NCBI GenBank assembly: GCA_024636955.1
Contig: JAGXGB010000012.1
Location: 1 to 64,000 of the forward strand
Direction: 5' to 3'
DNA length: 64,000 nucleotides
DNA from: Bacteroidales bacterium
Lineage (GTDB): Bacteria; Bacteroidota; Bacteroidia; Bacteroidales; Lentimicrobiaceae
Shown here: positions 1 to 64,000 of the stretch, piece by piece
Position numbering within the stretch: position 1 is the stretch's first letter
How the letters are laid out: each line of letters starts with the position of its first letter
Program-made: the position numbers and the translations under genes
The notes under the pieces: generated by a model
What the model was told of the DNA's origin: nothing
Database searches by the model: none
The model's input: only the letters and a program-made list of their open reading frames with translations

Positions 1-165
1 AAGGTGGTTCCCTTTATAAGTTGATAACTGTAGAAAGTGGTTCCCTTTATAAGTTGATAACTGTAGAAAGTGGTTCCCTTTATAAGTTGATAACTGTAGA
101 AAGTGGTTCCCTTTATAAGTTGATACCTGTAGTAGGTGGTTCCATTTATAAGTTGATTGCTGTAG
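1..165. repeat. Five tandem 33-bp repeats
   Basis: Five head-to-tail units of exactly 33 bp start at 1, 34, 67, 100 and 133. Units 2 and 3 are identical; unit 1 differs at one base, unit 4 at one base, and unit 5 is the most diverged. There are no spacers between units. Each unit ends in CTGTAG, so an in-frame stop could be present in every copy. The array touches the window edge and may continue upstream. It resembles the 3'-end copies seen after other genes in this window, so it may derive from the end of a gene lying just before base 1. That origin is inference. Confidence 0.95.
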
Positions 166-336
166 TAGATTTTAAAGGTGTTTGATTTCCTTTTGTAATA
201 TTCCTTAACTTAGCAAGATGACCAGGAATAGTTCATAACAACATTTAAAGCTTATTTATGTTATCTACACTTGAAGGTGTAGGTAAATATCATACGCTCT
301 ACATAGGCTACTAATTAGCAGAAAAAATTTACCAAT
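166..336. other. A+T-rich leader before the AsmA-like gene
   Basis: This stretch has no open frame of note. It holds a small inverted repeat, CTACAC at 265-270 with GTGTAG at 277-282, and is otherwise A+T-rich. I see no convincing promoter element or Shine-Dalgarno site. Confidence 0.5.
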
Positions 337-3153
337 ATGAAAAAGTTTCTTAAAGTTTTCGGTATTATAGTATTGCTCATACTGGCAATCCTAATCATCA
401 TTCCAATTGCCTTTAAAGGTAAAATCATTACTGCAGTTCAAAAGGCTGCCAATGAAAATGTAAATGCAAAGGTTGCTTTTGCTGACATGAATCTTTCGCT
501 ATTGCGGAGTTTCCCTAATCTGTCTGTAAGGCTTGATTCGCTTAGCATTGCCGGCGTTGACAGATTTGAATCTGATACGCTTGTCAGCGTTCCAAAATTC
601 GGAATTACCATTAACGTAATGAGCTTGTTCAGAGGCGATAAATATGAAGTGAGGACTGTGGATATCAATGATGCACGAATTTTCCTGAAAGTATTGGAGG
701 ATGGCACTGCCAACTGGGACATCATGAAGGAAGATCCCACATCAACAACTGATACCATTGTTGAGCCTAGTGAATTTGATGTTTCACTTAAAAAGTTAAG
801 CCTGAATAATTCACTGATTGTATATAACGATGCATCGCTAAACACTTTTGTAAGGGCTGACGGTGTAAATCATACACTTACCGGCGATTTTAGTGAAACA
901 ATCACTGACCTCGATACAAAAACCACCATTGACAAACTTCTGGTTAATTATGATGGTATCAAATATTTGAACCGTGCAAAGGCCGAGCTTAACTCTAAGA
1001 TAACGGCTGACCTTGCAAACTATAAATTCACTTTTCCTGATGCGATCATAATTGTGAACGACCTTGAGATGTTGGCCAAAGGGTTCTTTGCGATGCCTGA
1101 TGATGGCTTTGATATGGACATTCAGTTTGAAGCACTTAAGAATGAGTTCAAGAGTTTCCTGTCACTTATTCCTGCTGTGTATATGAAGGATTTTGACAAA
1201 GTTCAAAGTGATGGTACACTTGCATTTACAGGGTATGTAAAGGGTAAATATAACGACAACACTATACCGGCTTTTGGCCTGAATCTTGATATTGCTAATG
1301 GAATGTTCAAGTACCCTGATCTACCCGGAACTGTTAAGAATATCAACATCAAAGCTATTGTCGACAATAAAACCGGTGATTCTGATGCTACCACGATTGA
1401 TGTATCAAAGTTTCACATTGAGATGATGGATAACCCGATTGATGCTGTGTTTTCAGTGAGAACTCCTGTTAGTGACCCGTACCTTGATGCTACTGTTAAA
1501 GGGAGGCTTGATTTGGGTGATGTTGCAAAAATCTACCCGTTGGATGAAGGTGATCGTTTGGCGGGTCTTGTAGTTGCTGATTTTTCTATAAAAGGAAACC
1601 AATCTGACGCTGAAAACCAGCGCTTTAATGAATTTCAGGCCGATGGACAGATGAATATATCTGATCTGGTATATAACTCAGAATCATTTCCTGAGGGGGT
1701 GTCTATTTCAAGAGCCCTGTTTAACCTATCTCCATCACAGATCTCAATGCCTGAAATGAAAATGCTCATTGGAAAGAATGATATTGCTGCAAGCGGAAAT
1801 ATTACTAATTACCTGGCCTATGCTTTTGATAAAGGAGAGCTCAGAGGATTAATGCAGATGCAGTCAAACTACTTCAACGTTAATGACTTCATGGATGAAG
1901 ACTCTACTGCAGTGCAGGATACGGCCTCATCAGGAATGTCAATCATTGAGATACCCAAGGATATTGACTTTACATTGAATTCATCTTTCGATAAGGTTAT
2001 TTACGATAAGCTTGAATTAACTAATGCTACTGGTGTGGTGAGGATAAAGGATCAGGAGTTGGCGCTGCAGGATCTTAAATTCAATGCCTTGGAAGGACAA
2101 ATGATTCTTAATGGTACTTATTCAACAAAAGTGCCTGGGAAGCCTACGGTAGATATGGCATTGAACATAAGCAACATATTGGTGCAGCAAGCATTTGAAA
2201 GTTTCGTGACAGTGCAGAAGCTAGCCCCAATTGCCAGTCAAACTGAGGGAAGGATAAGTTCAAATTTACGTATTAGTTCCACTCTTGGTCCTGACATGAT
2301 GCCATTGCTAGCCACGCTTCTGGGTAATGGTAGTTTAACATCGCCTGAATTGGCAATTAATAACGTTACTGCTTTCAATAAGGTTGCTGATATTCTGAAG
2401 GTTGAGGAGTTAAAGCGATGGGCTGTGAGCAAGATAAATCTTTCATTCCTGATTGAGGAAGGCAAAGTGTCAGTTAAGCCGTTTACCACGAAATTAGGAA
2501 ATATTAATGCTGAAATCTATGGGTGGAACTCATTTGATCAAACACTTGAGTATGTTTTGGATCTGGGAATTCCGAGGAGTACTTTCGGAGGTGCTGCCAA
2601 TAATGTACTTGAAAACCTGGTGAGTCAGGCTAATGCTAAGGGTGCTAATTTCAGTCTTGGTGATAATGTGCCTGTGTCGGTAATAATATCAGGAACAATA
2701 TCTGATCCCAAGATATCAACCTCACTTACTGGTGGTAAAGGAGGAATAAAGGAATCTATCAAAGACGCTATTGATCAGAAAAAAGAGGAAGTAGTTACAC
2801 AAGTTAAGGAAGAAGCCGGCAAATATATTGAAGAAGCAAACCTTAGGGCACAAAAGCTAATTAATGAAGCTCAAGCCAAAGCCAATCAACTGATTGCTGC
2901 AGGTGAACAATCAGCCCAAAAGATTCGCGATGAAGCTAATAAGCAGGCTGACCAGTTAGTGGTGGAAGGCAAGAAAAAGGGTATGATTGGTGAACTTGCT
3001 GCTACAAAGGCTGCTGAAACAGTTAGGACTGAGGGTGATAAGAAGGCAACAGGAGTAGCTACTGAAGCTCAAAAACAGGCTGATGCAATAATGAAGGCGG
3101 CACGCGACCAGGCTGAGAAAATAAGAGCTGAGGCAAAGGCTAAAACTAATTAG
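337..3153 (+). CDS. AsmA-family membrane-anchored protein with C-terminal coiled coil
   Basis: The protein has 938 residues. Residues 6-27 form one hydrophobic N-terminal anchor, followed by a long beta-rich body of AsmA type that would sit in the periplasm. AsmA-like proteins are bridge-like proteins linked to outer-membrane lipid homeostasis; their exact cargo is rarely known. From about residue 806 to the end the sequence changes to an Ala/Lys/Glu/Gln-rich coiled coil with repeated EAN, EAQ and EAK patterns, which is not part of the usual AsmA core. The ATG at 337 directly precedes the anchor. Its stop overlaps the end of the convergent CapA-like gene by 8 bp. Family assignment is good; the role is inferred from the family. 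Confidence 0.85.
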   Translation: MKKFLKVFGIIVLLILAILIIIPIAFKGKIITAVQKAANENVNAKVAFADMNLSLLRSFPNLSVRLDSLSIAGVDRFESDTLVSVPKFGITINVMSLFRGDKYEVRTVDINDARIFLKVLEDGTANWDIMKEDPTSTTDTIVEPSEFDVSLKKLSLNNSLIVYNDASLNTFVRADGVNHTLTGDFSETITDLDTKTTIDKLLVNYDGIKYLNRAKAELNSKITADLANYKFTFPDAIIIVNDLEMLAKGFFAMPDDGFDMDIQFEALKNEFKSFLSLIPAVYMKDFDKVQSDGTLAFTGYVKGKYNDNTIPAFGLNLDIANGMFKYPDLPGTVKNINIKAIVDNKTGDSDATTIDVSKFHIEMMDNPIDAVFSVRTPVSDPYLDATVKGRLDLGDVAKIYPLDEGDRLAGLVVADFSIKGNQSDAENQRFNEFQADGQMNISDLVYNSESFPEGVSISRALFNLSPSQISMPEMKMLIGKNDIAASGNITNYLAYAFDKGELRGLMQMQSNYFNVNDFMDEDSTAVQDTASSGMSIIEIPKDIDFTLNSSFDKVIYDKLELTNATGVVRIKDQELALQDLKFNALEGQMILNGTYSTKVPGKPTVDMALNISNILVQQAFESFVTVQKLAPIASQTEGRISSNLRISSTLGPDMMPLLATLLGNGSLTSPELAINNVTAFNKVADILKVEELKRWAVSKINLSFLIEEGKVSVKPFTTKLGNINAEIYGWNSFDQTLEYVLDLGIPRSTFGGAANNVLENLVSQANAKGANFSLGDNVPVSVIISGTISDPKISTSLTGGKGGIKESIKDAIDQKKEEVVTQVKEEAGKYIEEANLRAQKLINEAQAKANQLIAAGEQSAQKIRDEANKQADQLVVEGKKKGMIGELAATKAAETVRTEGDKKATGVATEAQKQADAIMKAARDQAEKIRAEAKAKTN

Positions 3154-4333
3154 GTGTGAAAGTTGCTTCAGGAAAAGTATAATCAGGCGTGTAAGCTGAC
3201 TCAGGAATAGCATTAGGCCACTCGTTCAAATGCTTACGGGAATCATTAATGAAAGTGGTCATTTTGAGTACATCAGAACTGCCGATCCATGTTTTAGTGG
3301 TAGTGTCAGTAGCGGGCATGTTAACCGGTAGGATATAATATTGTCGTTTATTGTCTTCATTGGGTGTATAAACCCAGGTAAGATGATACTCAGGTTCGAT
3401 AATAGTAGTCCTGTTCCATGATTTCAGAAGGGTAAAACTCACCATAGCCCCACCATCACGATATCTGTCGCGTTGGTTTGATACATAATTCCCAAGTGAG
3501 TAGACAACAAGGTGATTACGCCCTGTAGTATCTTCAGATTGATAATACTCAATTGGCTGAATTACGTGTGGGTGTGAACCGATTACTGCATCAGCTCCGT
3601 GTTCACGGGTGAGTGATGCAAGTTGCAGTTGTTTAGGGTCAGGGTTAAGCTGATATTCATTACCCCAGTGGAAAAACACGATAATAAAGTCAGGGTGGAG
3701 TGTTTTTGTGTACTGTAAATCGGAAATTATCTTCTCTTCATCAATGAGATTTACCATAGCAGGATAATTAAATGGCAGGCCATTTGTTCCATAGGTATAA
3801 TTGAGAAGAGCCAATGTAATATCATTTTGAGAAATGATTAGGGGATTGTTGTTGCGGTAGTCAGTACTATCAAGGAAAGTGCCCGTGCGTTGCATTCCTA
3901 TGCTGTCGAGCACTTTAATAGTTCTTATTAACCCTTGGTCACCTCGGTCACAGCTGTGATTGTTAGCAGTAGCAAGAATGTCAAATCCTGCATTTTTTAA
4001 AGCTGCGGCTAACTGATCCGGGGCACTGAACTGCGGATATCCGGTATAAGGGGCGCCGGCAAGGGTAACTTCAAGATTGGCAATTGCAACGTCACTTTTC
4101 TTAATAATTGGAGCTACATACTGAAAGCATGAAGTGTAATCGTACGTTTGGGAAGAATCAATCCATGCAGCGGTAATTTGAGGCCCATGCTGCATTATAT
4201 CACCGGCAAACAAAATAGTAAGCCTTTTATCTTCCGGGGCTTTAACATCTTCAAGTTGACTAGGATTACTTACCTGAGCCGCCACAAGTAATGTTGTGGC
4301 TATAAAAATGTATCTGGCAACGCTGAGTGACAT
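3146..4333 (-). CDS. CapA-family protein (PGA_cap, metallophosphoesterase-like fold)
   Basis: The chosen product has 395 residues and begins with a signal-peptide-like stretch (MSLSVARYIFIATTLLVAA). The CapA/PGA_cap signatures are visible in order: FAGDIMQHG near residue 44, NLEVTLAG near 86, TANNHSCDRGDQG, GSHPHVIQPIEYY and LGNYVSNQRD. Members act in the cell envelope; CapA of Bacillus takes part in poly-gamma-glutamate export, but many relatives have no known substrate. An in-frame start at 4378 also exists, but it would overlap the upstream gene, whereas the ATG at 4333 leaves an 11-bp gap and exposes the signal peptide. The last codons are a tandem duplication (see 3153-3218). It is probably co-transcribed with the LpxR-like gene upstream. 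Confidence 0.85.
   Translation of the reverse strand: MSLSVARYIFIATTLLVAAQVSNPSQLEDVKAPEDKRLTILFAGDIMQHGPQITAAWIDSSQTYDYTSCFQYVAPIIKKSDVAIANLEVTLAGAPYTGYPQFSAPDQLAAALKNAGFDILATANNHSCDRGDQGLIRTIKVLDSIGMQRTGTFLDSTDYRNNNPLIISQNDITLALLNYTYGTNGLPFNYPAMVNLIDEEKIISDLQYTKTLHPDFIIVFFHWGNEYQLNPDPKQLQLASLTREHGADAVIGSHPHVIQPIEYYQSEDTTGRNHLVVYSLGNYVSNQRDRYRDGGAMVSFTLLKSWNRTTIIEPEYHLTWVYTPNEDNKRQYYILPVNMPATDTTTKTWIGSSDVLKMTTFINDSRKHLNEWPNAIPESAYTPDYTFPEATFTPN
3153..3218 (-). repeat. 33-bp duplication at the 3' end of the CapA-like gene
   Basis: Two adjacent 33-bp units, 3153-3185 and 3186-3218, share GG(T/C)GTG(A/T)AAG(T/C)TG and CTCAGGAA-like blocks. In protein terms the unit encodes an 11-residue block that begins PESAYTP in one copy and PEATFTP in the other. 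Here the second copy is still inside the reading frame. Confidence 0.7.
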
Positions 4334-4344
4334 GCTATTAAGGT

Positions 4345-5964
4345 TCACAAACCAGTAGTTAATCCTATTTCTCCCCAAAAGTGATGTTTTCCTTTCTTAA
4401 ATTCATTTGTAGTGTAATGCTGAGCAATTCTCAGGCCAAAGTTTTGATAGTTAAGGGTGAAACCGGCTTCTGCTTTAAAGAGCAATCTCTCAATCTTCCG
4501 TGGCTCTAACACGTAAATGTTATTCTTGTTCAATATTCCTCCGCTAAGGGTAGCATTGTATCCAACAACACTGCTGGTAATTACAGCATTAAGTGTGTAA
4601 GTCCATTTTCTTTTTTGCTGACCATCAAGTGCATTGAAATTTTCAGGTAAGGGTGAGATAAAATAAGGTGAAGTGCCTAAACTGAAACCAATTCCTGTTG
4701 ATGCTGAAGTATTAAATGTGCCTAATGATGCACTTGTAACAGTATAAGTATGAAAATTACCTTCAGTATGCAGGAGCTTTGTAAGCTCATAATTGTAGTT
4801 TAAAATCAGGTCATTAGCTATTTGTGTTTCCCACCCCAAGGGTTCATCATTATCAGGAATGCCTGCATGAACACCCCTTTGTAATAGTCCGCCAAGGGAA
4901 GCCTTGCCTATTACGCCAATATCAACTGATGCTTGTTGTTCGAGGTCTTTATCCGGATTTCCGGATTTCCTGACAAACCTAATGTAGAGTGCCGATGCGT
5001 ATGGACGGTCATCTTTTAATATTGGAGGCAATTTGGTTGTGAAAGGCGTATACATTTCATGGTTCAGCTCAATAGAATTATACTCCATGCTGCCCTTCCT
5101 GCTTACCGGCAGAATACTGTTTATTCTCCAAAAAGCCAATGAAGGGGAGGAGTAACGAATGCGCACGCCATTGGTATAATACCTGTCGGTGTTACTAAAA
5201 AGGTCGTTATCTAATGTCACACTTATATTGCTATAAGGCCAGAGATAAGAATTTAAAACCGGATTTGTTACAATAACAGGGTAAATGTCAATGTTCGTGG
5301 TAGGGTGCTCTCCGGTAATATTGGATGCTTTCCTCTCTTTAAGACTGTTAATATGATTGTTAGAATTACTGTGCTCTTCGTTCTCTTCTTGAGCTTCCGT
5401 TAATGACTTAGAATGTTGTGTGGCTTTTCTTTTTGTTTTATTCTTCCCTGATGTTTTAGTATTACTTCGATTCTCATTTGAACCAGTTTGGTAACCATCA
5501 GCATGCTGAGGTGAAATACCTTGATAATCATCTGTATGCTGAGGTGAAACTGTTTTATAAAAAACGTCAAAGAGTTCATTGAGGTCAGCTTCAGGAGTTG
5601 TAAGTAATATCTCAGTACCATTAAACAAAATCAACCTTGTTCCATTTAATGCCTTTTGATCAAGAAGGATGTCTTCGCCATGTGTTTTGATGAATCTCAA
5701 ATCAGACGCAGGCATAATGGCAATTTCAATGGACTGTTGGTTTGCTTTGATGATAAGCGACTCAAGCTTTTTACTGTTGGGGAGTCGGTAGTTATCTTCC
5801 TGATTTTGAATAATGATCATTGCCGGTTTAGTGAATTCAACAGGCTTTCTTTCAGCAGTTGATTCAGCTTTTGTAGGTGAGGTTGACTTATGTTCATTGC
5901 TATTGCAAGCGGTTAAAAATATAACCGCCAAAATTATTGCAACAACTGAACCTGTAAGTTTCAT
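4345..5964 (-). CDS. Lipoprotein with C-terminal LpxR-type (DUF2219) outer-membrane barrel
   Basis: The protein has 539 residues. The N-terminus is a lipoprotein signal with lipobox LTAC and Cys20. Residues about 45-137 form a small alpha/beta-looking domain that I do not recognise. Residues 138-225 are a polar linker with two copies of SPQH(T/A)D(D/G)YQ. From about residue 246 the sequence matches the lipid A 3'-O-deacylase LpxR family: LDNDLFSNTDRYYTNG (Asn253, Asp254), DDRPYASALY, and GVHAGIPDNDEPLGWETQI with His366, in the positions expected for the catalytic Asn, Asp and His. LpxR removes the 3'-linked acyloxyacyl group of lipid A in the outer membrane. A lipidated N-terminus ahead of an outer-membrane barrel is unusual. 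Activity is inferred. Confidence 0.8.
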   Translation of the reverse strand: MKLTGSVVAIILAVIFLTACNSNEHKSTSPTKAESTAERKPVEFTKPAMIIIQNQEDNYRLPNSKKLESLIIKANQQSIEIAIMPASDLRFIKTHGEDILLDQKALNGTRLILFNGTEILLTTPEADLNELFDVFYKTVSPQHTDDYQGISPQHADGYQTGSNENRSNTKTSGKNKTKRKATQHSKSLTEAQEENEEHSNSNNHINSLKERKASNITGEHPTTNIDIYPVIVTNPVLNSYLWPYSNISVTLDNDLFSNTDRYYTNGVRIRYSSPSLAFWRINSILPVSRKGSMEYNSIELNHEMYTPFTTKLPPILKDDRPYASALYIRFVRKSGNPDKDLEQQASVDIGVIGKASLGGLLQRGVHAGIPDNDEPLGWETQIANDLILNYNYELTKLLHTEGNFHTYTVTSASLGTFNTSASTGIGFSLGTSPYFISPLPENFNALDGQQKRKWTYTLNAVITSSVVGYNATLSGGILNKNNIYVLEPRKIERLLFKAEAGFTLNYQNFGLRIAQHYTTNEFKKGKHHFWGEIGLTTGL

Positions 5965-6029
5965 CTTGTACTCTTTAACCTTCTGCTTTATTAACTAAAC
6001 AAACTTTTATCCTTATTAATTGTAATTGC

Positions 6030-6836
6030 TCATCTATGTAATCTCTTGAGGAGATAGTTGGTAACAAAGGATGGTACAAAACGCAACCCAAATACCATGA
6101 ATTTATTATTAAGTCCTTGTATTGCTTTCCGCTTACCTTGCATCATCCTGATGTAACCATAATGTGCAACTGATTGGGCTGAAGCAGGTTTCATAAGCTT
6201 ATTTACCTTTGCATCAGCAGCTCCTGCTTCAGTAAAGAAATTGGTTTCTACCGGTCCTGGACTCAATGTAGTAACCGTAACTCCGGTTCCTCTGAGTTCA
6301 CTGTGCAGGGCATTTGAAAATGAAACAACAAACGACTTTGTAGCATAGTAAACTGACATAAGCGGTCCAGGTAAGTATCCTGCTATAGAAGCTACATTTA
6401 AAATCTTGCCTTCGTTCCGTGCGATCATGTCGGGGAGGAATTCCCGGGTGAGATGGGTAAGAGCCGTGATATTAAGCTGTATCATTCTTTCATTCTTCTG
6501 CCAGTCGGCATCAGCAAAGTAGCCTGCATCACCAAAGCCCGCGTTGTTGACAAGGATAGTAATCTTTATATTGTTCTTTCTGATATTGTCAACAAGATTA
6601 ATTCGCTCACTTTCCTCGCCCAGGTTTACAGCCATTGGGATTACACGAATACTAAATCTTTTTGAGAGATCATCAGCAATTTGTTTCAGTTTGTCTCCCG
6701 ACCTTGCTACCAAAACCATATTATGCCCTTTTGCAGCCATAATAGTTACCAGTTCATACCCTATTCCTCCTGATGCACCGGTAATTAGCGCGTAGTCTGG
6801 TTCATTTGCAGTTGATTCTTTTTTCAGCGTTTCCAT
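6030..6836 (-). CDS. Short-chain dehydrogenase/reductase (SDR)
   Basis: This is a 268-residue classical SDR. It has the nucleotide-binding ITGASGGIGYELV near residue 18, the structural VNNAGFGD, the catalytic serine in NVASIAGYLPG and the YxxxK pair in VYYATKSF, followed by SPGPVETNF. The C-terminal tail (about residues 225-268) is basic and extended, as in the DltE/YqjQ-like group. The substrate cannot be told from the sequence. The gene lies between the phosphodiesterase and the LpxR-like lipoprotein on the same strand, with the repeat array 6842-7035 upstream of its start. Confidence 0.9.
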   Translation of the reverse strand: METLKKESTANEPDYALITGASGGIGYELVTIMAAKGHNMVLVARSGDKLKQIADDLSKRFSIRVIPMAVNLGEESERINLVDNIRKNNIKITILVNNAGFGDAGYFADADWQKNERMIQLNITALTHLTREFLPDMIARNEGKILNVASIAGYLPGPLMSVYYATKSFVVSFSNALHSELRGTGVTVTTLSPGPVETNFFTEAGAADAKVNKLMKPASAQSVAHYGYIRMMQGKRKAIQGLNNKFMVFGLRFVPSFVTNYLLKRLHR

Positions 6837-6841
6837 AAATT

Positions 6842-7035
6842 CTAATTGGGCATTTTAATTTCTTTATTCAAAGATCTCATACATTCGACTATAGCAATCC
6901 ATTTTCTTTGTTCCGAGTGCACATATTTCCTACATGAGCTATTCAATTTCTTCCTTCCGAGTGCTCATATATCCTATATGAGCATTTGAATTTCTTTATT
7001 CATAGAGCTCAAATAAACTATTTGAGCATATCAAT
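6842..7035 (-). repeat. Decayed tandem copies of the phosphodiesterase 3' end
   Basis: Units begin at 6842, 6889, 6930, 6974 and 7018, with lengths of 47, 41, 44 and 44 bp. The unit at 7018 is the native gene end: its first bases (CTA on the + strand, TAG on the coding strand) are the stop codon of the NPP-type gene. Every other unit also starts with CTA and then a block like TGAGC(A/T)TTTGAATTTCTT. The copies fill the whole space between the phosphodiesterase stop and the SDR start. Confidence 0.8.
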
Positions 7036-8232
7036 GACCTCCTCCAGATTACCATCAGTTTTTGCAGGGGTAATACCCAGCAAATGAACAATCAATGAAT
7101 AGATGTGGATATTTTGAAAAGAAGGGTGTACATAATTCTCTTTGAAATCAGGGCCTGAAGCATAGAAAATAGCATGGATATCTGTATTCTTTATGTCATA
7201 ACCATGGGTGCCGCCAGTAAAAGCTTTTTTCGGGTGATTGAGTGTTACGCTCCATGCAGAATCAGCTACCACGATTATGTCGCCGGTTCTTTGGTTGCTT
7301 CCATAATAAAGATGTTCAGGCACTTCTGATGGTTTCCAAACGCTGAGATGGGGTATTTTATTTAACACAGAATATACGGTATCTATCAATTGAGGGGTGG
7401 CATATATATTGAAATTCGGGTTTCCACCTTCAAACCTAACATCCCACGATTCAGGTATGTAATCTCTTAGAGCAATATTCCTTTCAGAAGTGATGGCACC
7501 CATTCCATGATCAGACAGTACAATGAAATTGATACAATTACCATTATCTAATTGCCTGATACGATTGTATAAAATGCCCGTTAAACTGTCGAGGTGATGT
7601 ATCATTGTAAGTGTATTCGGGTCATCAGGGCCATATTCATGCCCAATTGCATCGGGCTCATGGTAATATGCCATGATAAGCCTTGGACGTGTATGAGATG
7701 GTAATGAAAGCCATTTAATTATGGTGTCAGTTCGCTGATTAAAAGGAATGCCGCCATTATAATTCTTCCAGTAATCAGGCTGAACACCCTGAATAGGAAC
7801 ATCACTGCCAACCCAGAAGAAGGATGCTGTTCGTACTCCCTGTTTCCGGGCTGTTACCCAGATTGGTTCACCTTCATAGAATGCCGGATCGAAGCGGGCT
7901 TGCTTATTTAAAATAGCGTAAGGCCTGCCAAGCGATCTATCGTAAAAAGAGTTATTTACTAATCCATGGTGATCAGGTACAAGCCCGGTTGCAATTGAAT
8001 AATGGTTAGGAAAAGTTTTTGAAGGGAAACATGGAATGAGAGAAACAGCTTTTACACCTTCTGATTGTATCAACTTTAGGTTAGGAGTTTCAGCTTTTTC
8101 AGGATAATCCCACCGGAAACCATCAAGCGAGAGAATAACAGTTGTAGTGCTGTCGCATTGAGCCAGTGCTGATTGCAACCCCAGGAGATGGAATAAAACT
8201 ATAAAAGCCAGGGGCATTAATGAATGTTTCAT
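7018..8232 (-). CDS. Secreted nucleotide pyrophosphatase/phosphodiesterase (NPP-like, alkaline phosphatase superfamily)
   Basis: The protein has 404 residues with a signal peptide ending at about ALAQ (residue 25). Motifs of the type I phosphodiesterase/NPP family are complete: LSLDGFRWDY (Asp37), PSKTFPNHYSIATG with the nucleophile Thr73, HEPDAIGHEYGPDD (Asp194, His198), LSDHGMGAI (Asp241, His242) and GGTHGYD (His343). These make the two-zinc site that hydrolyses phosphodiester or pyrophosphate bonds. The enzyme should work in the periplasm or at the cell surface, perhaps in nucleotide scavenging. The sequence does not reveal the substrate. Length is typical of bacterial NPPs. Confidence 0.9.
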   Translation of the reverse strand: MKHSLMPLAFIVLFHLLGLQSALAQCDSTTTVILSLDGFRWDYPEKAETPNLKLIQSEGVKAVSLIPCFPSKTFPNHYSIATGLVPDHHGLVNNSFYDRSLGRPYAILNKQARFDPAFYEGEPIWVTARKQGVRTASFFWVGSDVPIQGVQPDYWKNYNGGIPFNQRTDTIIKWLSLPSHTRPRLIMAYYHEPDAIGHEYGPDDPNTLTMIHHLDSLTGILYNRIRQLDNGNCINFIVLSDHGMGAITSERNIALRDYIPESWDVRFEGGNPNFNIYATPQLIDTVYSVLNKIPHLSVWKPSEVPEHLYYGSNQRTGDIIVVADSAWSVTLNHPKKAFTGGTHGYDIKNTDIHAIFYASGPDFKENYVHPSFQNIHIYSLIVHLLGITPAKTDGNLEEVIDMLK

Positions 8233-8414
8233 CTATCAGTTGTTTTGTCTACTAAGATATCAAAAAAAAGAAGTTCCTTTAAGGTGAAATCAGATGCTGA
8301 ATTGGGGTGCCTAAAAGTGAAAAAAATAATCTATATACACTATCAGTTGTCAAAAAACAACCATAAGTAGCATGATTACAACTATAAGTAATTATAATTT
8401 CTTGGATTCAGGGT

Positions 8415-9440
8415 ATGCATCAGAATACCTTTGTTGTGAATAATGATGGTAGTTCTTATTCCATCATAATACCTGAGTCAAAAATAGTAATACCTGAAAC
8501 TATGTTAGACACTAAAACAATTGGTAACAGAATTACCGATGCACGAAAAAAAGTTAATATTTCACAGGCCGGATTAGCTGAGAAGCTTTTCATTAGTTCA
8601 CAGGCCGTTGGTAAGTGGGAGCGGGGTGAGTCAATGCCCGACATTATTAAATTAAACCGACTTGCCGAAATTCTGGGTGTTGATCTTAATTATTTCTCAG
8701 GAGGTATAGTTCCCCCTGTAAATGAAACTGCACCTGCATCGTTTCCCCCTAAAGTAAAAATTGAAACTGCATCATTTGCAGGGGAGCAAGGGACTGAGCT
8801 GCCATCAACAATATCTGATAAAAAGCTTAGTTGGGATATGTCGCGCGGCAATTGGGCGGGTGCTGATTTCTCTGGGTTGAAAAATCTGCATGAAAAATTT
8901 AGTGCCTCTAATATGCAGCGATGCAAGTTTAACGGTTCTGATTTGTCGGGGCTTCTTCTGAAGAGCAATCACGTTGAAAGCTGTGACTTCTCAGGTTCGG
9001 ATATAAGCAGTAGCCACATACAGAGTTCTCATTTAGTCAACAATCAATTCATTGACTGTTCACTGCGAGATGCAGACTTTTCAATAAGCCATATCACAGG
9101 CTGTGATTTATCAGGAGCCGACTTAACTGGAGTTACCATAAAGGCAAGTTCCCTGCACAAAAATAAAGCTACTGATGCAGTATGGAACCGTACCTCCTTC
9201 ATTAATTCTAATTTGGACGATATGGTTTTCAATAGTAAAGTGGAGGACTGTTATTTTGAGAATTGTGCCTTCAAAAAGGTAACATTCCAAAATGCCACGT
9301 TATCAAACACATTCTTCAAAAACAAGAGTTTAAAAGGAATCCGGTTCATTGACTGCCATGCAGACAGAATGACTTACGAATTCCTGAAGAATGGTAAAGC
9401 TGATTTGAGCGGGATTACACTTGAGAGGGTAGAAGGTTGA
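8415..9440 (+). CDS. Xre-family HTH regulator fused to pentapeptide repeats
   Basis: The protein has 341 residues. Residues about 36-92 are an HTH_3/Xre domain (GNRITDARKKVNISQAGLAE, then SSQAVGKWERGESMPD). Residues about 93-140 are a Pro/Ala-rich linker. From about 145 to 330 there are pentapeptide-type repeats with A/L-D/N-F/L periodicity (for example ADFSGLKNL, CDFSGSDISS, DLSGADLTGV), which should fold as a right-handed quadrilateral beta helix. An alternative start is the ATG at 8502, just before the HTH. The combination of DNA-binding head and DNA-mimic-like helix suggests a regulator or antirepressor; that is inference. It stands alone, followed by a strong terminator. Confidence 0.85.
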   Translation: MHQNTFVVNNDGSSYSIIIPESKIVIPETMLDTKTIGNRITDARKKVNISQAGLAEKLFISSQAVGKWERGESMPDIIKLNRLAEILGVDLNYFSGGIVPPVNETAPASFPPKVKIETASFAGEQGTELPSTISDKKLSWDMSRGNWAGADFSGLKNLHEKFSASNMQRCKFNGSDLSGLLLKSNHVESCDFSGSDISSSHIQSSHLVNNQFIDCSLRDADFSISHITGCDLSGADLTGVTIKASSLHKNKATDAVWNRTSFINSNLDDMVFNSKVEDCYFENCAFKKVTFQNATLSNTFFKNKSLKGIRFIDCHADRMTYEFLKNGKADLSGITLERVEG

Positions 9441-9529
9441 GGGGTGCCAATGTGAAATGCACTGCCCTACTGACTGCAGTGAGAATTCTCATGAAGTTGT
9501 GGACACACACGATTATGATACTTAGCATC

Positions 9530-9563
9530 AAATAAAAGGCCTCTAAAAAGAGGCCTTTTATTT
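9530..9563. terminator. Bidirectional intrinsic terminator
   Basis: Perfect 14-bp arms, AAATAAAAGGCCTC and GAGGCCTTTTATTT, enclose a 6-base loop. The A/T-rich flanks give a U-run in either direction. It lies between the convergent Xre-pentapeptide gene and the TonB receptor gene. Confidence 0.92.
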
Positions 9564-9580
9564 GATTAGTTTTCTGTTTA

Positions 9581-12500
9581 TTAGAAAATGTACCTGATTC
9601 CAATCTGTGCACCCCAGGTACTTGAGGTAGTAAGTACAGGAGTATATGTTGATGTTGGGAAAATTGGCTTTCCGGTTTCTTTAACTGTACCAATTGAGTT
9701 CAATTGGAAGGTAGCGTTGCCTTCTGCATCAACCTTATTAAATTTCAACAGGGTGATATCGTATGAACCAAGTGATTGTTTCTGGTAGATACCCCAGTTT
9801 GAATTGATTAAGTTACCTATGTTCAAGAGGTCAAGGCTGATTTGGAGGGTATGCCTGTTCTTGCCAATATTGGTAAATACATCCTGAAGGATTTTAACGT
9901 CAAAACGGTTAACCCATGGCATTACAACGCCATATCTTTCAGCATACTCACCCTTATGGTTTGATAAGTAGTCATCCTGTGCAACATATTTCCAGAAAGC
10001 TTCTGACTGTTCAGCTGCCGTAGCAAGAACGATAGTGTTACCTTCAGTATCTTTTTTGGTAATATCAGCAAATTTTATCTCTGACTCGTTGTTTGGAATA
10101 TACATAAGGTCAGCAGCATTGCCGTCGCCATTCATATCATTTGAGTATATAAAGTCGAGGCGACCCTGGCTTGCACCTTGGTACATTACTGAGAAAGAGG
10201 TTTTTAAGTGGTTAACATATTCTTTCTGGTATGAAACAACACCTACAATACGGTGAGGAACACTAAACTGTGAGTAACTCAATACAGAAGCATTCTGATT
10301 TGTATAGGTTGGATTGCTTGACCATGCAGATGCAGCTGCAGAACCTGGGTTTGAAGTCATGTCCTGGGTTGCTGAATAGGTGTAAGCCAGCATAGCATAA
10401 AATCCTTTTTCAAATTCTTTTGCCAACTGTCCGGTGAGTGAATATGAATAACCTTCCTTGGTATTAGTCAGAACCATTGCATTTGATATCTTGGAATTGA
10501 TCCTGTTGTCATACTTCTTGTCATCAGCGAGATAAAGCCATCTTTCACGGTTATCAGCGCCTGCAAATGTTAAAGTACTTGCTTTTTGGTTTGCATTATA
10601 CTGGATAACATCATTAATAGCTTTTGAGTAGATCGCTTCGAATGTACCGATGATACCATAAGGTAATTCAACATCAACAGCAATGTTTGTCCTCCATACC
10701 TGAGGCATTACGAAATCCTTGTCAACAACTGCTATTGATCCTGGAGCCTTTGAAGGTGATGATGGGAACAAATCACTATTTGACAAATGATAAAATGGGT
10801 CCTTATTAAATAAAAGAGTGGATAAGCTTGTTGAGTCAGTAAATTCAATAGTATTTTGCAACGCTCCTGAGTTAGTTGGCTGGTTGGTGAACCATACGAA
10901 AGGAAGCCTACCTGTGAAGACACCTGTTCCACCACGCACTTGTAAAGATTTGTCACCTTTTGGATCCCAGTTAAAGCTAATTCTTGGTGATACTGTTGGC
11001 TTCGGATCAGGCCATTGACTTGCATCAAGATTCATAGCTTTCCCGTCTAAATCATTAAATGTCAATTCAGTAATTGCTTTATTTGGTTGGAGGTCGTTAA
11101 TGTAAATTGGCAATTCTAATCTTACACCACCTGTTACTTTTAAATTCTGATTAACCTGGAATTCGTCCTGAACATATACACTTGCATAACCAAAATCGAG
11201 TTCAGCATAACCGTCGTTTCCAGCATAAGGATAAGTGAGGCCGAAGGTTGTTGGGGCTTCGTTATTGAAGAAAGCATCCATTGAAGCATATCTGTAATAA
11301 CTGGTTCCATATCTCTTATAACTGTTTCCGAAGAAGAGTTTATCATATGAAGCACCAGCAGTAAGAGTGTGCTTACCTAAATATAAGCTGAAGTTATCAG
11401 TGAAAGTAAGAACATTATTCTTTACGTCATTATCTAATGAGAAAAGCTCATAACCAAATGACATGTAGGGTGAACCACCTTCATAGATATCAACGAACGG
11501 GAAGATATCACTGTTTGAACTCCTGGTGTCGCGAATCTTTGTATAAGTTACAAGGAACTTATTTGAAGATTTATTAAAAATACTGTTTAACTCAGCAGTG
11601 ATTGAACTAACTGTATTTAAGAAACCGTAATTGGCATTGTTGAATGACATTGACTTTTCACCGATCCTGCCAAAGGTTGACCTTGTACCGGGTGAGCTGG
11701 TAGCATTTACTTGTTGGTCGTTTGTTGATTCAACGTAGTTGTACTTCACTGATAATTTATGTTGGTTGCTAATGTTCCAATCAATTTTACCTAATATTTT
11801 GTAGTTTTCGGTAAAGAAGTTGCCAAAGCCCTGGTATGAACCTGGGTCATACCCGTAGGTGGTCCTTAGGTATTCTGACATTGCGCTCATGTCAGAGAGA
11901 GTAGTTCTTGAAATGTAGTTTGCTGGATCGGCGTCTACCCCATTTTCAGGATCACTTGCTCTCCATGGAATACCAGGGAATTCTGATTTTTCTTTTTCAA
12001 AGTTACCAAAGAAGAAAACTTTATCCTTTACAATAGGCCCACCTATAGTAGCGCCATAAGATAAGTTTGTTTGGTCAGTTAAAGTAAGTTCTTTATCCTC
12101 AACCTTTGCACCGTTAAATGACTTATCCCTGTAATAGGTATAAGCAGTACCGTGCCATGTGTTTGTACCTGATTTAGTAACGGCATTTACATTAGCGCCA
12201 GTAAAGTTAGACTGCCTGATGTCATAAGGAGCAACATTAATGCTAATTTCTTCAATAGCATCCAAACTGATTGGCTGTGCATCACCACCTGGTAACGACT
12301 TGCTGCTGAGGCCGAAGTTGTTATTGAAGTTTGCACCGTCAATTGTGATGTTGTTATACCTGCCATCACGACCTGCGAAACTGTTACCGTTTGCCTGCGG
12401 GCTGAGTTTTGTATAATCAGTAATACTTCTGTTGATAGTTGGTAATGTTGTAATAGTAGCGTTATTAACATTAGTAGACGCGCCAGTTTTATTACCGTCC

Positions 12501-12910
12501 ATCAGCTCATTCCTTTTGGCAACTACTTCAACACCGGTGAGGGTGGCAGTTTGTTCAGTCAAAACGGTGCTGTAGTTGGCTGTCTGACCCAGGTTGAGGT
12601 TAACATCTGTGTAGTTGAATGACTTGTATCCAACATAGCTAACAGTGATTGTGTATGGGCCACCAACCCTCATATTTGGGATACGGTAGTATCCTTCGGG
12701 GTCAGTAATAGTACCGTACTGTGTTCCTGAAGGAGTATGAATTGCAATAACTGTTGCACCTGGCATACTTTCTCCTGTAGAGGCAGTGATGCGCCCATTC
12801 ATACCTGCTGTTGTAACCTGCGAAATGGCTACAGAACTGATCATCAGAAACGAAACAACAAGCATAAGTTGCTTGATTGCTTTGCTAATGAAATGGTCTT
12901 CTTTTCTCAT
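9581..12910 (-). CDS. Oar-type TonB-dependent outer-membrane receptor
   Basis: The protein has 1109 residues: a signal peptide (about 1-30), a carboxypeptidase-regulatory-like beta-sandwich (about residues 34-110, with GRITASTGESMPGATV and GYYRIPNMRVGGPYTITVSYVGYKS), a plug domain (about 120-260, with GGDAQPISLDAIEEISINV and SGTNTWHGTAYTYYRD) and a 22-strand barrel ending in the aromatic GAQIGIRYIF. This is the layout of Oar-like receptors, which import large or bulky ligands. The ligand cannot be predicted and there is no SusD partner next to it. The gene is transcribed alone, ending at the bidirectional terminator. Confidence 0.92.
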   Translation of the reverse strand: MRKEDHFISKAIKQLMLVVSFLMISSVAISQVTTAGMNGRITASTGESMPGATVIAIHTPSGTQYGTITDPEGYYRIPNMRVGGPYTITVSYVGYKSFNYTDVNLNLGQTANYSTVLTEQTATLTGVEVVAKRNELMDGNKTGASTNVNNATITTLPTINRSITDYTKLSPQANGNSFAGRDGRYNNITIDGANFNNNFGLSSKSLPGGDAQPISLDAIEEISINVAPYDIRQSNFTGANVNAVTKSGTNTWHGTAYTYYRDKSFNGAKVEDKELTLTDQTNLSYGATIGGPIVKDKVFFFGNFEKEKSEFPGIPWRASDPENGVDADPANYISRTTLSDMSAMSEYLRTTYGYDPGSYQGFGNFFTENYKILGKIDWNISNQHKLSVKYNYVESTNDQQVNATSSPGTRSTFGRIGEKSMSFNNANYGFLNTVSSITAELNSIFNKSSNKFLVTYTKIRDTRSSNSDIFPFVDIYEGGSPYMSFGYELFSLDNDVKNNVLTFTDNFSLYLGKHTLTAGASYDKLFFGNSYKRYGTSYYRYASMDAFFNNEAPTTFGLTYPYAGNDGYAELDFGYASVYVQDEFQVNQNLKVTGGVRLELPIYINDLQPNKAITELTFNDLDGKAMNLDASQWPDPKPTVSPRISFNWDPKGDKSLQVRGGTGVFTGRLPFVWFTNQPTNSGALQNTIEFTDSTSLSTLLFNKDPFYHLSNSDLFPSSPSKAPGSIAVVDKDFVMPQVWRTNIAVDVELPYGIIGTFEAIYSKAINDVIQYNANQKASTLTFAGADNRERWLYLADDKKYDNRINSKISNAMVLTNTKEGYSYSLTGQLAKEFEKGFYAMLAYTYSATQDMTSNPGSAAASAWSSNPTYTNQNASVLSYSQFSVPHRIVGVVSYQKEYVNHLKTSFSVMYQGASQGRLDFIYSNDMNGDGNAADLMYIPNNESEIKFADITKKDTEGNTIVLATAAEQSEAFWKYVAQDDYLSNHKGEYAERYGVVMPWVNRFDVKILQDVFTNIGKNRHTLQISLDLLNIGNLINSNWGIYQKQSLGSYDITLLKFNKVDAEGNATFQLNSIGTVKETGKPIFPTSTYTPVLTTSSTWGAQIGIRYIF

Positions 12911-13105
12911 TTGATTTTTTGGTTAATTGGTTGATTATATTTGAATTATTAAAAGCTCTTTTAAATAGAAATTCTTTGCGAAAGCTATATTTTAATTAAT
13001 CTGAGCAATATAAATGTCCTCCCCAGAACATCTATTAAAGAAATGCAAAACTACAAACGACTGCCAATTAAATGCTCAACAAAAAGTTAACTTATTGTTA
13101 AGTTT

Positions 13106-13867
13106 TCAACTATTAAACCTTTTGATTACGCGTAATTTATGTGTGTATATGCCTAGTTCTTTATTAAATATGCCATTATGGTCAACTGAATCAACCCGCA
13201 CTCTGCCGCTCGCATGTACTATTGACCCATCTCCTGTTAGTATTCCTGTATGTATAATCCTTCCTTCTTCATTGTCAAAGAATGCTATATCGCCGATTTC
13301 TGATTCGCCAATCAAATCAATATAATCCCCGGGATGGTTAGCTTGCTCTGATGCATCTCTGGGCATATTGATGCCAGTTAGTTTAAAAGCCATTTGAATT
13401 AAACCTGAACAGTCAATACCAAATGGTGATCGACCTCCCCATAAATACGGTGAGCCTGCAAATTTCATAGCTGCGGTAAGCAGGTTATGACCATTGTATG
13501 AATGTGGCTCAACAATTTTTCCTTTGGTGAGTTTAAACGTATGATTCTGATAGGTAAATTCATCAGTAATGCCTGGTACTGAACTACCATATACTAAAGT
13601 GATAGTTCTTTGAGAGGATGAGAATACAGCCGTTATATCTCCAACCAGCATGCCGGTTGATGGAATTACATCAGTTGTGGTTTCTACCTGGTTACTTTCG
13701 CACCATCCCTCATAGCTGTCGTGAAGGGAGGCAATTTTGAACCAGCCCCGGCTTTCATCTTGTATGGTAACACGATCACCAAACAGCAATTGGTTTACCA
13801 TTTCTGATTTGCTTGAAGGTTCTGATCGTACCGGAATCATTGAAAGCCAGCAACTTCCTTTTGTCAT
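13106..13867 (-). CDS. NlpC/P60 (C40) cell-wall peptidase with SH3-like domains
   Basis: The chosen product has 253 residues. Residues about 1-130 hold two bacterial SH3-like segments (MVNQLLFGDRVTI, then GWFKIASLHDSYEGW). The C-terminal NlpC/P60 domain has YLWGGRSPFGIDCSGLIQ with catalytic Cys153, His206 in RIIHTGIL and His218 in IVHASG. Such enzymes cut gamma-D-Glu-diaminoacid bonds in peptidoglycan peptides. A TTG start at 13924 is possible on paper, but a TAnnTTTG promoter element lies at 13889-13896, downstream of it, so the ATG at 13867 is preferred. No signal peptide is evident, so it may be a cytoplasmic recycling enzyme. Confidence 0.88.
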   Translation of the reverse strand: MTKGSCWLSMIPVRSEPSSKSEMVNQLLFGDRVTIQDESRGWFKIASLHDSYEGWCESNQVETTTDVIPSTGMLVGDITAVFSSSQRTITLVYGSSVPGITDEFTYQNHTFKLTKGKIVEPHSYNGHNLLTAAMKFAGSPYLWGGRSPFGIDCSGLIQMAFKLTGINMPRDASEQANHPGDYIDLIGESEIGDIAFFDNEEGRIIHTGILTGDGSIVHASGRVRVDSVDHNGIFNKELGIYTHKLRVIKRFNS

Positions 13868-13888
13868 AGACACTTTTTGCGGTTGTCG

Positions 13889-13896
13889 CAAATATA
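13889..13896 (-). promoter_or_regulatory. Putative -7 element TATATTTG for the C40 peptidase
   Basis: Reads TATATTTG on the minus strand, 22 bases before the ATG at 13867. It fits the Bacteroidota TAnnTTTG consensus and supports the shorter start. Confidence 0.5.
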
Positions 13897-13959
13897 TGTA
13901 ATTAACATCACAAACCTGTTGCAAAGCAGGCCTATGTTAATAACTTTTTTATTTTTAAT

Positions 13960-13967
13960 ACCTTTGT
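13960..13967 (+). promoter_or_regulatory. Putative -7 element TACCTTTG for the PgpH-like gene
   Basis: TACCTTTG lies 34 bases before the ATG at 14002. No clear TTTG is present at -33, so the call rests on the -7 element alone. Confidence 0.45.
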
Positions 13968-14001
13968 GATCTATTGTGTTGTATAAGTACTGTAAACATT
14001 T

Positions 14002-16077
14002 ATGAGAAAAGCTTTCATCTGGCTTCGGAATAACTACAATCTTCTGGAAAAAATTACTTTATTTGGTATAGTTATCTGGTTACTTATATTAGTGTTTCCA
14101 AGAGAAGGGAAGTTCAAATATGAGTACCAGCGTGGCAAACCATGGCAACATGGCGACCTGATAGGGCAAGTTGATTTTGCAATCCTCAAGCCTGCAGAAG
14201 AATTTAAACAGGAGCAACAGAAAGCTCTTGAGGTGCTGCGTCCGCATTTTACCAGAAACAACTCAATTGCCGATTCTCAGATTAATCAAGCTGTTAACTT
14301 TTTTAACAGTAGCCTTAATGCGCAATACATAGATACAGAAGAACCTGATGGTGAGAGGGAAAAAAGCCTTAATGTAATGCTAAGTACACTCGATACTCTA
14401 TTCTCACATGGAATAGTCAGTCTCACAAGTGAAATTGAGGATAAACCGGGCGATTACATGATTTGGATAATTGACGGCAATACAGCGGTACAATTACCTT
14501 TAAGCAGGCTTTTTACTATTCAAAGTGCGGAAAAATATATTCGGAACCGTGTTGACCTTTCAGATATAGCGCATAAGGATCTTGTTTACAATACACTGGT
14601 TAATTCATTAAAGCAAAATATTTTATACGACGACCAGGCCACACAAAAAGCTCGTGAAAATATTCTTAGTGAAATTACCAACTCGAAGGGAATGGTTCAA
14701 AGGGGGGAAAGGATCATTTCAAAAGGCGAACTTGTTAATGCAGAGAAATTTCAGATTTTAGAATCCCTGCGTACAGATTATGAAAACAGACTGGGAACAA
14801 CCTTCAAGTACTTTAATATTCTGATAGGGCAGGGGCTCCTAATCTCGCTTACGATGATTGCTTTCATACTCTTTATGATTTCATTCAGGAAAGACTTGTT
14901 TGCTGAGAATAAGAAATTGGTACTTATGCTATTAATGATACTTATTATGGTATCAGTGGCCAGCATTACTATTAGAAACAACAGTGAGTTACTTTACCTG
15001 CTACCATTTTGTCTTGTGCCAATCATAATCAGGGTTTTCTTTGATACCCGGTTAGCTTATTTCGTGCACGTGGTTACTCTTATATTAACCGGCTTTATGG
15101 TTCCAAATGCATTTGAATTCGTTTTCATGCAGCTCATTACAGGAATCATTGCTATTATTAGTGTTGCTGAGCTACGTCGGCGATCACAGTTCTTTATTAC
15201 GGCTGCTGCTATTTTTACTTCATACTCTGCAATATACATAGGGATGCTGCTTATACAGGATGGTAGCTTTGAAAATGTATCACAGCGTCCGTTTATTCTT
15301 TTTGCCGGGAATGCCCTGATCACCTTATTCTCTTATCCTTTGATATTCATTTTTGAAAAGACTTTTGGCTTTGTTACAGATGTAACGTTGATGGAATTAT
15401 CAGATACAAACAGTCCCTTGCTTCGCAAACTTTCACAATATGCTCCAGGCACTTTTCAGCATTCACTGCAGGTAGCAAATATTGCAGAAGAGGCGGTTTA
15501 TGCAATTGGTGGCAATACCCTGCTTGTTAGGGCGGGGGCATTGTATCATGATATTGGTAAGATGGACATGCCAATGTATTTCATTGAGAATCAAACTTCA
15601 TCAATGAATCCTCATGATGAACTGGGATACGAAGAGAGTGGCCGTATCATTGTTGGTCATGTATACAAAGGCATTGAACTGGCAAAAAAGTATAAACTTC
15701 CTGAAGTGCTGGTTGACTTCATTAGAACGCATCATGGCACAAGGCGGGCTGAGTATTTCTATAATTTGAAACGAATTGAATTTCCGGAAGAAGAGATAAA
15801 CGATCAGCCATTCAAGTATCCGGGGCCTGTTCCTTTTTCAAAAGAAACCTCCGTTTTAATGATGGCTGATTCAGTGGAAGCAGCTTCACGAAGTTTAAGC
15901 AGACCCAGCGCTGAAAGTCTTTCAGAGTTGGTTGACAGGATCATTGACAGTCAGGTCAAAGACAATCAATTCAGCAATTCCGATCTAACTTTTCAGGATA
16001 TCACCCGTATAAAGAAGATACTCAAGAAACGGATTATGAGCATTTATCATATCAGGATTGAATACCCGGTTTTATAA
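14002..16077 (+). CDS. PgpH/YqfF-type 7TM-HD domain phosphodiesterase
   Basis: The protein has 691 residues. It begins with one membrane helix (about 17-35), followed by an extracytoplasmic domain (about 40-265), a cluster of seven or so membrane helices (about 268-455) and a cytoplasmic HD domain. The HD motifs are HSLQVANIAEEA near residue 485, ALYHDIGKMDMP near 514, and THHGTRRAEYF. This 7TMR-HDED plus HD layout is that of PgpH, which degrades cyclic di-AMP in Firmicutes; a similar role in c-di-AMP turnover here is inferred from the family. The gene stands alone, and its 3' end is followed by tandem copies of its last bases (16065-16139). Confidence 0.88.
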   Translation: MRKAFIWLRNNYNLLEKITLFGIVIWLLILVFPREGKFKYEYQRGKPWQHGDLIGQVDFAILKPAEEFKQEQQKALEVLRPHFTRNNSIADSQINQAVNFFNSSLNAQYIDTEEPDGEREKSLNVMLSTLDTLFSHGIVSLTSEIEDKPGDYMIWIIDGNTAVQLPLSRLFTIQSAEKYIRNRVDLSDIAHKDLVYNTLVNSLKQNILYDDQATQKARENILSEITNSKGMVQRGERIISKGELVNAEKFQILESLRTDYENRLGTTFKYFNILIGQGLLISLTMIAFILFMISFRKDLFAENKKLVLMLLMILIMVSVASITIRNNSELLYLLPFCLVPIIIRVFFDTRLAYFVHVVTLILTGFMVPNAFEFVFMQLITGIIAIISVAELRRRSQFFITAAAIFTSYSAIYIGMLLIQDGSFENVSQRPFILFAGNALITLFSYPLIFIFEKTFGFVTDVTLMELSDTNSPLLRKLSQYAPGTFQHSLQVANIAEEAVYAIGGNTLLVRAGALYHDIGKMDMPMYFIENQTSSMNPHDELGYEESGRIIVGHVYKGIELAKKYKLPEVLVDFIRTHHGTRRAEYFYNLKRIEFPEEEINDQPFKYPGPVPFSKETSVLMMADSVEAASRSLSRPSAESLSELVDRIIDSQVKDNQFSNSDLTFQDITRIKKILKKRIMSIYHIRIEYPVL

Positions 16078-16139
16078 CTTTCTAATGCCTGGCTTCGTAA
16101 CTTTTGTGTGCCTGGTTATTTAACCTGGCTCATTCTTAC
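16065..16139 (+). repeat. 23-bp copies of the PgpH-like gene 3' end
   Basis: Units start at 16065, 16088 and 16111. The first is the native end (CCCGGTTTTATAAC...), the second reads CCTGGCTTCGTAAC... and the third CCTGGTTATTTAAC.... The TAA stop codon is kept in each unit. The third unit is longer and runs into another CCTGG block. Confidence 0.7.
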
Positions 16140-16163
16140 CTGGAATTGATTGCAAATTTTGGT

Positions 16164-16820
16164 CTACTCCCGGGTTTTTAACCTTGCATTTTTAAGGTAT
16201 CGCACTGCATATGGGCCTTCATTAAAAAGAAGGTCGAGGATGCTAAGGTTAGGCACAAAAGGCAGGCGATCAGAAAATACCTGAGTGTATGTATCTAAGA
16301 TGTGATCAGTTAAGCTGATGTCTTTAGTGCATGATCTCTTGTCAGGATGTGTTTCATAATCTTTCCGGAACCCGCTGGTGAATTCAATAAGTGGGTTTAT
16401 TTTCAGGAACACATTTATTTGAGATATAAGCTTCATGTTGAATTCAATAAGCACATCTCCCGGGTTACAGAATATTTGTTCAAGTTGGTCTTTGTAATAA
16501 AGAAAGAAAGGTGATTTATTGTAAGCAGAAGTTATTGCTTTCCAATGAATTCTGTTCCATTGGGTTCTGTTATCAATAAGGATCTCGTGGGTCTTTGATG
16601 AATTACCCGAAGGCTTAATCACTGGAATTGTTAATCGGAGTGTTCCGTTGGCTGTGTAAATGACTGCTCTGTTCCTGCATGTTTGCTTTGGAAATGTTTC
16701 ATGAACCTCAAATAATATCTTTGAACCACTCACGATATGACAATAGTGGTCGATAGAAGGAAGAAATGAAAGTGGTAAAATCACTTCATTAGAATTAGTG
16801 TGATGAGGGTTATTAATCAT
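16164..16820 (-). CDS. WbqC-like family protein
   Basis: The protein has 218 residues. The N-terminal half shows the WbqC-like pattern: ILPLSFLPSIDHYCHI, then a KQTCRNRAVIYTANGTLRLTIPV block near residue 48, then WNRIHWKAITSAYNKSPFF. WbqC-like proteins are found in polysaccharide and O-antigen gene clusters; their biochemical role is not established and they are sometimes compared with glycine/amino-group transfer enzymes. The start ATG at 16820 overlaps the stop of the upstream GT39-like gene by 8 bp, so the two are translationally coupled. Confidence 0.8.
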   Translation of the reverse strand: MINNPHHTNSNEVILPLSFLPSIDHYCHIVSGSKILFEVHETFPKQTCRNRAVIYTANGTLRLTIPVIKPSGNSSKTHEILIDNRTQWNRIHWKAITSAYNKSPFFLYYKDQLEQIFCNPGDVLIEFNMKLISQINVFLKINPLIEFTSGFRKDYETHPDKRSCTKDISLTDHILDTYTQVFSDRLPFVPNLSILDLLFNEGPYAVRYLKNARLKTRE

Positions 16821-18450
16821 GGTAATGCTCCCTTAAACCAGACTGCTCAATAGCCACCACTCTTTGAACTATAATGGTGTCAGTTGGTAGATTTGATAAT
16901 CGCCAGGCGGGTCTTTTATATGCTGATAGGTAAAAACTGCCTTTATGCCTTGTAGAGAAAAAAGATAGAAAACCGGGATTATCCCATCGCTTTTCAACAG
17001 GAGTCAACTTAAGCAGGGGACATATATTTTGTTGCGGGACTTGCACCGGATACGCAATTATATCGCCCACCTTTACATCAGAAATGCAGGTATGGTAAAT
17101 TTTTAAGTCATTAACACGTGAATACCATTGCCATCCCCAATGCCCAACTGACCACACCTGAGCTTGATTACCGTATTTATGGCTAATTTCTTTAGCTTGG
17201 TCACGATAGAATGCAGCATAATTATAATCGGAGATACTGAGCAAAATGCCAGCTAACAATGTGGAACTTAAAGCCGTAGTTTTTAATATTTTAGGAAAAT
17301 CAGGAGGGAGAGCCGGCATTACCAGCAGAAATGCAGGCAAAACAAGCAAAACATGACGAGTTGCGATGAACGGAGCAAATAGTATTATAAACACTGTTAA
17401 CGAACTGAACCATAAAACAAGAAACACGCGCTTGTATGATTCAAAGTTATTTGAGGTGAGATCAGAGAAAATGGTTTTATTGGCTAAAAAGAGCGTTATG
17501 AATATCAACAGACCGAGCAGCATGAAAACATACCTTATGATCTCCTTTGATAGTTCATGCGAAATGACCTCGGTCCATGATAATAATACAAAAATGCCGA
17601 AAGCAGTAAACAAGCTTAGTATGATAGGTACATATTTTCCCGGCTTCTTTCGTGTTGCTGCAAACATCATAAGGGAAAATGGGCTTATTGCGCCAAAGCA
17701 AGATAAAAAGGACAGAGTAGTATCAGGAATTCCTTCAATTGATGACCGCCCGCTACTTCTGGTGAACAATTGAATGTCGTTGAATTCATAAAGGTTCCAG
17801 AGTGATAAACCGGTTATAAATGCAAGAGGAATGATGATTGCAAATGCATGTAGGGGTTTCTTATAGAAGATGGGTGCAATTAATAAAACAACATAAAGGG
17901 GCACTATTGTAAATTTAATCAGCATTGCTATACCTAACGCAATTCCGGCATAAGCAATATACTTAAACTCTTTTTTCATACCTGCTTTCAGTAGAAAGTA
18001 CCCGAAAGCAAGAGTAGCTGATAAGAGAGGAATATCAGTCATTACATTTTGGTTGACCAGAAATGCCGGGCTTAATCCAAAAATCATCGTTAAGAAGCGT
18101 CCCTCGCCAGGCTTGATCAATTGTACAGTGATAAAGAAGAAATATAAGGACAGCAAAGTAAACACGGAAACAAGTAAATGCAAAGGGACCTCGCTGAATG
18201 AAGTTAAAGAGCCTGTAATAGCCATCAAATAGAAGAAAAGAGGAGGTTGGTTTGATTGGCTAAGCGGTTCAGGAACATTATCCCAGTTAAAAAATCCTGA
18301 ATATGGCTGGAGTGGCGCTTTTGAGATGTGAGTTGCTACTTCGAGATGAAAACCATCGTCTATATGAAATGGCTTAGTCACGTTTAAAGCGGTAGCTAAT
18401 AACCATACAAAAAGTATTACGAGTAAATCATTTCTCGACAAATTCATCAT
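16813..18450 (-). CDS. GT39/ArnT-like polytopic glycosyltransferase
   Basis: The protein has 545 residues with about ten to twelve hydrophobic helices. The first loop carries the acidic pair typical of lipid-linked sugar transferases of the GT39/PMT_2 group (KPFHIDDGFHLEVA, near residue 28), followed by QSNQPPLFFYLMA. A soluble domain of about 100 residues ends the protein. Such enzymes transfer a sugar from a polyprenyl-phosphate donor at the outer face of the inner membrane. Overlap with the WbqC-like gene points to a shared envelope glycan function, which is inference. Confidence 0.8.
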   Translation of the reverse strand: MMNLSRNDLLVILFVWLLATALNVTKPFHIDDGFHLEVATHISKAPLQPYSGFFNWDNVPEPLSQSNQPPLFFYLMAITGSLTSFSEVPLHLLVSVFTLLSLYFFFITVQLIKPGEGRFLTMIFGLSPAFLVNQNVMTDIPLLSATLAFGYFLLKAGMKKEFKYIAYAGIALGIAMLIKFTIVPLYVVLLIAPIFYKKPLHAFAIIIPLAFITGLSLWNLYEFNDIQLFTRSSGRSSIEGIPDTTLSFLSCFGAISPFSLMMFAATRKKPGKYVPIILSLFTAFGIFVLLSWTEVISHELSKEIIRYVFMLLGLLIFITLFLANKTIFSDLTSNNFESYKRVFLVLWFSSLTVFIILFAPFIATRHVLLVLPAFLLVMPALPPDFPKILKTTALSSTLLAGILLSISDYNYAAFYRDQAKEISHKYGNQAQVWSVGHWGWQWYSRVNDLKIYHTCISDVKVGDIIAYPVQVPQQNICPLLKLTPVEKRWDNPGFLSFFSTRHKGSFYLSAYKRPAWRLSNLPTDTIIVQRVVAIEQSGLREHYHD

Positions 18451-18488
18451 ATAGAATGCGAACTGATAATATCTTGTAAAAGCGGAAG

Positions 18489-18496
18489 CAAAAATA
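18489..18496 (-). promoter_or_regulatory. Putative -7 element TATTTTTG for the GT39-like gene
   Basis: Reads TATTTTTG on the minus strand, 39 bases before the ATG at 18450, and matches TAnnTTTG. Confidence 0.45.
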
Positions 18497-18529
18497 CATT
18501 AATCAGCCTGTTTTGTAGCTATATAATAA

Positions 18530-18561
18530 AAAAAGGTTAGTGCACCGGCACTAACCTTTTT
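18530..18561 (-). terminator. Intrinsic terminator after the thioredoxin gene
   Basis: Arms AAAAAGGTTAGTGC and GCACTAACCTTTTT enclose the loop ACCG. It sits just past the stop of the 18580-18945 thioredoxin and before the promoter of the GT39-like gene, so it separates two minus-strand units. Confidence 0.9.
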
Positions 18562-18579
18562 ATAAAAGTTACTATAAAC

Positions 18580-18945
18580 TTATTTTTTATCCTGAGGCTG
18601 TAGTAAAACATCATCAATTGCCTGTATCAGTGCTGATTTAGGAAGAGCACCTGCAGCCATTCTGGGTTGACCTTCAACTGGGCAGAACAGCATGCTTGGA
18701 ATGCTTCTTATGCCAAAAACCTGTGACAGTTCTTGTTCTACTTCAGTATCAACTTTATAGATGTTTAATTTACCATCATATTCCTTAGATAGTTCTTCAA
18801 GAATAGGAGCAACCATCTTGCAGGGTCCACACCAATCAGCGTAGAAGTCAATTATGCATGGCAGATTGCCTTCGAATTTCCATTCCTGGTTCTTTTCAAA
18901 ATCAAAAACCTTCTCTTTAAAGGTTTGTGCTGTCAAATGTTCCAT
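18580..18945 (-). CDS. Thioredoxin, cytoplasmic
   Basis: This 121-residue thioredoxin has the active site YADWCGPCK (Cys39, Cys42), the cis-proline region RSIPSMLFCP and a conserved acidic lysine-facing Asp in IIDFYADWC. It lacks a signal peptide. It reduces protein disulfides in the cytoplasm. An unusual detail, shared with its neighbour, is the segment LFCPVEGQPRMAAGALPK in place of the usual LF-KNG turn. The upstream gene is a paralogue with a lipoprotein signal, so the two may act in different compartments. Confidence 0.92.
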   Translation of the reverse strand: MEHLTAQTFKEKVFDFEKNQEWKFEGNLPCIIDFYADWCGPCKMVAPILEELSKEYDGKLNIYKVDTEVEQELSQVFGIRSIPSMLFCPVEGQPRMAAGALPKSALIQAIDDVLLQPQDKK

Positions 18946-19037
18946 TATTTTACTTTCAAGGTTTATACTTTATTTAATATCGTTGGTTGTTAATCTGAGC
19001 GGTGACAGTTGTTAGCTTAAACTTAATTGATTATTAG

Positions 19038-19093
19038 CCTGACCCAGGTTTGTTAATTTCTTGAGCCTGATGAGAACCTGTTATTTTTCTCAC
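19038..19093. repeat. Degenerate 28-bp direct repeat between the thioredoxins
   Basis: Two adjacent 28-bp units, 19038-19065 and 19066-19093, share CCTGA at the start and a TGTTA-TTT block near the centre. The match is partial, and I see no clear link to the coding end of the upstream gene. Confidence 0.4.
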
Positions 19094-19107
19094 TAAGCAC
19101 CTAACAA

Positions 19108-19614
19108 TTAATTAGCAGTAACTGGTTTAGCCAATAGTATTTCTTTTACCATTTTTTCAAATTCCGCCTTTGGTAAAGCGCCCATTGTCATGGTAGGCTG
19201 ACCTTCAACCGGGCAGTAAAGAATTGAAGGAATGCTTCTGATCTGAAAAACGCCTGCAAGTTCCTTCTCCTTATCAGTATCTATTTTGTAAATTACTATG
19301 TCATCTTTGTATTGAGCTGCCAGCTCTGACATGATAGGAGCCACCTTTTTACAGGGTCCACACCAGTCGGCATAGAAGTCAATGATACATGGCTTGTCAC
19401 CCAGATATACCCATTTGTCAGGACTAGCCTCATAATTGAATACTTTTTCAATAAACATGGCTTTATCCATTTGGATTACTTTGCCTGTAGCAGCAGTTGC
19501 AGGTTGTGCATCAGATGTTGTAAGTGATGCAGTTTTATCATTAGTACCTGTTTGCGTGCAGGCAGTAATGCCAATTCCGCCAATTAGCAGAATAGATAGA
19601 ATGATTTGTTTCAT
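19108..19614 (-). CDS. Thioredoxin-fold lipoprotein (exported paralogue)
   Basis: With the ATG at 19614 the product has 168 residues. It starts with a lipoprotein signal (MKQIILSILLIGGIGITAC, Cys19) and a short Thr/Ala/Ser-rich linker, then a thioredoxin domain with YADWCGPCKK (Cys85, Cys88), RSIPSILYCPVEGQP and GALPKAEFEKMV. It should be anchored in the periplasmic face of a membrane and act as a disulfide reductase. In-frame ATGs at 19638 and 19692 also exist; the TATTTTTG element at 19652-19659 argues against the longest form. It is closely similar to the cytoplasmic thioredoxin downstream, so the pair looks like a local duplication. Confidence 0.88.
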   Translation of the reverse strand: MKQIILSILLIGGIGITACTQTGTNDKTASLTTSDAQPATAATGKVIQMDKAMFIEKVFNYEASPDKWVYLGDKPCIIDFYADWCGPCKKVAPIMSELAAQYKDDIVIYKIDTDKEKELAGVFQIRSIPSILYCPVEGQPTMTMGALPKAEFEKMVKEILLAKPVTAN

Positions 19615-19651
19615 TGAGGGCTGTTTAATTTGTTTCATAGATTTCACTCTG

Positions 19652-19659
19652 CAAAAATA
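19652..19659 (-). promoter_or_regulatory. Putative -7 element TATTTTTG for the thioredoxin lipoprotein
   Basis: Reads TATTTTTG on the minus strand, 38 bases before the ATG at 19614. It lies inside the longest possible open frame, which supports the shorter start. Confidence 0.45.
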
Positions 19660-19702
19660 GTGCAAATTTTCTTTAAAGCGCATAAATATCACTATTTTTT
19701 TT

Positions 19703-19710
19703 TACTTTTG
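19703..19710 (+). promoter_or_regulatory. Putative -7 element TACTTTTG for the zinc-ribbon gene
   Basis: TACTTTTG follows a run of nine T residues and lies 85 bases before the ATG at 19796. It would give a leader of about 80 bases. Confidence 0.4.
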
Positions 19711-19795
19711 TACCCGAAAGGTAATAATTATATTCGAAATCAGTCACTTAACAATTCGAAAATATTAAAGGTTACTTTAAACTATTAACTCTAAA

Positions 19796-20185
19796 ATGGA
19801 CTTAAAGCTTACATTCAAAGATCTTAAAAATATTGAAACCTTCAAGGCCAGGTTCAATAGTGAAGAAGTTTGCCTCAAGGCATTAGCTGATGACAAGTGG
19901 GCTGATGGTTATACCTGCAGGAAATGCAACCATAACCATTACTGTGAGGGTAAAACTCCCCATTCAAGACGTTGCACTAAATGCAAAGCTGATGAGTCAG
20001 CTACTGCACATACATTATTTCATCATTGCCGCATAAATATCCTTGACGCTTTTGAGCTTGCATATCGTATATGCTGTGCTCCTGAGGTTTCAAGCTATGA
20101 ACTGTCGCGTGAAATGAATGCCCGTCAAATGACGTGCTGGAAATTTAAAAAACGTATACAGGAATTTGCAAAGATTGATGGTTAG
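19796..20185 (+). CDS. Stand-alone IS1595-type transposase zinc-ribbon/HTH protein
   Basis: The protein has 129 residues. It matches the N-terminal zinc ribbon of IS1595-group transposases: WADGYTCRKCNHNHYC, then RRCTKCK (Cys41, Cys44, Cys60, Cys63), followed by TAHTLFHHCRINILDAFELAY and a helical DNA-binding-like tail (SSYELSREMNARQMTCWKFKKRIQ). There is no DDE catalytic domain and no remnant of one downstream; the next gene is threonine aldolase, 27 bp away. It is therefore either a domesticated DNA-binding protein or the conserved leftover of an element. I see no terminal inverted repeats around it. Confidence 0.75.
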   Translation: MDLKLTFKDLKNIETFKARFNSEEVCLKALADDKWADGYTCRKCNHNHYCEGKTPHSRRCTKCKADESATAHTLFHHCRINILDAFELAYRICCAPEVSSYELSREMNARQMTCWKFKKRIQEFAKIDG

Positions 20186-20212
20186 TGGTTATTTTGCCTA
20201 AAAATTAGTTTC

Positions 20213-21229
20213 ATGATAATAGACTTGAGAAGTGATACCGTTACCAAGCCAACGCCTGGTATGCTTGATGCAATGTTCAGTGCTGTTGTTGGAGATGATG
20301 TGTTGGGTGAAGACCCTACCATTACTGCATTAGAGAATAAGTTAGCAACAATGTTTGGTAAGGAAGCAGGGCTTTTCTGCCCATCGGGTACCATGACAAA
20401 TCAGATTGCAGTAAAGGTTCATACGCAACCCGGAGAAGAAATTATAATGCACAAGCTTTCACATGTTTATTATTACGAAGGTGGTGGCATAATGATGAAT
20501 TCAGGGGCTTCAGTGTGTTTGCTTGAAGGTGATCGTGGTAGGATAACCGCTCAGGATGTACTCGATCATATTAATGCTGATGATATCCACCGACCTCCAA
20601 CCGTTATGGTGGAGGTTGAAAATACAATGAATAAGGGTGGCGGTGCAGTCTATGATAATGACAATTTGGCAGAGATATCACAAATATGTCATACTCATGG
20701 TTTGAAGTTTCACCTCGATGGTGCAAGAATATTTAATGCATTAACAGTTACAGGCCAAAAAACTGAAGATTGTGGAAAACTCTTTGATAGTATTTCAATT
20801 TGTTTATCAAAAGGTCTGGGAGCACCGGTTGGCTCAGTGCTTATTGGCAAAAGGGATTTTATTACAAAGGCTCGTCGTGTGAGAAAGGTGTTTGGTGGAG
20901 GAATGAGGCAGGCTGGTTACCTTGCTGCTGCGGGCATCTATGCACTCGATAATCATGTTGAAAGATTAAAAGAGGATCACCTTAAAGCCCAGCAACTGTC
21001 AAACGTGCTTGAAACTCTTCCATGGGTTGAAAAAGTTTATGAATGTCATACTAATATTGTTCTATTCTGTGTAAAGGCGCCATATACAGCTATTTCAGTG
21101 GTAAAAAAACTGGAAGAAGCAGGGCTTTATGGGATTGATTTTGATAAAAAAACTGTGCGTTTGGTCACTCATCTTGATGTTACAGATGATATGCTTATTG
21201 AAGCTATAAATATTCTCAAGAAGTTTTAG
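20213..21229 (+). CDS. ltaE: Low-specificity L-threonine aldolase (PLP fold type I)
   Basis: The protein has 338 residues. It opens with MIIDLRSDTVTKPTPGML and GDDVLGEDPT, both typical of threonine aldolases, then FCPSGTMTNQIA, HLDGARIFNA with the PLP-binding Asp169 and CLSKGLGAPVGSVL with the Schiff-base Lys200. It cleaves L-threonine or L-allo-threonine to glycine and acetaldehyde in the cytoplasm. The gene probably shares a transcript with the zinc-ribbon gene. Its last 45 coding bases plus trailer are duplicated in tandem (21185-21294). Confidence 0.93.
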   Translation: MIIDLRSDTVTKPTPGMLDAMFSAVVGDDVLGEDPTITALENKLATMFGKEAGLFCPSGTMTNQIAVKVHTQPGEEIIMHKLSHVYYYEGGGIMMNSGASVCLLEGDRGRITAQDVLDHINADDIHRPPTVMVEVENTMNKGGGAVYDNDNLAEISQICHTHGLKFHLDGARIFNALTVTGQKTEDCGKLFDSISICLSKGLGAPVGSVLIGKRDFITKARRVRKVFGGGMRQAGYLAAAGIYALDNHVERLKEDHLKAQQLSNVLETLPWVEKVYECHTNIVLFCVKAPYTAISVVKKLEEAGLYGIDFDKKTVRLVTHLDVTDDMLIEAINILKKF

Positions 21230-21294
21230 TTTCTTGCCAGATGACATGCTCACGGAAGCTATAAATACTCTCAAGAGGTTCTAATTTCTTGCCA
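21185..21294. repeat. 55-bp tandem duplication of the threonine aldolase 3' end
   Basis: Two adjacent 55-bp copies, 21185-21239 and 21240-21294, differ at about nine positions. Copy 1 includes the native stop TAG at 21227-21229; copy 2 keeps a TAA at the same place. The end of copy 2 supplies the last codons (Met-Ala-Arg-Asn and stop) of the convergent molybdopterin-oxidoreductase homologue. Confidence 0.93.
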
Positions 21295-22897
21295 TTGAAT
21301 GCAAAGCATCACATCCGTATTTAAACATCGGATTGTAATTATCCTCATTGTTCATCCTGAACAGCAGCTTGCTACTAGTGCAGAATTTTGGCAATAGGGA
21401 AGCTATTTCGAAAGTGACATCGTCAATTGTTTCAAACCGACCATACCCACATCTTGAAAGGATTTCTTCCATTTGTTTCCAAGAGTCAAATTGTAGTGGA
21501 CTTTGCATCTTTCTGTCCACTTTTTGAATTACCCGCTGACTGTTGGTGAAAGTACCGCCTGTTTCAAAGGGCAATGAAGATGGTAATACCAGATTTGCCA
21601 TCTTTGCAGTAGGTGTAAGGAAGTAATCCTGTACCATCATAAAATCGCTCTTTGAAAGTAATGTCATCATTTCCTCCTTATCCAAAGCGCATCCAATAGG
21701 GTCTTCACCAAAGATGAACATTGAGCCATACCCGGTATTCCTGAGTTTAGTTAGAGTGCAGCCTTTACCGGTAGGTAAGTCTTTTGAACGCCAGTTAAAT
21801 TGAATAGTACTCCTGAGAAACGGATCATCCCATGCCGTAGCGCCAGGCCCCAAATTACCCATAATACCTATATCGTGCAGTCCATGTGTATTATTATTCT
21901 CTTTTACAAGAAGGAGTCCGGCACCTGTTCTTCCATGCTTTCCGGTTAATAGTGCCAGATTAAATATTTCACCACAAGTGTGACCTGACAACTCATTTTC
22001 AGCGAACACGATAACAGCGTGCGCTTCATTCCTGTATTCAAAAGTAAATTTTTCAATCAAATCATGTGATACACCGGCTTCTGACTGCAATTGTGAAAAG
22101 TCAAGTGCCAAAAGTGAATTTTTGTATTCGTCAAAGTTCTCGACAAGGTTCTTGATGTAATCATGGTCTTCCAGTTCGTTCTTGACGATCAAATAATTTA
22201 CAGCTTTGATAAAGTGGAAGTATGACTTAATATGGATAAAAGAAACAGCAGTTTCAATGATATCAGAGTTCAAATCGGTGGTTATAACTTCAACAGGTAT
22301 ATTATATTCGTCCTGATCCTTGAAGATGAAGTAACCCGCTACAGGGGTGTCTTTATGGATTCTTGAGCCTATGACATATATCTTCTTTGATTCAATAAGT
22401 TCAGCAAATGGTATATTAGCCCGTGACAATCTGGTGTAGCTGGTGCCACGTCCCAAGTAATGAAAACTGCCAATATTATTAGAGTAAGCACCGGCCCTGC
22501 ACATTTTCATTACGAGGTATTGTTCCTCATTGGTTAACCGTGCACCGGCAAAAAAAGCTTTTTCTTCGGGGTCACCACTTATAATCTTATCGTACAATAC
22601 ATCAAATGCCTCCTCCCAGCTCACTGGTTCAAGCCTGTTATTTTTACGCAACAGCGGCTGCGTAATTCTGTCAACACTTGAAAAACTTGTATAACTTTTT
22701 TGTGGATATTCACATATTGTGCCATCACTATTTATCAACCCCTCAACTCCTTCACACCTTACTACTTCTTCATTTTCCTTTAGCAACTTTAAAGTGCATC
22801 CTACTGAGCAAATATTGCATATAGTGTTAAATGATCCGGTTGAAGGATGCAGTGTGTTAACTGCCTTAGGTTTGGTAAGAAGATGTTCAAAAGACAT
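21281..22897 (-). CDS. Short molybdopterin-oxidoreductase homologue (FdhF/NuoG-like)
   Basis: With the ATG at 22897 the product has 538 residues; a GTG start at 22942 is also possible. Residues 27-62 hold a 4Fe-4S site of the molybdopterin family, CNICSVGC then GTICEYPQKS (Cys27, Cys30, Cys34, Cys62). Then come the PVSWEEAFDVLYDKI block, an MGD-binding-like core (VIGSRIHKDTPVAGYF, ALLTGKHGRTGAGLL) and PSSLPFETGGTFTNSQRV. The usual C-terminal molybdopterin dinucleotide-binding domain of about 110 residues is missing, and no Cys, Ser or Sec is obvious at the metal-ligand position. It may therefore be an electron-transfer or NuoG-like subunit rather than a full enzyme. It follows CinA on the same strand. 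Confidence 0.7.
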   Translation of the reverse strand: MSFEHLLTKPKAVNTLHPSTGSFNTICNICSVGCTLKLLKENEEVVRCEGVEGLINSDGTICEYPQKSYTSFSSVDRITQPLLRKNNRLEPVSWEEAFDVLYDKIISGDPEEKAFFAGARLTNEEQYLVMKMCRAGAYSNNIGSFHYLGRGTSYTRLSRANIPFAELIESKKIYVIGSRIHKDTPVAGYFIFKDQDEYNIPVEVITTDLNSDIIETAVSFIHIKSYFHFIKAVNYLIVKNELEDHDYIKNLVENFDEYKNSLLALDFSQLQSEAGVSHDLIEKFTFEYRNEAHAVIVFAENELSGHTCGEIFNLALLTGKHGRTGAGLLLVKENNNTHGLHDIGIMGNLGPGATAWDDPFLRSTIQFNWRSKDLPTGKGCTLTKLRNTGYGSMFIFGEDPIGCALDKEEMMTLLSKSDFMMVQDYFLTPTAKMANLVLPSSLPFETGGTFTNSQRVIQKVDRKMQSPLQFDSWKQMEEILSRCGYGRFETIDDVTFEIASLLPKFCTSSKLLFRMNNEDNYNPMFKYGCDALHSMARN

Positions 22898-22922
22898 GAT
22901 TCCTGAACGTTTTAAAGATGTT

Positions 22923-22962
22923 TTATCGCAGGAATATTGCACCAGGCATTTCCTTGCGATAA
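22923..22962 (-). other. Inverted repeat between cinA and the molybdopterin homologue
   Basis: Left arm TTATCGCAGGAA (22923-22934) pairs with right arm TTCCTTGCGATAA (22950-22962), with one bulged base and a 15-base loop. No U-run follows on the minus strand, so it is not a standard terminator. It could be an mRNA processing or regulatory hairpin in the intercistronic space. Confidence 0.6.
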
Positions 22963-22968
22963 GTTTGG

Positions 22969-24225
22969 CTAAATTATAGACTTTTCAGATATAATCAATT
23001 GTTTCCTGAGTAAATCAAGAGCTGCCAGAGCACTTCTTCGTATATTTCTTTCACGGTGTTCGCCAAAAAGAAAACGCTTTGTTATAGTTCCTGTGTATGG
23101 AGTTGACACAGCAATCCATACTGTTCCAACCGGTTTATCGTCAGTGCCTCCGTCGGGCCCTGCAATACCTGATACCGCAATTGAGCAGTTGGTGTTTAGT
23201 TTTTTCTTTACACCTTCAGCCATTTCAATAACCACTTCTTTACTAACTGATCCAAAGTCTTCAATAGTAGTCCGTTTTACTCCTAATGCACTTATCTTCA
23301 CCTCATTTGAATACGAAATTATGGAGCCGGCAAAGTAGGTTGAACTACCTGCAATTGATGTAATAAGGTGGGAAATATATCCCCCAGTGCAGCTTTCAGC
23401 AGTTGATAATGATAAATTATGTTCTCTAAGCAACTGACCAACTACCGACTCAAGGCTTTCTTCATCTTCACCAAAGATATATTCTGAAATAGTAGAATAT
23501 AATAGTGTGATCTTTTCGTCAAGTTCATGATGAAGAGTTTCGGCTGAAATACCTGAAGTTGATAGCCGTAGTCTTACAATCCCGGGTTGAGGCAGGTAAG
23601 CTAACTTTATATGAGGAGGCAATGCGCTTTCCCAGTCTTTGATCTTATCGGCAAGAAAAGATTCACCAACACCTTGTGTGAGAATAGTTTTATGGATAAT
23701 AACCATATTACTCATTGGTTTTATTATGGGAAGCACATGATTGGTCATTAAGGCTTTCATTTCAAAGGGCACTCCAGGAAGTGAAATAAAAATTTTGCCA
23801 TTAAACCTGAACCACATACCAGGCGCAGTGCCATTTTCATTCAGCAATGCTTCACATGTGGCAGGTACTTCAGCTTGCTTACGGTTCAGCTCAGTGAGTG
23901 CGTAACCTCTTAATGTGAAGATTCTTTCTATGTTTTCAAATGACTGTTGATGGAATATCAAATGAGTTTTAAAGAAATCACATAAAGCCAGTTTGGTAAT
24001 ATCATCGCGGGTAGGACCTAATCCGCCGGTTGTGATTATTATATCCGCCCGAATTGATGCATCTAACAAAGCTTTTACTATATGCTCGTGGTTATCAGCA
24101 ATGGAAGTGATTTGAGTAACCTGTATTCCAACCATGTTCAATTCACGAGCCATCCATGCCGAGTTGGTGTCAATAACTTGCCCTATCAGCAACTCATCGC
24201 CAATTGTGATGATTTCAGCCTTCAT
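22969..24225 (-). CDS. cinA: CinA-family protein: MocF-like domain plus nicotinamide-nucleotide amidase
   Basis: The product from the ATG at 24225 has 418 residues, the usual CinA length; the open frame extends further but lacks family similarity. The N-terminal molybdopterin-binding-like domain shows AEIITIGDELLIGQVIDTN, ITTGGLGPTRDDITK and SLPGVPFEMKAL. The C-terminal PncC domain shows LSTAESCTGGYISHLIT with the reactive serine, GSIISYSNEVK and SGIAGPDGGT, which hydrolyses nicotinamide mononucleotide to nicotinic acid mononucleotide. It functions in NAD salvage. Universal stress protein gene lies upstream on the same strand, 28 bp away. Confidence 0.92.
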   Translation of the reverse strand: MKAEIITIGDELLIGQVIDTNSAWMARELNMVGIQVTQITSIADNHEHIVKALLDASIRADIIITTGGLGPTRDDITKLALCDFFKTHLIFHQQSFENIERIFTLRGYALTELNRKQAEVPATCEALLNENGTAPGMWFRFNGKIFISLPGVPFEMKALMTNHVLPIIKPMSNMVIIHKTILTQGVGESFLADKIKDWESALPPHIKLAYLPQPGIVRLRLSTSGISAETLHHELDEKITLLYSTISEYIFGEDEESLESVVGQLLREHNLSLSTAESCTGGYISHLITSIAGSSTYFAGSIISYSNEVKISALGVKRTTIEDFGSVSKEVVIEMAEGVKKKLNTNCSIAVSGIAGPDGGTDDKPVGTVWIAVSTPYTGTITKRFLFGEHRERNIRRSALAALDLLRKQLIISEKSII

Positions 24226-24253
24226 GGTCAGGAAGTTTGATTTTAGAGAGGTC

Positions 24254-25132
24254 TTATGAAAATATTGAAACAAAGCCAAGCTCCTTTGGAACAATTGACA
24301 CAACAGGTATCTCTGAACTTCTGATAAATTCCTGGGCATGTGATCCAACAAAAAACTCAACTATTGAAAATTCCTGTTGGGTCATTATTACTATAAGGTC
24401 AACATCACCTTTTGAACGGGCATAATCAAGAATAGCGGGCACGTGAGTTTTTTCTCCTTTAGGGCTCTCAATTATTTCAGCTTCACATTCAATACCTGTT
24501 TCTTCAATGAACCTTTTTACCTGATTCATTTGTACGTTGAGCTTTGCAATAATCTCTTTGTCATTAAGTGACCAAAGTGCTGAAACCGCCCTGATCTTTG
24601 CGCCGTATATTTTAGCAATGTCAATTGCCCAACCAACTTTTTGTTTCGTTTCCTTGGTTAGATCCAAAGGTAGAAGAATGGAGCGACAACCCTCATAGTG
24701 AGTTGATCCACTAATAGTAATTACAGGAGAACTTGCTGAGCGGATTACTCTTGAAGTATTCGCACCGAGCATACGCTTTCTTTCAGGGTCATTGGAATCA
24801 GAACTTCTGGTACCCATAACAATAAAAGTGGATTCAGTTTCTTCAGCCACCTTATTAATAGTTGTATAGATTCTTCCTGATTGCATAGAAGCTTCTATAT
24901 CTACTCCGGTTCTCATTCCATACCTCGCTGCTAATGAATCTAAATGGTCGTTGATCTTTTCAAGCATTTCCTCATCTTGCCGATCGGAGAAGAGTGAGGT
25001 AAGAAAGCCCGGGAACTCATTGACATAAAGTAAAATTATCTTGCTTTTTGTAATGCGGGCCAGATTAACAGCCTGCTCCATGGCTAGTTCTGATTGCCTG
25101 TTAAAGTCGTAAGGTACCAGGATATTGCTCAT
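24254..25132 (-). CDS. Universal stress protein, two tandem UspA domains
   Basis: From the ATG at 25132 the product has 292 residues with two Usp domains (about 1-145 and 150-285). The first carries the start LVPYDFNRQSELAMEQAVNLA, an ATP-site-like MGTRSSDSN and the GANTSRVIRSASSPV loop. The second has only a weak version (GSHAQEFIRSSEIPVV), so ATP binding by that half is doubtful. Usp proteins are cytoplasmic stress-response proteins without a single defined reaction. The start is supported by a TACTTTTG element at 25169-25176. It is divergent from the nucleoside phosphorylase gene. Confidence 0.88.
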   Translation of the reverse strand: MSNILVPYDFNRQSELAMEQAVNLARITKSKIILLYVNEFPGFLTSLFSDRQDEEMLEKINDHLDSLAARYGMRTGVDIEASMQSGRIYTTINKVAEETESTFIVMGTRSSDSNDPERKRMLGANTSRVIRSASSPVITISGSTHYEGCRSILLPLDLTKETKQKVGWAIDIAKIYGAKIRAVSALWSLNDKEIIAKLNVQMNQVKRFIEETGIECEAEIIESPKGEKTHVPAILDYARSKGDVDLIVIMTQQEFSIVEFFVGSHAQEFIRSSEIPVVSIVPKELGFVSIFS

Positions 25133-25149
25133 AAGATGTTGATTAAGGT

Positions 25150-25157
25150 TATATTTG
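25150..25157 (+). promoter_or_regulatory. Putative -7 element TATATTTG for the nucleoside phosphorylase
   Basis: TATATTTG lies 54 bases before the ATG at 25212. It faces the TACTTTTG element at 25169-25176 on the other strand, so the two divergent promoters overlap. Confidence 0.5.
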
Positions 25158-25168
25158 CAGTTTGAAGG

Positions 25169-25176
25169 CAAAAGTA
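25169..25176 (-). promoter_or_regulatory. Putative -7 element TACTTTTG for the universal stress protein
   Basis: Reads TACTTTTG on the minus strand, 36 bases before the ATG at 25132. Confidence 0.5.
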
Positions 25177-25211
25177 AATATTATGCATCTTATAACAAAT
25201 ATCTAAATCAA

Positions 25212-26105
25212 ATGGCGACACTTGAGAGTTCTGAATTATTGTTAAATAACGATGGTAGTATCTACCATTTGAACCTTTTGCCTGAAGAGGTAGCACCTAA
25301 TATCATTCTTGTTGGTGATCCAGGCAGAGTGGGTATGGTTTCAGATCATTTTGACAGCATTCGGGTTAAGAAGAACAATCGCGAAATGATTACCCATACT
25401 GGTGTGTATAACAATCTGCCAGTTTCAGTTATATCAACCGGCATGGGAACTGATAACATTGACATAGTGCTGAATGAACTTGACGCATTGTTTAATATTG
25501 ATCTTGAGAAGAGAGAAATAAAAAGCATGCACACGGCTCTCAATATCGTAAGGGTAGGTACCTCAGGTGCTCTGCAGCCCGGTATAGCACCTGATACTAC
25601 GATTGTGTCAACTCATGGAATTGGCTTGGATGGAATGCTATACTATTACAGGAATCTCGACAGAGTAATGAACCATGATATGACTGAACAATTTATTAGC
25701 CAACTGTCATGGCCTTCAGTACTTCCTAAGCCATATTTTGTTGAAGCGAATAATAACCTTCTAAAGGCAATTGGTGAAGGATTTACACATGGAATAACTG
25801 CTACGGCTCCTGGTTTTTATGCTCCTCAGGGAAGAAAATTGCGGCTAAGTACATTTCTTCCCGATCTTAATGGAATGCTGCAGTCCTTTAGTTATCATAA
25901 CCTTAAAATTACAAATTTTGAAATGGAAACATCGGCGCTTTATGGTTTAGGATTAATGATGGGTCATAATACACTTACTCTGACTAATATAGTTGCCAAT
26001 AGAGTTGATAAAACGCACAGCGCTAGCTACCACCCAAGTATGGAAAAACTTATAATCAGTGTGCTTGACAGATTGAGTAGTATTAAAAGCATGAGTGCAG
26101 AATAA
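25212..26105 (+). CDS. Nucleoside phosphorylase (uridine phosphorylase-like, PNP_UDP_1)
   Basis: The product from the ATG at 25212 has 297 residues. Phosphate-binding and family motifs are NIILVGDPGRVGMVS, VISTGMGTDNIDIVLNEL, VRVGTSGALQPGI and TNFEMETSALYGLGLMMG, the last being the ribose- and base-contact Glu-Met-Glu region. It should split a nucleoside with phosphate to ribose 1-phosphate and a free base in purine or pyrimidine salvage. The precise base is not certain. A TTG at 25155 extends the frame, but it lies inside the promoter element. Confidence 0.88.
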   Translation: MATLESSELLLNNDGSIYHLNLLPEEVAPNIILVGDPGRVGMVSDHFDSIRVKKNNREMITHTGVYNNLPVSVISTGMGTDNIDIVLNELDALFNIDLEKREIKSMHTALNIVRVGTSGALQPGIAPDTTIVSTHGIGLDGMLYYYRNLDRVMNHDMTEQFISQLSWPSVLPKPYFVEANNNLLKAIGEGFTHGITATAPGFYAPQGRKLRLSTFLPDLNGMLQSFSYHNLKITNFEMETSALYGLGLMMGHNTLTLTNIVANRVDKTHSASYHPSMEKLIISVLDRLSSIKSMSAE

Positions 26106-26178
26106 AAAATAAAGAAAATGAACATTAAATGAGAATTCCTTTCTTTGGATTGTTGATTTTATATAAGAATACTAGAAC

Positions 26179-27048
26179 ATGGAACACATTATGGGAAATG
26201 AAGTTGAATTACAGGCATTGATCAGTTTGATTGATGAGCCCGATTATGTCTCATTTGCCAAAGTAAGAGAGCAAATCTTTAATATAGGCCCTCCTGCCGT
26301 GCCTTTGCTTGAAAATGCATGGGAAAATACGTTTGACTCAGGAGTACAACAGAGAATTGAAGATATCATTCATAATATTCAGTATAATCAGCTTCACTTT
26401 GATATAGTTAAGTGGGCGCATTTTAAAGACTCCGACTTGCTTGAAGGTTATATTCTTTTCACTCGTTATCAGTTCCCTAGCCTCAATGTTGAGAAACTAA
26501 GAGAGCAAATATTACACTTGCGGCGAGATATTTGGATAGAGTTGAATGAAAACCTGACTGCGTTGGAAAAGGTTAAAGTTTTGAACCATATTATCTATGA
26601 TCACTATAAATTTATCTTGCCGGAGAAGCAGGAAGCTGACGCGAAATATCTTTTCCTGAATAATTTACTTGACACTAAAATCGGGTATTCGATTTCTATT
26701 GGAATCCTTTACACTATTCTGGCACAAAGCCTTGGTATACCATTGTTTGGTTTGCTACTTCCTGGTGAGCGTTATTTTTTAGCGTGGATTGAACCGGAAG
26801 TAAGTGCAGGGTCAAGGGTGAAGTTTTGTGTAAACCCTGAAAATAAAGGGGGTATTTTTACTAAAGAGGAGTTGGTAACTTTATTAAAGAAGTTGAAATT
26901 CCCTTCCCAGGAAAACTATTTTATTCCTCTGAAGCCCACTGTTATAATTGAAAAGCTGTTTGAAATGCTTTCCTATTTATATGCAACTGCGGGAGATACT
27001 GCCAAACAGGATGAAATAAACAGACTTCGTGATGCTTGTGCTGAATAA
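26179..27048 (+). CDS. SirB1-like transglutaminase-fold protein
   Basis: The protein has 289 residues. The N-terminal part (about 1-85) has HEAT-like helices (VPLLENAWENTFDSGVQQRI). The centre matches the Transglut_core2/SirB1 family: ALEKVKVLNHIIYDHYKF, FLNNLLDTKIGYSISIGILY, then LGIPLFGLLLPGERYFLAW. The usual catalytic cysteine of transglutaminases is replaced by Ser/Ile in SISIGIL, so it is likely a non-enzymatic member, as is common in SirB1 relatives. Function unknown. It lies 73 bp after the nucleoside phosphorylase and is closed by a terminator. Confidence 0.78.
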   Translation: MEHIMGNEVELQALISLIDEPDYVSFAKVREQIFNIGPPAVPLLENAWENTFDSGVQQRIEDIIHNIQYNQLHFDIVKWAHFKDSDLLEGYILFTRYQFPSLNVEKLREQILHLRRDIWIELNENLTALEKVKVLNHIIYDHYKFILPEKQEADAKYLFLNNLLDTKIGYSISIGILYTILAQSLGIPLFGLLLPGERYFLAWIEPEVSAGSRVKFCVNPENKGGIFTKEELVTLLKKLKFPSQENYFIPLKPTVIIEKLFEMLSYLYATAGDTAKQDEINRLRDACAE

Positions 27049-27082
27049 GAAATCGCACATGCAATTAACATGTGCGATTTCT
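27048..27082. terminator. Bidirectional intrinsic terminator
   Basis: Perfect 14-bp arms, AGAAATCGCACATG and CATGTGCGATTTCT, enclose a 7-base loop. The hairpin starts at the last base of the SirB1-like stop codon and separates it from the convergent glutamate dehydrogenase gene. Confidence 0.9.
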
Positions 27083-27106
27083 AAAATAATTTAAATACAC
27101 TGATTA

Positions 27107-28486
27107 CTATACTAATCCTTGAGCAAGCATTGCTTCAGCAACTTTAACAAAGCCACCAATATTCGCACCCTTCACATAGTTGATAAATCCGTCGGATTCA
27201 GTGCCATATTTTACGCAATTTTTATGAATGTTAATCATGATGTTATGAAGCTTTTCATCAACTTCTTCACGAGACCATGACATACGCATAGAGTTCTGGG
27301 TCATTTCAAGACCAGATGTTGCAACACCACCGGCATTGGCTGCTTTCCCTGGACCGTATAGAATTTTAGCTTTGAGATAAATTTCAATTGCATCAGGAGT
27401 TGAAGGCATATTTGCTCCTTCTGAAACTAGGAAACAACCGTTACTAACCAAAGTCAATGCATCATTACCATCAATCTCATTTTGAGTTGCACTAGGAAGT
27501 GCGATATCACACTTAACTTCCCATGGGCGTTTTTCGAAAAAGAATTTAGCATCAGCATATTTATCGCAATATTCTCTGATTCGCCCTCTTTTTATATTCT
27601 TAAGATGCATAACATATGCAAGTTTCTCATCATCTATTCCATTTGGGTCATAGATATAACCCTCTGAATCGGACATAGTAACAACTTTTCCTCCAAGTTG
27701 AGTTACTTTCTGTGTTGCATACTGTGCAACATTTCCAGAACCAGAAACAGTGCAAATCTTGCCTTTGAAATCTAATCCCCGAGTCTTAAGCATTTCATTA
27801 GCAAAGTATACCTGACCGTAGCCTGTTGCTTCCGGACGAATAAGGCTACCACCCCAGTCAAGTCCTTTCCCAGTGAGTACGCCGGTAAATTCATTTCGAA
27901 TTCTTTTATACTGACCAAACATAAAGCCTATCTCACGACCACCAACACCAATATCTCCAGCAGGAACATCTGTATCAGGTCCAATATGACGTGATAATTC
28001 TGTCATAAAACTCTGGCAGAATCGCATAACTTCATTATCTGACTTCCCTTTGGGATCAAAGTCACTACCGCCTTTTCCACCACCCATAGGGAGTGTAGTC
28101 AAGCTATTTTTTAATACTTGCTCAAATGCAAGGAACTTTAGAATTCCTAAATTAACAGTGGGATGAAAACGCAAACCACCTTTGTAAGGACCGATAGCAC
28201 TATTCATCTCAATTCTATACCCTTTATTAATCTGGACTTCTCCCTTATCGTCCAGCCATGGCACACGGAACAGGATTACCCTTTCTGGTTCTGCCATCCT
28301 TTCTAAAATTTTGGCTGTTTTGTATTTCGGGTTTTCTTCAATAAAAGGGATGAGTGTCTCAGCTACTTCCCTAACTGCCTGATGAAATTCAATTTCACCT
28401 GAATTTTTAGCAATTATTCTTGCCATAAATTCATCAACTGCCTGTTGATAAGAGTTTGTCGGCATTACTCCTGCAATTTGTGTCAT
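27107..28486 (-). CDS. gdhA: Glutamate dehydrogenase, hexameric type, probably NADP-specific
   Basis: The protein has 459 residues, close to the usual 445-450 of the hexameric enzyme. The dehydrogenase dimerisation domain has KGGLRFHPTVN and the catalytic-lysine motif LPMGGGKGGSDFDPKG near residue 127, then DTDVPAGDIGVGGREIG. The nucleotide-binding domain has VSGSGNVAQYA, and the family motif GGVATSGLEMTQNSMR follows. It catalyses reductive amination of 2-oxoglutarate with ammonia. The motif GSGNVAQYA followed by Ser at the cofactor-specific position suggests NADP, though this is inferred from close family resemblance. It is a single-gene unit with a terminator. Confidence 0.95.
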   Translation of the reverse strand: MTQIAGVMPTNSYQQAVDEFMARIIAKNSGEIEFHQAVREVAETLIPFIEENPKYKTAKILERMAEPERVILFRVPWLDDKGEVQINKGYRIEMNSAIGPYKGGLRFHPTVNLGILKFLAFEQVLKNSLTTLPMGGGKGGSDFDPKGKSDNEVMRFCQSFMTELSRHIGPDTDVPAGDIGVGGREIGFMFGQYKRIRNEFTGVLTGKGLDWGGSLIRPEATGYGQVYFANEMLKTRGLDFKGKICTVSGSGNVAQYATQKVTQLGGKVVTMSDSEGYIYDPNGIDDEKLAYVMHLKNIKRGRIREYCDKYADAKFFFEKRPWEVKCDIALPSATQNEIDGNDALTLVSNGCFLVSEGANMPSTPDAIEIYLKAKILYGPGKAANAGGVATSGLEMTQNSMRMSWSREEVDEKLHNIMINIHKNCVKYGTESDGFINYVKGANIGGFVKVAEAMLAQGLV

Positions 28487-28669
28487 AGATTAATGAATTA
28501 TTTAGTGGGTACTGAATTAAAATTAACCAAGGCAATATTAATCAAAAATTTCCTGCAATAATATAAACCTGGAAAATATTTACTCTAAAATAGTTATTGA
28601 ATCATGCCTACCGGATCACATATTGTGTAACTTTACTAACAGTAGTGTAAATCATAACTGAATAATAAT

Positions 28670-31600
28670 ATGCAGTCTTCTGATAACAGAGATGATACTT
28701 CCATGCACAATACTGATGTGCATAAAATTCTTAATGAAACAAGGGAACGTATTAAAGAACTTAAAACTATTAATGAAACTACAGCAATTCTAAAAAAGGA
28801 ACGGCCTGTCGAAGAAACTCTTCAGGAGATTTGTTCCGTAATTCCTGATGGTTGGCAATATCCCGAGGCAACTGTCGCGAGGATTACATATGATGATTTA
28901 GTTTTTACATCCAGGGGTTTTGTTGAAACCGAATGGAAGCTTGAGCAAAGGTTTGAATCAATTGATAGTATACAGGGCATTATAACGGTTTGTTATCTTC
29001 GCAAATTTTCAGATATGGATGAGGGGCCATTCCTGAAAGAGGAGCGAAACCTTATTATTAACCTGGCGAGTTTAATTGAAGGTTATCTTAATGGAATAAA
29101 AGGAAAGGAAGAGAAATTTTTCAGTAATGAAAGACTCAAAGAACTTTCTGCAATAAATCAAACAACTGCTATCCTCAGGGTGGGCAAACCTATTGAAGAA
29201 GCATTACACCAGATTTGTTTGATTATACCGAAAGCTTATCAGTATCCTGAATTTTGTGTTTGCCGAATTAGATATGCTGGTATTGAATGCAGGAGTGCAG
29301 ACTTTAGGGAAACACAATGGTCACAAAAGCAACCATTCGAAACTATTGACAATCAAAGTGGTTGCATAGAAGTTTTTTATTTAAAGGCATTTCCATCTAA
29401 TTATGAAGGCCCTTTTCTTGAACAAGAGAGGCATTTGATTATCAATATAGCTAATCTTATCTCCGGTTACATAAATAGTATTAAGGGGAGAGCTTTTATT
29501 AAGATGGATCCGTCCACTGAGTCAACTCAAAAAGGGAAGCAAGACGAGAATGTAAAATATAGTCGTCAACTTCTGCAAACATTTATGAACAGGAATAATT
29601 ATAATCGGGATATTTATCATGATTTGATGCCTGTAAAAGTTAAAGAAATTCTCCTTGTTGCTACTCTTTACGATGCGTATATCATTGAGAAAGAAGGACG
29701 TTTTTCAGAGCATGTTCTTGGTGAGTACTACCAGCTTAGTTTGAGTTCAATGCCTCGTATAACTGGTGTTTCTGCTGAAAATGAGGTTTACGAACAATTA
29801 GAAAAAAAGCATTATGACCTTGTTATAATCATGATGGGTGTGGATAAGCAGCACCCTGTAGAATTGAGTAAAAAAATAAAAGAGCTCTATTCTTATATTC
29901 CAGTCTTTTTACTCCTTAACAGCAATACCGATATTGCTGAATTTGAGCACGCACCAGAAAAGCTTACATGGATAGATCGAATCTTTATATGGAACGGTGA
30001 TTCAAAAATTTTCTTTGCAATAATCAATTATTTGGAAGATAAGATAAATGTTGAGAATGATACTAAGATTGGTATGACCCGGGTAATTTTACTTGTTGAG
30101 GACTCTCCAAAGTATTATTCTCTGTATCTCCCTATACTCTATAAAATTGTGCTTGAGCAAACTAAGCACATTATTGAAGATGTTACTACAGATGAACTTT
30201 ATAGAATACTACTTTTAAAAGCGCGGCCCAAGATCATGCTTGCTTCAACTTATGAAGAAGCAATGCATGTATTTAGCAAGTATAAAGATTACTTCTTATG
30301 TTTGATAACTGATGTTAAATTTAAAAAAGACGGTAAGCTGAATCCTATAGCAGGAATTAAACTTGTAAAGCAAATGCTCAAAGAGAAGAAGGATTTGCCT
30401 ATAGTGCTTCAATCATCAGATTTAGAAAATGTTAATTATTCTTATGAGCTTCAGACAGCATTTATAAATAAAAATTCTGATTCACTCCTGCAGGATCTAC
30501 ATAACTTTATTACTCATTATCTTGGATTTGGAAATTTCATCTATCGCAATAAGGAAGGACAACAAATTGCTGTTGCAAGAAACCTTAAAGAGTTTCAAAC
30601 TTTTTTGGCAACAATACCAGATGAATCTCTTTTGTATCATGCCAGAAAGGATCATTTTTCATTATGGTTGATGGCAAGGGGTGAAATACAGGTTGCAAAA
30701 ATTCTTAGTCCTGCGAAAGTCTCAGATTTTAAAAACCCCGAAAGTCTTAGGGAATATATGATCAATGTTATTCAACATTTCAGAAATGAGCAGAATATTG
30801 GCAGGGTAGTTCCTTTCGAAAAACAATCAATTACAGATGAAAGAAACATTCTATCTCTTTCTGATGGAGCTCTTGGAGGAAAGGGAAGAGGCCTGGCATT
30901 TGTAAGTACACTGATCTATAATTATGATTTTTCAAGCCACATTCCTAACATAAAAATTCGTACACCTAAAACCTCAATTATTGGAATAGAGGAGTTTGAA
31001 TATTTTATAGCTCATAATAAATTGTGGGATATAATTCTCAATGAACCGGACTATGATGCTCTTAAGAAGCGATTCATAGAAAGTACGCTTACCTCAACAC
31101 TCATAAAGAAGCTTCGACTGATAATCAGTAAAATCAGCAGGCCCCTGGCTATACGGTCATCGGGGCTATTCGAGGATTCATTAAATCAACCATTTGCAGG
31201 AATATTTGAAACATACCTTATTCCGAATAACCATCCTGATAAAGAAGTTAGGCTCACACAACTGATGGATGCTATAAAACTTGTTTTTGCATCTGTTTAT
31301 TCTAAAACTGCGCGCAGTTATATAGAGGCTGTAAATTATAAGATAGAACAGGAAAAAATGGCAGTTGTCATACAAGAAGTGGTTGGTAATCAATATGGTG
31401 ATGTTTACTACCCTCATATTAGTGGAGTTGCACAGAGTTATAATTATTATCCCTTTGGCCATATGAAACCTGAAGAAGGTTTCTCAGTAATAGCACTTGG
31501 CCTTGGTCGTTATGTTGTTGAAGGTGAAAAGGCATATCGTTTTTCTCCTTTATACCCAAACCTTGAAATTAATACTCCCAAGGATCAGTACAAATCATCA

Positions 31601-32533
31601 CAGCTAAATTTTTATGCAGTTGATTTAAATAAACATGAAGTTAACCTGCTTGAAGGCGAAGAAGCCGGGTTGAGAAAAATGGATATCGATGAAGCTGAAA
31701 TGCACGGTACTCTTAAGCATCTTGCATCGGTCTATTCTATAGAAAATAACAGGATAAGTCCTGGACTTAACCAACCGGGTCCACGCGTTATTAATTTTGC
31801 AGATATCCTGAAATACAATTATATTCCTCTTGCAAAAACAATAGAAGTTGTGTTGGATGTCGTTAAGGAAGCTCTTGGGTCTCCGGTTGAGATCGAATTT
31901 GCTGTTGACCTTACCAAAGATCAGGATAATAAAGCTACATTTTATCTGTTACAGATAAAACCCTTGATCGGTAATTCAACAGATTATAATATTGATATGA
32001 CCAAAATTAAAGAAGATGAGATACTTCTTTATTCTGATAAAGAGATGGGAAATGGAATTATTGATGATATCTATGATGTTGTTTTTGTAAACCCAGATAC
32101 TTTTGACAAAGCAAAAACAGAAGAGATGGCACAAGAAATTGATAAGATAAATAGTAGAATGATCAATGATAAAAGGAAATATATCTTAATTGGTCCTGGC
32201 AGGTGGGGTACACGCGATAAGTGGATAGGCATTCCTGTTACTTGGCCGCAAATTTCCAATGCCCGCGTCATCGTGGAAACCAGTCTTGAAGGATTCCCAT
32301 TAGATGCATCATCAGGTTCTCACTTTTTCCATAATGTTACTTCAATGAATGTTGGTTACTTTAGCGTTCAGCCTGAAATTTCTGGCAGCTTTATTCGATA
32401 TGACGTACTAAGTAGTCAAATTAATCTTGAAAAAACTAATTATTTTATGATTGCTCACTTCGAAAAGCCACTTACAGTAAAAATGGATGGCAAAAAAAGA
32501 ATTTCTTTAGTAACATACCACACTGGAAATTGA
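28670..32533 (+). CDS. Sensor-receiver protein with PEP-synthase-type ATP-grasp domain
   Basis: The protein has 1287 residues. Residues about 19-146 and 153-279 are two copies of a sensor module (RIKELKTINETTAIL ... IPDGWQYPEATVARI; LKELSAINQTTAIL ... IPKAYQYPEFCVCRI) that I know from histidine kinases. Next is a degenerate receiver-like domain (about 318-440, no phosphorylatable Asp) and a second receiver-like domain (about 470-620, LLVEDSP, LITDVKF, FINKN). From about 727 there is an ATP-grasp domain of PPDK_N type (SDGALGGKGRGLAF, RPLAIRSSGLFEDSLNQPFAG near 823). The C-terminus (about 1150-1287, LIGPGRWG near 1173) is an unfamiliar module. No TSHAAI-type phosphohistidine domain or PEP-binding domain is present. 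Its last 34 bases are duplicated (32512-32580). The next gene is a shorter paralogue. Confidence 0.8.
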   Translation: MQSSDNRDDTSMHNTDVHKILNETRERIKELKTINETTAILKKERPVEETLQEICSVIPDGWQYPEATVARITYDDLVFTSRGFVETEWKLEQRFESIDSIQGIITVCYLRKFSDMDEGPFLKEERNLIINLASLIEGYLNGIKGKEEKFFSNERLKELSAINQTTAILRVGKPIEEALHQICLIIPKAYQYPEFCVCRIRYAGIECRSADFRETQWSQKQPFETIDNQSGCIEVFYLKAFPSNYEGPFLEQERHLIINIANLISGYINSIKGRAFIKMDPSTESTQKGKQDENVKYSRQLLQTFMNRNNYNRDIYHDLMPVKVKEILLVATLYDAYIIEKEGRFSEHVLGEYYQLSLSSMPRITGVSAENEVYEQLEKKHYDLVIIMMGVDKQHPVELSKKIKELYSYIPVFLLLNSNTDIAEFEHAPEKLTWIDRIFIWNGDSKIFFAIINYLEDKINVENDTKIGMTRVILLVEDSPKYYSLYLPILYKIVLEQTKHIIEDVTTDELYRILLLKARPKIMLASTYEEAMHVFSKYKDYFLCLITDVKFKKDGKLNPIAGIKLVKQMLKEKKDLPIVLQSSDLENVNYSYELQTAFINKNSDSLLQDLHNFITHYLGFGNFIYRNKEGQQIAVARNLKEFQTFLATIPDESLLYHARKDHFSLWLMARGEIQVAKILSPAKVSDFKNPESLREYMINVIQHFRNEQNIGRVVPFEKQSITDERNILSLSDGALGGKGRGLAFVSTLIYNYDFSSHIPNIKIRTPKTSIIGIEEFEYFIAHNKLWDIILNEPDYDALKKRFIESTLTSTLIKKLRLIISKISRPLAIRSSGLFEDSLNQPFAGIFETYLIPNNHPDKEVRLTQLMDAIKLVFASVYSKTARSYIEAVNYKIEQEKMAVVIQEVVGNQYGDVYYPHISGVAQSYNYYPFGHMKPEEGFSVIALGLGRYVVEGEKAYRFSPLYPNLEINTPKDQYKSSQLNFYAVDLNKHEVNLLEGEEAGLRKMDIDEAEMHGTLKHLASVYSIENNRISPGLNQPGPRVINFADILKYNYIPLAKTIEVVLDVVKEALGSPVEIEFAVDLTKDQDNKATFYLLQIKPLIGNSTDYNIDMTKIKEDEILLYSDKEMGNGIIDDIYDVVFVNPDTFDKAKTEEMAQEIDKINSRMINDKRKYILIGPGRWGTRDKWIGIPVTWPQISNARVIVETSLEGFPLDASSGSHFFHNVTSMNVGYFSVQPEISGSFIRYDVLSSQINLEKTNYFMIAHFEKPLTVKMDGKKRISLVTYHTGN

Positions 32534-32580
32534 GAAGTCGACCATAACATACCAACACTGGAAACTGAGAAGTCGACCAT
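32512..32580 (+). repeat. Tandem copy of the ATP-grasp gene 3' end
   Basis: Copy 1 (32512-32545, 34 bp) contains the last codons and stop TGA; copy 2 (32546-32580, 35 bp) is nearly identical, with one inserted base and one substitution, and keeps the TGA. The copies are so alike that the duplication must be recent. Confidence 0.95.
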
Positions 32581-32617
32581 ACACAAACAAAAGAATTATT
32601 CAAGAAAGAAAATTAGT

Positions 32618-35587
32618 ATGCACAAGCAGAATGCATTGGACCCTAAAAAGTATTATTTCATTGATACTTCCTTCAACTTATTAATGAAAAGGAGGATCTA
32701 CCATGTATTGTTAATATCAAGTAATTATGATGCTTTCATGCTTGAGGAAGATGGAAGGATAGATGAAACTATCTTTATGGAATACGTTTCGCTAAATCTT
32801 CGGTATCCACCTCAATTCATCAAAGTTAATTCTGAAGAAGAGGCATTTGAAGCATTGAATGACAAAAGTATTGAATTGGTTATTTCAATGTTGACTATTG
32901 AGAAATCAGACAGTTTTGAATTGGCCTCAAGAATTAAAGCAAAATATCCTAAAATTCCATTTGTAATCTTAACCCCCTTCTCTAGAGAAATAAGCATAAA
33001 ATTACGGGAGAAAGACCTAAGTGCAATTGACTATGTTTTCAGCTGGCTTGGAAATGCAGATATACTTCTTGCAATCATTAAGCTGATTGAGGATAAGATG
33101 AACATTGTATCTGATTTGTCACATGGAGTACAGGCAATTATTTTAATCGAGGACAGTATAAGATTTTACTCGAGCTATTTGCCCAATATATACAAGATAA
33201 TATACCGCCAATCGAAAGGCTTTAACACTGAAGGCTTAAATGAGCATCAGAAAATGTTGCGCATGAGGGGAAGACCTAAAATTGTTCTTGCAACAAATTA
33301 CGAAGATGCAGTAAAATTATTTGAAAAATATAAAAATAACTTGTTGGGTATAATTTCTGATGTTAATTTCAAACGAAATGGAGTGAATGATAAAGCTGCT
33401 GGAATTGAATTCGTCAAGTTGGTAAAATCGCAGGATGAGTTCATGCCTATCTTGCTTCAATCATCTGATTCTCGCAACCAGACAATCGCTGAAGAACTTA
33501 ATGTAGGCTTTATCAATAAAATGTCGAAGACACTGTCAATTGAGTTGCGAAACTTTATTAATGAATATTTTGCCTTTGGTGATTTTGTTTTCAGGAATCC
33601 AACTACAAATCGGGAGATTACTCGTGCCTCCGACTTAAAGTCGTTACAGAAGAAGATATTTGAGATACCAGATGAATCACTCTTATATCATATGCAACGA
33701 AATCATTTTTCTAAGTGGTTTAATGCCAGAGCGCTCTTCCCAATTGCTGAAATGTTTAGAGAGGTTTCTGTGACTGAATTTCAAGATATGGATGAGGCAA
33801 AACGATACATATTTGATTCCATAACAGCATTTAGAATTAATAAGGCAAAAGGTGTAATAGCTGAATTTGACAGACAACGCTATGATGAATATTTATCTTT
33901 TGCACGTATTGGACAAGGATCAATAGGTGGGAAAGCCAGAGGATTAGCATTTCTTGATTCACTTATCAAGCGGAATAGATTATTTGAGATGTTTGAAAAT
34001 GTTTCTATCTCTATTCCCCGCACGGTTGTGCTTGGTACTGACATCTTTGATGAATTTATGGAAGACAATAACCTTCATGAAATTGCGCTATCGGATAGGA
34101 CAGATAAAGATATTTTAACTCATTTTGTTCACGCCAGACTTCCTTTCAGGATTCATGAAGATCTCTATACATTTATATCATGTGTAAATAACCCAATAGC
34201 CATCAGATCATCAAGTCTACTGGAAGATTCATATTATCAGCCTTTTGCTGGAATTTACTCAACTTATATGATTCCAAATATAAAGTACAATGATAGAATG
34301 ATGATTGAGAAACTATCGGAAGCCATAAAAAGTGTATATGCATCAGCTTTCTTCAAGGATAGTAAAGCTTATATGTCGGCAACGCATAATATTATTGACG
34401 AGGAAAAGATGGGCATTGTTCTTCAGGAAGTTACGGGTAAGCAATATGCTAATAGATTTTATCCCTGTATTTCGGGAGTTGCACGATCAATTAATTTTTA
34501 CCCAATTTCACCTGAGAAACCAGAGGATGGTATTGCAAACATTGCATTTGGATTAGGAAAGTACATAGTAGATGGTGGTAATGGCCTCCGCTTTTCACCA
34601 AAGTACCCAAAGAAGGTCCTTCAGCTTTCAAGTCCTGATCTTGCTCTTGCCGAAACACAAAAGAGTTTTTATGCACTGGATCTTGATCCTGATCATTTTC
34701 ATCCTGATATTGATGAAACGATTAATCTAATGAAAATGCAAATTTCAGAGGCTGAAGGTGATGGTACATTGAAATTGGTTGCTTCAACCTTAGATTATGA
34801 TAGTTACACTATTGTTGACGGTACACTCTATCCTGGAAGACGAATTATTACTTTTTCGCAGTTGCTAAATCATGGAACCTTTCCATTGGCTGAGATACTT
34901 GCAAAAGTCCTGGAATTAGGTGAAAAGGAAATGGGTAAACCAGTGGAGATTGAATTTGCAGTAAATCTGGATATACCTAAAGGTCAGAAGATTTTTTCCC
35001 TTCTGCAGATCAGGCCTATTGTTAGTAATGACAGAACTGTAAACCTTCGAGTTGAAGATGTCAACAAGGAGGCAGCAATAATCGTCACTAATATGGCATT
35101 AGGCAATGGAATAATAAAAGATATATCTGACTTTATATACATTAAACCCGAATCATGGAATGCCGCTAAAAGTTTGGAAATCGCTGGTAGGCTTGAAGCA
35201 TTAAATGATCGATTTATTGAAGAGAAAAAAAATTATATTCTTGTAGGACCTGGCCGATGGGGCTCATCCGATTCATGGTTAGGTATACCTGTTAGGTGGC
35301 CACAAATATCTGCAGCAAGAGTGATTGTTGAGTCAAGTCTGGAAAATTATAGAGTAGATCCAAGTCAGGGAACTCATTTCTTTCAGAATTTAACTTCATT
35401 TAATGTGGGATACTTTACAATAAACCCACATATTAATGATGGTTATTATGACTTGGACTTCATTTCTTCCCAAACGCCTCTATATGAAGATGAACATATC
35501 AGGCATATTAGATTTGCATCGGTAGTAAGAGTAGAGATTGACGGTAAAAAAGGCACTGGTGTTATATATAAGCCCGATTATAAATAA
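32618..35587 (+). CDS. Receiver protein with PEP-synthase-type ATP-grasp domain, paralogue
   Basis: The protein has 989 residues and is collinear with the last two-thirds of the upstream protein. It has a degenerate receiver-like domain (about 24-135, YHVLLISSNYDAFMLEEDGRI), a second receiver-like domain (about 170-315, IILIEDS, GIISDVNF, FINKM), a linker (about 320-415), a PPDK_N-type ATP-grasp (from about 426, IGQGSIGGKARGLAF; IAIRSSSLLEDSYYQPFAG near 526) and the same C-terminal module (LVGPGRWG near 875, PQISAARVIVE, THFFQNLTSFNVGYF). Again there is no phosphohistidine or PEP-binding domain. Annotation pipelines are likely to call it PEP/pyruvate-binding protein or PEP synthase; the missing domains argue against PEP synthesis. 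It lies 84 bp after its paralogue and 6 bp before the PatB gene. Confidence 0.82.
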   Translation: MHKQNALDPKKYYFIDTSFNLLMKRRIYHVLLISSNYDAFMLEEDGRIDETIFMEYVSLNLRYPPQFIKVNSEEEAFEALNDKSIELVISMLTIEKSDSFELASRIKAKYPKIPFVILTPFSREISIKLREKDLSAIDYVFSWLGNADILLAIIKLIEDKMNIVSDLSHGVQAIILIEDSIRFYSSYLPNIYKIIYRQSKGFNTEGLNEHQKMLRMRGRPKIVLATNYEDAVKLFEKYKNNLLGIISDVNFKRNGVNDKAAGIEFVKLVKSQDEFMPILLQSSDSRNQTIAEELNVGFINKMSKTLSIELRNFINEYFAFGDFVFRNPTTNREITRASDLKSLQKKIFEIPDESLLYHMQRNHFSKWFNARALFPIAEMFREVSVTEFQDMDEAKRYIFDSITAFRINKAKGVIAEFDRQRYDEYLSFARIGQGSIGGKARGLAFLDSLIKRNRLFEMFENVSISIPRTVVLGTDIFDEFMEDNNLHEIALSDRTDKDILTHFVHARLPFRIHEDLYTFISCVNNPIAIRSSSLLEDSYYQPFAGIYSTYMIPNIKYNDRMMIEKLSEAIKSVYASAFFKDSKAYMSATHNIIDEEKMGIVLQEVTGKQYANRFYPCISGVARSINFYPISPEKPEDGIANIAFGLGKYIVDGGNGLRFSPKYPKKVLQLSSPDLALAETQKSFYALDLDPDHFHPDIDETINLMKMQISEAEGDGTLKLVASTLDYDSYTIVDGTLYPGRRIITFSQLLNHGTFPLAEILAKVLELGEKEMGKPVEIEFAVNLDIPKGQKIFSLLQIRPIVSNDRTVNLRVEDVNKEAAIIVTNMALGNGIIKDISDFIYIKPESWNAAKSLEIAGRLEALNDRFIEEKKNYILVGPGRWGSSDSWLGIPVRWPQISAARVIVESSLENYRVDPSQGTHFFQNLTSFNVGYFTINPHINDGYYDLDFISSQTPLYEDEHIRHIRFASVVRVEIDGKKGTGVIYKPDYK

Positions 35588-35593
35588 AGATTC

Positions 35594-36775
35594 GTGAGAA
35601 TATACAATTTTGATGAAGTTATAGAACGCAGCAACACTGCAAGTGTTAAATACGATCTGCGCAAGATGTTTTTTGGAACCGAGGAGGTTATACCCATGTG
35701 GGTAGCTGATATGGATTTTAAAACGCCGCCGTTTATTCTTGATTCTATAAAAGAACGGGCTGAGCATCATGTTCTCGGATATTCATTCCGACCACCTGAA
35801 TACTATAATGCCATTGTTAACTGGTTACAGCGTCACCATAACTGGATTATAAAGTCTGAATGGATTTGTTTTTCTCCTGGTATTGTGCCTGCGCTAAATC
35901 TCGCTGTTTTGGCTTTTACAAAACCTGGAGACCGCATAATTGTACAACCACCGGTTTACTTTCCCTTTTTTAGTGCTGTAAGTAGCAATAATCGTGTATT
36001 AAGCTACAATCAACTACAGATGGTGACTGACAGATACCAAATGGACTACAAGGGACTTGAGAAACTTTGCATGAAGGGTGCTGCAATGATAATTATAAGC
36101 AATCCGCATAATCCCGGAGGAAATGCATGGAGAGAGGATGAACTGGAACATTTGGCTGATATCTGCCTCAAGTATGATGTACTTATGGTGTCAGATGAGA
36201 TTCATGCTGACCTTGTAAATGTTGGATACAAGCATACAGTACTGGCCTCTCTTAGTAATGCAATTGCAAAGAAAACCATCACCATGACATCAGCAAGCAA
36301 AACCTTTAACCTTGCTGCATTATCAACGGCATCAGTTATAATATCTGACAACAAACTTCGAAAGACATTTAATAATGTAGTGCAAAACTTGCATATTGAT
36401 ATGGGCAATGTGTTCGGTACTTTAGCTACAATAGCAGCATACAACCAAGGCGATAAGTGGTTAGAACAATTAATCCAATACATAGATGGTAATATCAACA
36501 TACTTGATCAAACCCTGAAAAGCGATATTCCTGAAATTAAAATGATCAGACCTGAGGCTACGTATATGGCATGGCTCGACTGCTCTATGCTTGATATGGA
36601 TGATAAGGCATTAAACAACTTTTTCATTAAAGAAGCAGGTTTAGGACTCAATCCGGGTATACAATTTGGCAAAGGTGGAAGTTCATATATGAGAACAAAT
36701 CTTGCTTGCCCAAAATCAATATTAGAGAAAGCTTTAGGCCAATTAAAGACTGCACTTGAGAAATATAGAAAGTAA
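35594..36775 (+). CDS. PatB/MalY-family C-S lyase (cystathionine beta-lyase-like)
   Basis: The protein has 393 residues and matches the PatB/MalY group of PLP fold-type I enzymes: IPMWVADMDFKTPPFI, LGYSFRPPEYYNAIVNWLQRH, SNPHNPGG, VSDEIHADLV (Asp201) and TSASKTFNLA with Schiff-base Lys236. It should cleave cystathionine or related C-S bonds, giving homocysteine or thiols. The first codon is GTG at 35594, 6 bp after the upstream stop; there is no better ATG at the conserved N-terminus. Its tight spacing suggests co-transcription with the ATP-grasp pair. Confidence 0.92.
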   Translation: MRIYNFDEVIERSNTASVKYDLRKMFFGTEEVIPMWVADMDFKTPPFILDSIKERAEHHVLGYSFRPPEYYNAIVNWLQRHHNWIIKSEWICFSPGIVPALNLAVLAFTKPGDRIIVQPPVYFPFFSAVSSNNRVLSYNQLQMVTDRYQMDYKGLEKLCMKGAAMIIISNPHNPGGNAWREDELEHLADICLKYDVLMVSDEIHADLVNVGYKHTVLASLSNAIAKKTITMTSASKTFNLAALSTASVIISDNKLRKTFNNVVQNLHIDMGNVFGTLATIAAYNQGDKWLEQLIQYIDGNINILDQTLKSDIPEIKMIRPEATYMAWLDCSMLDMDDKALNNFFIKEAGLGLNPGIQFGKGGSSYMRTNLACPKSILEKALGQLKTALEKYRK

Positions 36776-36817
36776 ACTGGCCTTTACACGAAGAGCAAGA
36801 ATACTGAATCAACTCCT

Positions 36818-37639
36818 TTATTTGATGCAAAGCTTCATTAAATCATCAATATCGCCTTTGAAAACATTCAGGTCAACAGGTTTATCGATACCATTAATAG
36901 ATGCGCAATCACTGTGTTGCCAAAATAACCAGTCGCGGTGATCCATTCTTGGTTTGTCCTTGTAATAATGCGCTACCCATAAAGGGTAATCCTCAAAGTC
37001 ATCTTTCAGGTATTTATCGTAGAATGAAGGATTGGTATAAATGATAGGTTTGACTTTGTAATGGCTTTCTATCATATCACACCATTCTTTGCAACCTTTT
37101 ACAATTTCTGCTTTTGACTTTCCTTTTGATACTTCAATATCAAGTACAGGAGGCAGATCGCCCGGTGCAAGTTTTACTTCCTTAATGAAATTTTCTGCCT
37201 GTTTTTTTGCATCGCGTGAAGGATAATAAAAGTGATATGCGCCCCTTATAAGGCCTGCTTCTTTACTTCTTTCCCAATTCTTTGTGTAATGACGGTCTTG
37301 ACGCGTGATTCCTTCTGTAGCCTTTATAAATGCAAACTTGATTTTGACATCTTTAGCGTCTATAGCAGCAACCTCATCCCAATTAATGATCTTCTGGTGA
37401 TGTGAAATGTCAATACCATGGATATTATATCCCCTTGGAATTGCAATTCCAAAATTCAGGTAATTGTTGTGTTGTGCGGCATGTGTTAAAGAGAACCCAT
37501 AACTGGCAAATAGTTTCAATGAATTAAACGCCCATGGAGTTACCAGTATTATAAAGAGAATGAAAATTCCAGTATAGAGAACCTTCCTATACGATAGCTT
37601 GTATTTTTTCTTGCTGATTTTGCTCGCTACAACTGTCAT
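36818..37639 (-). CDS. GH25 lysozyme with N-terminal membrane anchor
   Basis: The product from the ATG at 37639 has 273 residues. A membrane helix lies at about residues 20-40. The GH25 barrel follows: HGIDISHHQKIINWDEV, FAFIKATEGI, GAYHFYYPSRD, LPPVLDIEVSKG with the acidic catalytic pair, IYTNPSFYDKYL and LWVAHYYKDKPR, WLFWQHSDCASINGI. GH25 enzymes cut N-acetylmuramic acid-beta-1,4-N-acetylglucosamine bonds in peptidoglycan. It is anchored to the inner membrane facing the periplasm. The longer frame starts at a TTG (37651). Confidence 0.9.
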   Translation of the reverse strand: MTVVASKISKKKYKLSYRKVLYTGIFILFIILVTPWAFNSLKLFASYGFSLTHAAQHNNYLNFGIAIPRGYNIHGIDISHHQKIINWDEVAAIDAKDVKIKFAFIKATEGITRQDRHYTKNWERSKEAGLIRGAYHFYYPSRDAKKQAENFIKEVKLAPGDLPPVLDIEVSKGKSKAEIVKGCKEWCDMIESHYKVKPIIYTNPSFYDKYLKDDFEDYPLWVAHYYKDKPRMDHRDWLFWQHSDCASINGIDKPVDLNVFKGDIDDLMKLCIK

Positions 37640-37670
37640 ATTAATTAACAACCAGATATCGGCTGCATAT

Positions 37671-37770
37671 TGGTTAATTGCACCATCCTTTTAATGGTTA
37701 ATTGAAACATCCTTTTTTCAAGGTTAGTTGAATCATTCTTTTCTTGGTTAGCTGTATCTTTCTTTAAAAG
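37671..37770 (-). repeat. Four degenerate 24-27-bp tandem repeats
   Basis: Units start at about 37671, 37695, 37722 and 37745, each beginning (T)GGTTA(A/G)(T/C)TG and followed by an A/T-rich CATCCTTT-like block. The repeats lie between the GH13 gene and the GH25 gene, on the upstream side of GH25. A link to the GH13 coding end is not clear. Confidence 0.7.
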
Positions 37771-37780
37771 CTGCTGATTA

Positions 37781-39658
37781 TTATTTTCGGTTTTCAAGCT
37801 CAATGATTAGTGCTTGCCGGGGTTCAAGTAGTATGGTGTTTCTAAAGGTAAAAGGGTTGCCGGTTATTATATTCTTGCCATGCCTTGCTCCTTTAAGACC
37901 TTCAGTAAAACGGCTGGTTTCAATTGCCTGAGATCCTTTGCTATTGTTGAGCATTACCATCACCCTTTTATCTTTCCATTCCCTGAAGTATACATACACA
38001 CCATCCTGGGGGATATAATGTTTGAGTGATCCCTTAGTAACTGCTTCACTGGTTGATCTCCATTTGAGTATAGTTTGCAGAAACCGGAATGCTTCTTCCT
38101 GCTGTGCAGAGCGGCCTTCACTAGTAAAAAGGTTGACACTGTCAGATAACCATCCTCCGGGAAAATCCTTCCTGATATCGCCATGACCTTTGTGTTCTTC
38201 GCCTTCCATTAAATATTCAGTACCGTAATAGATCATTGGAATACCCCGTGTGGTTAGCAAAAATGCCATTGCAAGTTTAAATGCATCAACATCCTTATTT
38301 ACTGAAGTGAAGAACCTGTTAAGGTCATGATTGTCAGCAAATATCAGGTTGTAATTAGGGTTAGCATAAAGGAAATCCTGGGCAAGGACATAATAGATTC
38401 GTGCCATCCCATCAGTCCATCCTTCAGGTTCTGTAAATGCTCTTGTTATTGCATTATACATCGGGAAATCAGTGACACTGGGTATGTTTGAATTATACCC
38501 ATCACCAAACTGTGAATCCTTTTGGTAAAATGAAGTCATACTTTCCCTCTGCATCCATGCTTCTCCAACAATATTGAATTCAGGATATTCTTCAAATACT
38601 CGTTTTGCCCATTCAGCCATTATTTCCTTGTAAGGATAAGGCTGAGTGTCCATTCTGATTCCATCTATTCCAGAATATTCTATCCACCAAATACTATTCT
38701 GAATAAGATAATTACTTACTAGAGGGTTTCGCTGATCAAGATCAGGCATATTCTTGTCAAACCATCCCTGAAGCATCAGGTTTTTATCATATTCTGATGC
38801 ATAAGGATCGGTAAGTGATTCAGCACGGAAGTTTGACCTCGTAAATTCCGGGAACTCATGTATCCAGCCTTTCATAGGCAGATCCTTAATAAACCAATGA
38901 TTGATACCACAGTGGTTGAATATCATATCCATAATAACCTTGATGCCTTTACTATGGGCTAATGAAACGAGATTCACATAGTCCACATTACTCCCAAATC
39001 TTGGGTCAACCTTATAAAAGTCAGTAATGGCATACCCATGATAAGTATATGCTTCATTGTTATTTTCAAGTAATGGATTAATCCACATGCCTGTTATACC
39101 CATATCCTGAAGATAGTTAAGGTTATTGGTAATTCCTGCAATATCACCACCATGACGGCCACTTGGGTTACTTCTGTCAGCTTTTTCAATCATCGCCGGA
39201 TGACTGTCGTTACTGATGTCGCCATTAGCAAAGCGATCAGGCATGAGAAGGTAGATGACATCCGAAGGATCAAAACCTTTTCTTGTAATAGATGAATCAT
39301 CGCGTTTTAACAACTCATATTCATAAGTGTGCGTGGTTTTTCCTTCGTTTGATAGTTTGATTTTAAACTTTCCGGGTTTGATGTCCTTGTCAATTACCAG
39401 GTCAATGAACAGGTAATTTGTATTTTCAACTTTTTGCACACGTTCTAACTTAATTCCCTTGTAATCAATGTCAACTTCCGAAGAAGAAATGTCAGTGCCA
39501 TACACCAATAATTGAAGATTAGGATTTTGCATTCCAGCCCACCAGAATGGGGGTTCAACCTTTAAGTCAGCGGTAGCTGCGAGCAGGGAAGTATGAAGCA
39601 TTAGGATAAAGAGCGCAACTGCTGTCCTTAAGACAGCCTTATGAAGTTTAGATGTCAT
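37781..39658 (-). CDS. Secreted GH13 amylase (neopullulanase/cyclomaltodextrinase-like)
   Basis: The protein has 625 residues with a signal peptide (about 1-29). The N-terminal beta-sandwich (about 31-118) resembles the cyclomaltodextrinase N-domain, then comes the catalytic barrel with IMDMIFNHCG, GIRMDTQPYP (nucleophile Asp337), NIVGEAWM (acid/base Glu366) and LIFADNHDLNRFF (Asp445), and a C-terminal beta domain. It should hydrolyse alpha-1,4 glucans or cyclodextrins in the periplasm. SusC/SusD transport genes are absent nearby. Confidence 0.93.
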   Translation of the reverse strand: MTSKLHKAVLRTAVALFILMLHTSLLAATADLKVEPPFWWAGMQNPNLQLLVYGTDISSSEVDIDYKGIKLERVQKVENTNYLFIDLVIDKDIKPGKFKIKLSNEGKTTHTYEYELLKRDDSSITRKGFDPSDVIYLLMPDRFANGDISNDSHPAMIEKADRSNPSGRHGGDIAGITNNLNYLQDMGITGMWINPLLENNNEAYTYHGYAITDFYKVDPRFGSNVDYVNLVSLAHSKGIKVIMDMIFNHCGINHWFIKDLPMKGWIHEFPEFTRSNFRAESLTDPYASEYDKNLMLQGWFDKNMPDLDQRNPLVSNYLIQNSIWWIEYSGIDGIRMDTQPYPYKEIMAEWAKRVFEEYPEFNIVGEAWMQRESMTSFYQKDSQFGDGYNSNIPSVTDFPMYNAITRAFTEPEGWTDGMARIYYVLAQDFLYANPNYNLIFADNHDLNRFFTSVNKDVDAFKLAMAFLLTTRGIPMIYYGTEYLMEGEEHKGHGDIRKDFPGGWLSDSVNLFTSEGRSAQQEEAFRFLQTILKWRSTSEAVTKGSLKHYIPQDGVYVYFREWKDKRVMVMLNNSKGSQAIETSRFTEGLKGARHGKNIITGNPFTFRNTILLEPRQALIIELENRK

Positions 39659-39741
39659 GGTAACTGCTTATTTGTCAGTATTAAAAAGCTCCTTAAAGTG
39701 TAAAAGGCTTCAAACTTTTACAACTTTGCAATTAAGGTGCT

Positions 39742-39749
39742 CAAATTTA
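39742..39749 (-). promoter_or_regulatory. Putative -7 element TAAATTTG for the secreted GH13 gene
   Basis: Reads TAAATTTG on the minus strand, 83 bases before the ATG at 39658. Confidence 0.4.
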
Positions 39750-39792
39750 CTAAAAAAGCCGTACTCCTAAATTTGTTTTGCCCAGAATTAGG

Positions 39793-39894
39793 TTAAATCA
39801 ATCTTTTAAGCTCGAACTTAGAAGAGTTAAATCTACCTTTTAGGCTTGAACATAGAAGTTTTAAATCAATCTCTTAAGCTTGAACTTAAAAGTC
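39793..39894 (-). repeat. Three 34-bp copies of the aspartic protease gene 3' end
   Basis: Units lie at 39793-39826, 39827-39860 and 39861-39894, each exactly 34 bp. The last is the native gene end with stop TAA (TTA on the + strand at 39861). The other two are downstream copies that also begin with TTAAATC. Confidence 0.9.
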
Positions 39895-41090
39895 ATTAAT
39901 CTCCCGTCGCGGCTGATGACTATTGTAACCGGTGACCCTGGGCGGCTACTAACAATGGCGTTCAATTCACCTAAATTAAGTGAGAAAGCTGCTTTCTCGT
40001 TTACGCTCATCAGCAAATCACCGGGATGTACTCCGGCATGTTGAGCGGGTGAATCATGAATTACTTCACTAACTTTAAAAATGTTAAATCCTGCTGAAAG
40101 ACTCTCAAATGTGATTCCACTCATATTATATTCAAATGGCTCCCTGAATTTCCGGCCTCTTGTGAGGATTAGTCTATTGTTTGTGTAATCAAACGATACT
40201 CTGAATCTTGATAACGCTGCTGAACCAATTGTTCCATGCCTGAAGTTCCTTGTTGCTGGGGTTCCTCCTATATATTCTGAAGATATGGAAGTTATAATAT
40301 TATCAAGACGTGAATTACCTAATAATAGCCAGCCCGACCTTACAAAAGCTCCTGATATTATACCCCCAAGTCCACGGCCAATTGTTGTTTCTAATGATTT
40401 TACCGGTTGGTAACTATCTGTTGAGTCAGTTTCTAATAAGAGGGGATGATTAGCACCAGAGTCAATCATAAGCCACAGGTCACGTATTTCCTTGGTGTCA
40501 AGTTCCACCCTTGCAGTCATATATGGCCGTCCCCGAAGAATATTAATAGGAATTACATCAGCTCGTTTTGGTAATTTGTAATGCTCCGGTCTTGTGAAAC
40601 GTAATGTATTGTGGTCGTAATTTATTGTAACAACAAGACTTCTAAACTTATCAAGCCCAATCAGTCCGTGCACTTTTGTGCCAATAAAGGCATCCAGTGA
40701 AAACTGATCCTCTTTCAATAATATTAAATTTGAAGATATTGACTGAAGAGATTTATACCGCAATTTAACCATTGATGTATAGCAAGCTTCAAGAGAGGTG
40801 GATGTTCCGGGTGCAGTAAGTTTGAAATTATGAATACATGATGATTCGTAATAGTTAACGAGTGCAGGATCAGTCAAAATGATTCCTTCAATACCGCTAT
40901 CTAATATGAGTTTTACCGGTATAGAATCTTCCAGCATAAATTTAATGACCACCAAATTATCAAAATTCTCAAAATTGGCACTTAATGAGTTCCGTCCCTC
41001 AGGCAGATCAAAAATAAAGTTCTGACCTGCAAGGTTTAATGAAAATGTTAGAAGTATAATTAACAGAATCCTTTGTACTATCATCTTCAA
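39861..41090 (-). CDS. Retropepsin-like aspartic protease with C-terminal PDZ domain
   Basis: The protein has 409 residues with a signal peptide (about 1-22). Two aspartic protease motifs occur in one chain, LILDSGIEGIIL (Asp64) and LMIDSGANHPLLLE (about residue 208), as expected for a pepsin-like two-lobe arrangement. A PDZ domain (about 325-409) has SPAQHAGVHPGDLLMSVNEK. Such proteins are common in Bacteroidota and their substrates are unknown. Periplasmic location is predicted. Its 3' end is repeated in tandem (39793-39894). Confidence 0.85.
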   Translation of the reverse strand: MKMIVQRILLIILLTFSLNLAGQNFIFDLPEGRNSLSANFENFDNLVVIKFMLEDSIPVKLILDSGIEGIILTDPALVNYYESSCIHNFKLTAPGTSTSLEACYTSMVKLRYKSLQSISSNLILLKEDQFSLDAFIGTKVHGLIGLDKFRSLVVTINYDHNTLRFTRPEHYKLPKRADVIPINILRGRPYMTARVELDTKEIRDLWLMIDSGANHPLLLETDSTDSYQPVKSLETTIGRGLGGIISGAFVRSGWLLLGNSRLDNIITSISSEYIGGTPATRNFRHGTIGSAALSRFRVSFDYTNNRLILTRGRKFREPFEYNMSGITFESLSAGFNIFKVSEVIHDSPAQHAGVHPGDLLMSVNEKAAFSLNLGELNAIVSSRPGSPVTIVISRDGRLMTFKFKLKRLI

Positions 41091-41203
41091 GCCTTTATTT
41101 CCCGTTGCAAAGTGAATTAAAGAATACTAAACAAATATCCGCAGGAGCGTGTCAAATACGAAGATAAAAAACATTCATCTTATCATGACATCATTTTTAG
41201 AAT

Positions 41204-41211
41204 TAAATTTG
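41204..41211 (+). promoter_or_regulatory. Putative -7 element TAAATTTG for the cytoplasmic GH13 gene
   Basis: TAAATTTG lies 39 bases before the ATG at 41251 and matches TAnnTTTG. Confidence 0.45.
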
Positions 41212-41250
41212 CAAAAGCAGCTAAACTAAGTAAAATAATTACAAACATTT

Positions 41251-42954
41251 ATGGAGAAGGCACTTAAAGAGAAGATAATTTACGAATGGAATAACCTTTA
41301 CCCTTCAAGTGAAAACAGCAAATTACATAAGCTGCTTGAAACAGTTGAGGAAGCAACAAATCGGTTTAAACTTCAGCCCCAGCCTGAAGGTTGGTATAAA
41401 GATGCAGTGGTGTATTCATTATATGTTGACATGTTCAACCAAACATTTGACGGACTAATTGAAAAGCTTGGCCATTTGCGTGACCTTGGTATCACATGTC
41501 TATGGCTGCTGCCTATACTTGATTCTCCTATGAGAGACGCAGGGTTTGATATCAAAGATTACAGAAATATCCGTGCTGAACTCCTTGGATTGCCTGCAGA
41601 TACATCTCCTGAAATAAAGCAGGCTGAATTCAGGAAGTTTCTTGAAAAAGCCCATGAATATGGTATAAGAGTAATCTTTGATATTGCCATGAACCATACC
41701 AGTGAAGCGCACCCATGGTTTGTTGAATCACGCAAAGGTCCTGATAATCCTTACCGCGATTATTATATCTGGAATAAGGATACAAATAAGTACAAGGAAA
41801 CACGCCTGCTCTTCAAAGGAATGGTGCCCAGCAACTGGGAACAGGATGGAGATTATTATTTCTTCCACCGTTTTTTTGAATTCCAACCTGATCTGAACTA
41901 TCGAAACCCTGATGTGCTGATAGAAGTTTGTAAGATATTATTATTCTGGCTTCAACAAGGTCTTGATGGTTTTAGGGCTGATGCTATTCCATACTTATGG
42001 AAAGAAGACGGCACTGATTGCGAGAATCTGCCACAAACACACACAATACTTAAAATATTCAGGGCTGTTCTTGATTCTGTAAGGCCTAATACTTTACTGC
42101 TCGCAGAAGCTTGTCAGCCTCCTAAAGAAGTAGTGAAGTATTTTGGCGATAATGATGAATGCCATGCAGGATATCATTTCCCATTGATGCCTATGATCTT
42201 CAAGTCTCTGGCAACACAGAATTCAATGCCGGTTGAAGATATTCTGAAACCGGAAAACACGCCAGCAATTGCACCATATAACCAGTGGTTCATCTTTCTC
42301 AGATTGCACGATGAACTAACCCTCGAAATGGTAACTCCTGATGACAGGGCTATTATTCATGGCCACTATTGCCAGAAGCCTCTTTGGGATTTCAGGGTAG
42401 GAGAGGGCATTTCAGCACGACTGGCTGAACTGCTTGATCGGGATGCCAGAAAGATATCAATGGCATATAGTATAATGTTGACCCTGCCGGGAACTCCTAT
42501 TATATATTATGGTGATGAGTTCGCACGATTGAACGATGAGCCATTCTTTGAAACTTATAAAGAAAAAACCGGAAAGCATGATTCAAGGTATCTTGTCAGG
42601 GGATTCCTTGACTGGAGTCATATTAAGCAGGAATTAAGCAATCCTGAATCGCTCACATCAAGGGTTAATAGTTCTATCAAACATCAACTTAAAATCAGGT
42701 CACAGAATCCGGCTTTTGGAAGAGGTGATCTAAACTGGGTAATGCCAACCGATAATGGAAGTGGCAAATTATTGGCATACCGTAGGAATTTTAACGGTAG
42801 TAGTGTTATTGTGATCAATAATTTGTCGGAAAATGAGGTTACTATTCAAACAAATGAATTTCTTAACGGCAAGGATTTAATAAATATGCTAACCGGTGAA
42901 CCAATGACTTTCCCTTACACAATGGGAGCATATAGTTTTCTATGGCTGCAGTAA
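41251..42954 (+). CDS. Cytoplasmic GH13 enzyme (trehalose synthase/amylosucrase-like group)
   Basis: The protein has 567 residues and no signal peptide. The barrel motifs are YSLYVDMFNQTFDGLIEKL, GITCLWLLPILDSPMRDAGFD, FDIAMNHTSEAHPWF, GFRADAIPYLW (nucleophile Asp244), LLLAEACQPP (Glu286) and LRLHDELTLEM (Asp354), then GTPIIYYGDEF. This set resembles the trehalose synthase/GH13_16 group, which interconverts maltose and trehalose, but a plain alpha-glucosidase or maltogenic amylase role is possible. It is transcribed with purC or shortly before it. Confidence 0.85.
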   Translation: MEKALKEKIIYEWNNLYPSSENSKLHKLLETVEEATNRFKLQPQPEGWYKDAVVYSLYVDMFNQTFDGLIEKLGHLRDLGITCLWLLPILDSPMRDAGFDIKDYRNIRAELLGLPADTSPEIKQAEFRKFLEKAHEYGIRVIFDIAMNHTSEAHPWFVESRKGPDNPYRDYYIWNKDTNKYKETRLLFKGMVPSNWEQDGDYYFFHRFFEFQPDLNYRNPDVLIEVCKILLFWLQQGLDGFRADAIPYLWKEDGTDCENLPQTHTILKIFRAVLDSVRPNTLLLAEACQPPKEVVKYFGDNDECHAGYHFPLMPMIFKSLATQNSMPVEDILKPENTPAIAPYNQWFIFLRLHDELTLEMVTPDDRAIIHGHYCQKPLWDFRVGEGISARLAELLDRDARKISMAYSIMLTLPGTPIIYYGDEFARLNDEPFFETYKEKTGKHDSRYLVRGFLDWSHIKQELSNPESLTSRVNSSIKHQLKIRSQNPAFGRGDLNWVMPTDNGSGKLLAYRRNFNGSSVIVINNLSENEVTIQTNEFLNGKDLINMLTGEPMTFPYTMGAYSFLWLQ

Positions 42955-42991
42955 TTTAACGCGTAATAACACAGGTATCTTAAGATTATTA

Positions 42992-43027
42992 ATTTCAACA
43001 ATCATACAAATTTCAACAATCATACAA
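42992..43027 (+). repeat. 18-bp direct repeat abutting the purC start
   Basis: Two adjacent copies of ATTTCAACAATCATACAA occupy 42992-43009 and 43010-43027. The second copy ends with the A of the purC ATG. Confidence 0.9.
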
Positions 43028-43977
43028 TGAACGCTGTAACAAAAACAAACTTTAGTCTGCCAGGCCAGACACATCTCTATGTTGGTAAAGTTCGCGATGT
43101 CTATCACATCAAGGATGAATTGCTGATAATGGTGACGACCGACAGGATATCAGCATTTGATGTCGTTCTCCCTAAAGGAATTCCATACAAGGGTCAGGTA
43201 CTCAACCAGATAGCCTCAAACTTTCTTGACCAAACCAGTGATATTGTGCCAAACTGGAAAATAGCGACACCTGATCCTATGGTTACTGTTGGTCGTTTGT
43301 GTGAGCCGTTTAAAGTTGAAATGGTTATCAGGGGATATCTTTCAGGGCATGCATGGCGTGAATACAAGAGCGGCAAAAGAACAATCTGTGGTGTGCCAAT
43401 GCCTGAAGGGATGAAAGAAAACGATAAATTCCCTCAACCTTTAATTACACCAACCACCAAAGCTATGGTTGGTCATGATGAGGATATTTCACGCGAGGAG
43501 ATTATACAGTCGGGATTAGTGGATGAGCAGGATTACATCAAACTCGAAGATTATACCCGCAAAATATTCCAACGTGGTACTGAAATAGCTGAAAGCATGG
43601 GACTTATACTGGTTGATACCAAGTATGAGTTTGGAAAAGATGGTGAAGATATTTATCTGATTGATGAGATCCATACCCCCGACTCATCCAGGTACTTTTA
43701 TCTTGAGGGATACAAAGAGCGTCAGGACAAGGGAGAGGCGCAACGTCAGCTATCAAAGGAATTTGTAAGGGAATGGCTTATTGCTAACAACTTCCAGGGT
43801 AAGGAAGGTCAAACAGTTCCTGAAATGCCTGATGATTTTGTAACTGCAACTTCTGAGCGCTACATTGAACTTTACGAAAGCATCATTGGAAGTAAGTTTG
43901 AACGTGCTGATATATCTGATGTCATGAAGCGCGTAGAAACAAATATCCTGAACTTCATCACTGCTTATTACAGGTAG
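43027..43977 (+). CDS. purC: Phosphoribosylaminoimidazole-succinocarboxamide synthase
   Basis: The protein has 316 residues, the longer SAICAR synthetase form. Motifs are [50 protein letters not shown] and LVDTKYEFG then [14 protein letters not shown]. It condenses CAIR with aspartate using ATP in purine biosynthesis. A second purine gene, purE, lies 5 kb downstream on the opposite strand. The 3' end is followed by degenerate copies of its own terminal bases. Confidence 0.95.
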
Positions 43978-44050
43978 GATTTGCTGCAGTATTATAGGAA
44001 AACTTTAAAGGTATCCTTTGCAGCAGTATCATAGGTAGATATACAGGTGC
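43957..44050 (+). repeat. Degenerate copies of the purC 3' end
   Basis: The native end (CTGCTTATTACAGGTAG) is echoed by TTTGCTGCAGTATTATAGG at 43980-43998 and TTTGCAGCAGTATCATAGG at 44017-44035, 37 bp apart. Each copy retains a TAG at the position of the native stop. Confidence 0.65.
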
Positions 44051-44051
44051 T

Positions 44052-45770
44052 TTATCGGCAATATTGACTTAGCACTTTATCGGCTTCTTTAAAGCCAAGT
44101 TGTAATGCTTTAGTCCAATCTGCACAGGCTTGAACCTGATTCTGCTGTTGGAAGTGAGCAATACCTCTGTTATAGTATGATTCTGCATAATCAGGATTCA
44201 CTGTAATTGCTTTTGTAAAATCAGCAATCGCAGCATTCATGTTCATTTGTTTGCCTCTTATTATACCTCTGTTATTATAAGCTAACAGGTAATCATCATT
44301 TCTGCTGATAGAAAGAGAGTAGTTTTTAACTGCTTCTTCATCATTACCAAGGGCATCATAATAATTGCCCAGATAGAAATACCCATGCGCCATATCAGCA
44401 TGGGAGCGTTGATTGTCAATTACCTGATTTAGAAGAGTTGGCACATCTTTCCAATACTTAATCCTGTTCCAGGTTGCTGAAACTAATAAAAGTAAAGATA
44501 GGATTACTGCTGTGTACACAGTATTTCTTGTTGAAACCTTTAAGTTGTTCCGTCCATCCCATAAACGGGTTAGCGCTATTGCGACTATTATGAATAGTCC
44601 AAGGTAAGGTATGTAAGTATACCTATCGGCAGTGATAAAAATCCTTGACCAAAATAGTGGTAATACCATACCTATGGTCGCAAGGAAAAACAATCCTCCA
44701 AAAATAAATATCCTGCGGTTCTCCTTATTTTTCCAAATAACCCAGGCGGCAACCACTAATGCTATCAAGGAGCCATAAACCCATATGGGGAATAATCCGT
44801 CAACCTTTTCAGGGAAGGCGTAAATAGCTGACAAATTCACCGGAAGCACCAGCTTAATCAAATAAAATGACACCCCATAGAGAACAAGAACAATCCGCTC
44901 AAATATTCCAAAATCTTTTTCAAGTCCGGTGATGTGACCAAATGAGGTAGATGCTTTAATGGCAATTATTCCAAATATAACTGAAAGGATAAAAAAAGGT
45001 ATTTTCTCTATCAGAACACTCATCTTAAATGACCGATTTCTTAAATAATCAACCAGCAAGAGGGCCAATGGGAGGGTAGCTGCCATTGACTTGCTGAAAA
45101 GAGCCAGGATAGCCCACATAATGGTAAGAAAGTAGTGTTTTCGTTTCGCCGTTTCAAGGTACTTATCATATTGAATGAGCCCTGCCAGAAAGAATGCTGA
45201 GTAGAGTAGTGAACTGCGGGTTGAAATCCAAACAACTCCTTCTACATGCATCGGGTGGAGCGCAAACAATAAAGCAACAATATAAGCCGGCTCAAACCGG
45301 TTTAGCCATTTTAGCATGAGTTTGAATACAAGCCATGTATTCAGCAGATGCAACAATATATTCACAAGAATATATGATGCCGGCGAACTGCCCCCAATCA
45401 TTTTATTATAGGCAAAACTCAACACTGCTATCGGTTGATACATGCCCAGATGGAAATTACTGAAAATGGATGCTCCGCTTCCCTGCCCAAAGTTTGCAAC
45501 ATCAGAATGTGTAACATAAGATCCATCATCCCATCCGGTTAATATATCGTTACCAAGACTTCTGCTGAATACAAGAAATGTAACTACAAGAATTAATAAC
45601 ACAAGCATTACGATGTGCCTATTTAGCATAAGCCGGCCAGCAAAGCCCTTAGGCTCTTTCATTTTGTGATTATGGCTGCCGGAAACAATCTCGGAACTCT
45701 TCTTTTGAAATTTCCCCTTCTCACGCAATGCGCGGGGGCCAGGGGGTATAAGTTTATTGCGTTTTTGCAT
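44052..45770 (-). CDS. Polytopic membrane protein with C-terminal TPR repeats (TMTC/O-mannosyltransferase-like)
   Basis: From the ATG at 45770 the product has 572 residues. After a basic cytoplasmic stretch there are about ten to eleven membrane helices. The first extracytoplasmic loop has GWDDGSYVTH, the acidic pair seen in lipid-sugar-using glycosyltransferases, and HPMHVEGVVWISTRSSLLY follows. The last 110 residues form tetratricopeptide repeats (YFYLGNYYDALGNDEEAVKNY, YNNRGIIRGK, YYNRGIAHFQQQNQ). This is the layout of the TMTC-type family; protein O-mannosylation is known for animal members and only inferred here. The promoter element at 45800-45807 fits the chosen start. Confidence 0.8.
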   Translation of the reverse strand: MQKRNKLIPPGPRALREKGKFQKKSSEIVSGSHNHKMKEPKGFAGRLMLNRHIVMLVLLILVVTFLVFSRSLGNDILTGWDDGSYVTHSDVANFGQGSGASIFSNFHLGMYQPIAVLSFAYNKMIGGSSPASYILVNILLHLLNTWLVFKLMLKWLNRFEPAYIVALLFALHPMHVEGVVWISTRSSLLYSAFFLAGLIQYDKYLETAKRKHYFLTIMWAILALFSKSMAATLPLALLLVDYLRNRSFKMSVLIEKIPFFILSVIFGIIAIKASTSFGHITGLEKDFGIFERIVLVLYGVSFYLIKLVLPVNLSAIYAFPEKVDGLFPIWVYGSLIALVVAAWVIWKNKENRRIFIFGGLFFLATIGMVLPLFWSRIFITADRYTYIPYLGLFIIVAIALTRLWDGRNNLKVSTRNTVYTAVILSLLLLVSATWNRIKYWKDVPTLLNQVIDNQRSHADMAHGYFYLGNYYDALGNDEEAVKNYSLSISRNDDYLLAYNNRGIIRGKQMNMNAAIADFTKAITVNPDYAESYYNRGIAHFQQQNQVQACADWTKALQLGFKEADKVLSQYCR

Positions 45771-45799
45771 TGAGGTCCTGACTATATTGCATTCTTTAG

Positions 45800-45807
45800 C
45801 AAAGGTA
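45800..45807 (-). promoter_or_regulatory. Putative -7 element TACCTTTG for the TPR membrane protein
   Basis: Reads TACCTTTG on the minus strand, 29 bases before the ATG at 45770. It excludes the longer TTG start at 45845. Confidence 0.5.
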
Positions 45808-45828
45808 ATAGTTGCAATAATAATTTTG

Positions 45829-45836
45829 TACCTTTG
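45829..45836 (+). promoter_or_regulatory. Putative -7 element TACCTTTG for the GldN-like lipoprotein
   Basis: TACCTTTG lies 23 bases before the ATG at 45860; a second match, TAATTTTG, is directly upstream at 45821-45828. Confidence 0.5.
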
Positions 45837-45859
45837 GGTTGTCAATAAATTTAATTCTT

Positions 45860-46405
45860 ATGAAAAGACTATCTATCCCTTTATTACTGAGTATCATTAT
45901 TTTAGTTTTCTTAGCCTGCAACAGAAAAAGAGGCGAAGTGCTGACCGAGCGGATTCAGTATGATGTAAATATTATTTCACCCGAAACTGACCTTGAATGG
46001 TGGGTGCAGAATCTGGAAAATAACAAGCGTGAAATACTTGTCAAGTCTATTATTTCCGCTTCCCAATCGGGTAAGAATAAAGTGTATGATGTAATGACGA
46101 TGAAAGAACTTAGTGAAAAAGAAATTGCTGATAAGAGTAAGCGTAAGCAACTAATGACAATGACCAGAGAAGACCCGCCCTATGAAGAATATGATTCGCT
46201 GGTTGAGTATAACATTGAGCTATCAGATATCTCTAAAGTGCGTTTTCTTGAGGAATGGTATCTTAACGAAGAAACTGGTCTGGTTACTAAAAAAGTAATA
46301 GGAATCTGTCCTATGCTGGAAAGCTACACTGAAGCAGGTGAATTACGCGGACATCTACCTCTGTATTGGATATCCTTTGTAAAGAAGTTCCCACTGGCAC
46401 AGTAA
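45860..46405 (+). CDS. Lipoprotein with GldN/PorN-like C-terminal region
   Basis: The product from the ATG at 45860 has 181 residues. It begins with a lipoprotein signal (lipobox FLAC). The C-terminal stretch, SDISKVRFLEEWYLNEETG followed by KKVIGICPMLESY and LPLYWISF, recalls the end of gliding-motility/type IX secretion proteins GldN and PorN (IxKxRxxExWxFD, then a xIxALCPV block and an LFWIYF block) as I remember them. No other gld or por gene is nearby, and the protein is shorter than GldN. The relation is therefore tentative; otherwise it is an uncharacterised lipoprotein. Confidence 0.6.
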   Translation: MKRLSIPLLLSIIILVFLACNRKRGEVLTERIQYDVNIISPETDLEWWVQNLENNKREILVKSIISASQSGKNKVYDVMTMKELSEKEIADKSKRKQLMTMTREDPPYEEYDSLVEYNIELSDISKVRFLEEWYLNEETGLVTKKVIGICPMLESYTEAGELRGHLPLYWISFVKKFPLAQ

Positions 46406-46410
46406 TGTAG

Positions 46411-46463
46411 TTTTAGCAAGGATGTGAGCAGATGTTTAGCAAGGAATGACGTACAAGCAGATG
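46411..46463 (+). repeat. Direct repeat after the GldN-like gene
   Basis: TTTAGCAAGGA-TG-GAGCAGATG at about 46411-46434 is repeated, with small insertions, as TTTAGCAAGGAATGACGTACAAGCAGATG at about 46435-46463. The copies follow the stop codon by 5 bases. Confidence 0.6.
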
Positions 46464-46493
46464 ATCACACAGGATGCAAGTAACAATTTTGTG

Positions 46494-46501
46494 TACTTTT
46501 G
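46494..46501 (+). promoter_or_regulatory. Putative -7 element TACTTTTG for the M16 peptidase
   Basis: TACTTTTG lies 18 bases before the ATG at 46520 and overlaps a TTG that would otherwise extend the frame. Confidence 0.5.
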
Positions 46502-46519
46502 CAACCTCAAAAACTGCTC

Positions 46520-47752
46520 ATGCAATACCAGTTCCATACTTTACCAAATGGCATTAGAATAGTACATCGTCAAACTGATACGTTGGTTGGACATCTTGCT
46601 ATTATGGTAAACACCGGTACACGGGATGAGGAACCTAATGAAGCCGGGCTTGCACATTTCATTGAGCACATGATCTTCAAAGGTACCAACAAGAGAAAGC
46701 TCCATCATGTATTAGGCTATCTTGAGAATATAGGTGCCGATCTTAATGCATACACCACAAAGGAAGAAACCTGTATTCATGCTTCCTTTACAGGTAAGTA
46801 CTACCCTCGCGCCTTCGACCTCTTTTCCGATATATTAACAAATTCAACTTTCCCTGAGAAGGAAATTGAAAAGGAAAAAGATGTAGTAATTGATGAGATC
46901 AACGGATACAAAGACTCACCTGCTGAATTAATATTTGACGAGTTTGAAGAAATGCTTTTTAAAGGCCATCCGCTTGGGCGACCAATACTTGCCACCCCTT
47001 CAACAGTAAGAAAGATCACACGGCACAAGGTAGTATCTTTTATAGCAAAGCATTACAATACTGACCAAATGGTTATCAGTTCTGTGGGCAACATTAGCTT
47101 TAACAGACTAATCAAACTGGCCGAGACTTATTTCGGAGTAATCCCTTCAAATCCACGTCAGGTTGAACGTCAACCATTCAATGACTATCAAAAAAAAGAG
47201 CTGATCGTTAAAAAAGGTGGATTTCAAACTCATTGTATCATGGGGGCACCTGCATTCAGTTATGTCGACACAAGGCGCACTACATTGGCACTACTCACAA
47301 ATATGCTTGGCGGTCCTGCTATGAATTCCAGGTTAAGCATGGCATTACGTGAAAAAAGCGGCATATCCTATAACATTGAATCGGCTTATACCCCTTATGC
47401 TGATACAGGTTCTTTTATGATCTACCTCGGTATCGACAACGGATCTCTTGATAAAGCTCTAATGTTGGTAAATAGGGAATTAAACAAATTCCGTGATAAA
47501 AGCCTTGGTACTATGCAATTACATGTAGCTAAGCAGCAATTTGCCGGTCAGCTTGCCATTTCCTTTGAATCAAATCTTAATGATGCGCTTTCAATGGCTA
47601 AAAGTGTCCTGGTTTATAACACTGTTGATACTGCACCCATGTTAATAGCAAAAATACTGTCAGTTACTGCTACTGACCTTATGGAAACTGCCAATGAAAT
47701 ACTTAGCCCCGAAAGAATGAGTAGTCTTGTCTATCTGAATAAAAAGGCATAG
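46520..47752 (+). CDS. M16-family zinc peptidase (insulinase/PMPB-like)
   Basis: The product from the ATG at 46520 has 410 residues. The inverted zinc motif is LAHFIEHMIFKGT (His46, Glu49, His50) with the distal Glu126 in VVIDEINGYKDSP. The second half has the substrate-binding Arg-Tyr block NSRLSMALREKSGISYNIESAY. It looks like a single-chain processing peptidase of the bacterial M16B type. There is no signal peptide, so it is probably cytoplasmic. The neighbours give no clear functional link. Confidence 0.92.
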   Translation: MQYQFHTLPNGIRIVHRQTDTLVGHLAIMVNTGTRDEEPNEAGLAHFIEHMIFKGTNKRKLHHVLGYLENIGADLNAYTTKEETCIHASFTGKYYPRAFDLFSDILTNSTFPEKEIEKEKDVVIDEINGYKDSPAELIFDEFEEMLFKGHPLGRPILATPSTVRKITRHKVVSFIAKHYNTDQMVISSVGNISFNRLIKLAETYFGVIPSNPRQVERQPFNDYQKKELIVKKGGFQTHCIMGAPAFSYVDTRRTTLALLTNMLGGPAMNSRLSMALREKSGISYNIESAYTPYADTGSFMIYLGIDNGSLDKALMLVNRELNKFRDKSLGTMQLHVAKQQFAGQLAISFESNLNDALSMAKSVLVYNTVDTAPMLIAKILSVTATDLMETANEILSPERMSSLVYLNKKA

Positions 47753-47857
47753 TCTTTAATTCAATTTAACGTGCTCTTCAGTTTTTACAGCTTAAGTATT
47801 TGAACTAAACCTGATCACTTCTTTTAATCCCTTTATAACTAACTTATAATCCCTTTT

Positions 47858-48541
47858 ATGGACGAATTATTTGAAAAACAGCAATACCAAACAACCAACA
47901 GGCAATATGAGCAATATGCCATTGATCATTCAATGCCTGATGATGAGCTGCTGAGTGAATTAGTCAGGCGGACTCATCTTTCGTTCACTACCTCCTCCAT
48001 GTTGTCAGGTATGTTGCAAGGACGATTGCTTCAGATGTTTTGTCAGATGATCGGCGCCAAAACAGTTCTTGAAATTGGCACTTACACCGGGTATTCATCC
48101 ATCTATATGGCCAGGGGCATGGCAGAGGATGGGATTCTACACACGGTAGATAACAATCCGGAAGTAGCTGACATTGTTGACGAATTCATTACTCGTGCCG
48201 GCTTCTCCGATAATATCATAGCACATCAGGGCAATGCACTTGAACTTATCCCGAAAATCATTATTCCAACACTTGACGCACCGCTTGATCTTGTTTTCAT
48301 TGACGCCGACAAAGAAAACTACATCAACTATTATGAACTATGCTTTAATAACGTTAGAAAGGGGGGCTTTATCATTGCTGATAACGTACTTTGGTACGGT
48401 AGGGTTTTTGGTGAATCAGCCCACAATGACAAAGAAACCAAAGGAATAACTGCTTTTAACCAAATGGTAAAAGAGGACCCACGGGTTGAGAACCTTTTAT
48501 TGCCTATAAGGGATGGTTTAATGATTCTTAGGAAAAAGTGA
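47858..48541 (+). CDS. Class I SAM-dependent O-methyltransferase (caffeoyl-CoA OMT-like)
   Basis: The protein has 227 residues. The SAM-binding motif is VLEIGTYTGYSSIYMARGM, followed by HTVDNNPE, VFIDADKENYINYYE (metal-binding Asp) and IIADNVLWYGRV. This is the standard layout of the cation-dependent O-methyltransferase_3 family; the methyl acceptor is unknown. The gene is convergent with purE, separated by a hairpin. Confidence 0.9.
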   Translation: MDELFEKQQYQTTNRQYEQYAIDHSMPDDELLSELVRRTHLSFTTSSMLSGMLQGRLLQMFCQMIGAKTVLEIGTYTGYSSIYMARGMAEDGILHTVDNNPEVADIVDEFITRAGFSDNIIAHQGNALELIPKIIIPTLDAPLDLVFIDADKENYINYYELCFNNVRKGGFIIADNVLWYGRVFGESAHNDKETKGITAFNQMVKEDPRVENLLLPIRDGLMILRKK

Positions 48542-48551
48542 AGAAAGTAAA

Positions 48552-48614
48552 TGTGGGACTTCCGGGACTATGAATTGACTTTTGAACTGTCCCACATGTC
48601 CCACATGTCCCACG
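48552..48614. terminator. Hairpin and 9-bp repeats between convergent genes
   Basis: ATGTGGGAC (48552-48560) pairs with GTCCCACAT (48590-48598). The right arm is then repeated directly at 48599-48607 and in part at 48608-48614. There is no long U-run, so termination is plausible but not proven; the repeated arm allows alternative hairpins. Confidence 0.55.
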
Positions 48615-48621
48615 AAAGGAT

Positions 48622-49131
48622 CTATTTCGTAACTCTAAATTCGTACTTTACCAAATTAAGCTCTTCATTTGCCTTTACGATTTTCTTCTTCAGATCTTGT
48701 TTGAATGCAAGTAGTTTCTCATAGAGTTCCTTATTGTCCACTGCCAGTATCTGTACTGCAAGGATTCCTGCATTTCTGGCACCATTAATAGCAACTGTTG
48801 CAACAGGAATTCCCGGAGGCATTTGAACCATGGCAAGTAGTGCGTCGAGTCCGTCTAATGAAGCTTTGATGGGTACTCCAATTACAGGAAGTGGAGTCAT
48901 AGAGGATATAACTCCTGCGAGGTGAGCAGCCATTCCGGCGCCTGCTATTATTACCCTAATACCTTTATCATAAGCACCCTTGCTGAATTTCTCTACCTCA
49001 TCGGGTGTGCGGTGTGCTGATAATGCATTGATCTCAAAGGGAATATGGAACTCATTGAGTATTTCTGCGGCTTCTTTCATAACAGGCAGATCAGATGTGC
49101 TGCCCATAATAATGCTTACTTTTGGTGTCAT
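48622..49131 (-). CDS. purE: N5-carboxyaminoimidazole ribonucleotide mutase
   Basis: From the ATG at 49131 the product has 169 residues, the normal PurE length. Motifs are VSIIMGSTSDLPVM, SAHRTPDEVEKF, VIIAGAGMAAHLAGVISSMT, PVIGVPI and MPPGIPVATVAINGARNAG. It converts N5-CAIR to CAIR in purine biosynthesis. The open frame continues upstream by 71 codons, but that part crosses the promoter element at 49155-49162 and has no family similarity. It is divergent from hpt, so two purine genes share this control region. Confidence 0.95.
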   Translation of the reverse strand: MTPKVSIIMGSTSDLPVMKEAAEILNEFHIPFEINALSAHRTPDEVEKFSKGAYDKGIRVIIAGAGMAAHLAGVISSMTPLPVIGVPIKASLDGLDALLAMVQMPPGIPVATVAINGARNAGILAVQILAVDNKELYEKLLAFKQDLKKKIVKANEELNLVKYEFRVTK

Positions 49132-49154
49132 ATCTATAGGATGTTTTAATTCTG

Positions 49155-49162
49155 CAAACATA
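49155..49162 (-). promoter_or_regulatory. Putative -7 element TATGTTTG for purE
   Basis: Reads TATGTTTG on the minus strand, 23 bases before the purE ATG. Confidence 0.5.
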
Positions 49163-49239
49163 AACAATCTGTAAACATGTTTGTTGACAGACTTGTTTTT
49201 AGTCGGCAGTTCTATACTTTTATTTGAGACTAAATTTGA

Positions 49240-49247
49240 TAACTTTG
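49240..49247 (+). promoter_or_regulatory. Putative -7 element TAACTTTG for the hpt-adk-obgE operon
   Basis: TAACTTTG lies 19 bases before the hpt ATG at 49267. Confidence 0.5.
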
Positions 49248-49266
49248 TAGATTCTAAAGAAATAAA

Positions 49267-49806
49267 ATGGAGAGTACCATTAAGGTTAACGATAAAGTCT
49301 TCAAAGTATTCATTAAAGCGGATACTATAGACGCCGCGATACAAAAGCTGGCTGATTCAATCAACAAAGATACAAGTGAGGAATTACCCCTCTTTCTGGT
49401 TGTGTTGAATGGTGCCTTTATGTTTGCAGCCGATCTTCTCAAAAGAGTGACCGTTGAATGTAATGTTTCATTTGTAAAGCTGGCATCTTATTCCGGAACC
49501 CAAAGTACCAATCAGGTGAGGGAATTAATCGGCCTCAACGAAAGCATTAAGGGCCGGTCGGTTATAGTTCTTGAAGATATAATTGACACCGGAAACACAT
49601 TAAATGTACTTCTCAATAGCCTGCGCGCATATGAGGCAGGCAAAGTGCGCATAGCAACGCTTTTGTATAAGCCTGATGCATTTCAGGGCGATTATGCTAT
49701 TGACTATGTTGGAATTGAAATACCCAATGATTTTATCATCGGCTATGGCCTTGATTATGATGGTTTCGCACGAAACCTTCCTGATATTTATAAAATAGTG
49801 GATTAA
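49267..49806 (+). CDS. hpt: Hypoxanthine phosphoribosyltransferase
   Basis: The protein has 179 residues. The PRPP-binding loop is VIVLEDIIDTGNTLN, preceded by LFLVVLNGAFMFAADLLKR and the flexible-loop serine-tyrosine pair in ASYSGTQSTN; the base-binding region DFIIGYGLDYDGFARNLP ends the protein. It salvages hypoxanthine (and often guanine) to the nucleotide with PRPP. It heads the conserved hpt-adk-obgE unit, with 32 bp to the next gene. Confidence 0.94.
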   Translation: MESTIKVNDKVFKVFIKADTIDAAIQKLADSINKDTSEELPLFLVVLNGAFMFAADLLKRVTVECNVSFVKLASYSGTQSTNQVRELIGLNESIKGRSVIVLEDIIDTGNTLNVLLNSLRAYEAGKVRIATLLYKPDAFQGDYAIDYVGIEIPNDFIIGYGLDYDGFARNLPDIYKIVD

Positions 49807-49838
49807 TTTTACCAATTACTGATTAACCTCAACACAAT

Positions 49839-51005
49839 ATGCTCAACATTGCATTATTCGGACCTCCGGGTGCCGGTAAAGGTACTCAGTCAGCTCTACT
49901 GATTGAAAAGTACAAGCTTACATATATTTCAACCGGTGATCTTCTAAGGCAGGAAATTGCCGAAGGTACTGAAATTGGCAAGGAAGCCGGTGATATTATC
50001 AACAGAGGACAACTGGTTTCTGATGAAATGATAGTTGAATTGATTGAGAAACGCATTATGACCACTGCCAATAACGGCATTTTGTTTGATGGTTTCCCGC
50101 GAACACTTGTTCAGGCATACATACTTGAAGGATTGCTGCTTAAGCTTAATACTTCCCTGGCCTGTATGCTCAGTTTGGTGGTGCCTCGTGAGGAATTAAT
50201 AACCCGCTTGCTTGAACGTGGAAAGTCATCGGGAAGAAGTGATGATACTGCCGAAGTAATTGAATACAGGCTTGAGGAGTATGAGAATAAAACGAAGCCG
50301 GTAATTGAATTCTACCAGTTAAGGGAGAAATATATTCCTATCAATGGTGTTGGACCAATTCCCGAAGTGTTTAAAAGGCTTACTGAATCAGTTGACCGTA
50401 CCCTGCAAAATGTATGGTTTAACCTTGTTCTTACAGGGGCACCCGGATCAGGAAAAGGAACTCAGGGAAGATTGCTTGCTGAAAAATACCACTTGTATTA
50501 TATCTCCACAGGATCATTGTTGCGCCGTGAAGTGAAAGCTAATACTGAAATTGGTATCAAAGCCAAGGAAGTAATGGATAAAGGTGACCTTGTTTCTGAT
50601 GAACTGGTTATACAATTAATAGAACGTGAAATACAGCAACATAACAGCGTAAGGGGATTCATTTTCAAAGGATTCCCACGTACTGTTATACAGGCATATA
50701 TATTAGATGGACTATTGCGCCGATTGAATTCAACAGTATCATACTGTATTGAATTGAATGCTTCAACACTTGAATCAGTTAAGCGTTTAAGTAGTAGGGC
50801 TAAAACACCCAATGCCCGGTCATACGATATGAATACAGACCTTATCATTCACCGACTTGAAGAATTTCATCAGAAAACTGTTGCTGTTGGAAGTTTCTAC
50901 GATAAGCAACATAAATTTGCTTCCGTGGATGCTACAGGGGATCAGGAAACTGTATTTAACCGCTTGAGTGAAAGAGTAGAAAAAGCTATGAGAATACTCA
51001 GATAG
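49839..51005 (+). CDS. adk: Adenylate kinase, fused tandem duplication with altered second half
   Basis: The protein has 388 residues, about twice the usual 190. The first half (1-187) is a complete short-type adenylate kinase: P-loop GPPGAGKGT (8-16), STGDLLRQEI, FDGFPRT (83-89) and RGKSSGRSDD (127-136). The second half (192-388) repeats the whole fold: P-loop GAPGSGKGT (200-208), STGSLLRREV, but FKGFPRT at 276-282, where the Mg-associated Asp has become Lys, and RAKTPNARSYD at 320-330 in place of RGKSSGRSDD. The key arginines persist, yet the second half may be inactive or have a new phosphate acceptor. Adenylate kinase converts AMP and ATP to two ADP. It lies between hpt and obgE. Confidence 0.92.
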   Translation: MLNIALFGPPGAGKGTQSALLIEKYKLTYISTGDLLRQEIAEGTEIGKEAGDIINRGQLVSDEMIVELIEKRIMTTANNGILFDGFPRTLVQAYILEGLLLKLNTSLACMLSLVVPREELITRLLERGKSSGRSDDTAEVIEYRLEEYENKTKPVIEFYQLREKYIPINGVGPIPEVFKRLTESVDRTLQNVWFNLVLTGAPGSGKGTQGRLLAEKYHLYYISTGSLLRREVKANTEIGIKAKEVMDKGDLVSDELVIQLIEREIQQHNSVRGFIFKGFPRTVIQAYILDGLLRRLNSTVSYCIELNASTLESVKRLSSRAKTPNARSYDMNTDLIIHRLEEFHQKTVAVGSFYDKQHKFASVDATGDQETVFNRLSERVEKAMRILR

Positions 51006-51047
51006 GGTGATTAAAGTTAGAATACACAGGTAGACTGATTAAAGCAG
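50992..51047 (+). repeat. 28-bp tandem copy of the adenylate kinase gene 3' end
   Basis: Copy 1 (50992-51019) spans the last codons and the native stop TAG; copy 2 (51020-51047) keeps the TAG and differs at about six positions. Confidence 0.8.
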
Positions 51048-51122
51048 AGAAAATCAGGAATATGAGTTTTTAGCTTCAGGATATCTTTATAATTAGTAAA
51101 AATAAACATTAACAAAGCAGTA

Positions 51123-52121
51123 ATGGCTTCATCCAATTTTGTCGATTACGTTAAACTCAATCTACGCTCAGGTAAAGGGGGCGCAGGCTCAACACACTTG
51201 CTGCGCACCCGCGGTAATGCACGTGGCGGCCCTGATGGAGGTGATGGCGGAAGGGGAGGCCATATTATTCTTAAAGGCAATGCACAGCTGTGGACACTCC
51301 TCCACTTAAAGTATACCAAGCACATAAAAGCAGGTGATGGAGTGGGGGGCAGCAAAAGCACAAGTACCGGTGCCTATGGCAAAGATGTGATCATTGAAGT
51401 ACCATTGGGTACCATTGTGCGCGATGCAGAAACTATGGAACAGGAAGCTGAAGTTACCGGCGATGGTGAAACAGTTATTATTGTCCCCGGTGGAAGAGGT
51501 GGTTTAGGTAACGATCATTTTAAAACAGCAACACATCAGACTCCTCGCTTTGCACAGCCCGGTGAACCCGGCATTGAGACATGGAAGGTGCTTGAGCTTA
51601 AGATATTGGCTGATGTTGGACTTGTTGGTTTCCCTAATGCAGGAAAATCAACATTGTTAGCTACTCTGTCAGCTGCACGGCCTGAAATAGCTGATTACCC
51701 TTTCACAACATTACGCCCTAATCTGGGAATTGTTGCTTACCGCGATGATCGGTCGTTTATTATGGCCGATATACCTGGAATTATTGAAGGTGCATCGGAA
51801 GGAAAAGGATTGGGATTAAGATTCCTCAGGCATATTGAGCGTAATTCAGTGCTGCTTTTCATGGTTCCGGCCATTACTAAGAGCATCATTAAGGAGTATG
51901 ATATTTTACTCAATGAACTCAAGCAGTTCAACCCTGAATTAGTCGATAAGCAACGACTGTTGGCAATAACAAAGTGCGATCTTGTTGATGACGATATGAT
52001 GAAGAAACTGAAAAAGAGGAAAATGCCGGATGTGCCAACTGTTTTCATATCTTCGCATACAAAGCTTAACCTTGTTCAACTCAAGGATATGATTATGAAG
52101 GCTTTGTCAGAATCGTATTAA
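51123..52121 (+). CDS. obgE: Obg-family ribosome-associated GTPase
   Basis: The protein has 332 residues. The glycine-rich Obg fold fills about 1-160 (LRSGKGGAGSTHLLRTRG, GGPDGGDGGRGGH, PGGRGGLGNDHFKTATHQTP). The G domain follows, with G1 GFPNAGKSTLL, G3 DIPGIIEGASEGKGLG and G4 TKCDLV. It binds the 50S subunit and takes part in ribosome assembly and stress signalling. The C-terminal Obg extension is absent, as in other short forms. Confidence 0.95.
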   Translation: MASSNFVDYVKLNLRSGKGGAGSTHLLRTRGNARGGPDGGDGGRGGHIILKGNAQLWTLLHLKYTKHIKAGDGVGGSKSTSTGAYGKDVIIEVPLGTIVRDAETMEQEAEVTGDGETVIIVPGGRGGLGNDHFKTATHQTPRFAQPGEPGIETWKVLELKILADVGLVGFPNAGKSTLLATLSAARPEIADYPFTTLRPNLGIVAYRDDRSFIMADIPGIIEGASEGKGLGLRFLRHIERNSVLLFMVPAITKSIIKEYDILLNELKQFNPELVDKQRLLAITKCDLVDDDMMKKLKKRKMPDVPTVFISSHTKLNLVQLKDMIMKALSESY

Positions 52122-52140
52122 CCTTACATCTTTTTCGGCA

Positions 52141-52728
52141 TTGATCATCGAGCAGATAATTGATTTTCTTGCAAATACTGACAGGCAATTATTCCTGTTC
52201 CTGAACAATATTCACAGTCCTTTTTTTGATGACGTTATGTGGTGGTTGAGCCAGAGGCTGACCTGGGCGCCCCTATATGCAGTTCTGCTCATCCTGATGT
52301 GGCTTACATACCGTAACAAGTTCTGGTACATACTTCCACTCATTATATTACTTGTAACACTCACTGATCAAATATCAGTAATTTTCTTCAAAGATGTCTT
52401 TTTGAGGCTAAGGCCCTGTCATGAACCATCACTTGAAGGCATGGTACGCATTGTTAGAGATCACTGCGGAGGTTCGTATGGTTTTGTATCGTCCCATGCT
52501 ACCAATACGTTTGGAGTGGCTGTATTTGGAGGCTCTTTGCTCAAAGTCAAATATAAATGGGCATTTCCCCTTTTACTTTTATGGGCGGCCATAGTATCTT
52601 ACAGTCGCATCTATCTTGGTGTACATTATCCTGGTGATGTTATTGGGGGAGCAATAGTAGGGGCTCTGCTTGGTTGGCTTGTGTTCCTTCTGTTTGAGTG
52701 GATTATCAGAAAGAGATATCCGGCATAA
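52141..52728 (+). CDS. PAP2-family membrane phosphatase
   Basis: The protein has 195 residues with about five membrane helices. The phosphatase signature is complete: KDVFLRLRPCHEP, YGFVSSHATNTFGVAVF and SYSRIYLGVHYPGDVIGG (Arg and His of motif three). It dephosphorylates a lipid phosphate such as undecaprenyl pyrophosphate or phosphatidic acid; the substrate is not clear. The frame begins with TTG at 52141, 19 bp after obgE. No ATG precedes the conserved N-terminal helix, so the TTG start is accepted with some doubt. Confidence 0.9.
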   Translation: MIIEQIIDFLANTDRQLFLFLNNIHSPFFDDVMWWLSQRLTWAPLYAVLLILMWLTYRNKFWYILPLIILLVTLTDQISVIFFKDVFLRLRPCHEPSLEGMVRIVRDHCGGSYGFVSSHATNTFGVAVFGGSLLKVKYKWAFPLLLLWAAIVSYSRIYLGVHYPGDVIGGAIVGALLGWLVFLLFEWIIRKRYPA

Positions 52729-52750
52729 ATGAATTTTAAAACCAAAAAAT

Positions 52751-53086
52751 ATGAACTTCCTTATCCGGCTTTTAATTTCAACCCTTGCTGTATTATTGTC
52801 AGCTTATCTGCTGCCTGGTGTGGCAGTTGATTCTTTTATTACTGCTCTGCTGGTCGCAATTGTTCTATCGCTTTTGAATGTTATAGTAAAACCTATTCTG
52901 GTTATTCTAACTATACCCATCACAATTATCACTCTGGGTCTCTTTCTGCTTGTAATCAATGCCATAATCATCATGTTGGCTTCCTCAATTATTTCGGGCT
53001 TCATGGTTGATAATTTCTGGTATGCTTTATTGTTCAGCATTGTACTTTCTATAGTAAACTCTCTATTTGGAAGGTTAAATGAGTAA
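52751..53086 (+). CDS. Small four-helix membrane protein (phage holin 4_2/DUF-type superfamily)
   Basis: The protein has 111 residues and four membrane helices with the conserved pattern LRLLISTLAVLLSAYLLPGV, VDSFITALLVAIVLSLLN, ITLGLFLLVINAIIIMLAS and FWYALLFSIVLSIVNSLF (some shown in part). This is the Phage_holin_4_2 (Mycobacterium holin-like) family, which is widespread on bacterial chromosomes and not linked to phage here. Its function is unknown. It is 22 bp after the PAP2 gene, in the same unit. Confidence 0.85.
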   Translation: MNFLIRLLISTLAVLLSAYLLPGVAVDSFITALLVAIVLSLLNVIVKPILVILTIPITIITLGLFLLVINAIIIMLASSIISGFMVDNFWYALLFSIVLSIVNSLFGRLNE

Positions 53087-53147
53087 GATGGCCAACTTTT
53101 ATGTAAGAGCATCTTCACTATATTCGCAGTCTAAATTATAATTACCA

Positions 53148-53612
53148 ATGAAAGCAAGGGTTATTACAGATAAGAGTCTGACTGAAGAAATTATTAAGGC
53201 CTGTGAGGTGTGTTTTGTAGGCATGGTTGATGAACATGGAATGCCCTATACATTACCTTTTAATTTCGGGTATGCTGATGGTATTCTTTATCTGCATTCC
53301 GGTCCGGTAGGTCACAAATTAAACATACTTCGCAACAACCCCAATGTTTGCATAGTTATGAGTACAGCCCATCAAATGTACCACCAAAGTGAGCTTGTGG
53401 CTTGTAGCTATGGGATGAAGTACAAGAGTGTTATGATGCGCGGTAAGGTTGAATTTCTTGAAGACCTGGAAGATAAAGTGCTTGCTCTCAGTAAAGTTAT
53501 GCAGCAGTATACAAAGCGTGAGGATTACCGCTACAGTCAACCGGCACTAAAAAATGTAACGGTAATGCGTATTGTCCCTACCCAAACTGATTGCAAGTAT
53601 TTCGGGTATTAG
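53148..53612 (+). CDS. NimA-like pyridoxamine 5'-phosphate-oxidase-fold flavoprotein
   Basis: The protein has 154 residues in the split-barrel FMN-binding fold. Similarity to nitroimidazole-resistance protein NimA and relatives is seen in CEVCFVGMVDEHGMPYTLPF, ILYLHSGPVGHKLNILRNNP and YKSVMMRGKVEFLED. Such proteins bind FMN or heme; some reduce nitroimidazoles, but most have unknown natural roles. Resistance cannot be claimed from sequence. It ends the run of plus-strand genes that starts at hpt. Confidence 0.82.
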   Translation: MKARVITDKSLTEEIIKACEVCFVGMVDEHGMPYTLPFNFGYADGILYLHSGPVGHKLNILRNNPNVCIVMSTAHQMYHQSELVACSYGMKYKSVMMRGKVEFLEDLEDKVLALSKVMQQYTKREDYRYSQPALKNVTVMRIVPTQTDCKYFGY

Positions 53613-53712
53613 AGAATAACCTAAATTGTTAACGTGTTAAAGGCCTTCTCTTAAAAGCTCGTTAAAAGAGGTAGGTGCCTTCTTTGAAGAGTATGGCTTA
53701 AGGAATCCTGCC

Positions 53713-56529
53713 TTAATACTCTGACAAATCAAATGAAAAAATTAGTGAAAAATGCATATTGCCGGTTTCTGTTAAATATGCAGATCTAAACCCTGCACTA
53801 AGTGGTGCTGGTAATGAGAGAAGATGAAAATCGGCTAACAGGTCTGCACCAATTGATGACCATGCCTTATTGTTGGTGTTTAAGTCAAATGCATGATCAT
53901 AAAAAGCAGTACCTCTTATCCTTTTCAGATAAAATGCTGTACCAACATTAAAATCAGGATAAGCAATTGGAAGTGAGTATGAAGGCCTCAGGCGAAGCAT
54001 TTTATTTGGAATTCGCTGGTTGTAACCTGCAGGCAAACCAATATCAGCTGAAAACCTGTATCCTTCTTCCGTTGGGTTTAGCTGTTGCAAGGCAGCAAAC
54101 AGCTGGAATGAATGGTTTTTAATCAATCCGGGCAAGTATATCCTTGTTTGCACGGATGAAAGATCACCGGGCTGATAGTCACCGTATGGCGAATTCTTAT
54201 AGTGTATGTTAACTGTTAAACCTAAAGGGGGCGCTAAATCGCGGTAAGCCTGCTTGCTAAGTATATAACCATAGGCCCGATAATCAAAAGCACCAATAAT
54301 GCCATCACCAAAAGCATGATGGGTAGTATTAATGCGAATCCTATTGATCAGTTGATGTCGCACTTCAAAGTATGCCCCATAGCTGTACTGTCCACTATAA
54401 GTACTGAGCCATTGGCCAATGCTTAAATCCCATGAAGCTTCATTCCATTCGTTATTATATACTGTATCATTCAATATGCCTGAACTGGAGCGACCACCGT
54501 AAGAGAATGCCGTGTTGATTTCAGGAAACCAACCTCTCCAGCTCAATTCAGCTCTCCATTTCCCTGCTTCTTCTTCCAAATTATAATCATAACCTGCTGT
54601 GAGAAAGAGCGTACTTAAAAGATTCTGACTCATTATTGATACTCCCGGACTAACTTCCTGATCATCAACTTTCACATAAACCGGAGCCCAGCTATGGAAG
54701 TTAAAGAGGTTGCCAGTCTTTGAATAGTCAGTGATAGTCATTGACTCATCTGGTAAGGTTGTTTCAGCAAGTGCATTTTCCTGAATGCCTAATGCTGTAG
54801 CCAGAGGCCACCTATTATTGTTATTCCATGTGATGCTTCTTTGCGTTTGCTGGGCTGACTGCATCTCAACAATACGGTATCCATCAGAAGTATAGTATGA
54901 CAGCAACAGGATATTGCCGTTTGACTTTCCAATATACGGATGCTTTGTTCCAAACATGGAGTTTGTGAGTACCATTATTTCTTTTATACCAGGTATAAAA
55001 GAACAAATTTCATTTTTTTCCTCAACATCCATGTTGAAAATTATTCTGTCACCTAAATGTTGCGGATCAGCTATCTCATCACTTATTACCGGTGTGATAG
55101 TTTTAATAGTCGAATCAGCTATACTATATATAGCAAGCTGCTTTCCATTATCTCCCGTAAGTATGCATACCACTTCATTATTATCAGGTGACCATGAAGG
55201 TGAACTAATAAACATGTTATTTATGGAAGGTACTTGCAGGGTGATGTTTCCGGAAAGATTTAGGAAAGTAAGGTAATTAGTACCTGCTTCTGTGACTTCC
55301 GATGTTACAATGCTGCTATTATCAGGTGATACCGTCGGTGCAAAAAGTCTGCTACGCGTTTTTATTTTAATCACTTCATCCGAAGCAGGATCAAGCAACA
55401 CTAAAGTTGAATAAGCTTGTAAATCCCACCTAACATGAGGTCGGCGTTCAGTCCAACTTATCCATTTCCCATTAAACGCTACTTCGTCATTAAAGAGAAA
55501 TCCGGGAGTATAAATTAGTTCTTCATTGCCAATGCTGTCAATAAATACAAACCTGTGTATGTCTTTTAAGGACTGCTTTAATGCAATAATGCCACCCATA
55601 AATTTGAAAGGATGGGTGTAATTGGTGTAAACAGATTGCTCGGTTATTGTTAAGGGATTAAAATTCCTTATTACTTGTGGCTCATCCCACAGACTGTCGA
55701 GATGCATCATTGACTTATTATACAGTCCTTTTTTGTTTGTACCGGCAATAAGTTTGATTCCTTTGCTGAAAGGGTTTAGTGTATATGGTTTCCTACCTGT
55801 TCTGTTAAGTGCTGAATTCCATATATCTATACCATATTCACTCCTTGCAGTAGCTACAATATGATAGCCCAGTATATAGTGATTAGGCGTGAAATCTTTA
55901 TAAGAACCAAGTGTTGCCTTGGTATAATGATAGGCACCTTTCTCTTTTAGTTGTGCTTTCAGTGGCATCGCAAAATCAGCCACTCTACCTCTTCCTGTAT
56001 GGGTAAGGCCTGTTTCAACAGCAACGGCATCACCTTCCATAAACCAGGGTGGTACAAAAAGCCCTATAATTGCCGGTGCCGCCTGTTGACCAAATATATA
56101 ACTGAGCGTTTTGGTGAAACCCTGATTAACTTTTGATATTTGTGCAATATGGCGGTACTCGTGAAGCACCAGTTGTTCCAGCCATGATTGTCCGTAAATA
56201 TCCTGAGGTGGTATGGTAAGGAACTCAAGGCGCCGGGGAGCCCAAATGGTAAATGCATTTGAGTATACATTACCGGTGTGAAGTACTACAGGCGTATAAG
56301 GAGGAATTACTCTTAACGATCGTGATGCAGGTATACGCCATTGCTCAAGCATAACAGCAGTTTGTATGGCGTTCTTATCATAGTAATCAGGGAATATAAC
56401 TCTGAAGTTTTCAGTGCGAGCCTGCCTCCAGTTAATGCTCCACCTGTCCTGCCCAATATCATAATACTGACCCGAGCAGTGCAGGATGTTTAAGAGTAAA
56501 AGTGCAATTATGAAAGTAAACCTTACCAT
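53713..56529 (-). CDS. Exported gluzincin-like peptidase with PD40 propeller and outer-membrane barrel
   Basis: The protein has 938 residues and a signal peptide (about 1-20). Residues 30-230 resemble a zinc peptidase: VLHEYRHIAQ (His123, Glu124, His127, the HExxH pattern) with a third-ligand candidate Glu165 in WFMEGDAVAVE. Residues about 240-600 form a TolB/PD40 beta propeller (PTVSPDNSSIVTSE, PSWSPDNNEVVCI). From about 640 the sequence looks like an outer-membrane beta barrel and ends in MHFSLIFSFDLSEY. The peptidase head would face the periplasm or the surface. Related proteins occur in Bacteroidota and are not well characterised. Confidence 0.75.
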   Translation of the reverse strand: MVRFTFIIALLLLNILHCSGQYYDIGQDRWSINWRQARTENFRVIFPDYYDKNAIQTAVMLEQWRIPASRSLRVIPPYTPVVLHTGNVYSNAFTIWAPRRLEFLTIPPQDIYGQSWLEQLVLHEYRHIAQISKVNQGFTKTLSYIFGQQAAPAIIGLFVPPWFMEGDAVAVETGLTHTGRGRVADFAMPLKAQLKEKGAYHYTKATLGSYKDFTPNHYILGYHIVATARSEYGIDIWNSALNRTGRKPYTLNPFSKGIKLIAGTNKKGLYNKSMMHLDSLWDEPQVIRNFNPLTITEQSVYTNYTHPFKFMGGIIALKQSLKDIHRFVFIDSIGNEELIYTPGFLFNDEVAFNGKWISWTERRPHVRWDLQAYSTLVLLDPASDEVIKIKTRSRLFAPTVSPDNSSIVTSEVTEAGTNYLTFLNLSGNITLQVPSINNMFISSPSWSPDNNEVVCILTGDNGKQLAIYSIADSTIKTITPVISDEIADPQHLGDRIIFNMDVEEKNEICSFIPGIKEIMVLTNSMFGTKHPYIGKSNGNILLLSYYTSDGYRIVEMQSAQQTQRSITWNNNNRWPLATALGIQENALAETTLPDESMTITDYSKTGNLFNFHSWAPVYVKVDDQEVSPGVSIMSQNLLSTLFLTAGYDYNLEEEAGKWRAELSWRGWFPEINTAFSYGGRSSSGILNDTVYNNEWNEASWDLSIGQWLSTYSGQYSYGAYFEVRHQLINRIRINTTHHAFGDGIIGAFDYRAYGYILSKQAYRDLAPPLGLTVNIHYKNSPYGDYQPGDLSSVQTRIYLPGLIKNHSFQLFAALQQLNPTEEGYRFSADIGLPAGYNQRIPNKMLRLRPSYSLPIAYPDFNVGTAFYLKRIRGTAFYDHAFDLNTNNKAWSSIGADLLADFHLLSLPAPLSAGFRSAYLTETGNMHFSLIFSFDLSEY

Positions 56530-56630
56530 TCAACAAATGTAAGAAAGTTCAACTGCGACACATCTGACTATAGAGATATAATGCGAAGTATACTCAAAAG
56601 TATTAATAACATCCTAAAAGAAGAAAGTGA

Positions 56631-57308
56631 TTATTTGCTAAAAGCATTCCACTCCGGAGTATCAGGCATAGGTGCCGTAATTTCCAGTATCTTACCACCA
56701 ACAGGATGGGCGAACCGAAGCTTGTAGGCATGTAAACATATTGAACCGTCCTTGTTGGCGCGGCGTGCACCATATTTTACATCACCTCTTATGGTAAGGC
56801 CAACAGCAGCAAGCTGCGCCCGTATCTGGTGATGGCGACCTGTATGGAGATCTATTTCAAGTAGGTGGAGAGTTTTGCCTGAAGCTATATGTTTGTAGGT
56901 TAGCTCAGCTGATTTGCTTTCCGGTGTTCCGGCTTTTACTACATGTGATTTATTGGCTGCCTCGTTTTTTCGAAGGTGGTGAATAAGCACTTGTTCTTCA
57001 AATTCAGGTTTCTGATCAGTAATAGCAAGATAAGTTTTCTGGAATTCCCGGTCCTTTACCATCTGGGTCATGCGTGAAAGAGCCTTTGAAGTCTTAGCAA
57101 AAATAACAGCACCACTTACTGGTCGGTCTATTCTATGCACTAATCCGAGGAACACATCGCCGGGCTTGTTGTATTTTTCTTTGATATACAGCTTTATGAT
57201 ATCAAGTAGCGGAACATCCCCCGTTTTGTCACCCTGTACAATTTCTCCCGGTTTCTTATTAATAATCAACAGGTGATTGTCCTCATATAAGATCCGGGAT
57301 TTTTCCAT
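56631..57308 (-). CDS. RluA-family pseudouridine synthase
   Basis: The protein has 225 residues and no S4 domain. The catalytic motif is GLVHRIDRPVSGAVIFAKTS with the catalytic Asp after HRI, and TGRHHQIRAQLAAVG follows. It isomerises uridine to pseudouridine in rRNA or tRNA; the exact site is not clear. The HRxDxx(T/V)SG motif varies from the usual HRLDxxTSG only at conservative positions. PanB lies upstream on the same strand, with repeated DNA (57317-57380) between. Confidence 0.92.
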   Translation of the reverse strand: MEKSRILYEDNHLLIINKKPGEIVQGDKTGDVPLLDIIKLYIKEKYNKPGDVFLGLVHRIDRPVSGAVIFAKTSKALSRMTQMVKDREFQKTYLAITDQKPEFEEQVLIHHLRKNEAANKSHVVKAGTPESKSAELTYKHIASGKTLHLLEIDLHTGRHHQIRAQLAAVGLTIRGDVKYGARRANKDGSICLHAYKLRFAHPVGGKILEITAPMPDTPEWNAFSK

Positions 57309-57316
57309 ATAATACG

Positions 57317-57380
57317 TGCTTCTATTAAATGCTGACTGTTAAATATACTTGCTTCTATTAAATGCTAACTTATGAATACT
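57317..57380 (-). repeat. Two direct repeats of about 33 bp upstream of the pseudouridine synthase
   Basis: TGCTTCTATTAAATGCT begins both copies, at 57317 and 57350, followed by similar (G/A)ACT(G/T)-AAATACT ends. A weaker third echo (TGTACTTCGATTAAAAACT) is near 57391. These could be copies of the leader of the synthase gene. Confidence 0.75.
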
Positions 57381-57424
57381 CGGGATTACACTGTACTTCG
57401 ATTAAAAACTCCAAAAACAATGAT

Positions 57425-58252
57425 CTAGTATTGCTCCTTTTCATTAGGGAAATCAACCTGCTTCACATCATTGATATATGATTTCACTGAGTTCTGAATC
57501 TGACTGCTGAGGTCGTTATACCTACGGAGGAAACGTGGTGAAAACTCCTGGGTAATGCCCAGCATATCATGTAACACCAAAACCTGTCCGTCAACTCCGG
57601 GACCAGCACCAATGCCAATAATTGGTATTTTGAGCTCAGAAGCTACTTTGGTTCCCAGCTTTGCAGGAATTTTCTCAAGCACTATACTGAAGCATCCAAC
57701 GTCCTCAAGTAAATGAGCATCATCAACAAGTTTATTTGCTTCAGCTTCTTCGGTTGCCCTTACTACGTATGTTCCAAATTTATGAATAGACTGTGGTGTC
57801 AAGCCAAGGTGTCCCATAATAGGTATACCTGCTGAGAGTATACGCTGAACAGATTCCAGGATTTCCCTTCCACCTTCAATCTTTACTGCATCGGCCCCTG
57901 ATTCCTTCATGATTCTTATTGCTGAAGTGAGCGCCTCTTTCAAATTACCCTGGTAAGTTCCAAATGGGAGATCAACAATCATAAGTGCCCTCTTAACAGC
58001 CCTTATTACTGATGTACCATGGTAAATCATCTCATTCAGCGTAATAGGCAATGTTGATGAATGGCCTGCCATAACATTGGAAGCTGAGTCGCCAACAAGT
58101 ATCACATCAATACCTGCCTGATCAAGTAATCGGCCCATAGAAAAATCATATGCTGTAAGCATAGCGATCTTCTCATTATTGTTTTTCATCTCTTGCAACA
58201 CATGCGTGGTTACTTTAGAGACACCTGCAAACTTTGAAACTTTTGCTTCCAT
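57425..58252 (-). CDS. panB: 3-methyl-2-oxobutanoate hydroxymethyltransferase
   Basis: From the ATG at 58252 the product has 275 residues. Motifs are [73 protein letters not shown] and [11 protein letters not shown]. It transfers a hydroxymethyl group from methylene-tetrahydrofolate to ketoisovalerate in the pantothenate and CoA pathway. A TTG two codons earlier exists but the ATG is preferred. No panC or panD is nearby. Confidence 0.95.
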
Positions 58253-58297
58253 GATCAAGGTTTAAATTAGGCTTTTTGATGATTGAGTAATTCGTTG

Positions 58298-58305
58298 CAA
58301 AACTA
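58298..58305 (-). promoter_or_regulatory. Putative -7 element TAGTTTTG for panB
   Basis: Reads TAGTTTTG on the minus strand, 45 bases before the panB ATG. Confidence 0.45.
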
Positions 58306-58486
58306 ATAAAAGAATGGCTTTAGCTGCATTTATTTGATTACTCGCGATGCATCGACAAAAACTGCTGGCCATTTTCTGTGATTAAACAGTTAAAGTGTGG
58401 TTCGGTTTCACCATTTATTTATCTGCCTTAAACTCTTACATTAAGCATACTTTTTTGTTATATTCTTATAAATCAATCTATTTGTT

Positions 58487-58747
58487 ATGGAAAACCATGC
58501 TGGAATACTAAATACCCAAACACCTGAACCGGTTGATCCGGATACAATTAACCCAACCACTCCTGTCCCCGACAGGCCACATCCTGTTACACCACATCCT
58601 GAAGCACCTGATCCTGCAAGTCCGGTTCCGGAACTACCAAATCCAACAACACCTATACCCGGTGTTGAACGACCCGAAGTACCTGCTACTCCTTATCAAC
58701 CTGAAACTCCGGTTCCTCCACCAATGGGCTTTCATAACGTTAATTGA
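58487..58747 (+). CDS. Proline/threonine-rich small protein of unknown function
   Basis: The protein has 86 residues, about a third of them Pro. It is built of short degenerate blocks such as PVPDRPHPVTP, PHPEAPDPASPVPELP and TTPIPGVERPEVP, then ends in MGFHNVN. No signal peptide, membrane helix or known domain is visible. The ATG at 58487 has no obvious promoter. Such a low-complexity frame could be a real disordered protein or a chance frame; the steady repeat register and clean start and stop favour a gene. Confidence 0.5.
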   Translation: MENHAGILNTQTPEPVDPDTINPTTPVPDRPHPVTPHPEAPDPASPVPELPNPTTPIPGVERPEVPATPYQPETPVPPPMGFHNVN

Positions 58748-58813
58748 ATAATCAAATATTCTTGTAACAGCATATAAACAGGCATGAATGTGAGGCCTTG
58801 TTGAAATAAAATG

Positions 58814-58821
58814 TACTTTTG
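58814..58821 (+). promoter_or_regulatory. Putative -7 element TACTTTTG for the 58868 lipoprotein
   Basis: TACTTTTG lies 46 bases before the ATG at 58868. Confidence 0.5.
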
Positions 58822-58867
58822 TAGTCTTGACAACATTATGTCATAAAACTCAAAAGTATTTTTCAGA

Positions 58868-59914
58868 ATGAAAAGGTCCACACTGATTTTTGCTTCATTG
58901 CTACTCTTTGTATCTACAGTTTTTTTTACCGCTTGCGAAACTGATGTTGACGTTTCGGCTGATTATAAAGATATTACCATTGTTTATGGCCTCCTCAGCA
59001 AAAGTGATTCAGTGCATTATTTAAAAATAAACAAGGCTTTTCTTGGCGATGGAAATTCGCTTGAATATGCTCAAATTCCTGACTCATCAAGTTATTTAAA
59101 TAATATTGAAGTAACTATTACTGAAAAACTGCAAGGCTCAGTAGTAAGGGTTTTTCCTTTTGAAAGCACAATTATTACAGATAAAGAGGATGGCATTTTT
59201 TACAATCCTGAGCAGGTTGTATACCGCTCAAATTTCCTTGTTCCTGTAGATGTAGATAACAAAGAATACACTTATGATTTATTAGTGCGAAATAAAAATA
59301 CCAACAAGGAAGTAACATCAAGTACGAACCTGGTAAAGAATTTTGACATTATTACTCCTCGTTTTGGTCAACCCACTATTGACTTTATAAGCCCTAGTGC
59401 ACAGCCGGTTAAATGGAAAACAGCAAAAGATGGCAGACGTTATGATGTATTTATTCGCATTTGGTTTGCAGAGGTTATTGCACCAAATAATGATACAATC
59501 GACCGATATTTCGATTGGAAATTAGGAACAGCTAAAGCTACTTTTCTTGATGGTAAAGAAGAGCTTAGCATTTTTTATGTTCCTGAAGGATTATACGGTA
59601 TTGCTCAAAGTCTTATTCCACGTAAAGGAGTTGATGAAAATGATATTTCAGAAGATGATATTGTAGCCCGGCTAATCAACAGGGCTGAATATACTGTAGT
59701 AGTCTCAGGCGATGCATTAAACACATATCTTGATGTTAACGGTCCTTCATCTGGTATAATACAGGATAGACCGGAATACACAAATATCAATAATGGTTTG
59801 GGATTGTTCTCAAGCAGGTTTGCTAAATCAACTTTTATTAAGATAGGTGCTAAAACCGAAGCCCGACTTATAGAAATTAGCAGTTTGAAGTTTGTTGACA
59901 AGCTGGGAAATTAA
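58868..59914 (+). CDS. Lipoprotein of unknown function (DUF4249-like layout)
   Basis: The protein has 348 residues. It starts with a lipoprotein signal (lipobox FTAC). The mature part is beta-rich, with an early strand pair DITIVYGLLSKSDSVHYLKI that resembles the opening of surface lipoproteins such as DUF4249, though I cannot confirm the family. It is a single-gene unit with a terminator at 59961-59988. Envelope location is predicted; the function is not known. Confidence 0.8.
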   Translation: MKRSTLIFASLLLFVSTVFFTACETDVDVSADYKDITIVYGLLSKSDSVHYLKINKAFLGDGNSLEYAQIPDSSSYLNNIEVTITEKLQGSVVRVFPFESTIITDKEDGIFYNPEQVVYRSNFLVPVDVDNKEYTYDLLVRNKNTNKEVTSSTNLVKNFDIITPRFGQPTIDFISPSAQPVKWKTAKDGRRYDVFIRIWFAEVIAPNNDTIDRYFDWKLGTAKATFLDGKEELSIFYVPEGLYGIAQSLIPRKGVDENDISEDDIVARLINRAEYTVVVSGDALNTYLDVNGPSSGIIQDRPEYTNINNGLGLFSSRFAKSTFIKIGAKTEARLIEISSLKFVDKLGN

Positions 59915-59960
59915 AAGCATGACGAAATGTCAGTTACTGACAGTAAACATAAATATTGGA

Positions 59961-59988
59961 AAGATCGGCTACATAGTCGGTCTTTTTT
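59961..59988 (+). terminator. Intrinsic terminator after the lipoprotein gene
   Basis: AAGATCGGCT and AGTCGGTCTT form a stem (with G-U pairs) around the loop ACAT, followed by a run of T residues. Confidence 0.8.
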
Positions 59989-60129
59989 CTTATAACCCTT
60001 TATTTGCAAGCACTTCAGGTGGTTTGTCCATCTAAAGATTTGAAAATTTGTTATTATTCCTACCCATTGGCATAATCATTGAAAAGAGACTATCCAAACA
60101 TTGAACAACAATTAAAATACTTACATGAT

Positions 60130-62043
60130 ATGGGTAAAATTATAGGAATTGACCTCGGTACGACCAACTCGTGCGTTGCAGTAATGGAAGGGAATGAACC
60201 GGTGGTAATTCCCAATAGCGAAGGAAAGCGCACTACTCCTTCTATAGTTGCATTTACAAGTAACGGTGAAAGGAAAGTAGGTGATCCTGCAAAGCGTCAG
60301 GCAATTACTAACCCTGAACATACCATCTATTCTATAAAGCGTTTCATGGGCGAAACCTTTGACCGCGTTACCAAAGAAACAGGCAGGGTTCCTTACAAAG
60401 TAGTTAAAGGTGACAATAACACACCCCGTGTTAAAATTGATGACCGTACCTACACACCACAGGAAATTTCAGCAATGGTGCTTCAGAAAATGAAGAAAAC
60501 TGCTGAAGACTACTTAGGGCAAACTGTTACTGAAGCAGTTATCACTGTTCCTGCTTATTTTAGTGATTCACAAAGGCAAGCTACTAAGGAAGCAGGTGAA
60601 ATTGCCGGACTTACCGTTAAGCGTATTATAAACGAGCCTACAGCTGCAGCTCTTGCTTATGGACTTGATAAGAAGAGTCATGACATTAAAGTTGCGGTTT
60701 TTGACCTTGGTGGAGGTACTTTTGATATTTCTATCCTTGAACTGGGTGAAGGAGTTTTTGAAGTTAAATCAACCAATGGCGATACCCATTTAGGTGGTGA
60801 CGACTTTGACCATAAGATCATTGACTGGCTGGCTGAAGAATTTAAGAATGATGAAGGAATTGATCTTCGCAAAGATCCAATGGCATTACAACGCTTAAAA
60901 GAAGCTGCTGAAAAAGCCAAGATTGAGCTGTCAAGTTCAACCTCTACTGAAATCAACCTGCCATACATTATGCCGGTTGACGGTATTCCGAAGCATCTTG
61001 TTCGCACATTATCACGTTCAAAGTTTGAACAACTTAATGATGAGTTGATACGTGCAACCATTGAACCTTGTAAACAAGCGCTTAAAGATGCCGGACTTAC
61101 AGTTAATGATATAAATGAAGTTATACTTGTTGGTGGTTCTACACGTATACCTGCCATTCAAAAAATAGTTGAGGAATTTTTTGGAAGAACTCCTTCAAAA
61201 GGTGTTAATCCTGATGAGGTTGTTGCAATTGGTGCGGCCATACAAGGTGGTGTTCTTACCGGTGAAGTGAAAGATGTATTGCTACTTGATGTAACACCTC
61301 TTTCTTTGGGTATTGAAACTTTAGGTGGCGTTATGACTCGTTTGATCGAATCGAATACAACCATACCAACCCGTAAATCAGAAACCTTCTCAACCGCGAG
61401 TGATTCACAACCAACTGTTGAAATTCATATTCTACAGGGTGAGCGTTCAATGGCGAGAGATAATAAGAGCATAGGTCGTTTCCATCTCGATGGTTTACCA
61501 CCTGCACCAAGAGGCGTTCCACAAATTGAAGTAACATTTGATATTGACGCAAACGGCATACTGCATGTATCAGCGAAAGATAAAGGTACCGGCAAATCAC
61601 AGCAAATCAGGATTGAAGCATCTTCTGGATTATCAGAAGCTGAGATCAAGAAAATGAAAGATGAAGCTGCTGCTAATGCTGAAACCGATAAGAAAGCCAA
61701 GGAAGAAATTGACAAGCTCAATAGCGCTGATGCTATGATCTTCCAAACTGATAAGCAGCTGAAGGAATTTGGTGATAAGATACCAGGTGACAAGAAAGCG
61801 CCTATTGAAAAAGCTTTGGCCGATTTAAAGGAGGCACATAAGAATAAGGACATAGCTGCACTTGATACTGCCTTAGCAACACTGAATACAGCATGGCAGG
61901 CAGCAAGTGAGGATATATATAAAGCAACGCAAAGCCAGGAAGGTGCACAGCCTAACCAGGGTGATACTCCTCCTCAGGATGGCGGTAACAATGACAATCC
62001 TGATTCAGAAGTTACTGATGTTGACTTTGAAGAAGTAAAATAA
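60130..62043 (+). CDS. dnaK: Molecular chaperone DnaK (Hsp70)
   Basis: From the ATG at 60130 the product has 637 residues. It begins [20 protein letters not shown], with the ATPase motifs [31 protein letters not shown] and [15 protein letters not shown], the substrate domain [17 protein letters not shown], and the acidic tail ending [10 protein letters not shown]. It refolds proteins with DnaJ and GrpE, which are not in this window. An in-frame TTG at 60079 would add 17 residues without family similarity. A strong terminator follows. No CIRCE element is seen upstream. Confidence 0.97.
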
Positions 62044-62080
62044 GAGAGCTGTAATAAAACTCAGCACGAAATTTGTTACT

Positions 62081-62107
62081 AAAGGTGGGGGAATCCCCAC
62101 CTTTTTT
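62081..62107 (+). terminator. Intrinsic terminator after dnaK
   Basis: AAAGGTGGGG and CCCCACCTTT pair around the loop GAAT, with a run of T residues at 62102-62107. Confidence 0.93.
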
Positions 62108-62163
62108 ATTTGTATCATCTTATTTCTTGATCTGTATGAACCAAATAATTAGTACAAAGGGCT

Positions 62164-62171
62164 TATATTTG
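62164..62171 (+). promoter_or_regulatory. Putative -7 element TATATTTG for the 62191 gene
   Basis: TATATTTG lies 19 bases before the ATG at 62191. Confidence 0.5.
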
Positions 62172-62190
62172 TTGTATTACTAAAGTTTAT

Positions 62191-63750
62191 ATGATGAAAC
62201 CGCGAAGTGCCTTTCTACCAGTCCTGGCTTCACTGCTCATAATGCTGGCATTAAATTCAGTAGCTCAAAAGAAACCTGTACGGCTTGAGTTGCCTGTAAA
62301 GGACAATACTGAAGTGTACAAGGTAGTCCCTCTTGATGATAATGGCTGCGCTATCCTTTTTTTAAGCAGCGAAAATGCCAAAGACGGACAGATGATATGG
62401 GTAACTTCAATGCTTGATGTTAAACTCAAGGAATTCCAGCGCTTCAACTTCAGTTTGCCTAAAGGTTACATCCTTGAGGAAGCGCTCTATAACAACAACA
62501 GGTTATTAGCTTTCTTCTATACTAAAAAGGCGTCGGCTGATACTAATTTCTATCTCGTTGACTTTAATCTCAATGATAGCTCGCTCATCCAGCTGAATTA
62601 TCCTGTTCCGGGAAGAGCGGGTATATCGCATTTCTATATGACCAATGAATATGCCATTGCCGGTATTAATACTCGTGACGACAGGTCAATGATATTAAAA
62701 TATAGCCTTAAAGACCAATACATAAATATAATATCACCAGGAATATCTGGTAAAACCATCATTGAATCAGCGGGTATCAATAAAATGAATGGCGGCTTTT
62801 CAGTTATATTAAGAACCACCCAGTCAGCTAAAAAACGAAATTATTACCTTGTTAAATTCAACAGGGGAGGAGAGCCCTATTTTTCGCACATGTTCAGCAA
62901 ATTTGAGGATCTGATGATCAATAATGCCTATATGCATGAAATTGACAAGCAATCTGACATTATAATCGGATCATACGGAACCAGCAGCAGAACCCGTAAT
63001 ATTGACGGGTATGATATGGTTGGAGTTTCCTCTACAGGATTCTTTTCTATAGTTATTAATGAGCGGGGTGAGGAAATTGTAAATACTTATGATTTCACCG
63101 AGTTCGACAGGTTTTACCGTTACCTGCGGCGACCTGCAGAAATAGCTCCACGCAGATCATTATTACGCAGGGGCGATCGTGCGCCCAGCGATTATTCCTC
63201 TGATCACAACCTGCTTTCGCATGAAATACTAAAGCATAATGGTGAATACATTTTCATGGCTGAAGCATATTATCCTGAGTACAGAACCGTTACAACCATG
63301 GTTTACGATTACTATGGCAGGCCTTACCCGTCAACTTACTCAGTTTTTGAAGGCTTCAGATATCTTACAACCTTCATAGCCGGTTTTGATGATAATGGTG
63401 AGCTTAAATGGAATAATGACCTTGAGCTAACTGACAAACTCACTCAGAGCCTACGGGAGAGGGTAACACCATACATTGTTGATTCTACAAGCTTGATGCT
63501 GTGCTATGTTGATGGTGACAGGATTGCATACAAAATGATAGACAGGGGCCAGAGTCTTTCTAATGTTGCATACACTAAAGTTGATCCGCTTAGCAGACAC
63601 GATAAGGTACAGCGTGAATCAAACAGTTATATACTTCCGTGGCATAAGGATTATTTCCTCATTTACGGCTATCAAACTGTGCGAAACACATATACTTCTG
63701 AAAGAGCCCGGAGTATTTTCTACATGTCAAAAATGGCTTTCAGGCTGTAG
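62191..63750 (+). CDS. Secreted protein of unknown function
   Basis: The protein has 519 residues with a signal peptide (about 1-26, ending VAQ). The ATG at 62194 is an equally good start. The mature part has repeated beta-rich segments (VYKVVPLDDNGCAILFLSS, NRLLAFFYTKK, GGFSVILRTT, DIIIGSYGT) suggestive of a beta propeller, but no known family signature. An Arg-rich stretch near residues 310-330 is notable. Located downstream of dnaK but with its own promoter. Confidence 0.8.
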   Translation: MMKPRSAFLPVLASLLIMLALNSVAQKKPVRLELPVKDNTEVYKVVPLDDNGCAILFLSSENAKDGQMIWVTSMLDVKLKEFQRFNFSLPKGYILEEALYNNNRLLAFFYTKKASADTNFYLVDFNLNDSSLIQLNYPVPGRAGISHFYMTNEYAIAGINTRDDRSMILKYSLKDQYINIISPGISGKTIIESAGINKMNGGFSVILRTTQSAKKRNYYLVKFNRGGEPYFSHMFSKFEDLMINNAYMHEIDKQSDIIIGSYGTSSRTRNIDGYDMVGVSSTGFFSIVINERGEEIVNTYDFTEFDRFYRYLRRPAEIAPRRSLLRRGDRAPSDYSSDHNLLSHEILKHNGEYIFMAEAYYPEYRTVTTMVYDYYGRPYPSTYSVFEGFRYLTTFIAGFDDNGELKWNNDLELTDKLTQSLRERVTPYIVDSTSLMLCYVDGDRIAYKMIDRGQSLSNVAYTKVDPLSRHDKVQRESNSYILPWHKDYFLIYGYQTVRNTYTSERARSIFYMSKMAFRL

Positions 63751-63831
63751 CATACTAAGCCCTGATACCAAGCCTTAGCGTAATTACGTATTGCTTTCAT
63801 ATGCTTGCATGCTGATAGTCAGTCATGTGGC

Positions 63832-63856
63832 TCAATATTTTATTTCATAATATTGA
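63832..63856. other. A/T-only-rich hairpin in the 3' spacer
   Basis: TCAATATT (63832-63839) and AATATTGA (63849-63856) form a perfect 8-bp stem with a 9-base loop. It may be a weak terminator; A/T-rich DNA makes such stems by chance too. Confidence 0.35.
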
Positions 63857-63939
63857 ATGCTGTACTTTAATTGAGTAACTTTATTGATTATTAATTGTTT
63901 CGTAATGGCATTTTGATATTCACCAAAAACCACCAATAA

Positions 63940-64000
63940 ATGAAAGTAAACGTTTACGTTTCAGCGTTCTTATTTACGCTTCTTATTAGTACAACCGCAT
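63940..64000 (+). CDS. Start of a secreted protein (cut by window edge)
   Basis: The ATG at 63940 opens a frame of 20 codons that runs off the window. It encodes MKVNVYVSAFLFTLLISTTA, which looks like a signal peptide. Nothing more can be said of the product. Confidence 0.6.
   Translation, partial: MKVNVYVSAFLFTLLISTTA

Follow-up and report, generated by a model that had tools for sequence, protein, structure and literature searches.

Receiver-containing ATP-grasp proteins of Bacteroidota and their genomic coupling to glutamate dehydrogenase

Regulators that join a receiver domain to a pyruvate phosphate dikinase (PPDK) are already on record in domain censuses: a Bacteroides-like combination of the two is mentioned in one of them (PMC5847659), and another places pyruvate phosphate dikinases among the outputs associated with aspartate-less receivers (PMC4395418). 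The passages of these two papers that deal with receiver-PPDK regulators give no bacterial function, no C-terminal domain and no link to glutamate dehydrogenase (GDH). In the literature searched, which consisted mostly of non-subscription papers, no description of a link between GDH and this protein family was found; a work of Baggio and Morrison (1996), to which we return below, appears in the reference list of PMC4539542. Here we describe two adjacent members of the family, A and B, and the position of their relatives in the genomes of Bacteroidota.

Architecture of the two paralogues

The window, that is, the whole 64,000-nucleotide stretch of DNA from a Bacteroidales bacterium that was analysed, carries the genes of A and B on the same strand with a spacing of 84 bp (Table 1). 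An earlier note, made from the sequence alone, had described them as adjacent paralogues of 1287 and 989 residues, each with two receiver-like domains and a PPDK_N-type ATP-grasp domain; the open reading frames, their coordinates and an identity of 39% between the two proteins agree with the former statement, and Pfam profiles matched the latter domains in both. The gene starting 6 bp downstream of B, which had been taken for patB, is a genuine patB by its TIGR04350 match. A GDH gene lies on the upstream side of A, divergently oriented and separated from it by 183 bp. PADLOC gave no match for a defence function. The divergent GDH gene, the conserved C-terminal domain and the aspartate-less state of receiver 1 are absent from the earlier note.

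Table 1 Features of the A/B locus (positions in the window).
Feature	Position	Strand	Evidence and remarks
Glutamate dehydrogenase (GDH), ELFV family, 459 aa	27107..28486	-	PF00208 E 2.1e-91, PF02812 E 3.8e-52
Protein A, 1287 aa: sensor module x2, pseudo-receiver, receiver, linker, PPDK_N ATP-grasp, C-terminal GRWGS/HFF domain	28670..32533	+	
Sensor module copy 1 of A	28742..29107	+	E 6.1e-38 and 52% identity in the comparison of the two copies
Sensor module copy 2 of A	29117..29566	+	Relatives in A orthologues, a module + nucleotidyltransferase protein and a hybrid histidine kinase
PPDK_N ATP-grasp domain of A	30869..31990 (residues 734-1107)	+	PF01326 E 6e-38
C-terminal GRWGS/HFF domain of A	32015..32515	+	Profile A2 E 1.3e-70
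Protein B, 989 aa: pseudo-receiver, receiver, DUF5752-like linker, PPDK_N ATP-grasp, C-terminal GRWGS/HFF domain	32618..35587	+	
Receiver 1 of B, aspartate-less (Met91 at phospho-acceptor position)	32702..33112 (about residues 29-165, limits approximate)	+	Response_reg stretch
Receiver 2 of B	33128..33565 (about residues 171-316, limits approximate)	+	PF00072 residues 211-307; 93-sequence alignment
PPDK_N ATP-grasp domain of B	33920..35062 (residues 435-815)	+	PF01326 E 8.5e-41
C-terminal GRWGS/HFF domain of B; the conserved His is His920 (SQGTHFFQ)	35072..35575	+	Profile A2 E 2.0e-73
PatB-family C-S lyase	35594..36775	+	TIGR04350 E 1.6e-150, 501 bits, cut-off 340

The sensor module of A is duplicated, as the similarity of its two copies confirms, and 12 full-length A orthologues from other genomes of the genus match A of the window from residues 150-154, that is, from the second copy onward. 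The earlier statement that this module is known from histidine kinases was upheld by one kinase, L263, a hybrid histidine kinase of 1708 aa with HisKA and HATPase_c domains and eight PAS stretches, in which the module was found as a single case (E 1.9e-7, 26% identity). Three copies are present in a family member of 1558 aa (L262), and in a protein of 294 aa (L257) the module is paired with a nucleotidyltransferase domain.

Two Response_reg stretches were recognized by Pfam in B; the PF00072 score exceeds the cut-off of 30.2 bits in B (36.1 bits) and stays below it in A (25.3 bits). In an alignment of 93 sequences, made up of B, its orthologues and the A-type paralogues, the residues E178, D179, D248, S282 and K301 of receiver 2, a full receiver catalytic set, are invariant (93/93), and receiver 2 would in principle be phosphorylatable. 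Met91 of receiver 1, nearly invariant in the same alignment, aligns with the phospho-acceptor Asp of the receiver 9qih_A; judged from its sequence, receiver 1 is an aspartate-less pseudo-receiver, its fold being predicted from sequence matches. The linker between receiver 2 and the ATP-grasp domain of B shows weak similarity, below the cut-off, to DUF5752 (PF19027), a family that matched at E<=0.01 in six, and over the cut-off in three, of nine further members scanned.

The ATP-grasp domains score far above the PF01326 cut-off of 27 bits (131 bits in A, 141 in B). Comparison of a family profile to PEP synthases gave an alignment with E 3.7e-19, and a PDB search with the same profile returned eight chains named phosphoenolpyruvate synthase, some of which are presumably rifampicin phosphotransferase. 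The residues K439, R530, E536, D537, E777, E779 and Q797 (B numbering) are invariant in 93/93 sequences; we take these positions to be those with ATP-binding roles known from PPDK and PEP synthase. The ATP-grasp domain is apparently intact and is probably enzymatically active. Its motif LQI[RK]P has Arg in B and Lys in A.

On the PEP synthase equivalog TIGR01418 both proteins stay far below the cut-off of 739.75 bits, A scoring 36.5 and B 34.9, and profile searches with PF00391 and PF02896 found no match in A or B at E<=1, in agreement with the earlier view that a PEP-utiliser domain and a PEP barrel are missing. At the profile level, the absence of a phosphohistidine domain thus stands; the picture of a bare ATP-grasp output does not, since the family also possesses a conserved C-terminal domain of its own, which bears a His. 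A and B both run on for about 175-180 residues past the ATP-grasp match and end in this domain of about 165 residues, which is marked by GxGRWGS...SxG[TS]HFF (hereafter the GRWGS/HFF domain). In 77 members, the most distant of which is 24% identical to B, GxGRWG, one Gly, one Glu, SxG and FF are invariant, while an Asp and the His of HFF are conserved in at least 90%. The motif His is nearly invariant among all scanned sequences as well (185 of 188, not deduplicated), two of the others being one carrier protein that was fetched twice (L027 = L132) and has Gln instead, and one being a broken fragment without the motif. No Pfam or NCBIfam family matched more than one of the 77 members. A profile of the domain alone, with up to 12 candidates scored per genome, found 84 places in 49 of 296 Bacteroidota genomes, genome by genome the same number as the genes with the ATP-grasp module and all of them inside these genes, so that no free-standing copy was seen among the 296 genomes.

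The GRWGS/HFF domain might be a very divergent swivelling phosphohistidine domain, in which case A and B would be PEP-synthase relatives minus only the PEP barrel. It stands directly after the ATP-grasp domain, as the phosphohistidine domain does in PEP synthase; on visual inspection its motifs (GNG start, ILV strand, A-x-IV strand, G-[TS]-H, helix, strand) follow one another much as in PF00391; and the alignment with PEP synthases extends into it, though the two His residues are not paired there. Direct comparison argues otherwise: hhalign of the domain to PF00391 gave a probability of 0.2%, a score equalled by 14 of 60 column shuffles, and none of the 77 C-terminal domains matched PF00391 at E<=10. 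The PDB profile search with the domain gave seven matches up to E 10, borderline ones to VAMP7 longin-domain chains (E 0.019-0.045) followed by plasmepsin, with no PEP-utilising enzyme among the seven. We regard this descent as possible though on the whole unlikely; it would be compatible with the function proposed below.

Distribution of the family and its coupling to GDH

Carriers of the family are a minority of the genomes in the survey, which was confined to Bacteroidota (49 of 296 genomes, with 84 family genes); the scan of genome contigs covered the best 80 of 211 matches. Members come as A/B types of about 990-1290 aa (one of 1558 aa), as short forms that lack receivers (about 580 aa), and as long forms of about 1060 aa (some of 780-1030) with a different N-terminus, two of the four long forms scanned having a C-terminal NTP_transf_2 domain (L152 and L142, but not L143 and L151). 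In the 49 carriers each of the 11 short genes adjoins a long one, and in eight carriers besides that of the window two copies of about 1000 aa lie, by their coordinates, within about 8 kb of each other. Since both kinds of pair recur, paired paralogues are a recurrent theme of the family. Beyond the genomes, full-length matches to B occurred in only three plasmid records, all of Bacteroidota; a long form found no plasmid match covering more than 80% of it among the matches listed (best 20 of 65), and 62 pattern matches in viral contigs included no relative.

Sixty-five of the 84 family genes are within 1.5 kb of a GDH gene, where about 0.4 would be expected with GDH genes placed at random in uniform 3.8 Mb genomes. 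The count took in all 84 family genes and all 114 ELFV genes of the 49 carriers; distances were taken from domain matches extended to likely gene ends and are hence approximate, and related genomes are not independent. Coupling is seen in 40 of the 49 carrier genomes and in 13 of 14 taxonomic families, the nine carriers without it (G014, G047, G109, G132, G160, G196, G216, G236 and G287) including all four of one family (f33). By type, as assigned from frame length, 40 of 50 genes of the ~1000 aa type, the one A gene (1/1), 9 of 11 short and 15 of 22 long genes are coupled. When the neighbouring genes of the fetched loci were clustered, GDH came first with 55 loci and the next cluster reached 21, some loci being duplicate or incomplete.

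Of the 65 coupled genes, 54 have GDH on their upstream side in the same orientation, with a short gene intervening for some long forms. Elsewhere the two genes are divergent (the window, L180, L218) or convergent (L181, L182), and GDH may be upstream or downstream. Three GDH sequence groups (2, 5 and 6) occur directly beside family genes, and group 3 is found farther from the family gene in three loci (L185, L187, L199). The three adjacent groups and the several arrangements imply that the linkage is not one frozen gene order. The distances of the paired GDH and family genes correlate (39 pairs, Mantel r 0.79, 0/2000 permutations), also for the ~1000 aa type only (27 pairs, Mantel r 0.70, 0/2000 permutations), and where a locus has two pairs (five loci) the true pairing comes first among 32, shared species history contributing to all three results. 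We consider the genomic coupling of the family to GDH well supported.

Close coupling of this kind (gaps of 26-443 nt among the 29 GDH-family pairs listed, with one overlap, L150) would also suit an assembly factor or allosteric partner, either non-catalytic or driven by ATP, that tunes the folding or oligomer state of GDH without covalent transfer. The invariant catalytic residues of the ATP-grasp domain and of receiver 2 speak against it, as they argue for chemistry, and so do the non-carriers listed, all of the window's class, which have GDH without the family in 20 of 20 cases; GDH therefore has no general need for the family. An assembly or allosteric role appears quite improbable to us.

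The link to GDH is looser in Bacteroidales, where many B loci are incomplete and frequently do not reach A. The 79 B loci of this order contain, no more than 1.5 kb from B or A, GDH in 11, a cytidylate-kinase-like gene in 10, glutaminase in five, a metallophosphoesterase in three and patB in two; among the 63 B loci with at least 1.5 kb on both sides, 11 have GDH or glutaminase. The glutaminase gene (one member scanned, PF04960) is divergent from B in nine loci, one of them a duplicate, that is, in eight genomes, all of the window's genus and of no other genus among the fetched loci. In five genomes of this genus with both A and B loci, three (G296, G300 and G308) have GDH within 1.1 kb of A together with glutaminase by B, one (G305) has glutaminase and a distant GDH, and one (G307) has neither. 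GDH is divergent from the B orthologue in Parabacteroides distasonis (L180) and Phocaeicola massiliensis (L218), and no GDH lies within 8 kb of the B orthologue of Prevotella sp. F0039 (L217). A calcineurin-like phosphoesterase (two members scanned, PF00149) accompanies B or a long form as a neighbour in ten loci and, by sequence appearance, also adjoins the sensor-nucleotidyltransferase proteins L257 and L258; no gene of that cluster is present in the window.

The earlier note had suggested PatB as a partner or target of A and B. PatB releases ammonia, which suits the nitrogen theme, and its gene, 6 bp from B in the window, is again next to a member of the family in L064, L080 and L212. The survey does not bear the suggestion out: only two of the 79 Bacteroidales B loci (L212 and the window) have patB beside the family gene, to be set against the linkage of 65 of 84 family genes to GDH. 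As a general main partner PatB was rejected, and as a partner or target at all we hold it to be very improbable. The acceptor, which had been left unknown, is now narrowed by this linkage to a testable candidate, GDH.

Proposed function

GDH is a main link between ammonia and carbon metabolism. Because of the genomic coupling to GDH, the A/B family is likely to have a role in glutamate and ammonia control. More tentatively, and with a confidence that falls somewhat short of calling it probable, we propose that A and B are signal-responsive regulators of glutamate and ammonia metabolism that act chiefly on GDH by ATP-dependent phosphotransfer. That they are sensory proteins with an ATP-grasp output had been claimed before and accords with the sensor module, the receivers and the PPDK_N domain found. 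Signals would enter A by the sensor modules, and both A and B by receiver 2; the state of the N-terminal half would gate the ATP-grasp domain, with ATP bound as in PEP synthase; a phosphoryl (or nucleotidyl) group would then be passed on, perhaps via the conserved His of the GRWGS/HFF domain, which may thus serve as a phospho-transfer intermediate; and the acceptor, GDH or something associated with it, would have GDH activity switched as a result. The chemistry of A and B, GDH as their direct target and the sign of the effect are what we infer. Among the mechanisms considered, modification of GDH by the ATP-grasp domain is rated the most likely, by analogy with the covalent control of glutamine synthetase and in view of the intact ATP-grasp and receiver residues.

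Several observations weigh against a regulator. The neighbourhood fits the modification of an enzyme and a shared pathway alike, carriers are the minority given above, nine of them have no GDH link, the glutaminase link belongs to one genus, and a search for an acceptor residue, in which 54 GDHs of carrier loci were set against 13 of non-carriers, gave five mildly different columns, none of them convincing.

The same neighbourhood could accordingly surround a receiver-gated metabolic enzyme, the ATP-grasp domain of which activates a small molecule of the 2-oxoglutarate/glutamate/pyruvate circle while GDH, nearby through the shared pathway, stays unmodified. The substrates of all characterised PPDK_N enzymes are, to our knowledge, small molecules (as for PEP synthase, PPDK, rifampicin phosphotransferase and PigC) or glucan, which favours such an enzyme, as do the intact ATP-grasp residues and the presence of glutaminase and patB among the other neighbours. 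Against this, a PEP/pyruvate barrel is missing from A and B, as is any other recognised substrate domain; the family is coupled to several GDH groups, not to a single pathway; and an N-terminal sensor with receivers is typical of regulatory proteins. We think a metabolic enzyme unlikely.

The regulatory proposal can be carried further, to a new covalent GDH modification system, in which a receiver-gated ATP-grasp protein kinase would use the novel His-bearing C-terminal domain as a phospho-carrier, relatives would add a nucleotidyltransferase, and the phosphoesterase would be a possible eraser in some lineages. In this complete form the scheme is doubtful. If true, it would give many Bacteroidota a nitrogen switch. 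In the 1996 work mentioned in the introduction, Baggio and Morrison reportedly described one or more trans-acting genes near gdhA of Bacteroides thetaiotaomicron; their correspondence to the A/B family is a mere possibility, and a covalent GDH modification system could account for them.

Irrespective of its chemistry, the linkage offers a candidate for the control of GDH in many Bacteroidota, and makes a testable GDH regulator of a protein from the gut species P. distasonis that has no annotation beyond "PEP/pyruvate-binding domain-containing protein". It also draws attention to a conserved domain whose His may be a carrier of phosphate. Were GDH indeed modified, the family would provide a protein-acting member of an ATP-grasp branch that we know only with small-molecule and glucan substrates.

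Comparison with known systems

The output domain that the censuses mention without a function (PMC5847659, PMC4395418) is hereby given a partner, GDH. With the aspartate-less receivers, the A/B family shares the Met at the phospho-acceptor position of receiver 1; it differs in that this receiver precedes a second, fully equipped one. With enzymes of the GlnE/GlnD type, the likeness lies in the proposed covalent control of an ammonia-handling enzyme and in the NTP_transf_2 domain of the two long relatives, whereas A and B have neither NTP_transf_2 nor a GlnE domain according to Pfam. Replacement of GlnE by the family was considered and rejected: GlnE is also present in 35 of the 49 carriers (0/4 in the carriers of the window's class), and the family is hence not a simple substitute for it. 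PEP synthase (pyruvate, water dikinase) and rifampicin phosphotransferase have a homologous ATP-grasp domain, the ATP-binding residues of which appear to be kept in the A/B family. In contrast to these enzymes, A and B show neither a recognisable PF00391 phosphohistidine domain nor a PF02896 barrel, but carry receivers in front, a different conserved C-terminal domain and a genomic linkage to GDH.

Nucleotidyltransferase domains and neighbouring phosphoesterases

The glutamate dehydrogenase (GDH) gene, a recurrent neighbour of the family formed by the window proteins A and B and their relatives, was seen on locus inspection to precede both long relatives fused to a nucleotidyltransferase (L152 and L142; table). 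The sensor module duplicated in A is also joined to such a domain in a small protein of L257 and, by look, in one of L258, and these genomes also have A. A metallophosphoesterase-looking gene adjoins both of these proteins.

Features of family members, of sensor-nucleotidyltransferase proteins and of the GDH neighbourhood
Feature	Locus	Coordinates	Basis
Long relative, ATP-grasp + GRWGS/HFF + C-terminal NTP_transf_2 nucleotidyltransferase	L152	6374-9562	domain scan
Long relative, same architecture	L142	4641-7808	domain scan
294 aa, A-type sensor module + nucleotidyltransferase	L257	1045-1926	module match, domain scan
Second protein of the L257 type	L258	1060-1920	by look
Family member, 1558 aa, three sensor modules	L262	3714-8387	module matches
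SirB1-like transglutaminase-fold protein, near GDH gene	window	26179-27048	PF13369

In several loci (L061, L062, L065, L079, L144 and L152-L156) either B or a long relative has a calcineurin-like phosphoesterase as its neighbour, which is possibly an antagonist.

Other neighbours and intervening genes

In eight genomes, all of the window's genus, a glutaminase gene is divergent from B (L030, L032, L035, L037/L203, L066, L201, L205 and L207). The patB gene adjoins a family gene in L064, L080 and L212 and lies within 3.5 kb of one in L196, both orientations occurring among these loci. A relative of the SirB1-like protein was found in one of the 80 related loci compared (L032).

A and B are separated by a gene set in L003, L006, L007, L012, L016, L017, L019, L020 and L021, which we take, from sequence inspection, to be NuoE/NuoF/formate-dehydrogenase-like, often together with a presumably rubrerythrin-like gene.

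Unusual members and the C-terminal domain

The three-module member of L262 is abutted by a gene that, judging from its start, we assume to be of the Ppx/GppA type. The otherwise conserved C-terminal His is replaced by Gln in a B orthologue (L027:7983-10982), and the family genes of L100 and L065 are broken by an in-frame stop or a split frame. When the PDB was searched with A2, the profile of the C-terminal GRWGS/HFF domain, longin-domain chains of VAMP7 gave borderline matches (E 0.019-0.045) over profile positions 85-149, corresponding to about 35330-35520 in B.
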